Positions 1 through 29,447 of a stretch of DNA of 29,447 nt are shown here, piece after piece; within the stretch, counting starts at the first letter, position 1; every line of letters begins with the position of its first letter. The notes under the pieces are model-generated. The model worked only from the letters and a program-made list of their open reading frames with translations, was not told where the DNA came from and did not search any database. This DNA is from a virus. The position numbers and the translations under genes are program-made. The stretch lies in the IMG/VR virus record IMGVR_UViG_3300036466_000233, positions 1 to 29,447 of that record. One strand, given 5' to 3'.

Positions 1-162
1 CATAACGGGGGATTTGAAAAATTCTTCGAAGCTATCAAACAACTCGCAAGGGACTTGGGATGCTCGAAAGTTAGGTGTGCAGGGGGGGCAGCGCAGGAAC
101 GGCTATACCGTGTACTGTGCGGATTTAAGCCAGTTTACACAATTTTAGAGGTGGACTCGTGA
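1..162 (+). CDS. C-terminal end of a probable GNAT-like virion-associated protein (partial)
   Basis: Frame 1 is open from the first base to a TGA at 160-162, so the window begins inside a gene. The 53 visible residues end in RVLCGFKPVYTILEVDS. The pattern of a conserved small-residue helix followed by 'GF.P...ILE' resembles the end of the small acetyltransferase-fold proteins found beside the ejection proteins of several podoviruses. That identification is an inference from a short fragment. The next gene starts at GTG 159 inside its last codons (GTGA overlap), showing translational coupling. Confidence 0.5.
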   Translation, partial: HNGGFEKFFEAIKQLARDLGCSKVRCAGGAAQERLYRVLCGFKPVYTILEVDS

Positions 163-911
163 CTTCAAGACGGCAACTTTACGCATTACTAGAACCTTTC
201 GGCGATAGTGCCACCTGCAAAAAGCCGGGCGGGCGGATTTATGGCGGCGGTGGTGGTGGACAGACTACGACAAGTTCGATTGACCCGCGATTCTCTCCTC
301 TGATCGACTACGCAACACAGGCCGGGGGAAGGGTTAATGATGCAGGGTTCCAGCCGTACACAGACCAGCGTTATGAGGGCTTCAATGACGCTCAGAAAAC
401 GGGGTTAGGCATGATCGGCGACCGCGCGGTTAACGGTGATCCAACGATGCAGCAGGCTCAAAGCACGTTACAAGACACTCTCAAGGGTGGCAATACTAAT
501 CCTTACCTTGATTCGATGGTCAACAAGGCGACTATGGGAGTGGCGGGTAATCTGGCAAAGATCAACGCCACAAGCGGATCGTTCGGTAACTCTGGCATTC
601 AAGAGGTAGGCGCTCGTGAGATGGGCAATATTGCTACGCAGATGTACGGAAACGCCTACAACACTGACCGGGCGAATCAAATGTCAGCTTTACAACTGGC
701 TCCTCAATTCGGGAACCAGGCCTACACAGACGCAAGCCAGTTGATGAAGGCGGGCGGGCAGGTGCAAGACCTGGCGCAGCAGAATAGGGACTTTGGCTAT
801 CAGCAGTTCCAGGACCAGCAAAATAACCCATATAAACAAATGGCTGCGTATGGCGGCTTGCTCAGTGGTCAGGGTACGCAAAAATCGCAAACGACCAGCG
901 GGGGCAAATAA
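159..911 (+). CDS. Phage structural protein, Gln/Gly-rich, function unknown
   Basis: 250 residues beginning at GTG in a GTGA overlap with the preceding gene. A poly-glycine stretch lies near residues 30-34, followed by a motif of the type 'SIDPRFSPLIDYATQAG...PY..QRY.G.N..Q' and Gln-rich repeats. This composition is typical of an uncharacterised virion protein class encoded just upstream of podovirus ejection proteins. There is no signal peptide or membrane helix. Position in the late operon and length fit a minor structural component. Its exact role is unknown. The stop TAA shares its last A with the next ATG. Confidence 0.6.
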   Translation: MTSRRQLYALLEPFGDSATCKKPGGRIYGGGGGGQTTTSSIDPRFSPLIDYATQAGGRVNDAGFQPYTDQRYEGFNDAQKTGLGMIGDRAVNGDPTMQQAQSTLQDTLKGGNTNPYLDSMVNKATMGVAGNLAKINATSGSFGNSGIQEVGAREMGNIATQMYGNAYNTDRANQMSALQLAPQFGNQAYTDASQLMKAGGQVQDLAQQNRDFGYQQFQDQQNNPYKQMAAYGGLLSGQGTQKSQTTSGGK

Positions 912-1378
912 TGTCTACTGAGATGGTTAAATTCACCGATTCCTTGAGCGAGATGCCTGGCGACATGATCGAGAAGCTATTTGCCATTGAAGCCGTATTC
1001 CAACAGATGCCACAAGTTGAAATACCGCTGCGTCATTGCTTCGGGAATAAAGTATACGTCCGTGAGATGACTGCGCCGAAAGGGAGTATCCTCATCGGCA
1101 AGATGCACAGATACGAACAGGTTAACATTGTCGTCAAGGGTGATATTTCAGTATTGACAGAGGATGGATGGAAGCGCCTGAAGGCGGGTGATATGTTCGA
1201 GTCGCCTGCTGGGATAAAGCGGGCGGGGTTCACGCATGAAGATACGGTGTGGACAACAATTTGCGGGACGGAAGAAACCGACATCGACAAGGCCGAAGCT
1301 CTACTGACTATCGGCAGTTATCAAGACTATCTACAATATAAAGGAGACGCGCCATGTCTTTTGTCGCAACAGGAATAG
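911..1378 (+). CDS. Cupin-fold phage protein
   Basis: 155 residues. The middle (about residues 50-118) reads as a small double-stranded beta-helix: 'REMTAPKGSILIGKMHRYEQVNIVVKGDISV', then 'W..L.AGDMFESPAGIKRAGFTHEDTVW' (quoted with gaps). The His and Glu residues sit where cupins often bind metal. Similar single-domain cupins are seen in phage structural clusters, where enzymatic activity is unproven; a scaffold or receptor-contact role is possible. The start ATG overlaps the previous TAA (TAATG). The end overlaps the next gene by 25 nt. Confidence 0.65.
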   Translation: MSTEMVKFTDSLSEMPGDMIEKLFAIEAVFQQMPQVEIPLRHCFGNKVYVREMTAPKGSILIGKMHRYEQVNIVVKGDISVLTEDGWKRLKAGDMFESPAGIKRAGFTHEDTVWTTICGTEETDIDKAEALLTIGSYQDYLQYKGDAPCLLSQQE

Positions 1379-1848
1379 CGGGGATGACTGCCGCAGAAAT
1401 CGCGGCGGCGGCAGCGGCAGCATCGGCGGCGGCAGGGACGGCAGCAGCTGGCACGGCAGCAGGAGCCGGATTACTTGGCGCGGGTGCTGCGGGCGCCGGT
1501 GCGGGCGCGGCGGGTGCGGGTGGAACTTTCGGTGGGCTGTTAAGTACCGCTGGCCTTGGTTCGTCTGCGGCAGCAGGTGCGGCTCCGGGCGTATCTTCTG
1601 GATTGCTCGGCTCTGGCTTAACCGGCGCTCAACTTATGGGCGGCCTTACGGATGCAAGCGGGGCGATGGGCGCGGTAAAAGGCATGATGCCAGGTGACGA
1701 ACCAGTGCAGCCTGCTCAAATGAACCAGGGTAGCCCGTCCGGGCCTCAGACCGTTGCACAGATTTACCAAGCCGCGCAGCAGGCTACGCAAGATCAACTG
1801 GACAAAGCGACTCAAGATCGGATGCAGCGTCGGCAAATGTGGGGGTAA
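1354..1848 (+). CDS. Ala/Gly-rich hydrophobic small virion protein
   Basis: 164 residues, starting 25 nt inside the cupin gene behind a clear AAGGAG ribosome site. Residues 10-70 are almost entirely Ala and Gly with Leu, giving a weakly hydrophobic, membrane-active profile. The C-terminus (about 115-164) is Gln-rich and charged, with a coiled-coil-like run ending QRRQMWG. In podoviruses, such Ala/Gly-rich proteins beside the large ejection proteins are often minor internal virion proteins that enter the envelope during DNA delivery. That role is inferred from composition and position only. Confidence 0.55.
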   Translation: MSFVATGIAGMTAAEIAAAAAAASAAAGTAAAGTAAGAGLLGAGAAGAGAGAAGAGGTFGGLLSTAGLGSSAAAGAAPGVSSGLLGSGLTGAQLMGGLTDASGAMGAVKGMMPGDEPVQPAQMNQGSPSGPQTVAQIYQAAQQATQDQLDKATQDRMQRRQMWG

Positions 1849-1850
1849 TA

Positions 1851-3086
1851 ATGGAAGATAACGGCGGATTGCTTGGATTTCTCAGAACTCCCGAAGGAAT
1901 GGGTTTGTTAGGTACGGTCTTTGGTGGCATGGCTGCAGCAAAGCGTGGGCAACCTGTAAACACGCTGGGGCGCGCTGGGCTGGCTGGTGCGCTGGCCTAT
2001 GGCTACGGTACTAATCGCGATGAAAAGGCCAAGCAAGCGGCTCTAGTGGCCAACCAAGCGTCTGATAATATGGCGGCACTACGCAACGCTTTCAGCCCCG
2101 TTAGTGGTGGCAATGCCATGACCGACGGGCTTGGCCCGACGAATGCCAATGCGCTAAACATCGGGAAACCTCCGGCGGCGTTCAATCCCGGCTCATTCTT
2201 GGCGAATAATCCAAAGGCGAACTTGGAAGGACTCACTCAGGCAATGGCGCTTAATAAGAGTATGCAGCCTGATGCTGTTGCTCAAAAGAGTATTGACCCT
2301 AACAAGCCGTTCACACTTGGGCCGAATGGCGAGGTTGTGGCGAACAAGCCGTATCAAGATTATTTGGCCTCACTTGAAGAGATGAAAGCAAGGAACATGC
2401 GTCCCCCATCTCAGCCGATGTCCCCTGTAGCCTATAAAGACCCGGTTACTGGGCAAGTTATATGGGGGACCATCACTGAAGCCAAAGGCAAGCAGGCAGC
2501 AAACTACAGCCCGGATATTCAAGGACAGATTGCCGCCGCTAAAGCGTCCGGCGGGGAAACAGGGCAAGCAACTGGCGAGTCTGTGGCAAAATTGCAGGAC
2601 ATGGAATCAATGATGCCAAGGCTTGAGACTGTCACAGCAGAATTAAGCGATTTAGGGAAAAAGGCAACTTACACGATGGTAGGCCAAGGCGCTAATTTCG
2701 CCCGCAGACAACTTGGAATGGGTGTCGGTGAGGGAGCTATTGCCAGAAAGGAATACATCTCCAAAGTCGACAATGAAATCCTCCCCCTGCTGCGCCAGAC
2801 ATTCGGGGCGCAATTCACCCAAAAAGAGGGCGAATCGCTGAAAGCCACACTTGGCGATACCAACGCATCACCGGAAGAAAAGGATGCCGTTCTGAAGTCG
2901 TTTATTGAAACAAAATACGGGCAAATTGCCGGGTTGAAACGTAGAACCGGGCAAGGCGAAATGGCGCCAGTGAAGTCAACTGCGTCCAGTGGCGCTATAA
3001 ATATGCTAAAAATGAATCCCAAGCTGGCGGCGGATTATGATAAAAAATATGGCGCTGGTTCGGCAGCTAAAGTATTGGGGCGGTAA
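1851..3086 (+). CDS. Probable internal virion (ejection) protein, medium-sized
   Basis: 411 residues using ATG 1851; an in-frame GTG at 1839 would add four residues but overlaps the previous stop and has no better ribosome site. The N-terminus contains a short Gly-rich hydrophobic stretch (FLRTPEGMGLLGTVFGGMAA). The remainder is soluble, Ala/Lys/Gln-rich and helical. It sits between the Ala/Gly-rich protein and the 763-residue protein, the usual place of podovirus ejection proteins. There are no catalytic motifs. The gene ends directly against the next ATG at 3087. Confidence 0.55.
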   Translation: MEDNGGLLGFLRTPEGMGLLGTVFGGMAAAKRGQPVNTLGRAGLAGALAYGYGTNRDEKAKQAALVANQASDNMAALRNAFSPVSGGNAMTDGLGPTNANALNIGKPPAAFNPGSFLANNPKANLEGLTQAMALNKSMQPDAVAQKSIDPNKPFTLGPNGEVVANKPYQDYLASLEEMKARNMRPPSQPMSPVAYKDPVTGQVIWGTITEAKGKQAANYSPDIQGQIAAAKASGGETGQATGESVAKLQDMESMMPRLETVTAELSDLGKKATYTMVGQGANFARRQLGMGVGEGAIARKEYISKVDNEILPLLRQTFGAQFTQKEGESLKATLGDTNASPEEKDAVLKSFIETKYGQIAGLKRRTGQGEMAPVKSTASSGAINMLKMNPKLAADYDKKYGAGSAAKVLGR

Positions 3087-5378
3087 ATGGCTAATCCCTT
3101 CGACCAATTCGATACTGTAAACCCATTTGATCGGTTTGACGCTCCGGCAGAAAAGCCACGTAAGAGCATGATCCGGAATATAGGCGCCGGGATGCTAAAA
3201 GGTGCTTCCGATATAGGCGCTACCATTTTACGGCCCCTGGATGCAATCGGAATAACCGACAGAACCAACGAAGACCGCCGCGCTCAACTGGCTTCCTTTT
3301 TCAAAGAAAATGCTGACCCAGAATCAATCGCGTTTAAAACTGGCGCGATAGGCACTCAAATTGCCGGGACTGCTGGCGCTGGCGGTGTGCTGGCAAAAGG
3401 CGTGATGGGGGCAGCAAAACTCGCCCCAACATTAGCTCCTGCAATAGCTACGGCGCTTCGCACTGGTGGAATGAGTACGGGCATGCCTTCTGCTGCATCA
3501 GCATTAAGCCTGGAGGCCGCAAGAAACGCCGCTATCCGTATTGGTGGTGGCGCTGTATCTGGTGGGTTAATGGCTGGGATGGTTAACCCAGAAGATGCTG
3601 GAACGGGCGCGCTAATCGGCGGGGCGATCCCGGTTGCCGGAAAAGTCCTTAGCGAAACAGGCAAGGCATTTATGAAAAATATCGGCAATCCATTATTCCG
3701 GCCTGGTAAATCAGCAATCAATAGTGTGGTGGCTGATGCTGGAGGTATGGATCAGGCTAGAAGTGCAATCGACAAAGCTGTGTCCGCAGGGAAAACGCTC
3801 TCCGGCCAGAGTTATACGCTTGGCCAGGCCGGTAAAAATTGGGGGCTTTCGGCAACTGAACGCGCAAGGGCGGCAGTCAGTCCAGAAAACTACCAGAGAA
3901 TCTATACAGATCAACGTGATGCGCGAATTGCCGCAATGCAGCGCATGGCCGGTGGTGCTGATGATTTGACGCGCAAGGATGCTTTGGACAAACTGATCAC
4001 CAACCGCAGCGATTCAGTTAATGATCTTTACAAAGGAATGCAAGATAAGCCGTTTATGCTTGGCGCTGAGGGCGAAAAGTTACTGACACGGGCGCGTCCT
4101 TATGGTGCTGTGGCACATGCTGAAAAACTGTCCACTACACAGGGCCGCCCGTTTTCAATTCCTGTGTCTGAGCAAGTGCCGACAAAGGGCGTATCAATGG
4201 CGGATATTGATTTACAAGATTCCATGCGCACAACAATGCCCGGATATAAAATTGATCCGGTTCCCAAGGAAGTACGGGATATGATTGATGAGGGTACTGG
4301 TAAGGGGCTTTTATCGGAAATACGCAGACTTGGCGGAGTTTCGATGAAGGATGCAAAAGATTTGCTCGGAGAAAAGCAGATTACGAAAATGGGCGTACAG
4401 GGCGGGGTATTCACGAAGAACGGCGAAGAGGTCGGGGATATGGTTCGACGCATGGTTGATAATGGTTTTATGCCGACTCAAGTTCTGGATGATGTAGACG
4501 GAGGAGCGCAGGCTTTACGCGATGAGATTCAGCGCGTTGCTGGTGGTGTTGATGATACGGGGTTGCTGTCAAAGGCGGAGGCACATTATGGCGAACCCTT
4601 CCAGTTGCCTGGCGCGTTTCAGTCTGGCGTATCTGCAAAGCCGCTGGCTATCCCAGAAACGGTTGCCGACCGCATTGTAAAAGGCGGCGATTTGCAGTCT
4701 GTAAAAGAAGGTATTGACCAGGTAATAAGCAAGGCAGAAGGGCCACAGATGCGCGCAATGATGCAGTTAAAAACTGATTACCTGAAATTCATGGAAAGCA
4801 AGTCTCCTGAATATATCAAAGCAAATAACATATTCGCTGACAAATCAAAGCCGATCACGCAGATGGCTGTCTCTCAGCGGATGCTTGACGCCCTGACTGG
4901 TGAAGCAGCAAAGCACGGCGGCGAGGCGAAACAAGCATCAGCACAATTCCTGCAAGCCTATAAGAATATCCCTTTAGCGGCTAGGTCTGCATCTGGAATG
5001 AAGCAAACCCCGGCGCAAGTATTTACTCCCGACAATCTGAAAACAGTCAGACAGATTGCGCGTGAAATATCAAAACACCAAGACTTGCAGAATCTCGGAA
5101 GGGGAGTTGGGTCTGATACTGCACAGAAACTGGCAAGATCGGACATGTTGACGGTTGTTCGTGATACAATAAAAGCAAGTCCTAAGGCTATGGCGGCATT
5201 AAACCTTGCCAGCGCTGGTGCAAAGGGTAGAATTGATAGTCGTATTGATCTGTTGATGCAAAACCCTGAGCTCGCAGCCAAGGCGCTTGCTGAATTGGGT
5301 AAACCGCAACGTAGTAAACTTGCTGGACTACTAGCGAACCCGGCAGTCAGGGCGGCACTAACTACACAGAATCAATAA
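3087..5378 (+). CDS. Large internal virion protein / DNA-ejection protein candidate
   Basis: 763 residues starting MANPFDQFDTVNPFDRFD, an N-terminal repeat of the 'NPFDxFD' type seen on large podovirus internal proteins. Residues about 85-200 hold several Ala/Gly-rich hydrophobic segments that could insert in membranes. The rest is a long helical, Ala/Lys-rich chain with no recognisable enzyme motif. It is the largest protein in the virion cluster and lies immediately before the tail-fibre gene. An ejection role is inferred from size, composition and order. It could alternatively be a tape-measure-like structural protein. Confidence 0.6.
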   Translation: MANPFDQFDTVNPFDRFDAPAEKPRKSMIRNIGAGMLKGASDIGATILRPLDAIGITDRTNEDRRAQLASFFKENADPESIAFKTGAIGTQIAGTAGAGGVLAKGVMGAAKLAPTLAPAIATALRTGGMSTGMPSAASALSLEAARNAAIRIGGGAVSGGLMAGMVNPEDAGTGALIGGAIPVAGKVLSETGKAFMKNIGNPLFRPGKSAINSVVADAGGMDQARSAIDKAVSAGKTLSGQSYTLGQAGKNWGLSATERARAAVSPENYQRIYTDQRDARIAAMQRMAGGADDLTRKDALDKLITNRSDSVNDLYKGMQDKPFMLGAEGEKLLTRARPYGAVAHAEKLSTTQGRPFSIPVSEQVPTKGVSMADIDLQDSMRTTMPGYKIDPVPKEVRDMIDEGTGKGLLSEIRRLGGVSMKDAKDLLGEKQITKMGVQGGVFTKNGEEVGDMVRRMVDNGFMPTQVLDDVDGGAQALRDEIQRVAGGVDDTGLLSKAEAHYGEPFQLPGAFQSGVSAKPLAIPETVADRIVKGGDLQSVKEGIDQVISKAEGPQMRAMMQLKTDYLKFMESKSPEYIKANNIFADKSKPITQMAVSQRMLDALTGEAAKHGGEAKQASAQFLQAYKNIPLAARSASGMKQTPAQVFTPDNLKTVRQIAREISKHQDLQNLGRGVGSDTAQKLARSDMLTVVRDTIKASPKAMAALNLASAGAKGRIDSRIDLLMQNPELAAKALAELGKPQRSKLAGLLANPAVRAALTTQNQ

Positions 5379-5387
5379 GGAGCAACT

Positions 5388-6386
5388 ATGGCAGTGCCTA
5401 CAGTCATTACCGACTTATCCACCACGATAGCCAGCAACGTTCCTGCTGGATCAGAATCGCCCGCCAGTCTGGACGATTACCAACGCGCCCATGCGGCTTT
5501 TATTGCGCAGCTTTACGCGGGCACTGTTGCGGCCACCACGGTCATCGTCGCATCTGCCACGTCCACCGCTATTGGTGCGGCCGCGTCCGAGAACGTAGAC
5601 ATCTCGGGCACGACCACGATTACATCCTTCGATACTGTGGCCGAAGGGATAAACCGCAAGGGCCGATTTACGGGTGCTTTGACGCTTACCCATAACGCAA
5701 CATCGTTGATTCTGCCTGGTGTGGAAAACATCATTACTGCGGCTAATGATCGATATGAAGCCAGGAGTCTTGGCTCAGGCAATTGGATCGTTACTAAATA
5801 TGTTTCGGCTGCAGGAGCGATAGCCGCAGCGGGTTTAATAGACAACACTTTCACGGGAGTGCAAACCTTCGCTGGTGGAACCCCGTTGGTATTTGAGGGC
5901 GCTACCGCAGATGCTTTCGAGACCTCTTTTGTGATTACCGATCCAACCGCAGACAGAACGGTTACATTCCCGAATGCCGATGTTGACCTAACGCTTGTTC
6001 AGGCAGCATCAACAATACTTGCTGGCGTATCTAGGTATTCGACTACCGCTGAGAACGTGGCAGCCGTTAATGGTTCGTCTTGCGTTACTCCGCTGGGACT
6101 CGCTGAGGCGTTTTCAGGTGCGAACCAATCTCTAGCTACATCTGGATACCAAAAACTGCCTGGCGGAGTTATTATTCAGTGGGGCCGGTTTACGGGTTCC
6201 GCGTCGATTACTTTTCCTGTTGCGTTTCCCACGGCTTGCGGGGGCGTGGTTTGTACCATCACAGGCGGTGCTGGGAGTGGTTCGTCGGATTATACGTGCT
6301 GGCCATCGGGCATTCCGTCTACGTCAGGTTTTTCAACAAACGCAACGGCTGCTAACGCTGGGATGTATCTAGCGATGGGGTATTAA
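5388..6386 (+). CDS. Tail fibre protein
   Basis: 332 residues behind an AAGGAG site. The N-terminal part (MAVPTVITDLSTTIASNVPAG) resembles virion-attachment ends of phage fibres. The middle has short beta-rich repeats such as 'DRTVTFPNADVDLTLV'. The C-terminal 80 residues (SGYQKLPGGVIIQWG ... FPVAFPTACGG ... YLAMGY) match the receptor-binding tip found on many P2/lambda-type fibres, with a terminal 'A.GY'. It should sit on the outside of the virion and bind the host surface. The adjacent assembly gene supports this. Confidence 0.85.
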   Translation: MAVPTVITDLSTTIASNVPAGSESPASLDDYQRAHAAFIAQLYAGTVAATTVIVASATSTAIGAAASENVDISGTTTITSFDTVAEGINRKGRFTGALTLTHNATSLILPGVENIITAANDRYEARSLGSGNWIVTKYVSAAGAIAAAGLIDNTFTGVQTFAGGTPLVFEGATADAFETSFVITDPTADRTVTFPNADVDLTLVQAASTILAGVSRYSTTAENVAAVNGSSCVTPLGLAEAFSGANQSLATSGYQKLPGGVIIQWGRFTGSASITFPVAFPTACGGVVCTITGGAGSGSSDYTCWPSGIPSTSGFSTNATAANAGMYLAMGY

Positions 6387-6399
6387 AAGGAGGTAACAA

Positions 6400-6777
6400 A
6401 TGTACTATGCAAAATCGACAGGTGGTTTCTACACCCCAGACATTAACCCTGTAATACCCGCTGACGCAGTAGAGATAACTGATGAAGAACATAAGGAGTT
6501 GCTAGATGGGCAATCTAATGGCTACAGTATAGCGCCAGATGTTACTGGTCGGCCATATTTAGTTGCGCCTCCTCCTGCTGAGATAGCGGAAAGAACCAGG
6601 ATTGCTGCTATTGACTCTACCATAGAGGGTGATGTAGTAATCCAGTCATGGAAGGTTATGTCAAATTCCCAATTTGACGCGGCATGGGCGACCATGACAG
6701 CCGGGATTAATACGATCCCACAACTTATGGGTTTGCTGAAACGGATAGCTCGAATCATTGTTAGGCGTTTACTTTAG
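6400..6777 (+). CDS. Tail fibre assembly protein (chaperone)
   Basis: 125 residues with a near-perfect AGGAGG ribosome site. 'YYAKSTGGFYTPDIN...IPADAVEITDEEHKELLDGQSNG' is the typical start of the Caudo_TAP/fibre-assembly family, followed by a Pro-rich linker 'YLVAPPPAE'. Members help trimerise the fibre and are usually encoded directly after it, as here. The C-terminus (LLKRIARIIVRRLL) is unusually basic and hydrophobic, unlike the acidic helical tail common in the family. It may be a diverged or slightly altered end. Confidence 0.8.
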   Translation: MYYAKSTGGFYTPDINPVIPADAVEITDEEHKELLDGQSNGYSIAPDVTGRPYLVAPPPAEIAERTRIAAIDSTIEGDVVIQSWKVMSNSQFDAAWATMTAGINTIPQLMGLLKRIARIIVRRLL

Positions 6778-6787
6778 GAGAATGAAA

Positions 6788-7051
6788 ATGGATATAGCAG
6801 ATTTGAAAGTGGCGGCACTGAAAGCTCAGGCGAAGGCGCGCGCAGCAGCGGCAGAAGCTGAACGGTTGCGGGCGGTAGCCAAGCAAGCATTGGTAGACGC
6901 AGAACTGGAAGCCGAGCCAGATGTGGATAATTTCTTCGCCAAACTCGTATCAAAGCGTCATACGGCGAGAATCATCTGGATAGCGGTGGTGGTAGAGGTT
7001 GCGCTGCTGGCTGCCACATTCGTTGCTGGCATGTACGGTTGTAAAGTGTAA
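6788..7051 (+). CDS. Small membrane protein with Ala-rich coiled coil, lysis-region
   Basis: 87 residues from ATG 6788, chosen because TAGGAG lies 7 nt upstream; upstream in-frame TTG 6758 and ATG 6782 lack suitable spacing. Residues 5-45 form an Ala/Lys/Glu coiled coil. A single strong membrane segment lies near residues 62-82 (IIWIAVVVEVALLAATFVAG) ending in a Cys. This is the first of four consecutive small membrane proteins before the DUF5675-like gene, so a holin, antiholin or spanin-type role is plausible. No family can be assigned. Confidence 0.55.
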   Translation: MDIADLKVAALKAQAKARAAAAEAERLRAVAKQALVDAELEAEPDVDNFFAKLVSKRHTARIIWIAVVVEVALLAATFVAGMYGCKV

Positions 7052-7395
7052 TGTTACCCCAGCCAAAAGCGCGCCGCGTCAGGGAAGCGCTGCCATGCGA
7101 TGGCCATGGCGAGCGCATTGCTGGACTCGAGACTCGCGCAAAAGTCTTGGAAATGCAGGTTGCAGACACTATTCGCGTGTTGCAGGAGATTAGCGAAAAT
7201 CAGAGAATTTGCACAAAGAAAGTCGTGTTATTAATCGAGTCGCAGGAGAAACAAGTGGAGCTACTGTCTGGCATTTTGGCAGCCTGCAGAATTGGAGGCG
7301 ACATACGAATGCTGAGTGGGCGATGGGGGCCAACTCTTTTGTTCACTACCGGGGTTATCGCGGCAATTGAATTTATCAGAAGGATCCTGTTGTGA
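7051..7395 (+). CDS. Coiled-coil membrane protein, holin-like candidate
   Basis: 114 residues, ATG in a TAATG overlap with the preceding stop. Residues 20-70 are an amphipathic helix with heptad character (ERIAGLETRAKVLEMQVADT), followed by one hydrophobic segment near 93-112 (TLLFTTGVIAAIEFIRRILL) with positive charges at the end. A soluble coiled coil plus a C-terminal anchor is a layout seen in phage lysis-region proteins. The role is inferred from its neighbours; holin or accessory membrane protein are both possible. Confidence 0.5.
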   Translation: MLPQPKARRVREALPCDGHGERIAGLETRAKVLEMQVADTIRVLQEISENQRICTKKVVLLIESQEKQVELLSGILAACRIGGDIRMLSGRWGPTLLFTTGVIAAIEFIRRILL

Positions 7396-7604
7396 TCGAT
7401 GGTGGACTAATTGACGCTCATACCCTGATGTGGCTTGCCGGACAAATCGTTGTCGGCGCGGCTATCTGGGGCGGGATACGCCAGGACATTAAGGGTATGC
7501 ACCAGCGCCAGGATGAGCAGCAGGCAAGCATCCTGTACGAACGCAGGCGCATTGATGCGCTGTGGTCTGGGCGATCTCACCTTGACCGTGAGGGCGAGCC
7601 ATGA
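7392..7604 (+). CDS. Small N-terminally anchored membrane protein
   Basis: 70 residues from GTG 7392 (GTGA overlap with the previous stop). A membrane helix spans about residues 11-28 (TLMWLAGQIVVGAAIWGGI). It is followed by a charged, Gln/Arg-rich tail. The single N-terminal helix with a short cytoplasmic or periplasmic tail recalls small phage lysis accessory proteins. There is no clear family. Confidence 0.5.
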   Translation: MIDGGLIDAHTLMWLAGQIVVGAAIWGGIRQDIKGMHQRQDEQQASILYERRRIDALWSGRSHLDREGEP

Positions 7605-7828
7605 AGCTAATTGACCTTGTGACCGACTCGGAAACTGGCCAGTATTCGCATACAAAATTATGGTCTAATATCGCATATGCCGTTGGCACAATCGCATTTA
7701 TCCGGTTGGCATTTGATGGATCAGCGCCCGATGCTGATATATGGCTGATCTATCTGGGCGTGATCGGGGGTCACACGGCGGTGAGTAAACTGGTGTCAAT
7801 GAAATACTCAAAGGATACACAAACGTGA
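7601..7828 (+). CDS. Holin-like two-helix protein (DUF2644-like)
   Basis: 75 residues in an ATGA overlap with the preceding gene. The start 'MKLIDLVTDSETGQYSHTKLW' and two hydrophobic segments (about 22-38 and 47-63) match the small phage proteins grouped under DUF2644, which lie next to endolysin genes and are treated as holin candidates. Two helices with a short loop would fit a class II holin, forming inner-membrane lesions for lysis timing. The assignment rests on resemblance and position. Confidence 0.6.
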   Translation: MKLIDLVTDSETGQYSHTKLWSNIAYAVGTIAFIRLAFDGSAPDADIWLIYLGVIGGHTAVSKLVSMKYSKDTQT

Positions 7829-8220
7829 ATTTACTACTAAAGCGGAATCACGGCACAAAGGACTACACCTCTGGAAGCCTATTTGTGGACGGCGTATTTG
7901 AATGCTACACGCTGGAAGATGAGGAGCGTCTGGTAAAGATCAAGGGCAAGACAGCTATCAATTGCGGGTTTTACAAGGTCATCATAAATCACTCGAACCA
8001 TTTTGGGAAAAACTTACCGCTGCTTTTGGACGTGCCGAACTTCGAGGGGGTGCGTATTCATCCAGGCAACACTGCGGCGGATACCGAGGGCTGCATATTG
8101 GTGGGGCGCGCGTTGAAGAAAGACGTGTTGACCGAATCAAGGGCCGCATTCTCCCCGCTGTTTGTAAAAATGACGATTGCACTATCTGAGCGCGAACCGA
8201 TAAACATTATAATCGAGTGA
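7825..8220 (+). CDS. DUF5675-like protein, possible peptidoglycan-active lysis enzyme
   Basis: 131 residues from GTG (GTGA overlap). It matches the compact DUF5675 pattern: 'LLLKRNHGTKDYTSGSLFVDG.F.CYTLED', then 'P..EGVRIHPGNTAADTEGCILVG' near residues 71-94. The His79 ... Thr/Glu-Gly-Cys90 spacing recalls the H...S-H-G-C catalytic core of L,D-transpeptidases, so a cell-wall function is reasonable but unproved. No lysozyme, amidase or other endolysin is visible in this cassette, which makes this the best endolysin candidate here. Confidence 0.6.
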   Translation: MNLLLKRNHGTKDYTSGSLFVDGVFECYTLEDEERLVKIKGKTAINCGFYKVIINHSNHFGKNLPLLLDVPNFEGVRIHPGNTAADTEGCILVGRALKKDVLTESRAAFSPLFVKMTIALSEREPINIIIE

Positions 8221-8222
8221 AC

Positions 8223-8591
8223 ATGAAAATAATCTACCTAGCATTATTCGCAACCGCAATCTCGTTTCAGGCATTCGCCGGGGATGTTGATAACCGCTAT
8301 CTTCCCGATGGCGTAGAGATTGCGCGCAACGCTGACGGATCAATCAAGCGCAGTTCTGCGATGGTTGCCAAGTTTCGCCGGATTCATCCTTGTCTGGATA
8401 CGGGGAAAACTACCGGCCCATGCCCTGGTTGGCAGGTGGATCACATTATCCCGTTGGCATGTCGTGGCCGTGACGTTATCGAGAACATGCAGTGGCTACC
8501 GATCAGAATAAAGATTAGAGAAAAGTGGGCGTCCGTTAACAAGGACGAATGGGAGCGAATCGTGTATTGTAAAAATCAGGAGAATAAATAA
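8223..8591 (+). CDS. Exported HNH nuclease
   Basis: 122 residues from ATG 8223; a GTG two codons upstream overlaps the previous stop and is an alternative. The N-terminus is a signal peptide (MKIIYLALFATAISFQAFAG, cleavage near residue 20). The mature part has the HNH core 'GWQVDHIIPLACRGRDVIENMQWLP' (split: D73-H74, N88), with Cys57, Cys67 and Cys80 possibly forming disulphides. It should act outside the cytoplasm, either on DNA in the periplasm or on DNA released at lysis. It lies in the lysis cassette, not with packaging genes. Confidence 0.75.
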   Translation: MKIIYLALFATAISFQAFAGDVDNRYLPDGVEIARNADGSIKRSSAMVAKFRRIHPCLDTGKTTGPCPGWQVDHIIPLACRGRDVIENMQWLPIRIKIREKWASVNKDEWERIVYCKNQENK

Positions 8592-9019
8592 TGTCAAATA
8601 ATGTTAATGTACTAAATACCACGCAGCTAGCCGAGGCAATTGAGGCCGCTAGAGTATTGGCGGCTGCACCAGTGCAAACAGCGCCATCAACGGCTAGCCT
8701 TAAAGCGGCGGCGGCTGACTCGAAAGTAGTATTCACCGGGGCTGGCAGAATAATTGGTTTTGTCGGAAACAGCACGTATTCCACTGCGATTCATTGGCTT
8801 ATGGGGTTTGATTCCGCTACCCTACCCGCCAACGGCACGAGGCCAGACTTGCCCGGGGTAGAAGTAGCCACCACTGGTGGATTTAGCGGAACATTCGATG
8901 GCGATGATGGGATGACATGCGTAAATGGATGGGTATTTGCCCTTTCCACGACCCAGGCGACCCTTACTGTCACGACGGGTTCGTACATGAGTATTCTCGC
9001 ATCTTACAGGGATTTATAA
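8591..9019 (+). CDS. Hypothetical surface or decoration protein
   Basis: 142 residues; ATG overlaps the previous TAA by one base. The N-terminal 45 residues are helical and Ala-rich. The rest is Gly/Thr/Ser-rich and beta-like ('GGFSGTFDGDDGMTCVNGWVF', 'TTQATLTVTTGSYMSILASY' in pieces), like virion decoration or fibre-associated proteins. It is followed two bases later by another beta-rich gene. There is no recognised family. Confidence 0.5.
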   Translation: MSNNVNVLNTTQLAEAIEAARVLAAAPVQTAPSTASLKAAAADSKVVFTGAGRIIGFVGNSTYSTAIHWLMGFDSATLPANGTRPDLPGVEVATTGGFSGTFDGDDGMTCVNGWVFALSTTQATLTVTTGSYMSILASYRDL

Positions 9020-9020
9020 A

Positions 9021-9692
9021 ATGGCAAATATGAGCGGTCAGGCGGCACGAGGGACACCAACCTATACATGGGCGGCAAAGCCAAATTATGCCACCATGCC
9101 ACAAGGTACTGTTGTAAATATCTCTGATTTAGGAGGTACTTCAGGATCTCTTTGGCGGACTACCTTGGATGGGTACGCGCCCTTAAACGGAACTCAAGTT
9201 CTTGCATCTCATTGGGGGTCTATAGCAAGTTCGCTTGGTACGATCAGCGGTGCCACTGCTGGCATCTTTGCTCCCTCGGGCGGGGTTGGGTCATTGATCT
9301 TGCCCGCCGGGTTGCTGGTTTCGGCAAGGTCTAAACTGGAAATCGAGTGGTTGGCCAGGAAGACTGGAGCCACCGCCACCGCGGATTACCGGACGTATAT
9401 TGGTACAGCCGGGACTGCGGCAGATCAAGTGGTTGGGATTAATGCAAGCGTCATTACCACACTGGCATGCGGCAGGACGTTCTGCGTTGCTTCATTCTTG
9501 GAGGCCGGGGCGACGGATGTAATGTTAGCAACAAATGTACTGTCTCCGCAGGGTAATTTGGTGACTAATGCTACCGCCGACAGGACGATAGATCTCGGCG
9601 TAGAGAACCGCATTAGTTTTGGAGTCGCAATTGGGAATGCCGGGGACTCGTATGATCTATTGGGATATTCTGTTCGGCTAATACAAATATGA
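9021..9692 (+). CDS. Hypothetical beta-rich virion surface protein
   Basis: 223 residues, no signal peptide or membrane helix. It is Gly/Thr/Ala-rich with alternating hydrophobic residues, and ends 'SYDLLGYSVRLIQI', resembling tailspike or jelly-roll appendage domains. It starts one base after the previous stop and overlaps the next ATG (ATGA). Together with its neighbours it suggests a second appendage module after the lysis genes. Function is not recognised. Confidence 0.5.
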   Translation: MANMSGQAARGTPTYTWAAKPNYATMPQGTVVNISDLGGTSGSLWRTTLDGYAPLNGTQVLASHWGSIASSLGTISGATAGIFAPSGGVGSLILPAGLLVSARSKLEIEWLARKTGATATADYRTYIGTAGTAADQVVGINASVITTLACGRTFCVASFLEAGATDVMLATNVLSPQGNLVTNATADRTIDLGVENRISFGVAIGNAGDSYDLLGYSVRLIQI

Positions 9693-10507
9693 GTACAAAC
9701 ACTAATGTAAATCGCATATCATCTGCTGCTATTTTGGCGGATACAAGCCAGTATCAACAGGAGGAGCCAGCATTCGACACAGCGACCCCTCCTGTTGCAC
9801 TCCCTGACAGGCTGCGGGTTATTGCTGATCCCGTGGGACAAAGAGGCAATGTCGCAGCAGTAACCCTTGGGAGAAATGATGAGTTAAAAGGAGCGTCTCA
9901 CCGATGTGAAATATCCCGCGACCTTGATGGCAACGAATATGTGGTCGGCGCCGGTGGTTGGATGTGGACTAGCTACATGCTAAATCCAGAGTGGCTTGCC
10001 AAGTACAGCTTACTAGAGGCGTCTGTCCCAGCTACAGCAGATTATTCCATTAACATAATCCAATACCATCAGCGCAACACTGAAGGCACTCATCCGTATT
10101 GGACAATTATAGTAAATGAGTTTGGTGTATGCCTTCGGAAATGGAGTCCATCTGATGCGGCAGCGGCCTATGAACTGGTAGCAATTTGGCCTGTTGACTC
10201 CTTAGTCTGGCATGATATGGTTGTCTATGTATTATGGTCTACTGGCAATGACGGGATATTCCGTTTGTATAAAGATGACATCTTGATATATCAATTCTTG
10301 GGGCCGAATACATATCCTGGGTCAGCCTTCGGAGCCTATTGGAAATCGGGGATATATGCTCCAGGTTGGTATCCTACCGGGCTGGATGAGTTGACACTGT
10401 ACTCACAAGGATACAAGCATGTTTATCTGGATGGCTCGTACAATGAGTGCCGTGGAGTGAATGTTACCCCCTCTCCTCCCCCAAGAATTAGCTCAAAACT
10501 ATTTTGA
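9689..10507 (+). CDS. Polysaccharide-lyase-like protein, candidate depolymerase
   Basis: 272 residues. The core resembles the jelly-roll heparin-lyase-type family (PF14099-like): 'RCEISRDLDGNEYVVGAGGWMW' region, 'YSINIIQYHQRN' in the middle, and near the C-terminus 'WHDMVVYVLWSTGNDGIFRLY' then 'GSAFGAYWKSGIYAPGW'. The last segment parallels the family's closing 'yfKxGiYrp' signature with its conserved Lys. The predicted role is cleaving host capsular or extracellular polysaccharide as part of the virion. There is no signal peptide. Catalytic residues cannot be confirmed without alignment; a non-catalytic glycan-binding role remains possible. Confidence 0.6.
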   Translation: MSTNTNVNRISSAAILADTSQYQQEEPAFDTATPPVALPDRLRVIADPVGQRGNVAAVTLGRNDELKGASHRCEISRDLDGNEYVVGAGGWMWTSYMLNPEWLAKYSLLEASVPATADYSINIIQYHQRNTEGTHPYWTIIVNEFGVCLRKWSPSDAAAAYELVAIWPVDSLVWHDMVVYVLWSTGNDGIFRLYKDDILIYQFLGPNTYPGSAFGAYWKSGIYAPGWYPTGLDELTLYSQGYKHVYLDGSYNECRGVNVTPSPPPRISSKLF

Positions 10508-10515
10508 CGGCAACC

Positions 10516-11088
10516 ATGATAAAACTCATCGCCACGATTATCGCTGTTGCGGTAACTCTACTGTGGGCGCTCCATGCCTATAACAACTGGTCGCGCCCCG
10601 CTGTGGGCGTTCCTACGGTAGCTACTGAGGCGCCCGCCTTAAAGGGCGCTCCAGTTGAGGAGATTATCGTCAAAGCGCCGATAAAAGTCCGATCCGGTGA
10701 GGCTGTGAAGCGGAAATTGCGCTTGACAGAACCAAATATCGTCAATCCCGAAATTGTGGTGGTAGCTGCCAGCGAATTAAAACCAGATACTCACCCGGTG
10801 GATGTAATATCCACTCTGAATAAAGAGACCGGCGCTATCGAAACAGTAGTGGTGCGGAAAGAACTGCCTTGGCTGGATTTAAAATCCAGCGGGAGAGTGT
10901 GGGGTGGGCCGGGATTGCAGAATGGACAGCCAGCCGTTCAGGTTGGCGTCATCCAAGATTTTATCGCGGTGAAGGGAATCGTGCTTTCCGGTATCGCCCA
11001 CGCTACCCAGGTAACTGGCGGGAGCGATATTCACAACCCGATTCCGTTAACAACTTTTGTTGGGGTTACTATCGGGACTACGTGGTAA
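10516..11088 (+). CDS. Membrane-anchored protein of unknown function
   Basis: 190 residues from ATG 10516; an in-frame TTG four codons earlier overlaps the previous gene. Residues 2-23 are a membrane anchor or signal (MIKLIATIIAVAVTLLWALHA), followed by a Pro-rich, positively charged linker and a beta-rich domain ending 'PLTTFVGVTIGTTW'. It is the last gene of the rightward late operon and converges with the leftward operon. A role in the envelope (spanin-like or superinfection exclusion) is possible. No family is recognised. Confidence 0.45.
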   Translation: MIKLIATIIAVAVTLLWALHAYNNWSRPAVGVPTVATEAPALKGAPVEEIIVKAPIKVRSGEAVKRKLRLTEPNIVNPEIVVVAASELKPDTHPVDVISTLNKETGAIETVVVRKELPWLDLKSSGRVWGGPGLQNGQPAVQVGVIQDFIAVKGIVLSGIAHATQVTGGSDIHNPIPLTTFVGVTIGTTW

Positions 11089-11118
11089 TCCATTTGTCCT
11101 GATAAAAATTTTGGTGTT

Positions 11119-11382
11119 TTATTTGGGGGATAGCGCCGTGATCCTATCAGCATCCACATATCGCACCCGCTTTATGTGCTCACGACCTGACCAGTTCCGC
11201 TCCCCGAATACCAGTATTTTCGCCCTGCCGCTCTTTGTTGTTCCGATCAGGATGCACTTCATTTTGTAGTACGATACCGAGCGCCCTTTACAATGAGTGC
11301 AGTGCAGGTTATGAGTGGCATCCACCAACCCGGCGTTCGAGCGCACGGGCAACAGCGCGGCATCTTTTTCAGTTTCATTCAT
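11119..11382 (-). CDS. Small CxxC protein, last gene of the leftward operon
   Basis: 87 residues with an AGGAG site before ATG 11382. 'HNLHCTHCKGRSVSYYKM' contains a CxxC pair that could bind zinc. The rest is basic and beta-like, with no membrane segment. It is the promoter-distal gene of the leftward operon. No family is recognised; its coding status is supported by the ribosome site and tight packing. Confidence 0.5.
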   Translation of the reverse strand: MNETEKDAALLPVRSNAGLVDATHNLHCTHCKGRSVSYYKMKCILIGTTKSGRAKILVFGERNWSGREHIKRVRYVDADRITALSPK

Positions 11383-11390
11383 GGTTTCTC

Positions 11391-11654
11391 CTAGCGCTGT
11401 TGCCCGGTGCTCAACTTCACGTTATACCCCACCTCTGTTGCACAGCCTGCCGAGCCAGTTCTTGAGTTTTTCTCGATTGTGGTTATGTATCGCAATGCTG
11501 TTTCAAATCGGCTTTCTCCCGGAAACTTCCGTTCCACCGCATAGATCAATTGGTCATATTTCGCTTCGTCCGCCGTGCGCGCCTTCGTAAACTGTGAAAG
11601 ATCAAGGTCGCGCTTGTCGTCGGCTAACTTTACGGTCAAGTTTCCGTTTTTCAT
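11391..11654 (-). CDS. Small hypothetical protein
   Basis: 87 residues, ATG overlapping the TGA of the upstream 50-residue gene (ATGA). It is charged and helical ('DDKRDLDLSQFTKARTADEA'), with no signal peptide. Tight coupling on both sides supports real translation. Function is unknown. Confidence 0.45.
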   Translation of the reverse strand: MKNGNLTVKLADDKRDLDLSQFTKARTADEAKYDQLIYAVERKFPGESRFETALRYITTIEKNSRTGSAGCATEVGYNVKLSTGQQR

Positions 11655-11803
11655 TTTCGCCTTTTTGTGGCGGCGAATTTAGCCTGCCTGATTTTACTGC
11701 ACCGCCGATGATCGCCGTTTCCTCTAATCTTTTGGCATATATCGCAAAGCGGTGAGAGTCTGGAAAGCATATTCACCCATCGGCTTGGTTTGTACGAGTT
11801 CAT
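11651..11803 (-). CDS. Tiny basic Cys-containing protein
   Basis: 50 residues (starts MNSYKPSRWVNML, ends FAATKRRK). It has Cys20, Cys23 and Cys35 with many Arg/Lys, suggesting a metal-binding or nucleic-acid-binding peptide. Both ends use ATGA overlaps with its neighbours, which is the main support that it is translated. No family is recognised. Confidence 0.45.
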   Translation of the reverse strand: MNSYKPSRWVNMLSRLSPLCDICQKIRGNGDHRRCSKIRQAKFAATKRRK

Positions 11804-11958
11804 CTGCGGTTTTTTGCCCTTGATTTTTGTGCCGTTTTATTTTTTAGTCTCCACCTTGAAACGTTGGGTTTTTTGGCATCTCTCGGTGGAGCAGTCCGCT
11901 CCACTTCCGGGGCGGCGAATATCGTCATTGCGGCCATTAACACATGTAATTTTCTCAT
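11800..11958 (-). CDS. Tiny protein with hydrophobic N-terminus and basic tail
   Basis: 52 residues. Residues 2-15 are hydrophobic (MRKLHVLMAAMTIFAAP), signal-peptide-like, followed by a strongly basic tail rich in Lys/Arg/Asn. The ATG overlaps the stop of the upstream 39-residue membrane protein, and its TGA overlaps the next ATG. A secreted basic peptide is possible; function is unknown. Confidence 0.4.
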   Translation of the reverse strand: MRKLHVLMAAMTIFAAPEVERTAPPRDAKKPNVSRWRLKNKTAQKSRAKNRR

Positions 11959-12074
11959 CCCAATCTAACCCCTATCAAATATCCGATCAAAACCAGAATA
12001 GCCACGAATGGGGCCGCAACTAACGCCAGCAGCATCCATTCGTGATATGGCAATCGCTTCATAAATTTATTCAT
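11955..12074 (-). CDS. 39-residue membrane protein (duplicate copy 2)
   Basis: MNKFMKRLPYHEWMLLALV ... GYLIGVRLG: one membrane helix from about residue 14 to 35 with a basic N-terminus. It is clearly paralogous to the immediately upstream 38-residue protein (shared MNK.MK, LLALV, PFV.IL, IGYLIG). A GGGAGA ribosome site precedes ATG 12074. The function is unknown; its size and topology fit a phage membrane-modulating peptide. Confidence 0.55.
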   Translation of the reverse strand: MNKFMKRLPYHEWMLLALVAAPFVAILVLIGYLIGVRLG

Positions 12075-12191
12075 TTATAGGTTTCTCCCTATCAAGTACC
12101 CTATAAAAAGCAAAATGACAACGAATGGGATTTCCACTAAGGCCAGCAGAAGCCCCTTGTGGCAGGATAAAAACTTCATAATTTTATTCAC
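12075..12191 (-). CDS. 38-residue membrane protein (duplicate copy 1)
   Basis: Starts at GTG 12191 inside the last codons of the upstream 75-residue gene. An internal ATG at residue 5 is an alternative start, but the GTG keeps the MNK.MK match with the neighbouring paralogue. The sequence is one hydrophobic helix (LLLALVEIPFVVILLFIGYL) with a short polar end. It ends with a TAA that abuts the ATG of its paralogue. Confidence 0.5.
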   Translation of the reverse strand: MNKIMKFLSCHKGLLLALVEIPFVVILLFIGYLIGRNL

Positions 12192-12411
12192 CTTTCTCGC
12201 TCCCGTCCAAATCGGTTTCTATCCGAGCCACCTCTTCCTTCCTGAGATTAGCATTTGCCGTATCACGATAAGCACATTTAAAATATTCGGTTGCGGTTAC
12301 TAGCGCTCCAAAAACGTCCGTGTAATGCGCGATACCATTGTATTTTTTGATCACATTCATAATGTCGTTGTGCAAATCGCAAGCTACGCTTTGCTTTTTT
12401 TCTTCGCTCAT
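12184..12411 (-). CDS. Small hypothetical protein
   Basis: 75 residues starting MSEEKKQSVACDLHNDIMNV. It is soluble and helical, with two Cys and no recognised motif. The ATG overlaps the TGA of the upstream 30-residue gene, and a GGAGGGGG ribosome site lies within that gene's last codons. Function is unknown. Confidence 0.45.
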   Translation of the reverse strand: MSEEKKQSVACDLHNDIMNVIKKYNGIAHYTDVFGALVTATEYFKCAYRDTANANLRKEEVARIETDLDGSEKGE

Positions 12412-12500
12412 TCCCCCTCCATATACGTTGAATTATCGATCACCTGCTGGGCCGTCGCTTTTGGTAGTGTTGCCAGTGTTATTTTTACTTTATTTATCAT
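12408..12500 (-). pseudogene. 30-residue N-terminal remnant of a conserved small phage protein (probable)
   Basis: The peptide (MINKVKITLATLPKATAQQV then IDNSTYMEGE) matches my recollection of the N-terminus of a longer small phage family starting 'xLxTLPxATAQEVFDQVxxHLLxQ', but stops right after that segment. The stop is an ATGA overlap with the next gene, and its last codons carry the next gene's ribosome site. It is therefore either a decayed gene kept as a translational coupler or a genuine micro-peptide. Confidence 0.35.
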
Positions 12501-12735
12501 TTAGTTGCACCAGTTTGCGTAAATCTTTTGCGCCGAAGTCGCGCATTATTTTTAAGACGCATTTGTCACGAGTTTCATTTTCAGCCGCATCCCACCGTGT
12601 CCGCATCCGCACCTCAACACCATCAACCGACGGGTAATACTCAGCCCCATCATCGACAGCCTCTATTGAGTCCACGTCGTGAGCCTCCATCAGATCGGCC
12701 AGGGCAAGCAAAAATGCTTCCATCTGCTCAGTCAC
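12490..12735 (-). CDS. Small acidic hypothetical protein
   Basis: 81 residues, acidic N-terminal helix (MTEQMEAFLLALADLMEAHD), then a beta-like central segment 'GVEVRMRTRWDA' and a basic end. ATG overlaps the upstream stop (ATGA); its 3' end overlaps the next gene by 11 nt. No family is recognised, but the coding structure and packing look genuine. Confidence 0.45.
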   Translation of the reverse strand: MTEQMEAFLLALADLMEAHDVDSIEAVDDGAEYYPSVDGVEVRMRTRWDAAENETRDKCVLKIMRDFGAKDLRKLVQLNDK

Positions 12736-13061
12736 TTTGCTTCTCCTTTATTTTTACCAAGTGGATGATCCAAAAATCCTGCGAATAAATAGTCACCAGT
12801 TTTAGGCGACTCCATTCTAACCACCGATCCATGCGCCGGTTGCGCGTACACGCAAACAGTTTTATGCGGCCAGATATGCTCGCTGAGTACTCCATCGCGA
12901 CATTTTGATTCAGCCCTGACCATAACGTATTCCGTTTTAAATCCGGGCTGGTAAATCAAATTGGCTATACTGGTTGGTAAAAAACATACAGCCAGCAGCA
13001 AAAAGCCCGCTTTAGCGGAGTCCAGCCGATCTTCAATCGTAGAGTACGCCATTCTCGCCAT
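12732..13061 (-). CDS. Hypothetical membrane-anchored protein
   Basis: 109 residues. A hydrophobic segment lies near residues 19-37 (GFLLLAVCFLPTSIANLIY), followed by a soluble domain with Cys53 and Cys69. The start chosen is ATG 13061; ATG 13052, three codons later, is also possible. It may face the periplasm. No family is recognised. Confidence 0.45.
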   Translation of the reverse strand: MARMAYSTIEDRLDSAKAGFLLLAVCFLPTSIANLIYQPGFKTEYVMVRAESKCRDGVLSEHIWPHKTVCVYAQPAHGSVVRMESPKTGDYLFAGFLDHPLGKNKGEAK

Positions 13062-13170
13062 TCGCCACCGTCGATGTGACGGACGCCGATTCCTTAACCA
13101 AATCTTGGTCGGACTGCCGCATTGCCGCGCCGATCTGCGCCGTGTCGCAAAGATCGTCTATCGCTGGCAA
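13033..13170 (-). pseudogene. Short reading frame with no good start, possibly frameshifted
   Basis: An open frame encodes about 53 residues before a TGA inside the next gene, and its composition (acidic, Ala/Asp-rich, starting 'WSNPKIDLPAIDDLCDTAQI') looks protein-like. The strong ribosome site TTAGGAG sits before ATG 13196, which is in another frame and stops after 12 codons. The coordinates given use an in-frame TTG at 13170. A one-base indel near 13190 would join the good start to this frame. Confidence 0.3.
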
Positions 13171-13196
13171 ATCAATTTTTGGATTAGACCATTCAT

Positions 13197-13220
13197 ATCA
13201 TTCTCCTAAAAAAGTTCTGC
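13197..13220. repeat. 24-nt direct repeat, copy 1
   Basis: Identical to 13378-13401. On the minus strand it reads GCAGAACTTTTTTAGGAG then AATGAT, so each copy contains a T-run followed by a ribosome-binding site. This suggests a duplicated leader or gene unit. Confidence 0.85.
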
Positions 13221-13374
13221 GGTGGCGTTCTTCCGCTTCGTAATCTTGCCACACGTCTAGCCGTGACCAAAGGACCAGATCATGCTCGGTTTCTGGCGAA
13301 AATCTCATGCTGCTTTTTAATATTCTCACCAAAAATCTCGTTACCCAGCGAGGCATCCATTTTGCTACTTCCAT
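13198..13374 (-). CDS. 58-residue basic hypothetical protein
   Basis: Starts MEVAKWMPRWVTRFLVRILK and ends FLGE. It has an amphipathic basic N-terminal helix and an acidic/aromatic C-terminal half (LVLWSRLDVWQDYEAEER). A GGAGAATGAT site precedes the ATG. Its last codons include one copy of a 24-nt direct repeat that carries a ribosome site. The gene follows a terminator-like inverted repeat, so it may be expressed at a reduced level. Function is unknown. Confidence 0.5.
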   Translation of the reverse strand: MEVAKWMPRWVTRFLVRILKSSMRFSPETEHDLVLWSRLDVWQDYEAEERHRRTFLGE

Positions 13375-13377
13375 TTT

Positions 13378-13401
13378 ATCATTCTCCTAAAAAAGTTCTG
13401 C
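13378..13401. repeat. 24-nt direct repeat, copy 2
   Basis: Identical to 13197-13220, here upstream of the 58-residue gene. This copy also forms the 3' arm and T-run of a terminator-like inverted repeat. Confidence 0.85.
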
Positions 13402-13468
13402 CAACTCTCACCCTCGTTTAGCCGGGGATTTCCAATTCTCGGCAATCCGGCAGAAAATTGGCAGAACT
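13389..13468 (-). terminator. Terminator- or attenuator-like inverted repeat within the leftward operon
   Basis: On the minus strand AGTTCTGCCAA (13468-13458) is perfectly complementary to TTGGCAGAACT (13404-13394), and TTTTTT follows the second arm. The 53-nt loop is large for an intrinsic terminator but contains further GC-rich pairing. The element lies between the secreted Gln-rich protein gene and the small genes downstream, and could limit their expression. Confidence 0.45.
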
Positions 13469-13501
13469 GTTTGCCCCCGCCAATTTCGGCGGAGGCGCGT
13501 A

Positions 13502-14107
13502 CTAAAATCCTTGCATTAATGGCGCCGAAACTTGCTTTACCTCAACATCGTCACGCGAGCGAGTGGTTGGCGCATCAATGGTCCGGGCAACAACCGGTGG
13601 ACGGAATGCCGCGCACTGGCTGGTTTTGCTTGCGTATTCGCCCATGCACATAATCTCGACTGCCATTTGCTGCTGGCCTATGCCATGTGCAATACGCGCC
13701 GCTTCGCGCTTTTCGCATTCGTCCAAAGTTCTGGAGCCAGAAGCCGCACCACCGCCGCCGATGAACGAGAATCCTACCCCGAGAACGGCTTGACACGGGG
13801 CCGTGGGAAACATGCTGCTCATCGCAAATCCCGGGGCCTGGTGGCTGGTAGTGGAATTGAGATTAACGGCCTGCTGATTTCCCTGGATACCGATTTGCCC
13901 TTGCTGCTGCCCCTGCAATTGCCCCTGCTGCTGCCCTTGTGTGGCATTGGCTGCAGACGTGGCGTTTGCCGTAGACATGGCATTAGCATTTGAGCTTGAG
14001 ACTGCGCTTGATGCTGCATCCATTGTGTTGTTGTGATGCACACTTCCGTTTGCCAGCGCCTCGAAACTCATTAAGCATAATGCGACAATTACTATTTTCA
14101 CTTTCAT
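13502..14107 (-). CDS. Secreted Gln-rich protein of unknown function
   Basis: 201 residues from ATG 14107, chosen because AAAAGGAG lies directly upstream; the longer in-frame start would cover the ribosome site. The signal peptide MKVKIVIVALCLMSFEALAN should be cleaved near residue 20. A low-complexity Ser/Ala/Asn stretch and a Gly-Gln repeat (GQQQGQLQGQQQGQ, residues 58-71) precede a C-terminal domain with Cys105, Cys131, Cys154 and Cys165 (PCQAVLGVGFSFIGGGG ... DECEKREAARIAHGIGQ). The four Cys could form two disulphides in the periplasm. It is in an early operon and is not obviously virion-linked. An envelope-directed role such as exclusion is an inference. Confidence 0.6.
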   Translation of the reverse strand: MKVKIVIVALCLMSFEALANGSVHHNNTMDAASSAVSSSNANAMSTANATSAANATQGQQQGQLQGQQQGQIGIQGNQQAVNLNSTTSHQAPGFAMSSMFPTAPCQAVLGVGFSFIGGGGAASGSRTLDECEKREAARIAHGIGQQQMAVEIMCMGEYASKTSQCAAFRPPVVARTIDAPTTRSRDDVEVKQVSAPLMQGF

Positions 14108-14135
14108 TTCACTTCTCCTTTTAAAATCTGTGAAC

Positions 14136-14474
14136 CTAACCCGCATTCAATTGGGCCATCACGTAATTGCCACGCCACTCCATGCCGTCAGGCCACTCGC
14201 GGCCCTCGTAGTCGCACTGCTCCTCATCTAGGTCTTCGTCCGCCGGGCGCATTTCCTTGTCAAGCGCCTGTGCAAAGTGCGTCAGCTCTCCGGCTGCCAC
14301 GAGCTCAACTTCGTCCGCCCACTCATCGCAATCCAGATACCTGTCAAGCGCAATTTTCGCTTGTTTGTCACGCTCCGCTATCTCGCGGAAATAAATCATC
14401 CCGTCGCCTTCTGGATCATAAAGCCAATAGCGATACTCGGCGCTCGGGCGGTACTTTTTGTCTATTTTTTCCAT
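14136..14474 (-). CDS. Acidic hypothetical protein
   Basis: 112 residues from ATG 14474 (AAAAGGAGACGAA before it); the frame continues upstream, but without a site. The protein is very acidic (Asp/Glu) with aromatic motifs such as YRYWLYDPEGDGMIYF and WPDGMEWRGNYV. A highly acidic, compact early phage protein could be a DNA mimic or inhibitor, but this is speculation. No family is recognised. Confidence 0.5.
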   Translation of the reverse strand: MEKIDKKYRPSAEYRYWLYDPEGDGMIYFREIAERDKQAKIALDRYLDCDEWADEVELVAAGELTHFAQALDKEMRPADEDLDEEQCDYEGREWPDGMEWRGNYVMAQLNAG

Positions 14475-14502
14475 TTCGTCTCCTTTTAAAATCAAATCAA
14501 AA

Positions 14503-14799
14503 TTACGGATAGTCCAACATTTCATCCTGCTCATTTAGGATCGCAGACCAGTTGCGCTTAGCTGGGTTCAAAGCCGCACCCGAAACCTCACCAGCCATGA
14601 ATTTAAGCTCTGCTGAAATATCTAATCCATTTGCATATCCATCAGCAGCGACCCAATCGTCATACTCGGTTGTGCCATCAAATATTCCAGCCGCTTTTAT
14701 TAGAGCGGATCTCTGACCTAAAGCATGGATCGCTCGCACCATATCATTAAAACTCAATGGCAACCGTCTTAATCTATCGCACTGATCATCTGTCAGCAT
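14503..14799 (-). CDS. Small hypothetical phage protein
   Basis: 98 residues from ATG 14799; the upstream in-frame ATG 14811 is followed immediately by GGAGG, which is better read as the ribosome site for 14799. 'MLTDDQCDRLRRLPLSFNDMVRAIHALGQ' (quoted in part) resembles a recurring small early phage protein. It ends in a short acidic tail. Function is unknown. It overlaps the upstream HTH-containing gene by 14 nt. Confidence 0.5.
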   Translation of the reverse strand: MLTDDQCDRLRRLPLSFNDMVRAIHALGQRSALIKAAGIFDGTTEYDDWVAADGYANGLDISAELKFMAGEVSGAALNPAKRNWSAILNEQDEMLDYP

Positions 14800-15379
14800 T
14801 TTTCCCTCCATTCATTTTTACAATTTTACTCACAGATCGCTGGCTGATTTTAAAATGTAGTGTGGTTTGACGTTGTGTGTGACCAGCTTTAATCATTGCG
14901 AGCACGGGTACAATCAGCCTCTCTATTTTACCGCAAAGCGAACCGATCTTCCTACCTACGGGCTGGCGGATTTTTGGAACCTTTGAACGATAAAACAAAA
15001 AATCCTTTTCTTGCGGAGCTGGGCTATTGCAGTCCGTCCAGACAAAACCAAGATGCGATTCCGCTTTGCTATTCAAGCACATTAATATTTTTGCGGTAGT
15101 GAATCCGGCATCTTGGGCGCAGTCCAGAGATGCGTATTCTTTGCAAAATTCCAGATTGCTTCTATGATACGATCTAACCGCGATATTTATTTTCCTTGGT
15201 AATTTTTCTGCCGAGATAACAGGCAGAATACAAAATCCATCAATATCGCCGAACTCGTTTGTGAGCGCATCACTGCTGTATGCCACCGCTCCGCCACCTA
15301 TCCGATATGGTTTATCGGTAGCCACATGGATCACCCTCGGATGTAGAGTGTACCCTTCTGCGAGCTGCTCGGCGATCAT
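14786..15379 (-). CDS. Hypothetical protein with C-terminal helix-turn-helix
   Basis: 197 residues. The N-terminal 150 residues are not recognised; they contain three clustered Cys (82-100) and a beta-rich start. Residues about 165-190 (AGHTQRQTTLHFKISQRSVSKI, in part) look like a resolvase-type HTH. It starts one base after the recT stop, so it is probably translated with recT. It may bind DNA during recombination; there are no nuclease signatures to call it the exonuclease partner. Confidence 0.45.
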   Translation of the reverse strand: MIAEQLAEGYTLHPRVIHVATDKPYRIGGGAVAYSSDALTNEFGDIDGFCILPVISAEKLPRKINIAVRSYHRSNLEFCKEYASLDCAQDAGFTTAKILMCLNSKAESHLGFVWTDCNSPAPQEKDFLFYRSKVPKIRQPVGRKIGSLCGKIERLIVPVLAMIKAGHTQRQTTLHFKISQRSVSKIVKMNGGKNADR

Positions 15380-15380
15380 T

Positions 15381-16355
15381 TTATTGACCTCCCAAAGACG
15401 CCACCTGACGCAGCCGTTTCATGGTCGATCTAATTTTTGAATGGGGCTTTAATGCCTCCCATATCCCCAGGAAAAACTCATTATCATATGCAGCTTGCGG
15501 ATACATGCAGGCGTATGCCGCCTCATATTTATCGTCTTCACAAGCCGCGAATAGGTCAACGATTGAATTGGCTATTCTACGTGCCGAGTCCTGGTCTTCC
15601 TGCGTCAACGCTTCTAGCGCCCCATCGTTCGGGGTATGTGACGTTTTTTTAGGTGTAACATCTTTTGCAAACTCGATCCCCTGGTCCCCGTCCGTGTTGA
15701 GATAATGCACTGCAGAATCTAGCCTATCACGGCGCGGCCAGTATTTCGACGCCTGTTTTACGACTGTTTTTTTGATCATCTCTTCCGGATCACTAGCCCA
15801 AGGACACGCGGTTTTCTTTGAGACATACGCTTTCCACGCCTCCGACCTGTCACGAATGTCATAAATTTGCGCAATCGGCATTGAGTTTGTGAGGTAGTCA
15901 TTCTCATCTGTTTTGACTACCACGTAACACCCGACGACCTCGCCGCGATCAGTAGCAAACGGATTGAATTTATGCAGCGGGGCTTTATCTATGCCCTGCA
16001 ACTCAAATGTGTCATTGGCCCGAACAATTACCGCCTGACCCCATTTTATAGCTCCGGTTTGCTGTGCAATGTGCATGAGTCCCATGTACGAAATATCCAA
16101 GCAAATCTTCCCTTTCCTTGGTACAAGATAAGCGAGTTTCGACGCCGGGTTAAGCGAAATGCCTATTGCCGCCACATTATTCACGGCTGCAATTAGCGAC
16201 GATTTATTACTCAACGCCATTCCTGTCAGGTAGTCACTGCCGCTCAAAATCTGCATAGCGAATTGAGCTTCACGGTCAAACTCTATCCCGCCTACTGCCA
16301 CCGTTTCAAACTGTTTCCGCTGGCTTTCTACCAGCGTGATCAATTCTTTGCTCAT
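15381..16355 (-). CDS. recT: RecT-family single-strand annealing protein
   Basis: 324 residues. The central domain is characteristic: '[50 protein letters not shown]' (quoted non-contiguously) followed by '[12 protein letters not shown]' and '[20 protein letters not shown]'. RecT proteins coat single-stranded DNA and anneal it to complementary strands during phage recombination. They usually pair with an exonuclease such as RecE or a YqaJ-type enzyme; none is evident here. ATG 16355 overlaps the upstream stop (ATGA). Confidence 0.9.
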
Positions 16356-16585
16356 TTCCCCTCCTGTGATTTAACTTTTGCCCATCTTATTTTCTGCCCT
16401 TCACTGTGCGCCGCAATCTCTCTAATAAATGAATACCTTTTCCCATTTCTGCATAGATAGATTTTATCTCTACCATTGGAGTCTATGGAGTCGTTCGTTA
16501 ATCCACCGGCCTCTAACCCAATAAAAATACCTATCACCTTTTCCTCGCCAGAGTCCCAAAACTCCGCACTATCTCCATATCTCAT
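16352..16585 (-). CDS. Small hypothetical protein upstream of recT
   Basis: 77 residues (MRYGDSAEFWDSGEEKVIG...), beta-rich with a short Cys-containing segment (DKIYLCRNGKRYSFIREIA). ATGA overlaps at both ends make it part of the recT translational unit. No family is recognised. Confidence 0.45.
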   Translation of the reverse strand: MRYGDSAEFWDSGEEKVIGIFIGLEAGGLTNDSIDSNGRDKIYLCRNGKRYSFIREIAAHSEGQKIRWAKVKSQEGK

Positions 16586-16860
16586 TTCTTCACCTCTTCC
16601 GGGCGCCTCATATCCTCAATCAGCCCGAGACTGCCTTTTGCACATCCCAGACTAACCTGCATCTCAGTCACTTGCTGCTTGGCCTCGATCACCAAAAACC
16701 TGTGAGCATCCTCCCAGCTATCATGCCATGTTGACCACACAGAGGCTTTGCTTTGTTTTTGTGTGTTACCAAAGACATCCCGGAAAAAAACATACTTTTC
16801 AGTTTCACTCACAATTTCTCTCGCCGAGATTTCCCCAAACCGAGTTCTGTATTTAATCAT
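16582..16860 (-). CDS. Small hypothetical phage protein
   Basis: 92 residues starting MIKYRTRFGEISAREIVSET. The N-terminal beta-hairpin followed by a long amphipathic helix (WHDSWEDAHRFLVIEAKQQV) recurs in small early phage proteins of unknown role. Overlaps with its neighbours support translation. Confidence 0.5.
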   Translation of the reverse strand: MIKYRTRFGEISAREIVSETEKYVFFRDVFGNTQKQSKASVWSTWHDSWEDAHRFLVIEAKQQVTEMQVSLGCAKGSLGLIEDMRRPEEVKK

Positions 16861-17072
16861 TTCTTCACCTTTTTTGGAAAAGGAAATCCATTGTCATAAC
16901 ATGATTCGGTGATGCGCCGGTCGGTTTCAGCCTCTATCCAGTCTTCGAGAGCATCGTAAAATCCGACACCGCTCAAGACGCTATCAAAATGTCTCCTCAT
17001 CTCAGCTATCTCGCTGGCGGACGGCCTGAACCTCTCCCTCCGCTCCATCTCTTTTGCGCTAGGGTCGCTCAT
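16857..17072 (-). CDS. Duplicated small protein, copy B
   Basis: 71 residues from ATG 17072 behind AAAGGAAAAACC. The first 19 residues (MSDPSAKEMERRERFRPSA) are identical to the upstream paralogue; the C-terminal halves diverge but keep 'ALEDWIEAETDRRIT'. It is highly charged and helical. It lies in tandem with its paralogue. Function is unknown. Confidence 0.6.
   Translation of the reverse strand: MSDPSAKEMERRERFRPSASEIAEMRRHFDSVLSGVGFYDALEDWIEAETDRRITESCYDNGFPFPKKVKK
17014..17071. repeat. 58-bp perfect direct repeat, copy B
   Basis: Identical to 17217-17274. It covers the start of the small protein gene from the end of the start codon inwards. Identity over 58 bp, with divergence on both sides, indicates a recent duplication or conversion. 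Confidence 0.85.
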
Positions 17073-17275
17073 GGTTTTTCCTTTTTGTGTGATGCGGCGA
17101 TGCGTCGGTCGATCTCGGATTCGATCCAATCGTTAAGAGCGGACTCGATGTCGCTGTCGTCAGTAGACCCCCAATCCCAACACTCCTCCATATCATATTT
17201 TTCGTCGGCAATTTCTCTGGCGGACGGCCTGAACCTCTCCCTCCGCTCCATCTCTTTTGCGCTAGGGTCGCTCAC
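17069..17275 (-). CDS. Duplicated small protein, copy A
   Basis: 68 residues from GTG 17275 (GTGA overlap with the upstream gene). The first 19 residues are shared with copy B, followed by an acidic segment with DIESALNDWIESEIDRRIA. The two copies differ at the start codon (GTG here, ATG in copy B), which may reflect coupling to the upstream gene. Confidence 0.6.
   Translation of the reverse strand: MSDPSAKEMERRERFRPSAREIADEKYDMEECWDWGSTDDSDIESALNDWIESEIDRRIAASHKKEKP
17217..17274. repeat. 58-bp perfect direct repeat, copy A
   Basis: Identical to 17014-17071; it ends one base short of the full start codon, leaving GTG rather than ATG at this copy. Confidence 0.85.
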
Positions 17276-17445
17276 GATTTAAAATCCTCCCAAAATTCAA
17301 CCGTATATCCTAGATGTACCAAACTCGCTTTAGTGCCGGGATATTCTTTCGTCAATCTGTCCCATGCAGCATCTTCTGCGCCGGATGCCAACCATAGACA
17401 CGCTGAGCCGCCGGGAGTAATCGGCACGTAAATCCCACTTTTCAT
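17272..17445 (-). CDS. 57-residue hypothetical protein
   Basis: Starts MKSGIYVPITPGGSACLWLA and ends FWEDFKS. It is a compact mixed alpha/beta sequence with several aromatic residues (LVHLGYTVEFWEDF). The ATG overlaps the upstream TGA and the TGA overlaps the downstream GTG, so it is embedded in a coupled series. No family is recognised. Confidence 0.5.
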   Translation of the reverse strand: MKSGIYVPITPGGSACLWLASGAEDAAWDRLTKEYPGTKASLVHLGYTVEFWEDFKS

Positions 17446-17636
17446 CCCTCCACCTCGTGATCTTTTGGTTGGACTGGCAGTTGATGCTTGCTAATAACCG
17501 ATCTGTAATGCGCTTCAAGCTCATCTTTTTTGTACGCCAAAATATACTCAGTAACTGCCAGCGCACGGACCAATTCCTGAGCGTCAATCGCTGCCTGTAT
17601 TTGCTTTTTTAGTTGCGCGTCATTAATATTCATCAT
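17442..17636 (-). CDS. Small helical hypothetical protein
   Basis: 64 residues; two adjacent ATGs (17636 and 17633) lie behind GGGGGG, and the second has the better spacing. It is helical and charged (DAQLKKQIQAAIDAQELVRA), ending with a Pro/Lys/His-rich tail. The start overlaps the stop of the upstream membrane protein. Function is unknown. Confidence 0.45.
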   Translation of the reverse strand: MMNINDAQLKKQIQAAIDAQELVRALAVTEYILAYKKDELEAHYRSVISKHQLPVQPKDHEVEG

Positions 17637-17836
17637 GCCCCCCAAATCAAAAAAGAAATTATTGCGACAATAAAAACGCAGAAAATCTTGATGCAAAATA
17701 CGGCGTCGCGATCATCCTGCATCCACGTGCCCGAGTGTGGATGCCGCTTGCACAATGACTGGCGCGAATACGGATGACTGAACTTCTCCAACTCGTTTCG
17801 AGTCGCGGACTCTTTTGTGGTGCGTGGTGCCATCAT
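17633..17836 (-). CDS. Small protein with C-terminal membrane anchor
   Basis: 67 residues from ATG 17836 (GGAG 8 nt upstream, directly after the previous stop). The N-terminal 45 residues are polar and basic; the last 20 (IFCVFIVAIISFLIWG) are a membrane helix, giving a tail-anchored layout. The frame extends upstream but would overlap the neighbouring gene heavily. Function is unknown. Confidence 0.45.
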   Translation of the reverse strand: MMAPRTTKESATRNELEKFSHPYSRQSLCKRHPHSGTWMQDDRDAVFCIKIFCVFIVAIISFLIWGA

Positions 17837-17837
17837 C

Positions 17838-18215
17838 TCAATACTCCGTCGATGCCGCGACCATTGCATCCCATACCCACCTTGGACTCGGTGGCGATCC
17901 GCCGATGCCTGTTCCAACAGCAATCCCGGCGTCAAACATTTTGTCGGTTGCCGCTATTGGTACAATTTTATACCCCTCCGGAATTTCATAGCGCGGCATT
18001 TTGGAACGCTCGGCTATCATAGTATCTGCCCATATCCTACGGGCGCGAGATAATGCCAAGACATAGTGTATGCGCCCGTCATAGCTAGATTTTTCCATGC
18101 CGAGGAATGCGGCGCAGGCTTCCACGTTGTCGCCACAAATCCCATCTATCTCGCTCGCCGGAGCGTGAGCCATAAAATAATCCAGCAAAGTCATGCCTCC
18201 GTTATCCGCGCTCAT
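17838..18215 (-). CDS. Hypothetical early phage protein ('DYF' type)
   Basis: 125 residues from ATG 18215, which overlaps the stop of the first operon gene (ATGA). The start MSADNGGMTLLDYFMAHAP resembles the 'GMTLRDYFAA' opening of a widespread group of early phage proteins. It ends with a conserved-looking 'WVWDAMVAAS'. It is soluble with no catalytic motif. Function is unknown. Confidence 0.55.
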   Translation of the reverse strand: MSADNGGMTLLDYFMAHAPASEIDGICGDNVEACAAFLGMEKSSYDGRIHYVLALSRARRIWADTMIAERSKMPRYEIPEGYKIVPIAATDKMFDAGIAVGTGIGGSPPSPRWVWDAMVAASTEY

Positions 18216-18298
18216 CCCTGCACCATCTGGATGAGCGCGGAAAATAGGCCGATGCACAGTCCTGCCAGGTAGATCGATGCAACAATTTCTTTATTCAT
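18212..18298 (-). CDS. 28-residue membrane peptide, first gene of the leftward operon
   Basis: MNKEIVASIYLAGLCIGLFS followed by ALIQMVQG. It is almost entirely one hydrophobic helix with a good AGGAG site (GGAGAATGCGAA before ATG). As the promoter-proximal gene in an early leftward operon, it sits where lambda/P4-type phages place Kil-like or other host-inhibiting peptides. That parallel is positional only. Confidence 0.5.
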   Translation of the reverse strand: MNKEIVASIYLAGLCIGLFSALIQMVQG

Positions 18299-18309
18299 TT
18301 CGCATTCTC

Positions 18310-18570
18310 CTTTGATTATCAATCAGCATTATTCTGGTGGCTGGGCGTTACTCCAGCTCCTGGTTGCTACCGTGGTTTCCGGGATCTCCAGACCTCATAG
18401 GGGTTCTCCGCTACATAATAAAATTATGCTTTCACCGCCGCACCAGACCAATGCCGACTGCTTTACTCCCTTACTCACCCTGCGGACTGTCGCGCTGTCT
18501 ACCCGTGAGCCGTGCCGTGATGCTGGTCAATGCTGGTAGAGGTGTTGTTGCGTATCCGATAAATCGGCAT
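18310..18570 (-). ncRNA. Long structured leader, possible C4/CI-type antisense immunity RNA
   Basis: About 270 nt separate the leftward promoter from the first gene on its transcript. The leader has GC-rich pairing potential, including TCTGGTG (18447-18441) complementary to CACCAGA (18339-18333). It holds two micro-frames: 23 codons at 18570-18499, whose ATG lies at the expected transcription start, and 16 codons at 18398-18348. The overall text and position recall the C4 (P1/P7) and CI (P4) antisense RNAs, which reside in leader transcripts and stop downstream expression. This is from memory and needs a covariance-model search. Confidence 0.35.
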
Positions 18571-18576
18571 GACTGA

Positions 18577-18605
18577 ACTCTATCAAATCTAAACCGCAAT
18601 GTCAA
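18577..18605 (-). promoter_or_regulatory. Leftward early promoter
   Basis: On the minus strand, TTGACA (18605-18600) is followed by a 17-nt spacer and TAGAGT (18582-18577). The -35 box is a perfect consensus. It overlaps the palindrome at 18603-18616, as expected if repressor binding blocks it. Confidence 0.7.
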
Positions 18606-18616
18606 CACATTTGTTG
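18603..18616. promoter_or_regulatory. Operator candidate (palindrome)
   Basis: CAACA-catt-TGTTG, a perfect 5-bp inverted repeat with a 4-bp spacer. It overlaps the -35 of the leftward promoter and lies 18 bp upstream of the rightward -35. A direct repeat of TTGCAA follows (18614-18619 and 18634-18639). It is a likely site for the small HTH protein encoded at 18684. Confidence 0.45.
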
Positions 18617-18633
18617 CAAGCTCATGGAAGCGG

Positions 18634-18662
18634 TTGCAATGTTGTTATGGATATGTTATAAA
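18634..18662 (+). promoter_or_regulatory. Rightward early promoter
   Basis: TTGCAA (18634-18639), 17-nt spacer, TATAAA (18657-18662), placing the start near 18669, just before the ribosome site GGAGG of the HTH gene. Confidence 0.6.
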
Positions 18663-18683
18663 GATGGTTAACCGGAGGTATAA

Positions 18684-18869
18684 ATGGAAACGCAACAGGA
18701 ATATGTAATACGCAAGCTAGGCTCGCCGGAATTTAATATAGCAGAGGTGGCGCGCCAGATTGGGATTGATCGGGTTACCTTAATAAGAATCCGGGATGGC
18801 GATACTAAAAATCCGGGTGCACGAACAATCCAGCCGCTTTATGATTATTTTAAGGCGTTGAGCGAGTAA
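18684..18869 (+). CDS. Small HTH DNA-binding protein (Cro-like regulator)
   Basis: 61 residues with a CCGGAGG site. Residues about 17-43 (FNIAEVARQIGIDRVTLIRIRDGDTKNP) are a helix-turn-helix, with 'IAEVARQIGIDRVTLIRI' as the recognition region (quoted in part). It is the first gene downstream of the rightward promoter, the Cro position in lambdoid phages, so it probably controls the divergent promoters. It is smaller than classical CI and lacks any cleavage domain. Confidence 0.7.
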   Translation: METQQEYVIRKLGSPEFNIAEVARQIGIDRVTLIRIRDGDTKNPGARTIQPLYDYFKALSE

Positions 18870-18884
18870 TAAATAGGGTATCCC

Positions 18885-19112
18885 ATGACCAGAGAACAAT
18901 TCGCCGCATTTGCCAAATGGGCAAAGACCTGTGATGGCGCAGCCAGTCCTTTAGATACTTGGGACGCCGCCATCATCGATAGCCAGCGGGCTGAGATTGC
19001 CAGACTTAGAAATTGGATTACAAATGAGGCATTACGGAATAATACCTGCACCTATCGAATATTGGGCGATAGGTGCGCAGGCTGCAATTGCGCCAAGGTT
19101 ACATCTGATTAA
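18885..19112 (+). CDS. Small Cys-rich hypothetical protein
   Basis: 75 residues. It has a helical N-terminal half, then a Cys-rich end (NTCTYRILGDRCAGCNCAKV: four Cys that could bind zinc). The start is ATG 18885 after a weak purine stretch. It belongs to the early rightward operon. No family is recognised. Confidence 0.45.
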   Translation: MTREQFAAFAKWAKTCDGAASPLDTWDAAIIDSQRAEIARLRNWITNEALRNNTCTYRILGDRCAGCNCAKVTSD

Positions 19113-19127
19113 CCGGGAGATAATATC

Positions 19128-19295
19128 ATGATCGATAAATTTTGCCAGGTATGGGACGCCGCTATTGCTAGCGCACAGTCGCGGGAAGATGCGCTGCAGG
19201 CTAAAATTGATGCGCTGACGCTAGAAGATGATATGACGCCGGAGCAATTCGATAATTGGGCCGCTCACCAGATAGCGAGGGTAGAAAATGAATGA
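19128..19295 (+). CDS. 55-residue hypothetical protein
   Basis: Starts MIDKFCQVWDAAIASAQSRE and ends IARVENE; acidic and helical. It is preceded by CGGGAG and overlaps the next ATG by eight bases. No family is recognised; support comes from the site and packing. Confidence 0.45.
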   Translation: MIDKFCQVWDAAIASAQSREDALQAKIDALTLEDDMTPEQFDNWAAHQIARVENE

Positions 19296-19494
19296 TCCAA
19301 GATGTGGCCACGGGGAAGCATTACTACACATTGCAGATCAAAATAGACTGATTGCGGAACTTCGGGAGGCGTTACGTTTGTGTATCATACAACTCGAAAT
19401 TGTATTGCCGGAATCGGGCCGGGGGAATGATGAAATACATGCCCTAAGAGCGGCGTATTCTGCAATCAAAAAAACCAATATGGGAATTAAATGA
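19288..19494 (+). CDS. Small hypothetical protein
   Basis: 68 residues (MNDPRCGHGEALLHIADQNR...). A coiled-coil-like helix spans residues 17-40 (IAELREALRLCIIQLEIVL). Early phage 'DUF-like' proteins of this type are common but not functionally defined. The 3' end overlaps the next ATG by four bases. Confidence 0.45.
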   Translation: MNDPRCGHGEALLHIADQNRLIAELREALRLCIIQLEIVLPESGRGNDEIHALRAAYSAIKKTNMGIK

Positions 19495-19730
19495 AAACCA
19501 CACAGAAACTCCGTATTTTAAAATGGTTCAGAACTCACAAATATCTAACTCGCCTGCAGGCGTTCGACAAATTGGGTATATTTGAGCTTTCAGGCAGGCT
19601 GAATGATCTAAAGCGAGATGGCTATATTTTCGACAAATCGAAACGCATAAAAGTGACGAATAGATTTGGCGAGGAAATGTCGGTCGTGCAATATAGGTTG
19701 GACGGTCATTCCGGACTTATTTGTAGCTGA
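19491..19730 (+). CDS. Winged helix-turn-helix protein (HTH_39-like)
   Basis: 79 residues. 'KLRILKWFRTHKYLTRLQAF' followed by 'LGIFELSGRLNDLKRDGYIF' and 'VTNRFGEEMSVVQYRL' is the pattern of the small phage helix-turn-helix family that ends in 'VxNRFGExxxVaxYrL'. It probably binds DNA or RNA and acts as an early regulator or replication accessory. ATG overlaps the upstream stop. This is the last gene before the structured RNA element. Confidence 0.65.
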   Translation: MKTTQKLRILKWFRTHKYLTRLQAFDKLGIFELSGRLNDLKRDGYIFDKSKRIKVTNRFGEEMSVVQYRLDGHSGLICS

Positions 19731-19740
19731 AAAAATAACG

Positions 19741-19769
19741 TTGCGCTACACGTAAATCTATAGTAGAGT
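19741..19769 (+). promoter_or_regulatory. Possible promoter of the structured RNA
   Basis: TTGCGC (19741-19746), 17-nt spacer, TAGAGT (19764-19769); the -10 is the same hexamer as in the leftward early promoter. The -35 is weak. A transcript from about 19776 would consist of the structured element and then read into the replication genes if not terminated. Confidence 0.35.
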
Positions 19770-19775
19770 TACATT

Positions 19776-19886
19776 TCTGGCTTGGTGGCCGCAAACTGGT
19801 AAGGCTTCACATGCGAATCTGGCGGGTATCAGACCCCGTTCCACCAACACCCAAAAGGTGAGGTTCGCAGGTGAAGCCTTTTTTAT
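19776..19886 (+). ncRNA. Structured RNA with tRNA-like portion and long terminator hairpin
   Basis: TTGGTGG (19782-19788) pairs perfectly with CCACCAA (19841-19847), enclosing a D-arm-like GCC...CTGGTAAGGC segment and a small GGGT/ACCC hairpin, so the 5' part resembles a degenerate tRNA. It lacks a standard TTCRA loop and a clear anticodon arm. Overlapping it is a 20-position hairpin (19801-19820 with 19861-19880; 19 pairs counting one G-U) and a T6 tract. It is either a small RNA with its own terminator or an attenuator ahead of the replication genes. Confidence 0.45.
19801..19886 (+). terminator. Strong intrinsic-terminator-like hairpin with 40-nt loop
   Basis: Arms AAGGCTTCACATGCGAATCT and AGGTTCGCAGGTGAAGCCTT pair with a single A-G mismatch and one G-U, followed by TTTTTT at 19879-19884. 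The loop contains two small GC hairpins. Confidence 0.6.
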
Positions 19887-19896
19887 TGGATTTTTT

Positions 19897-20040
19897 ATGA
19901 GATTCTTATGCGTAATGAATGGATGGAGGGATTGCCCACATTGCTGGAAGCATTATATATTCAGGCCGATTCGGATTGATAGAACTCCGGTCTGGATGTC
20001 AGTAAGCATTTTTGGTTTTACTTTTTTCTTCTGCGATTGA
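19897..20040 (+). CDS. Doubtful 47-residue frame between RNA element and replication genes
   Basis: MRFLCVMNGWRDCPHCWKHY ... FFFCD has a CPHC motif and a hydrophobic end, but a poor ribosome site. A different frame from ATG 19908 encodes 23 residues (MRNEWMEGLPTLLEALYIQA then DSD), acidic and helical. Only one, or neither, is likely real. Apart from these, 19887-20041 holds nothing that I can identify. Confidence 0.25.
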   Translation: MRFLCVMNGWRDCPHCWKHYIFRPIRIDRTPVWMSVSIFGFTFFFCD

Positions 20041-20041
20041 C

Positions 20042-20167
20042 ATGAAAACCAATCTCGAGAAGCCGCTTAAAGCCGCCGCAGCAATCGGGCAAGCCAAGAC
20101 CAAAGAAGGTAAGCGCAAGGCCATTTTGAACTGGTGCAGGGTTATGAAAGAGGCTTTGCGTGGCTAA
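20042..20167 (+). CDS. 41-residue basic hypothetical protein
   Basis: MKTNLEKPLKAAAAIGQAKT ... VMKEALRG. It is helical and Lys/Ala-rich, probably nucleic-acid-associated. The stop overlaps the GTG start of the replication gene by eight bases, suggesting coupling. No family is recognised. Confidence 0.45.
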   Translation: MKTNLEKPLKAAAAIGQAKTKEGKRKAILNWCRVMKEALRG

Positions 20168-20792
20168 TCCTTGGTTTAGATTATATTCTGAATTCGCACA
20201 CGATCCCAAGGTACAGGTACTTACGGAAACGTTACAGAGACGTTACGTTATGGTGTTATGCCTACAATGTTCTGGTCAATACGAAAATAGACCAGAGGAT
20301 GAAATAGCTCTGGCGTTACGCGTAACGCGTGACGAATGGATAGAGTCACGTAACGAGTTAGTTTTAAGATCGTTACTGGATGAAAAAACATTAAAAATAA
20401 AAGCATGGGATAAACGTCAATATATCAGTGACATAAAAGACCCAACAGCAGCAGAAAGACAGAAACGTTACAGGGATAACAAGCGTAACGCACGTAACGA
20501 TACCGTAACGTTACGCCCACCAGAACAGAACAGAACAGAACAGATACAGAATAAAGATACCGTTTCCCAAAAGTCTATAAAGAAAAAAGAAACATCAACA
20601 CCAGAGAAATTTGAAGTTACTCCAGAAATGTTTGCTTGGGCTGTAGAACAAGGTTTATCTGAAATAAGAATTAAGCCTGAGACAGAAAATTTCCTAGACA
20701 GGAATCGGTCTAAAGACACGAAGTATACTGACTGGATAGCCGCATGGCGGACATGGATGCGTAACGCGGTGAAATTTACGAGGACTGCATGA
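20160..20792 (+). CDS. Replication initiator / helicase loader-type protein
   Basis: 210 residues from GTG 20160. The N-terminus 'WFRLYSEFAHDPKVQVLTETLQRRYVMVLC' (in part) is a winged-helix start typical of phage O/DnaD-like replication proteins. The middle is a charged, low-complexity linker. The C-terminus 'DWIAAWRTWMRNAVKF' is the segment seen at the end of proteins that load DnaB-type helicases. The helicase gene follows with a 4-nt overlap. The gene itself carries 12 copies of GTAACG/CGTTAC, an origin candidate like the one inside lambda O. Confidence 0.7.
   Translation: MANPWFRLYSEFAHDPKVQVLTETLQRRYVMVLCLQCSGQYENRPEDEIALALRVTRDEWIESRNELVLRSLLDEKTLKIKAWDKRQYISDIKDPTAAERQKRYRDNKRNARNDTVTLRPPEQNRTEQIQNKDTVSQKSIKKKETSTPEKFEVTPEMFAWAVEQGLSEIRIKPETENFLDRNRSKDTKYTDWIAAWRTWMRNAVKFTRTA
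20230..20610. other. Candidate replication origin: iteron-like hexamers and AT-rich stretch
   Basis: GTAACG/CGTTAC occurs at 20230, 20241, 20314, 20322, 20350, 20371, 20466, 20485, 20494, 20505 and 20509 (first bases), plus 20761. About 0.3 copies would be expected by chance in 630 bp. CAGAA then repeats four times (20521-20540), followed by an A-rich stretch (20571-20610). Clustered initiator-type sites beside an AT-rich segment within the initiator gene match the lambda ori layout. Confidence 0.6.
20521..20540 (+). repeat. CAGAA x4 tandem repeat
   Basis: Four perfect 5-bp units followed by CAGAT, inside the linker of the initiator gene, at the border between the hexamer cluster and the A-rich stretch. 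Confidence 0.85.
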
Positions 20793-22048
20793 GCATCGAA
20801 TCAGAGCAAAGCATTATCGGCGCACTGCTACATGAAAATGGATCATTTGACCGTATCAGCGACCTGCCAGTCAATGCATTTATCCGAGAGGATCATCGCA
20901 TAATTTTCAGCGGGATAAAGCGGATTCTGGAAGACGGAAAGCCGGTTGACGTGATCCTGCTGGCAGATGCCTTGGATGTGCGTGGCGAGTTGGAGCGCAT
21001 CGGCGGTCTGGCGTATCTCGGTTCGCTCACGGTCAACACGGCGAAGAACATCACGCATCACGCTAAGCTGGTTTTTAATGATTCGATTCTGCGCAACCTA
21101 AAAGCCAGTGCTGAGGAAATCTCTGCCGCTTGCGATACCAGGCAAGACCCGCGAGAGATTGCGGAGGCCGCTGAACGCAAGATTCTGTCGGTACTCGATA
21201 CCAGCAACACAGACCGCGATTCAGTTAATATTGGGCAGGCCGTAGCCGAGGCAGTGGATTGGGAAGATGATGATCATACCGGGCTACAAACCGGTCTACG
21301 TGACATTGATCGGCTCACTGGTGGACTTGGCAAGAGTAATCTAATCATCTTGGCCGGACGACCTAGTATGGGGAAAACAAGTCTTGCTATGCAAGCCGCC
21401 GAACACATCTCAAAGAACCATCCTGCCGCAGTATTTTCGCTGGAAATGTCTCGCCGTGAAGTGGCTGGGAGAATGCTCAAATATCACACAAACAGGTATG
21501 ATCGTTCGTCTGCTGTAGCCCACCTGCACGGGCTAAACATGCAGATAGATGATACGCCAGCAGTAAGCGTTCATCATATACGATCTCGCTGTCGCAGAAT
21601 TAAGCGCTTGCATGGTCTATCATTAATAGTAGTCGATTATTTGCAGCTGATGCGTGGCGACGGTGACAACAGAACCCAAGAGATTGGCTCAATCAGCAGG
21701 GGGCTAAAATCAATTGCCAAAGAATTTGATGTACCAGTTATCGCTTTGTCACAACTGAGCCGAAAAGTAGAAGATCGATCAGATAAAAGACCGATACTGT
21801 CAGACCTCCGGGAGTCTGGAGAGATTGAGCAGGATGCGGATTTAGTGCTATTCGTATACCGTGATGAGGTTTACCACGATGACAGCGAGGCCAAGGGAAC
21901 AGCAGAGATTATTTGCCGCAAGAATCGGCATGGCGCGATTGGGGATTGCCGTACCACTTTCGACGGAAACTTTACGAGATTTGGTGACTACTCTGGGCCG
22001 AGGATCGAAAGGTCGGTAGCAAAAGTAAATCGTGGGTTTACAGTATAA
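20789..22048 (+). CDS. dnaB: Replicative DNA helicase, DnaB family
   Basis: 419 residues, shorter than cellular DnaB but with both domains. The N-terminal collar begins MSIESEQSIIGALLHENGSF. Walker A is GRPSMGKTS (190-198), Walker B VVDYLQL (281-287), followed by ALSQLSRKVEDR (319-330) and 'DLRESGEIEQDADLVLF'. It unwinds the fork as a hexamer once loaded by the upstream protein. The 5' end overlaps the initiator gene by 4 nt. Confidence 0.95.
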   Translation: MSIESEQSIIGALLHENGSFDRISDLPVNAFIREDHRIIFSGIKRILEDGKPVDVILLADALDVRGELERIGGLAYLGSLTVNTAKNITHHAKLVFNDSILRNLKASAEEISAACDTRQDPREIAEAAERKILSVLDTSNTDRDSVNIGQAVAEAVDWEDDDHTGLQTGLRDIDRLTGGLGKSNLIILAGRPSMGKTSLAMQAAEHISKNHPAAVFSLEMSRREVAGRMLKYHTNRYDRSSAVAHLHGLNMQIDDTPAVSVHHIRSRCRRIKRLHGLSLIVVDYLQLMRGDGDNRTQEIGSISRGLKSIAKEFDVPVIALSQLSRKVEDRSDKRPILSDLRESGEIEQDADLVLFVYRDEVYHDDSEAKGTAEIICRKNRHGAIGDCRTTFDGNFTRFGDYSGPRIERSVAKVNRGFTV

Positions 22049-22098
22049 AATGATAGGGTTACTGGCCGATACCATGAATTTTAAACACGGGAGCAATT

Positions 22099-22239
22099 AT
22101 GCTGGACTGGAAAAATATTAACGACTCAGCCCCGCTTTGTTATGGTGATGCCGCACATGCTTGCATCACCGGACCAATCCCAAAGCTCGAAACCCCCAGC
22201 CTACACGCGCTATTTGGGCGAAGAAATGATGGGGCATAA
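22099..22239 (+). CDS. 46-residue hypothetical protein
   Basis: MLDWKNINDSAPLCYGDAAH ... RRNDGA, behind CGGGAGCAATT. It contains two Cys in a short globular sequence. Its stop codon lies within the box-like GCATAAC that starts the first palindrome of the cassette-like region. Function is unknown. Confidence 0.45.
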   Translation: MLDWKNINDSAPLCYGDAAHACITGPIPKLETPSLHALFGRRNDGA

Positions 22240-22290
22240 CGCCTGAATTTTTGGGCTGCCGAAGGCGGTCCCGCGATGCAGGGCGCGGCA
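22234..22290 (+). repeat. Degenerate attC-like palindrome (site A)
   Basis: GCATAACGCCTG, then GGGCTGCC-GAA-GGCGGTCCC, then CAGGGCG. Outer (CGCCTG/CAGGGCG) and inner arms pair imperfectly, but no GTTRRRY box closes it. It is probably a decayed or hybrid site. Confidence 0.35.
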
Positions 22291-22320
22291 CTGCACTGCA
22301 TCTTGCGCATGGAGCTAAAT

Positions 22321-22551
22321 ATGGCACGAACGCTGGAAATGTTTGATAAACCGCGAAAGAAGCGCGAATGGTTGATGCACGTTGTTGACTGCGCGAACGG
22401 AAATTGCGGAGAGCTTGAGGACGGCGAGCAGGTGGTGGCAATGGTGTGCGCCAGGTGCGGGCACGAGTCAGGATGGATTTCACTGCCAAGTATGACTGCG
22501 GCAAAGAGAGGGCTTCCATGCCAGGAGTGCAATAAGGTGCCCAACGTATGA
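22321..22551 (+). CDS. Small Cys-rich (zinc-ribbon-like) protein in cassette-like unit
   Basis: 76 residues from ATG 22321 (GGAG nine bases upstream). It has Cys pairs in 'VDCANGNCGE', 'VCARCGHE' and 'LPCQECNK', consistent with zinc binding. The stop codon TGA (22549-22551) lies inside attC-like site B, as is common for integron cassette genes. The longer in-frame start upstream would run through the preceding palindrome and is less likely. Confidence 0.5.
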   Translation: MARTLEMFDKPRKKREWLMHVVDCANGNCGELEDGEQVVAMVCARCGHESGWISLPSMTAAKRGLPCQECNKVPNV

Positions 22552-22603
22552 GTTCACCGGCTGGCCGCTTTTGGCGAAGCTCCCCTGGAATGATGGGTTG
22601 GGC
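22539..22603 (+). repeat. attC-like recombination site (site B)
   Basis: R''-type box GCCCAAC (22539-22545) and R'-type box GTTGGGC (22597-22603) are exact complements and fit RYYYAAC/GTTRRRY. Between them 'TGAGTTCACCGG' and 'CCCCTGGAATGA' give L-box-like arms around a GCCGCTTTTGGC hairpin. The length of 65 bp is in the attC range. Confidence 0.65.
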
Positions 22604-22635
22604 CGCGACCCCAGACTTTTGAGAGAGGAATGGAA

Positions 22636-22851
22636 ATGTACATTTTGCCGCAACCGCATAAGTGCCCGAAATGTGGCCACGAATGTCAATTCAGCCCACA
22701 CGAAGGACACGGAGCGCCAGTGTTTAACTCCGGGCCGGTGTGCCCAAAATGCTGGGGAGAGTTTGTGCTATCCGTAGCGCCGATCATGGATTGCGTAACG
22801 CTCTCACGGAATAAGGACGAGACGCCCAACGTAATATATACGACAAAATGA
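22636..22851 (+). CDS. Small zinc-ribbon protein in cassette-like unit
   Basis: 71 residues from ATG 22636 (AGAGGA with 6-nt spacing; ATG 22630 is too close to it). Two CxxC pairs, CPKCGHEC (residues 10-17) and CPKCWGEF (about 36-43), predict a zinc ribbon. The 3' end runs through a box GCCCAAC (22824-22830) that complements the GTTGGGC at the beginning of this unit, and the reading continues for some codons past it, suggesting the original cassette end was lost. Confidence 0.5.
   Translation: MYILPQPHKCPKCGHECQFSPHEGHGAPVFNSGPVCPKCWGEFVLSVAPIMDCVTLSRNKDETPNVIYTTK
22824..22830 (+). repeat. Orphan attC-type R'' box (end of cassette B)
   Basis: GCCCAAC followed by GTAATA; it is the exact complement of the R' box GTTGGGC at 22597-22603. 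No further attC arms follow, so the site is truncated. Confidence 0.45.
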
Positions 22852-23003
22852 CTAAACAATATTTCATCCTGCCGATAGGCCGTCAGTCCGCGCTGGATGC
22901 GGTCAGGAACGCGCCAGACGGCATGAGCGTGACGATTGCAGAGGTGCAGCGAGGACGTGGAAGCGCGGCGGTATTTCAAAAAGTGGGCTACGGGAGGGGT
23001 TGA
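22848..23003 (+). pseudogene. Possible NinB N-terminal remnant
   Basis: 51 residues. 'QYFILPIGRQSALDAVRNAP' and 'DGMSVTIAEVQRGRG' resemble the first 40 residues of NinB-type recombination proteins (usually about 140 residues), but the frame ends at TGA 23001. It may be a truncated gene replaced downstream. The ATGA overlap with the upstream stop shows that it is still in a translated context. Confidence 0.35.
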
Positions 23004-23005
23004 GA

Positions 23006-23197
23006 ATGTTTATCCATGAAAAAATAATGCTTAACGCAATTGATTTGTTGGACGAGTACCACCTTGAAAATGTAGATTTGATCGGAGAGTTATGCCACGC
23101 CGGGTTTGTTCTGGCGGCATTTAATGATGACGGCTTGCGGAAACTGAGAGATGAGCTGAGAATTAGGGCAGAAAATGAAAAAGCGCAGCAAGCCTGA
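23006..23197 (+). CDS. Small hypothetical protein
   Basis: 63 residues from ATG 23006 (GGGAGG upstream). Acidic and helical ('MLNAIDLLDEYHLENVDLIG'), with a coiled-coil-like end. It overlaps the next gene by 23 nt. No family is recognised. Confidence 0.45.
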   Translation: MFIHEKIMLNAIDLLDEYHLENVDLIGELCHAGFVLAAFNDDGLRKLRDELRIRAENEKAQQA

Positions 23198-23648
23198 AAC
23201 ATTCTCGATGCGCGTGATTCGCGGTGGCTTCGCTCCGGCAGACGCTTACACGGCCTCGCGATTGCGCGAGAGAGGTTATCACATTGATGATATAGTTGGA
23301 TGTACGTTCAGAAAATTAAACTCACCAGCGTTTAACAGGCTGGTACATCGGATCGGGCAGCTATGCGTGGCGAATATCGATGAGTTCCACGGCATGGAGG
23401 CTCACGCAGTGCTGAAGCGGTTGCAGTGGGAAGGGAATATCTGGTGTGATGAAATGGCGGTCATGATTTCTGGGGCAGGAATGGCGATAGTCAGAACCCC
23501 GAGGTCATTGGATTTCGACACTGCCGATGATGGAGAGCGACACGTTATAGGTCGGGCATTCTGTCGCTGGATAGCTGAAAAGTATTGGAAAACCTTAACC
23601 CCAGAACAAATCAATGAAATGGCGGAGAGCTTTATCGATGAGGTATGA
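23175..23648 (+). CDS. Conserved nin-region-type phage protein, unknown function
   Basis: 157 residues. 'RVIRGGFAPADAYTASRLRERGYHIDD' and 'FNRLVHRIGQLCVANIDEFHGMEAHAVLKRLQ' (both quoted in part) match a conserved protein I know from proteobacterial phages near ninB/ninG. The Arg/His-rich N-terminus and 'FCRWIAEKYW' C-terminal helix suggest a soluble nucleic-acid-associated protein. Its activity is not known. Confidence 0.6.
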   Translation: MKKRSKPETFSMRVIRGGFAPADAYTASRLRERGYHIDDIVGCTFRKLNSPAFNRLVHRIGQLCVANIDEFHGMEAHAVLKRLQWEGNIWCDEMAVMISGAGMAIVRTPRSLDFDTADDGERHVIGRAFCRWIAEKYWKTLTPEQINEMAESFIDEV

Positions 23649-23666
23649 TTTGATTTTTAGGCACGG

Positions 23667-24194
23667 ATGAAGCAAAAAAAGTGTAAGGCGTGCAAGGAGC
23701 TTTTTACTCCCAGCAGGCCACTGCAATCTTTTTGTGATTTTGATTGCGCTCTTCTGGTGGCGAAATCATTGAGACAAAAGGGTGAGCGAAAAGAATTGAG
23801 GGCGGCGCGCGTTAAGGCCAAGACGCGCCGGGACTGGATAGCAGATACTCAGGCAGCAGTTAATCGATACATTCGCGCCAGGGACGTTAAGGCAGGGCTA
23901 CCATGCATATCATGCGGCAGATTTCACCAAGGGCAAAACCATGCTGGGCATTACCGCGCTACCAGCATAGCTCCCGCGATTCGATTCCATCCTGAAAATA
24001 TTTGGCTTCAGTGCCAGCCATGCAACGTACATAAGCACGGCAATTTGCTGGAATACAGGATTGAGCTGATAAAACGGATCGGCGTAGAGCGAGTAGAATG
24101 GCTGGAATCTGATCACGAGCCAGTGAAGTATACAATTTTGCAGCTAATTGAAATAAAAAAAGAATATGCAGCACTGCTGAAGGGATTAAAATAA
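23667..24194 (+). CDS. ninG: NinG recombination protein
   Basis: 175 residues. An N-terminal zinc knot (C6, C9, C23, C27) in 'KKCKACKELFTPSRPLQSFC' and a second Cys-rich core 'CISCGRFHQGQNHAGHYRA' (C80, C83, H92/H95) with 'QCQPCNVHKHGNLLEYR' (C116, C119) are the hallmarks of lambda NinG (Rap). This family binds branched DNA and helps resolve recombination intermediates during phage growth. The length is close to the usual 180-200 residues. Confidence 0.9.
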   Translation: MKQKKCKACKELFTPSRPLQSFCDFDCALLVAKSLRQKGERKELRAARVKAKTRRDWIADTQAAVNRYIRARDVKAGLPCISCGRFHQGQNHAGHYRATSIAPAIRFHPENIWLQCQPCNVHKHGNLLEYRIELIKRIGVERVEWLESDHEPVKYTILQLIEIKKEYAALLKGLK

Positions 24195-24207
24195 ATACAC
24201 AAATATG

Positions 24208-24236
24208 TTGCATTACTCAAATAATTGTAGTAATAT
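24208..24236 (+). promoter_or_regulatory. Promoter for the small membrane protein
   Basis: TTGCAT (24208-24213), 17-nt spacer, TAATAT (24231-24236). ATTAC and GTAAT arms within the spacer form a short inverted repeat that could be an operator. An own promoter is typical of cassette-like or moron genes. Confidence 0.55.
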
Positions 24237-24281
24237 GATTTCACGGTTCAGGAAAAGCCGGATAATTTAGGAGTAGCGAAC

Positions 24282-24413
24282 ATGGACACAGCATCAGAAA
24301 CCGTATTAGGCATTATGCTTTGGTGGGTAGCTGGGATGATCATTACCTTTGCTATCGGCAAATACTTGGCAGGTGTTGTCGAGTTCAAGGATTGGAAATG
24401 GCCTTGGAGATAG
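24282..24413 (+). CDS. 43-residue single-helix membrane protein
   Basis: MDTASETVLGIMLWWVAGMI ... WPWR. One membrane helix (about residues 8-30), then an amphipathic Trp/Lys end. An AGGAG site precedes the ATG. It lies behind its own promoter and ends just before attC-like site C, the usual position of a cassette gene. Function is unknown. Confidence 0.55.
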   Translation: MDTASETVLGIMLWWVAGMIITFAIGKYLAGVVEFKDWKWPWR

Positions 24414-24416
24414 ACA

Positions 24417-24478
24417 CCCCCAACGTATGAATTCAGCGGCTCGCGCTTCTGCGAGTCCGCTGGAATGATGGGTTGTGC
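24417..24478 (+). repeat. Best attC-like recombination site (site C)
   Basis: CCCCAAC (24418-24424) and GTTGTGC (24472-24478) flank TGAATTCAGCGG-CTCGC and GCGAGTCCGCTGGAATGA. The inner arms pair almost perfectly apart from a single extrahelical G and a single extrahelical T on one side, leaving a GCTTCT loop. Asymmetric extrahelical bases in the folded strand are the distinctive property of integron attC sites. The R'' box deviates from RYYYAAC at the first base and R' has a T at a purine position. Confidence 0.7.
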
Positions 24479-24499
24479 GTCAATACTACGGAGTGAGGA

Positions 24500-25246
24500 A
24501 TGAATGAGTTGGCACTTTTTGCAGGGGCAGGAGGAGGTATCTTGGGAGGGAAGCTGCTTGGATGGCGCACCGTCTGCGCTGTTGAGTTTGCTGCCTACCC
24601 TCGGCGCGTCTTGCTTGCCAGACAGCGCGACGGAATGCTTGAGCCTTTCCCAATCTGGGACGATGTGCGAACCTTTGACGGAAAGCCGTGGCGCGGGAGA
24701 GTTGATGTCGTCAGCGGTGGATTCCCTTGCCAAGACATTAGCAGCGCCGGGAAGGGGGCTGGAATCAGCGGGGAACGTAGCGGATTATGGGGAGAGATGG
24801 CACGCATTATTAGCGAAGTACGACCCCGCTTTGTGTTTGTGGAAAACTCGCCAATGCTCACTATTCGAGGACTTGGAACAGTCCTTGGAGATTTGGCCTC
24901 GATGGGGTTTGATGCAAAATGGGGAGTGCTGGGAGCAGGACATTTGGGAGCGCCCCACCTTAGAGAGAGATGCTGGGTTGTGGGATACCCCATGCAAAGG
25001 GGATGCTCACCCAAGGGCATACAACCGGAACAAGATTTACAGCGGGGCAGGGCAGAAACATTTGCAGGCTCAGGCTTACGAAAAATTAACCCCTCATTGC
25101 GTGATGGGTGGAAAGCTGAACCCGCAATGGGTCGAGTGGTTGATGGGATGGCCGATGGGATGGACAGAATTGCCGCGCTTGGCAATGGACAGGTTCCAAT
25201 CGTGGCGGCTACAGCATGGCGGATTTTGACGCACAACGTAAAATAG
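24500..25246 (+). CDS. dcm: DNA (cytosine-5) methyltransferase, cassette-borne
   Basis: 248 residues behind GTGAGGA. It shows FAGAGGG (motif I, 7-13), GGFPCQDIS with catalytic Cys77 (motif IV), ENSPM (VI, 115-119), APHLRERCW (VIII) and GNGQVP (X, 228-233). It transfers methyl groups from SAM to cytosine; no cognate restriction enzyme is visible, so protection or regulation is likely. The target domain is short (about 60 residues). The unit lies between R' GTTGTGC (24472) and R'' GCACAAC (25231), the latter inside the stop region (LTHNVK). A second frame overlaps almost all of it. Confidence 0.9.
   Translation: MNELALFAGAGGGILGGKLLGWRTVCAVEFAAYPRRVLLARQRDGMLEPFPIWDDVRTFDGKPWRGRVDVVSGGFPCQDISSAGKGAGISGERSGLWGEMARIISEVRPRFVFVENSPMLTIRGLGTVLGDLASMGFDAKWGVLGAGHLGAPHLRERCWVVGYPMQRGCSPKGIQPEQDLQRGRAETFAGSGLRKINPSLRDGWKAEPAMGRVVDGMADGMDRIAALGNGQVPIVAATAWRILTHNVK
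24504..25229 (+). CDS. Overlapping family-like frame within the methyltransferase gene
   Basis: 241 codons open in the +1 frame, starting at ATG 24504, four bases after the methyltransferase ATG. The text 'ADYGERWHALLAKYDPALCLWKTRQCSLFEDLEQSLEIWPRWGLMQNGECW' (quoted in pieces) and 'GGKLNPQWVEWLMGWPMGW' matches a conserved sequence I know from databases as a phage 'methylase-associated' protein. The resemblance runs over most of the frame. Both frames therefore look constrained. Whether it is translated is unknown. Confidence 0.45.
   Translation: MSWHFLQGQEEVSWEGSCLDGAPSALLSLLPTLGASCLPDSATECLSLSQSGTMCEPLTESRGAGELMSSAVDSLAKTLAAPGRGLESAGNVADYGERWHALLAKYDPALCLWKTRQCSLFEDLEQSLEIWPRWGLMQNGECWEQDIWERPTLERDAGLWDTPCKGDAHPRAYNRNKIYSGAGQKHLQAQAYEKLTPHCVMGGKLNPQWVEWLMGWPMGWTELPRLAMDRFQSWRLQHGGF
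25231..25237 (+). repeat. Orphan attC-type R'' box (end of methyltransferase cassette)
   Basis: GCACAAC, the exact complement of the R' box GTTGTGC at 24472-24478. It is followed by GTAAAATAG rather than an L box, so the rest of the site is missing. Confidence 0.5.
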
Positions 25247-25298
25247 CCCCCAATAAATAACCTAAAATTTTATCAGGACAAATATATTAGGTGTGATA

Positions 25299-25481
25299 AT
25301 GGCTGATGAGGCAGATAGAGGCAATGATCGAGCGCAGGAGTGGCTGGATGATCAGATTGCTGCATCACGCAGGACGCTTGATCCGGGCAATCCTGGCGAC
25401 TGCGATAAATGTGGGGAGCATTCAGGTAGGTTGATATTCGGGAATTGTGCTAGATGCCGTGACCGATACAGGCTACCATAG
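25299..25481 (+). CDS. DksA/TraR-type C4 zinc-finger protein
   Basis: 60 residues from ATG 25299 (AGGTG site; the GTG two codons earlier lacks one). C35-x2-C38 and C50-x2-C53 in 'CDKCGEHSGRLIFGNCARCRDRY' (23 residues, in part) form the four-Cys finger of TraR-like proteins, after an N-terminal helical 'MADEADRGNDRAQEW' segment. Such phage TraR homologues bind the RNA polymerase secondary channel and alter host promoter activity. Confidence 0.75.
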   Translation: MADEADRGNDRAQEWLDDQIAASRRTLDPGNPGDCDKCGEHSGRLIFGNCARCRDRYRLP

Positions 25482-25550
25482 CAGCGATTCAATATTTTCA
25501 TGGAAACGCTACAATCTGGCCTGGGAAGGGCGTGCGGGGTCAGAAACGTA

Positions 25551-25567
25551 GCAGGCTCGTAGCCTGC
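25551..25567. other. Perfect 7-bp hairpin
   Basis: GCAGGCT-CGT-AGCCTGC in the gene-free stretch after the zinc-finger gene. There is no T-run on either strand, so it is not a standard intrinsic terminator. A second hairpin (GGTACGAT-AAA-ATCGTGCC, 25588-25606) follows. They may be part of a structured 3' region. The rest of 25482-25716 holds only the repeat at 25606 and its long inverted repeat. Confidence 0.5.
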
Positions 25568-25605
25568 ACTCCAAAATATACGGTATCGGTACGATAAAAT
25601 CGTGC

Positions 25606-25642
25606 CTTTGGGGCCGGACAACGCTAAAACCCAATTTACATA
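25606..25642 (+). repeat. 37-bp direct repeat, copy 1
   Basis: Matches 26695-26731 at 36 of 37 positions. It contains GGACAACGCTAAAACCC. In this copy CTAAAACCC also pairs with GGGGTTTTTAG near 25704-25714 and CATAAAA with TTTTATG, forming a long hairpin with a GCGC-GCTTTT-GCGC tip. Confidence 0.85.
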
Positions 25643-25716
25643 AAAACCAAGGGGTCGCGCGCTTTTGCGCAAAGCATCCTGTAGATTTTATGCAATCTAA
25701 TGCAGGGGTTTTTAGT

Positions 25717-25889
25717 GTGGCGGTGGCCGAATTGGTAGAGGCGCTACCTTAGATGCCGAAAGCGGAAACGCCAAGGTAATAGCGGGACGCTCTAGAGCGT
25801 GTTGCCGGTGCGGTTGCCTCATGAGTGAGAAGGGCAATCGATCCGGGAGGGCACTCAGAATCCAGGTTCGAATCCTGGCCGCCACACCA
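25717..25889 (+). tRNA. tRNA-like gene with about 85 extra nucleotides between D- and T-arms
   Basis: The ends are canonical: acceptor GTGGCGG (25717-25723) with CCGCCAC (25879-25885), D-arm GCC...TTGGTAGAGGC, T-arm CCAGG-TTCGAAT-CCTGG, and encoded CCA (25887-25889). The total is 173 nt against 75-90 expected. The presumed anticodon stem TACCTT (25745-25750) pairs with AAGGTA (25773-25778) around a 22-nt loop, so no anticodon can be read with certainty (UAG in the 5' part, GCC at the 3' edge). A perfect 14-bp palindrome lies at 25787-25800. It may be an interrupted tRNA, one with an extreme variable arm, or a pseudogene. Confidence 0.6.
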
Positions 25890-25893
25890 AAGG

Positions 25894-25933
25894 CCCCTAA
25901 CGAAAAGTTAACTGGCGCAGCGCCGGGTTGTGC
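25894..25933 (+). repeat. attC-like recombination site, short (site D)
   Basis: CCCTAAC (25895-25901) ... GTTGTGC (25927-25933) around GTTAACTGGCGC-AG-CGCCGGG. The site is shorter than usual (about 40 bp). The 14-nt GGGTTGTGCGTCAA at its right end is shared with site C. Confidence 0.45.
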
Positions 25934-25955
25934 GTCAACTTTTAAGGAGTAAACG

Positions 25956-26120
25956 ATGTTACGAAAAACAGATAAATTTTTAAAACGCCACGCAAAAGTT
26001 TGGGAGCGTGGGCCTCGCAAAGATGAAATTGTAACTGAAATTGTTAGGCGTGAAACTTGGTGGATATTATTCATAATTCCAGTTTTAAGCATAGATACAA
26101 TTGTAGATAAACCGCGATGA
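25956..26120 (+). CDS. 54-residue protein in cassette-like unit
   Basis: MLRKTDKFLKRHAKVWERGP ... DTIVDKPR behind AAGGAG. A basic N-terminal half is followed by a hydrophobic segment (ETWWILFIIPVLSIDTIV) that may anchor it to the membrane. The stop TGA sits two bases before box GCACAAC of site E. The unit from GTTGTGC (25927) to GCACAAC (26122) is a complete cassette-sized element of about 200 bp. Confidence 0.5.
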   Translation: MLRKTDKFLKRHAKVWERGPRKDEIVTEIVRRETWWILFIIPVLSIDTIVDKPR

Positions 26121-26121
26121 C

Positions 26122-26185
26122 GCACAACGTTCAAATTGAGGGGCTGCGCGCTTTTGCGCAGTCCCGCTTGAGCGTAGGGTTGGGT
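26122..26185 (+). repeat. attC-like recombination site (site E)
   Basis: GCACAAC (26122-26128) and GTTGGGT (26179-26185) flank a long imperfect hairpin with tip CTGCGC-GCTTTT-GCGCAG, extended by GGGG/CCCG and TCAA-type arms. The left box is the exact complement of the GTTGTGC that starts the preceding unit; the right box belongs to the next one. Confidence 0.6.
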
Positions 26186-26209
26186 TGTTTTGCGTATTAC
26201 AAATATCGC

Positions 26210-26238
26210 TTGACAAGGCTTGATATAAGTAATACATT
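26210..26238 (+). promoter_or_regulatory. Promoter inside cassette-like unit E
   Basis: Perfect -35 TTGACA (26210-26215), 17-nt spacer, TACATT (26233-26238), upstream of the 26286 gene. Confidence 0.55.
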
Positions 26239-26285
26239 AACAACATGCAAGGCGCGGTGCCGAGCAGATAACCAAGGAGATCGAA

Positions 26286-26498
26286 ATGAGCAAAGAATAT
26301 ACAATCGTGGCGGAATTAGTGGCGGCAGAAGCCGGAAGCAAAGGGCATGTGCTGCGGTCAGGCGGGTACGAGATTGGCGGTCAAGATGTGCCGATCAGTT
26401 ACAGGCTTGAGGATGTCAGCTCGCCAACAGGCGGGGTAAGAAAAGATGTTGTTGGATGGTTTGACGGGAAAAATGTAAGCCCCATCAACAATGCCTAA
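26286..26498 (+). CDS. Small hypothetical protein in cassette-like unit
   Basis: 70 residues (AAGGAG site). 'EYTIVAELVAAEAGSKGHVL' and 'GGYEIGGQDVPISYRLED' suggest a small beta-rich, OB- or SH3-like domain. It has its own promoter. The 3' end overlaps the next gene by eight bases. No family is recognised. Confidence 0.45.
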   Translation: MSKEYTIVAELVAAEAGSKGHVLRSGGYEIGGQDVPISYRLEDVSSPTGGVRKDVVGWFDGKNVSPINNA

Positions 26499-26673
26499 AA
26501 CAACGCACGGCGGCCCCGTAAGGGGTCAAGGGCGCAAGCCACTGCCCGATGATGAGCGCACCGTAGTAGCAACGGTGCGCCTCACCCCGGCGCGGCGCGA
26601 CAAGCTGCGCAGGTTGGGCGCGCAATGGCTTGCAAAAATGCTTGATCGGGCGAAAGAGCCTGATGCAACCTAA
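26491..26673 (+). CDS. Small basic DNA-binding-type protein
   Basis: 60 residues. 'KTTHGGPVRGQGRKPLPDDE' includes GxGRKP, an AT-hook-like motif, followed by 'VVATVRLTPARRDKLRRLG' reminiscent of ribbon-helix-helix proteins. It may bind DNA as a regulator. The stop lies inside the R''-type box ACCTAAC (26668-26674). Confidence 0.5.
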   Translation: MPKTTHGGPVRGQGRKPLPDDERTVVATVRLTPARRDKLRRLGAQWLAKMLDRAKEPDAT

Positions 26674-26674
26674 C
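26668..26674 (+). repeat. attC-type R'' box (end of unit E)
   Basis: ACCTAAC, complementary to GTTGGGT (26179-26185) with one G-U pair. No GTTRRRY follows; the 37-bp repeat begins 21 bp later. Confidence 0.4.
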
Positions 26675-26694
26675 GCAAAATTAACTATACGGCA

Positions 26695-26731
26695 CTTTGG
26701 GGCCGGACAACGCTAAAACCCAATTCACATA
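26695..26731 (+). repeat. 37-bp direct repeat, copy 2
   Basis: 36 of 37 positions match 25606-25642. Here it is followed by only CAGGAGG and then TTTTATGCAAT, which also occurs after the longer hairpin of copy 1. Confidence 0.85.
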
Positions 26732-26742
26732 CAGGAGGTTTT

Positions 26743-27006
26743 ATGCAATTTAAAATTGGCGACAGGGTAGAAACGGATTTCAATGAGGATGGAGTATTCA
26801 CTTCGCATATTATCACTCAAGTGCATGAAATAAAGACTTCGTGCATCAAATATAATAAAGATGGCGAGCCTCAAGAATATCATATGGAGGACTATCCATT
26901 GCATCCACCGAAGCGCAGAGTCCAATACAGGGTAGACCCGCCCGTAGAATCATTTAATGATAACCCGTTGATTGATTCCGGGTGGTTTACACTTGATATT
27001 TACTAA
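26743..27006 (+). CDS. Small hypothetical protein (KOW/SH3-like start)
   Basis: 87 residues with a CAGGAGG site. The start 'MQFKIGDRVETDFNEDGVFT' is typical of small beta-barrel phage proteins with a 'xGDxV' motif. It contains no catalytic motif. The ribosome site and start lie in the right half of a repeat. Function is unknown. Confidence 0.45.
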   Translation: MQFKIGDRVETDFNEDGVFTSHIITQVHEIKTSCIKYNKDGEPQEYHMEDYPLHPPKRRVQYRVDPPVESFNDNPLIDSGWFTLDIY

Positions 27007-27052
27007 ATTCTGTGGCAGTATCAAAGACTTAAAATAAGATAGTAGATCATAA

Positions 27053-27661
27053 ATGGCACTCACACCCAAACAGGAAGCGTTTGCTCAGGCATACCAAGGC
27101 AGCAAGAGTTTTTCTCAGGCGGTTGCCGAAACTGGCGCAATCCACTCAACAGGATGTGGGTATTACGTTTATTTCCTGATAGACCCGACAAATCAAGAAA
27201 TATTTTATGTTGGCAAGGGGAAGGGTAATCGTGTTGCCAGCCATGTGAAGCAGGCAATCAATGGAAATATTGCCAATGCGGAAAAGCACAAAAGAATCAC
27301 AAATGTCATTTCGGCAGGGGAAAGGGTACAGGAGTTCATTTTTGAGCATTACGATGTAGAGCGAGACGCCTTTGCTTGTGAAAAGTTTTTCATTGAAGCA
27401 ATCCGTTATCTTGGGATCACGAATATCGCTAATGGTGTGATGACCAATGATGAGAAGGTAAGCGAGGAGGCTAAATTCCTACTTACCCAACTTGCTCCAG
27501 TTAGCTGGCTTAATTCCCACGGAAAACCCGAAATGCGGGAGGTTATTGAGGCAAGGTTCGGGAGCTTTGAGGCTTACGGCGACTTTTTGAGGGTAGCTCT
27601 GAATAAGTTGATTATTCCGTCTAAAGTAGACGAAAGTAGAGATGCCGTGTATGGCCAATAA
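27053..27661 (+). CDS. GIY-YIG nuclease with small-terminase-like N-terminus
   Basis: 202 residues. Residues 1-15 (MALTPKQEAFAQAYQ) are the standard opening of small terminase subunits. From residue 37 the sequence becomes a GIY-YIG domain: 'GYYVYFLIDPTNQEIFYVGKGKGNRVASH' (quoted in part), with Y52-V-G54, R60 and a Glu candidate at 110. The C-terminal 80 residues are unassigned. It looks like a homing-type nuclease fused to, or inserted in, a terminase gene. Stand-alone endonuclease is the safest reading. Confidence 0.7.
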   Translation: MALTPKQEAFAQAYQGSKSFSQAVAETGAIHSTGCGYYVYFLIDPTNQEIFYVGKGKGNRVASHVKQAINGNIANAEKHKRITNVISAGERVQEFIFEHYDVERDAFACEKFFIEAIRYLGITNIANGVMTNDEKVSEEAKFLLTQLAPVSWLNSHGKPEMREVIEARFGSFEAYGDFLRVALNKLIIPSKVDESRDAVYGQ

Positions 27662-27899
27662 AGTAAAGACCGGAGGACGGAAGGCCGGAACGCCAAACAA
27701 AGTTACCGCAGAGCTAAAGGATATGATTCTCACCGCTTTGGATGATGCTGGCGGCGTTAAGTATCTGGAAGCAGTTGCAACCAGTCACCCCGCCGCATTC
27801 CTTTCACTTGTCGGGAAAGTATTGCCAATGCAAGTGAGTGGCGATCCAGACAACCCACTGTTCCCCAAAATAATAAATGTCATCGCCGGACGCGCTTAA
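27651..27899 (+). CDS. Terminase-associated small protein
   Basis: 82 residues from ATG 27651 (MANKVKTGGRKAGTPNKVTA). The AT-hook-like 'GGRKAGTPNK' followed by a helical 'ELKDMILTALDDAGG' segment is a common pattern in small proteins directly upstream of large terminases, and is often annotated as the small subunit. It overlaps TerL by 23 nt and the GIY-YIG gene by 11 nt. It probably binds DNA for packaging initiation. Confidence 0.65.
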   Translation: MANKVKTGGRKAGTPNKVTAELKDMILTALDDAGGVKYLEAVATSHPAAFLSLVGKVLPMQVSGDPDNPLFPKIINVIAGRA

Positions 27900-29169
27900 C
27901 GTAGAGTTTCCGCCAAAGCTGGCTGCTGTGCTATTCACGCCCAGCCGGTACAAATTCATCCGGGGTGGACGCGGATCGTCAAAAAGTTGGTCAGTAGCAC
28001 GGGCTTTAATCGTTAAAGCCTTTTCCAAACCTGAGCGCATTCTTTGCACTCGCGAGATTCAGAAATCAATCAAGCAATCTGTGCACCAGCTCCTTAAGGA
28101 TCAGATCGGCGCCCTTAGTTTAACTGGATTCTTCCAGGTTCTTGAGGATGAAATACGTGGGCTTAACGGGTCGGCATTTTACTTTTCGGGCTTGTCGGAT
28201 CAAACAGTCGAATCAATCAAGAGCTTCGAGGGCTGCACATTGGTATGGTGCGAAGAGGCTCACACAATCACGCAGCGCTCATGGCGCATCCTCACGCCTA
28301 CAATCCGAGCAGATAATTCCGAGATATGGGCAACCTATAACCCTGAGCTGGACACCGATGAAACGCATCGAATGGCGGTAACCGATCCGCAGCCGGACAC
28401 GATCAGTGTAGAGATTAACTACGCAGATAACCCTTGGTTCCCGGCTGTTCTGGAAAAAGAACGGATTCACGCCCAGGCCACGATGAAGCAAGAGGACTAC
28501 GCTCACATCTGGGAAGGGCAGTGTAAACCGGCTGTCGAGGGCGCCATTTACTTCGATGCAATGAGCGCAACGATTAAAGCAGGACGGATTCGAGAAGTGC
28601 CGCACGATGGTGCGCTCAAGACGCATGTTGTGTTCGACTTGGGTATGGCCGACAGCATGACGCTGATACTGGTTCAGCGCGTGGCCAGTGAAATCAGGGT
28701 GATCCATTATATCGAAGGCAGTCAGCGCATCCTGGCGGACTACTCGCAAGAGTTGAGAGGATTGCACCTAGACGACCAGCCCATGAATTGGGGGTCAGTG
28801 TGGCTACCGCACGATGGCTTTCACAAGCGGCACCAGACGGGCAAGGATGATCGGCAAGTAATGGAGGGGCTAGGCTGGGCTGTCGAACGTGTTCCGAGTG
28901 TTGATGTAAATGAAGGGGTTGATCGACTGCGAGAGATATTCCCGCGAATCTACTTTAACAAGGCCAGGACAGAACGGCTTGTGGAGTGTTTGAAACGCTA
29001 CCGCTGGAACATTAACAACAAGACGGGGCAAGCGACACAGCCATTGCACGACGAATTCAGCCATGGTGCTGACGCTGCCAGATATTTGGCATTAGTTGCA
29101 GACTCCATCACAAATGATGGTAACATAGCGAAACCCATAAAGTATAAGCAAGGGAGATACATCGCGTGA
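27877..29169 (+). CDS. terL: Terminase large subunit
   Basis: 430 residues, PBSX/Terminase_3-like. Walker A is RGGRGSSKS (29-37), Walker B TLVWCEEAH (121-129). The nuclease domain shows VFDLGMAD (252-259) and 'FSHGADAARYL' near residue 394-404, with 'LPHDG' at 310-314. It powers DNA packaging into the prohead and cuts the concatemer. Length and motif order are normal, so the protein looks intact. Confidence 0.95.
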   Translation: MSSPDALNVEFPPKLAAVLFTPSRYKFIRGGRGSSKSWSVARALIVKAFSKPERILCTREIQKSIKQSVHQLLKDQIGALSLTGFFQVLEDEIRGLNGSAFYFSGLSDQTVESIKSFEGCTLVWCEEAHTITQRSWRILTPTIRADNSEIWATYNPELDTDETHRMAVTDPQPDTISVEINYADNPWFPAVLEKERIHAQATMKQEDYAHIWEGQCKPAVEGAIYFDAMSATIKAGRIREVPHDGALKTHVVFDLGMADSMTLILVQRVASEIRVIHYIEGSQRILADYSQELRGLHLDDQPMNWGSVWLPHDGFHKRHQTGKDDRQVMEGLGWAVERVPSVDVNEGVDRLREIFPRIYFNKARTERLVECLKRYRWNINNKTGQATQPLHDEFSHGADAARYLALVADSITNDGNIAKPIKYKQGRYIA

Positions 29170-29171
29170 AA

Positions 29172-29447
29172 ATGGACGATACGGAATTGCTGGAGCTTCT
29201 GCGTAGCAAAGAGCAATCGGCTTCTCACTACATCCACGGCCAACTAGGCTGGGAGCGCGAACAGGCGATGCGTGAGTATTACCGCCTGCCTTATGGCAAC
29301 GAAGAGGATGGCTGGTCGCAGATCGTCGCCTCTGACGTGTCCGACTCGGTAGAGTGGATACTTCCGGCATTGCTTAAAACCTTCACGGCCACCGATAAAG
29401 CAGTGTCTTTCGAGCCGAACACTGAGAAGGACGTGGCAGGGGCCGAC
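29172..29447 (+). CDS. Portal protein, N-terminus (partial)
   Basis: The frame from ATG 29172 (or GTG 29166 overlapping the TerL stop) is open to the end of the window, 92 residues. 'YYRLPYGNEEDGWSQIVASD' then 'DSVEWILPALLKTFTA' matches the beginning of P22-type portal proteins, which form the dodecameric ring for DNA entry. Position directly after terL supports it. Confidence 0.8.
   Translation, partial: MDDTELLELLRSKEQSASHYIHGQLGWEREQAMREYYRLPYGNEEDGWSQIVASDVSDSVEWILPALLKTFTATDKAVSFEPNTEKDVAGAD

Follow-up and report, generated by a model that had tools for sequence, protein, structure and literature searches.

A partly decayed attC cluster in a phage genome, probably part of a phage-specific integron cassette variant with inverted genes

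Clusters of attC sites without an intI gene (CALINs) were described in phages by Qi et al. (2023; PMC9892861). According to the accessible part of that paper, IntI1 is active on phage attCs, the arrays carry methyltransferase genes as cargo, and the phage MW202573 (Caudoviricetes sp. ctTUS972) is among the carriers; the capture of integrons by Vibrio prophages is also published there. For chromosomal integrons, the bottom strand engaged in recombination is known to be on the leading-strand template, and excision increases upon inversion (PMC11023631). The locus analysed here resembles the phage CALINs, and especially that of MW202573, in having an attC cluster without intI, a DNA methyltransferase as cargo and structural genes in common. 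The difference lies in gene polarity, on which the accessible text of PMC9892861 is silent: the array of MW202573 and most phage arrays that we examined are antisense, their genes running against the attC sites. With the chromosomal and class 1 integrons of Proteobacteria, the phage arrays share attC sequence and structure, the match between facing cassette ends, cassette size and stop codons located at the boxes. However, the genes of these integrons run along attC and are driven by Pc, whereas phage genes run against attC.

The window, i.e. the whole stretch of DNA analysed, is an IMG/VR virus record of 29,447 bases. It contains genes for DNA ejection, endolysin, tail fibre, RecT, a DnaD-like loader, DnaB, NinG and TerL, and by its structural, packaging and replication genes it is a phage genome. 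Structural genes are shared with MW202573 at 67-69% nucleotide identity, and the window phage is a relative of this phage; a search of GenBank phages with the window at the DNA level gave no match. An earlier note on this DNA had argued that such an array would make phage genomes possible recipients or carriers of cassettes. attC arrays in phages were already published in 2023, a relative of the window phage included (PMC9892861, as far as its accessible text goes), and the new element here is the polarity of the genes relative to attC.

For the detection of attC sites we used a covariance model (R1) built from 18 aligned bacterial attCs with trimmed central loops. The training sites came from the strand and flank that hold the cassette arrays at bacterial integron integrase loci, and the window was excluded from training. 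The window was searched with every filter off; the E-values are rough because the calibration was short. As a control, 784 kb of bacterial loci yielded 51 matches, all in the intI-side flank and on the expected strand, and therefore the background of R1 is very low, although this set takes in the loci that supplied the training sites and speaks for specificity more than for sensitivity. Three sites in the window (A, B and D in Table 1) scored above background, all of them on the minus strand; on the plus strand the best score was 9.1 bits, at site A. Thus, three of the four sites proposed in the earlier note were recovered, with a polarity opposite to the one it had assigned. Previously, two hand-made palindrome scanners had missed the sites, one expecting unbroken arm pairing and the other using too-strict boxes, and the covariance model was used instead. 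A pattern scan of genome contigs for the window attC gave 0 matches where about 7 were estimated by chance, a zero that we do not trust.

Sites A, B and D fit the R''/R' and L''/L' boxes, the extrahelical bases and the spacers of the model. In all three the bottom strand is predicted to fold more stably than the top strand (A, -10.1 vs -8.5 kcal/mol; B, -16.3 vs -14.0 kcal/mol; D, -16.3 vs -11.4 kcal/mol), as is the case for 86% of 214 phage sites. Judged by sequence, A, B and D are almost certainly attC sites. When R1 was applied to relatives of the window phage collected by dnaB (L003-L012), no attC match was obtained; array and dnaB are therefore not conserved together in this lineage.

Table 1. 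Predicted attC sites, putative attC relics and genes of the array region (window coordinates)
Feature	Position	Strand	Basis
Possible attC relic	22228..22256	-	blast E 4e-4; R1 8.0 bits
Cys-rich small protein	22276..22551	+	ORF; C-terminus PNV encoded by the attC R' box of site A
attC site A	22539..22603	-	R1 41.0 bits, E 2e-8; 83% identical to attC of phage record L050/G001
Cys-rich small protein, candidate cassette gene	22630..22851	+	ORF; weak zinc-ribbon match
Possible attC relic within the final part of ORF 22630-22851	22817..22836	-	blast E 3e-3
nin-type phage genes, several overlapping, the last being NinG (23667-24194)	22848..24194	+	ORFs; PF05766 E 5e-58
43 aa membrane-type protein ending at site B	24282..24413	+	ORF
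attC site B	24417..24478 (R1: 24421-24475)	-	R1 27.9 bits, E 4e-5; upstream of methyltransferase unit
C-5 cytosine DNA methyltransferase, cassette gene, shortened	24500..25246	+	PF00145 E 3e-27; unit also in G025 and G015
Truncated attC, R' end of the site closing the methyltransferase unit	25225..25249	-	40 nt at 97.5% to G015 attC
attC relic, apical part	25645..25671	-	27 nt at 89% to attC L198_11494; similar to others
attC site C, internally deleted; R'' end and L'-R' end present	25889..25934	-	Both ends match attC L162_2043, middle missing
54 aa membrane-type protein, gene of the C-D cassette	25956..26120	+	ORF; cassette ends match 11/11 (GTTGTGCGTCA)
attC site D	26122..26185	-	R1 31.1 bits, E 6e-6

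The remaining site of the earlier note, C (25894-25933), is below the R1 threshold and can be retained only as an internally deleted attC. Among the remnants it had listed, the one at 25231 represents the R' end of a site whose complete form is found in phage record G015 (L227:12407-12469), preceded there by the same methyltransferase. Those at 22234 and 22824 are kept as possible relics with weak matches (Table 1), and the one at 26668 is without statistical support. With site C and the site at 25225-25249 damaged, the region reads as a partly decayed attC cluster.

The earlier proposal that the nin region holds an integron-type cassette array is borne out by the R1 matches, by the facing cassette ends and by a box-bounded methyltransferase unit shared with other phages (see below). 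The proposed extent of the array is not, since much of the interval is an ordinary phage operon. The interval 22603-24417 is not a cassette: several ORFs overlap in it, NinG and other nin-type genes among them, a well-supported box between them is absent, and NinG and its neighbours were thus ruled out as cassette genes. Gene stops do abut boxes, as noted earlier; the stop codon of the first Cys-rich ORF, for instance, lies inside site A. The box concerned is R' and not R'', the two having been swapped in that note.

Several other elements were seen in and around this region. A tRNA gene lies at 25717-25886 between cassette remnants (Rfam, 35.9 bits). It has acceptor, D and T arms, and its anticodon/variable region is longer by about 100 bases; ARAGORN reports none by default and tRNA-Ile(aat) once an intron is allowed. 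The segments 25606-25701 and 26695-26753 share a near-identical repeat of 37 nt (97%) followed by a second repeat (81%), which extends into the start of ORF 26743-27006 and resembles a duplicated unit start. At 27053-27661, a GIY-YIG endonuclease domain (LEM-3 type) follows an N-terminus resembling a terminase small subunit, possibly a homing endonuclease insertion.

As stated in the earlier note, no integron integrase is present: neither TIGR02249 nor PF00589 gave a match in the 29.4 kb record, which may be a fragment. The array, with three sites whose neighbours are 1.6-1.8 kb apart and without intI, is a CALIN and not a complete integron. Among 56 records, a full-length IntI above the curated cut-off was found in two (G035 and G008) and in none of the other 54. 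G035 has a terminase large subunit gene (by PHROGs), five attC matches (three strong, two weak with 16.6 and 13.2 bits), a methyltransferase and IntI, then a gpW-like and a portal-like gene (both assigned by eye), with the genes in one direction, so that the full-length IntI gene (L221:9355-10377) is flanked by a methyltransferase cassette and head genes. The Mu-like G008 carries MuA (by PHROGs), MuB (by eye), three attCs and IntI; the latter is located in the early operon (L222:17824-18975, also L060), with the three antisense attC sites upstream. Relative to intI, the attCs of both phages have the canonical direction, away from it, and the reversal concerns the genes alone. RecE-like exonuclease genes of one family (phrog_7655) are also carried by the array contigs L218, L176 and L158.

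A cassette in an integron array has received its initial R' box and the R'' of its own attC from one and the same circle, and a closer match is therefore expected between its facing ends than between both ends of a single attC. In the methyltransferase cassette, TTGACGCACAAC at 25236, in the end of the truncated site, complements GTTGTGCGTCAA at 24472 in 12 of 12 positions. The ends of cassette C-D (25927 vs 26128) match in 11 of 11, and those facing each other from A to B match only partially. Over 139 phage cassettes, a full RRRY match was found for 59% of facing ends, 16% of ends within one site and 11% of non-adjacent ends; the bacterial arrays behave alike (68, 17 and 9%, respectively). 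The summed matches of the phage facing ends amounted to 774, compared with 525 +/- 14 when partners were shuffled. This match between facing R boxes is a signature of IntI recombination.

The box-bounded methyltransferase unit (24472-25240) recurs in two other phage records. Identity to G025 is 75.5% over 24457-24996 and 94.7% over 25202-25239, and identity to G015 is 88% over 25116-25240. With both records the homology stops at the same box (25238), and the attC upstream of the unit in G025 differs. The window methyltransferase gene (24500-25246) is without about 500 bases that lie between the same conserved blocks in G025, and its product may be inactive. Site B shares 98% identity over 53-58 nt with attCs in two further records (G003 and G005), which have no longer match to the window. 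In total, 356 record pairs have an attC-sized match in common, none over 150 nt, and 27 pairs also share something longer. In a small test, mean site identity was about 0.77 when the R''-side flank was shared, compared with about 0.61 for a shared R'-side flank and 0.61 for random pairs. The methyltransferase unit is a counter-case to an attC body travelling with its R''-side flank, since it keeps R'' while the attC body differs.

In the window, the attCs are on the minus strand and the flanking genes on the plus strand, with stops at R', which is not the canonical orientation of a cassette. For a broader comparison, viral contigs were found by sequence patterns from one attC family, blind to gene direction; they brought in some 200 R1 matches at E up to 0.05. 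One pattern match, L051, was taken as a chance match within a phage head gene. The bacterial set consisted of intI-adjacent loci together with 274 genomes drawn from the class to which G057 belongs. Polarity was scored with a hexamer coding model, for which viral and bacterial loci together served as the training set, taking the best ORF per strand for each cassette. Viral cassettes were antisense to attC in 102 cases, sense in 7 and undecided in 34, so that 102 of the 109 scored are antisense, whereas 60 of the 68 scored bacterial cassettes are sense (8 antisense, 12 undecided; Fisher p = 4e-30). Counted by locus majority, antisense to sense is 43:3 for viral and 1:29 for bacterial loci (p = 2e-16). 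The locus count is the safer figure because cassettes within one array are not independent, and its independent viral number is slightly smaller, as some loci are redundant (L152/L161, and likewise L165/L184, are pairs from one contig; L186/L200 are from near-identical contigs, and apparently L160/L189 as well). The window, with intervals too long for this procedure, was left out of the count, and its polarity agrees with the antisense majority.

Among the 102 antisense genes, 65 end in the zone of the R' box, with peaks at -12 (19 genes), -5 (24) and +2 (9). The commonest C-terminus in phage cassettes is the box-encoded PNV, with which the window protein 22276-22551 also ends. R1 finds four attC sites in MW202573, and this array is itself antisense. 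The Tetrasphaera phage TJE1 likewise has a phage-borne attC array without intI; unlike the window it scores weakly with R1 (21.5 bits) and has sense polarity, and therefore the antisense rule is not universal. Its sites have reportedly been demonstrated to be active. The antisense polarity of phage cassettes is absent from the accessible text of PMC9892861 and from the open-access full-text literature that was searched.

How could such an arrangement arise? A phage may once have captured a fragment of a bacterial chromosomal integron that has been decaying since, no phage-specific system being involved. The lack of intI in most records, the partial decay of the window sites and the published capture of integrons by Vibrio prophages (PMC9892861, accessible text) are in line with this. 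However, such a capture predicts the polarity seen in bacteria, which is the opposite of that found in the phages, and it does not account for closely similar attCs and common cassettes in otherwise unrelated phages; we consider it unlikely. The view that the palindromes only look like attC and act as terminators of transcription or as hairpins for RNA processing is even harder to maintain and appears very improbable. They do lie at gene ends and fold strongly, and as RNA the transcribed strand exceeds its complement in stability by 3.7 kcal/mol on average. On the other hand, boxes, extrahelical bases and spacers fit a model made of bacterial attCs only, a U-tract is absent after the window sites, and terminators do not predict that RRRY is shared more by facing ends than within one palindrome.

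A further possibility is that the inversion is only apparent, the cassettes being sense units which recombine via the other strand, with IntI using the top strand of attC. The point where homology between the window and G025 changes is indeed GTTGTGCG at 24472, which is the right-hand box when read along the gene. But it is the bottom strand, preferred by IntI, that is the more stable in most phage sites, the attCs of G035 and G008 have the canonical orientation relative to intI, and the body of attC tends to accompany the flank on the R'' side. Use of the top strand is an unlikely explanation.

In our opinion, the region is very probably a partly decayed CALIN in a NinG/DnaB phage, belonging to a widespread, phage-specific variant of integron cassettes with inverted genes whose members would be exchanged as circles. 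On the comparisons above, its assignment to this inverted variant is well supported. We infer recombination at the window sites, as well as a source of integrase for the window phage. Cassettes would pass between phages as circles, with an integron integrase acting on the folded bottom strand of attC. The enzyme would come from an integron of the host, from another phage, co-infecting or resident, or from the phage's own genome in relatives like G035 and G008. The bottom strand of attC is the coding strand of the phage genes. Expression would rely on read-through of the phage operon and not on an integron Pc promoter, and cassettes whose gene is turned against attC would thereby be selected. 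The likeliest role of the methyltransferase, provided that it is active, is to shield the phage DNA from restriction.

Altogether, the data suggest that phages trade genes by their own version of the integron system. Somewhat more tentatively, we lean towards a separate integron branch of phages, in which a common pool of attC-inverted cassettes would be exchanged among unrelated phages and expressed from phage operons, some phages encoding IntI beside the array. If replication is co-directional, the attC strand used in recombination would end up exposed on the lagging-strand template, a placement avoided by chromosomal integrons. One simple feature, the polarity of the genes with respect to attC, separates the bacterial from the phage cassette pools. 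If this holds true, phages would swap small anti-host genes such as methyltransferases site-specifically, instead of by the random recombination usually invoked for mosaicism, and the origin of cassettes would become directly testable in small genomes.

Follow-up and report, generated by a model that had tools for sequence, protein, structure and literature searches.

The hairpin at 24418-24478 (+) of a 29,447-nt viral contig (IMG/VR record IMGVR_UViG_3300036466_000233, analysed over its whole length and called the window below) is very probably a genuine integron recombination site (attC) carried by a bacteriophage, as judged from its sequence and fold rather than from any assay of recombination. 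It belongs to a small mobile gene cassette carrying a C5-cytosine DNA methyltransferase, and phage cassettes of this sort carry their gene the opposite way round from bacterial ones, which points to a phage-adapted pool of exchangeable counter-defence genes. Clusters of attC sites in phages, with methyltransferase cargo and activity with IntI1, are already known (Qi et al. 2023, PMC9892861). As far as the searches made here go, the flipped gene polarity as a rule, an attI-like head shared between phages, a one-cassette difference at this head and the larger set of uncultivated phages are new.

The window carries genes encoding a DnaB-like helicase, NinB, NinG and terminase. The hairpin lies between a 43-codon ORF (24282-24413) and the methyltransferase gene (24500-25246). 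As DNA, the + strand folds to -16.3 kcal/mol (shuffles: mean -7.39, sd 1.96; z -4.55; 0 of 200 as good) and the - strand to -14.0 kcal/mol (z -3.32; 1 of 200). The sequence-only reading, which proposed a 62-bp attC-like site with an extra G and an extra T on the same side, is confirmed for the arms and the extrahelical bases, and its interpretation as attC is supported. With full boxes, however, the limits of the site are 24418-24478 (61 bp). Furthermore, it is the + strand, and not the - strand, that has the sequence of the recombinogenic 'bottom' strand, and the site belongs to the methyltransferase cassette downstream and not to the small gene upstream. The promoter attributed to this small gene is not supported, since only 1 weak sigma-70-like match was found in 24150-25320 whereas 1.3 are expected.

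A scan of genome contigs with the right arm of the site gave 68 loci, many of them with whole arrays of similar sites. In an alignment of 55 bacterial sites, the two extrahelical bases fall on one arm, and the extra T and G of the window site occupy the same positions on the right arm of the + strand. The paired columns covary far above shuffles (0.328 against 0.125; 0 of 500 shuffles reach it). The covariance model built from bacterial sites only (R1) finds four sites in the window: 24418-24478 (61.0 bits, E 4.9e-13), 22539-22603 (57.3 bits, E 3.8e-12; 83% identical to the former) and 26122-26185 (46.0 bits, E 2.1e-9), all on the + strand, and a long site at 11323-11427 on the - strand (30.6 bits, E 1.2e-5). 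As the right arm served as the pattern for choosing the bacterial set, the first two scores are not wholly independent, but the other two are. Specificity is good: at E up to 1, only one of 80 loci of TerL relatives (L005, a close relative) and two of 80 loci of NinG relatives (L224 and L227) have hits, although the model does not cover all attC types. Indeed, phage PH101/H101 gave one weak hit (E 0.046) and P12002L none. BLAST searches of GenBank phages with two bacterial attC sequences found only MW202573 and nothing. The site shares its type with bacterial integron arrays, GCCTAACGTATGAATTCAGCGGCTGCCGTAGGCAGTCCGCTGGAATGATGGGTTAGGC in a beta-proteobacterium against CCCCAACGTATGAATTCAGCGGCTCGCGCTTCTGCGAGTCCGCTGGAATGATGGGTTGTGC in the window, and another viral contig (L004) has it at 98% over 58 bp. 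Its outer boxes, CCCCAAC / GTTGTGC, show one departure each from the RYYYAAC (probable) and GTTRRRY (PMC9892861) consensus, and in the circular form GCACAAC / GTTGTGC would pair perfectly.

In an integron array, the right box of a hairpin (R'') comes from the same cassette as the next left box, and this pairing is clear among R1 hits. In phage loci, the next box pairs over a longer run in 151 of 177 cases (own box in 11, ties in 15; mean run 8.24 against 3.94), and in bacteria in 68 of 86 (7 own, 11 ties). On the modelled strand, a cassette is therefore C-hairpin-GTTRRRY-gene-RYYYAA. For the 24418-24478 site, the neighbouring left box pairs over only 4 nt, whereas the right box GTTGTGCGTCAA (24472-24483) has a 12-nt partner, TTGACGCACAAC, about 755 nt downstream at 25226-25237. 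This defines a cassette (cassette B, 24424-25236, +; limits inferred at AA^C, where ^ marks the cut) that comprises C, the hairpin, GTTGTGC, the gene and GCACAA, and ends at the far box GCACAAC (25231-25237, +; junction GCACAA^C). Its cargo, 24500-25246 (+), matches PF00145 (E 2.6e-27) and phrog_363 (E 4.2e-64), and its TAG stop (25244-25246) lies beyond the cassette end, in the attI-like flank. This gene overlaps almost wholly with a second ORF in another frame (24504-25229, +; 241 aa) that also matches DNA-methyltransferase families (phrog_1008, E 1.4e-15; phrog_26627, E 6.1e-12), an apparent dual coding.

The 22539-22603 site starts cassette A (22545-22829, +), which contains ORF 22630-22851 (weak zinc-ribbon similarity, below cut-off) and has GCCCAAC (22824-22830) as far box, but it cannot be assigned by pairing, as near and far partners both pair over 7 nt. 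The left box of the 26122-26185 site is also the far end (11-nt partner) of a cassette with ORF 25956-26120, whose start may be a degenerate, short attC-like sequence at 25895-25933 (+; 13.5 bits, E 0.17), but the 26122 cassette itself has no convincing far end. With the cut placed at AA^C, the array ends at 22830 and 25237, and in L005, are plain insertion junctions. The 11323-11427 site (105 nt, -) holds in its loop the ribosome-binding site and ATG of ORF 11119-11382 (-), so that folding could control translation. With three sites at 22539, 24418 and 26122 and no match to TIGR02249 in the record, which may be incomplete, the window fits a CALIN (attC cluster lacking an integrase), if this is taken as two or more attC within a few kb without intI nearby, rather than a complete integron.

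In standard integrons, the gene would lie opposite to the strand with the extrahelical G and T, and this is what the bacterial arrays show. Each interval of 150-1,600 nt between neighbouring sites was scored by the longest ORF on each strand, with a 1.3-fold margin. Bacteria gave 4 same, 76 opposite and 18 unclear of 98, and an independent control found with a second pattern, in 399 genomes of one order (13 with a match) and in three of the earlier genomes, gave 1 same, 22 opposite and 3 unclear of 26, i.e. 5 and 98 overall. By contrast, phage records gave 72 same, 13 opposite and 68 unclear of 153 intervals in 42 loci; by locus majority, 29 are same, 4 opposite and 9 tied or undecided, against 1 and 37 in bacteria. 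Fisher p is 6e-32 by interval, but intervals within a locus are not independent. Homology agrees: the longest ORFs on the attC strand (122 members, from 124 of 171 intervals) match 22 Pfam and 103 PHROG families, and those on the other strand (122 members) 1 and 1, although this set still contains three integrase-bearing loci (L247, L264 and L266). In the circular GenBank phage MW202573, the deposited genes of the array and the attC sites share the + strand, whereas phage TJE1 has the standard orientation. In 41 of 72 flipped phage genes, the stop codon lies beyond the cassette end, in the next attC or flank, as for the window methyltransferase, against 11 of 76 standard bacterial genes, a count that rests on longest ORFs.

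The phage count excludes contigs with an integrase (L247, L264, L266), contigs taken to be copies from shared hit patterns without alignment (L280, which also has an integrase, L254, L262, L275, L269) and TJE1 (L164); with them, it is 81 same, 28 opposite and 83 unclear of 192. L309 was left out of the combined bacterial count as it repeats L096, and the two intervals of the window exceed 1,600 nt and are in neither count. Hits above E 0.0096 among the TerL-relative loci, a hit at E 0.12 in the scan of GenBank phages, the hit on the second strand of L249 1027-1083 and four others (L159 second strand, L112 6428-6482 on both strands, L111 1-43) were also dropped before counting. The five bacterial intervals with flipped genes have no PHROG match, so they give no evidence for a passage of phage cassettes through bacterial integrons.

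Among the larger contigs with such arrays, terminase and portal proteins were found in four (G017, G048, G018 and G045) and a portal or head protein in two (G050 and G025), whereas for G036 and G047 the scan shows only an amidase-like and a DarB-like match. A full integron integrase over the cut-off is present in 4 of 47 records, but neither in the window nor in L005. The same-strand phage cassette ORFs include 12 of 122 with an N6/N4 methylase domain, 2 Dam, 2 Mom, 1 D12, 1 C5 methylase, 1 Tad2-like and 1 Acb2/Tad1 hairpin (counts are per family and may overlap). The 109 bacterial cassette ORFs match 65 families. The window methyltransferase fits the phage pattern. The usual phage cargo (DNA methyltransferases, Mom, anti-Thoeris and anti-CBASS-like proteins, names such as anti-Thoeris being those of the Pfam models) suggests that it serves to evade host defence.

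Where the far partner of a hairpin is not at another detected site, the flank after it is an insertion junction. Read on the other strand, 9 of 37 distinct phage flanks have an attI-like box, GGTGTCTA-N6-GTT (phage box TTTAGGGTGTCTATATTACGTT), with at most one mismatch in GGTGTCTA, 8 of them starting at -14 and one at -15 from the GTT, against 0.15% of 664 background GTTRRRY sites. However, 26 of the 37 flanks lack the box at 2 mismatches or fewer. In the window, the flank at 25238-25253, read on the - strand as TTGGGGGCTATTTTAC^GTT, has the box GGGGGCTA at -14 with 2 mismatches to GGTGTCTA, a level that 3.2% of background sites show. A scan of viral contigs for the extended box alone returned 8 contigs, one already known (L089). 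Around the box in the 7 new ones, R1 finds attC in 4 at E<0.001, one of these cut by the contig end, and in a fifth at E 0.018; in whole records, 4 of the 8, L089 included, have attC at E<=0.01, and none of the 8 has an integrase. One contig with TerL and portal genes and no detected attC (L334) has two tandem attI-like boxes, each followed by a GTT box, at about 14133-14194, and is a candidate empty landing site.

Two phage contigs from different metagenomes, L089 and L335, differ at this site by exactly one cassette. Their 117 nt up to ...TTTAGGGTGTCTATATTAC, where the junction lies, are identical; L335 then has 526 bp with one attC and one open frame on the attC strand, and continues with 595 nt identical to what follows the junction in L089. 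L339, from the metagenome of L089, matches L335 at 99.9% over 3,365 nt and its contig ends at the GTT. L335 carries an anti-repressor and an O-like replication protein. This is gain or loss of one cassette at the attI-like site. No related phage carrying the region of the window without cassettes was found: a BLAST of the window against the TerL relatives (80 kept of 283) and the pattern-found contigs, not including the NinG relatives (80 kept of 257), gave in the cassette region only attC hairpins and the methyltransferase, so the empty site of the window itself is not shown.

These data are best explained, with good confidence, by a mobile integron cassette whose 5' part is the hairpin. It is inferred that an integron integrase of the host, or of a co-infecting element, works in trans on the folded + strand hairpin, and excises and inserts the cassettes at the attI-like site. 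The array keeps the normal order (attI-like site, cassette, attC) but its genes read toward the attI-like end. A new cassette would thus be added at the 3' end of a phage operon, without polar effect on older genes, and transcribed by read-through from the phage. The recombinogenic strand is also the sense strand, which is single-stranded on the lagging-strand template when fork and transcription run together, and in transcription bubbles, and this could favour folding; exposure during phage replication, transcription or recombination is also part of this inference. Slightly more likely than not, phages own a separate, integrase-free half of the integron, made of orphan attI-like landing sites at the 3' end of operons and a phage-specific pool of cassettes with flipped genes, rich in counter-defence, exchanged through the integron integrases of the bacteria that they infect. 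This would be the mirror image of bacterial integrons as stores of anti-phage defence.

Passive capture of a piece of a bacterial chromosomal integron by homologous or illegitimate recombination, leaving fossil sites that no longer exchange, is unlikely but deserves consideration, as the window has no integrase, some of its parts look decayed (25895-25933) and Qi et al. (PMC9892861) suggest such capture for some phages. However, bacterial arrays have the opposite gene polarity, so a copied block would look different; moreover, cassette boundaries are intact, with a 12-nt far partner, and a one-cassette difference is seen between related phage contigs. The flipped polarity could also be an artefact of bacterial integrons mis-binned as viral or of wrong strand choice by the ORF caller, given that 4 of 47 records do hold an integrase and that 68 of 153 intervals are unclear by ORF length. 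This is very unlikely, since mis-binned bacterial integrons would show the bacterial polarity, homology decides 22 Pfam families to 1, TerL and/or portal proteins lie in several of the same contigs, and the deposited genes of MW202573 agree. Finally, the hairpin lies just upstream of the methyltransferase gene and folds well as RNA (-30.6 kcal/mol, z -5.06), but an attenuator, terminator or leader converging on attC is very improbable: there is no run of T after the stem, the terminator scan finds nothing there, sequence and not only fold matches attC, and near-identical DNA precedes an unrelated gene in L004.

The phage CALINs of Qi et al. (PMC9892861) likewise are attC clusters without intI, with methyltransferase cargo and attC sites active with IntI1 (5 of 6 tested there), and MW202573 and TJE1 are among their phages. 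In the sections of that study consulted, neither flipped polarity relative to attC as a rule, nor an attI-like head shared between phages, nor a before/after pair is reported, and a literature search restricted to open-licence papers listed no work whose title or abstract start tells of flipped cassette genes in phages. Gene cassettes of chromosomal integrons of beta- and gamma-proteobacteria share the attC type, boxes, extrahelical bases and cassette unit, but have the gene on the other strand relative to attC and a cargo not dominated by DNA modification. Like attI sites of integrons, the phage heads have a box upstream of G^TTRRRY; the heads of three IntI-bearing records read TGTCGNNGAATTTAA^GTT or similar, and the phage heads GGTGTCTA-N6^GTT, although some bacterial arrays (L322, L318, L096) have the phage-type box too. 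If phages swap counter-defence genes one cassette at a time through host integrases, resistance to bacterial defence can spread between phages by site-specific recombination and not only by homologous mosaicism. The flipped polarity separates the phage pool from the bacterial pool, as such a gene would be antisense to the promoter of a bacterial integron, and gives a simple test for where a cassette comes from.

A 37-nt direct repeat (97%; 25606-25642 and 26695-26731, +) brackets the segment with the ORF 25956-26120 cassette and the 26122 attC site. A 43-nt inverted repeat (84%; 11086-11128 and 25247-25289) shows that the sequence just after the methyltransferase array head recurs after the gene that follows the 11323-11427 site. 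In L005, the cassette region is bracketed by short GC-rich hairpins (about 7100-7135 and 8306-8335). Lastly, a tRNA-like sequence at 25717-25886 (+; Rfam tRNA, 35.9 bits) has about 100 extra nt in the anticodon region and is not called by ARAGORN; it is possibly an intron-bearing or tRNA-mimicking element.
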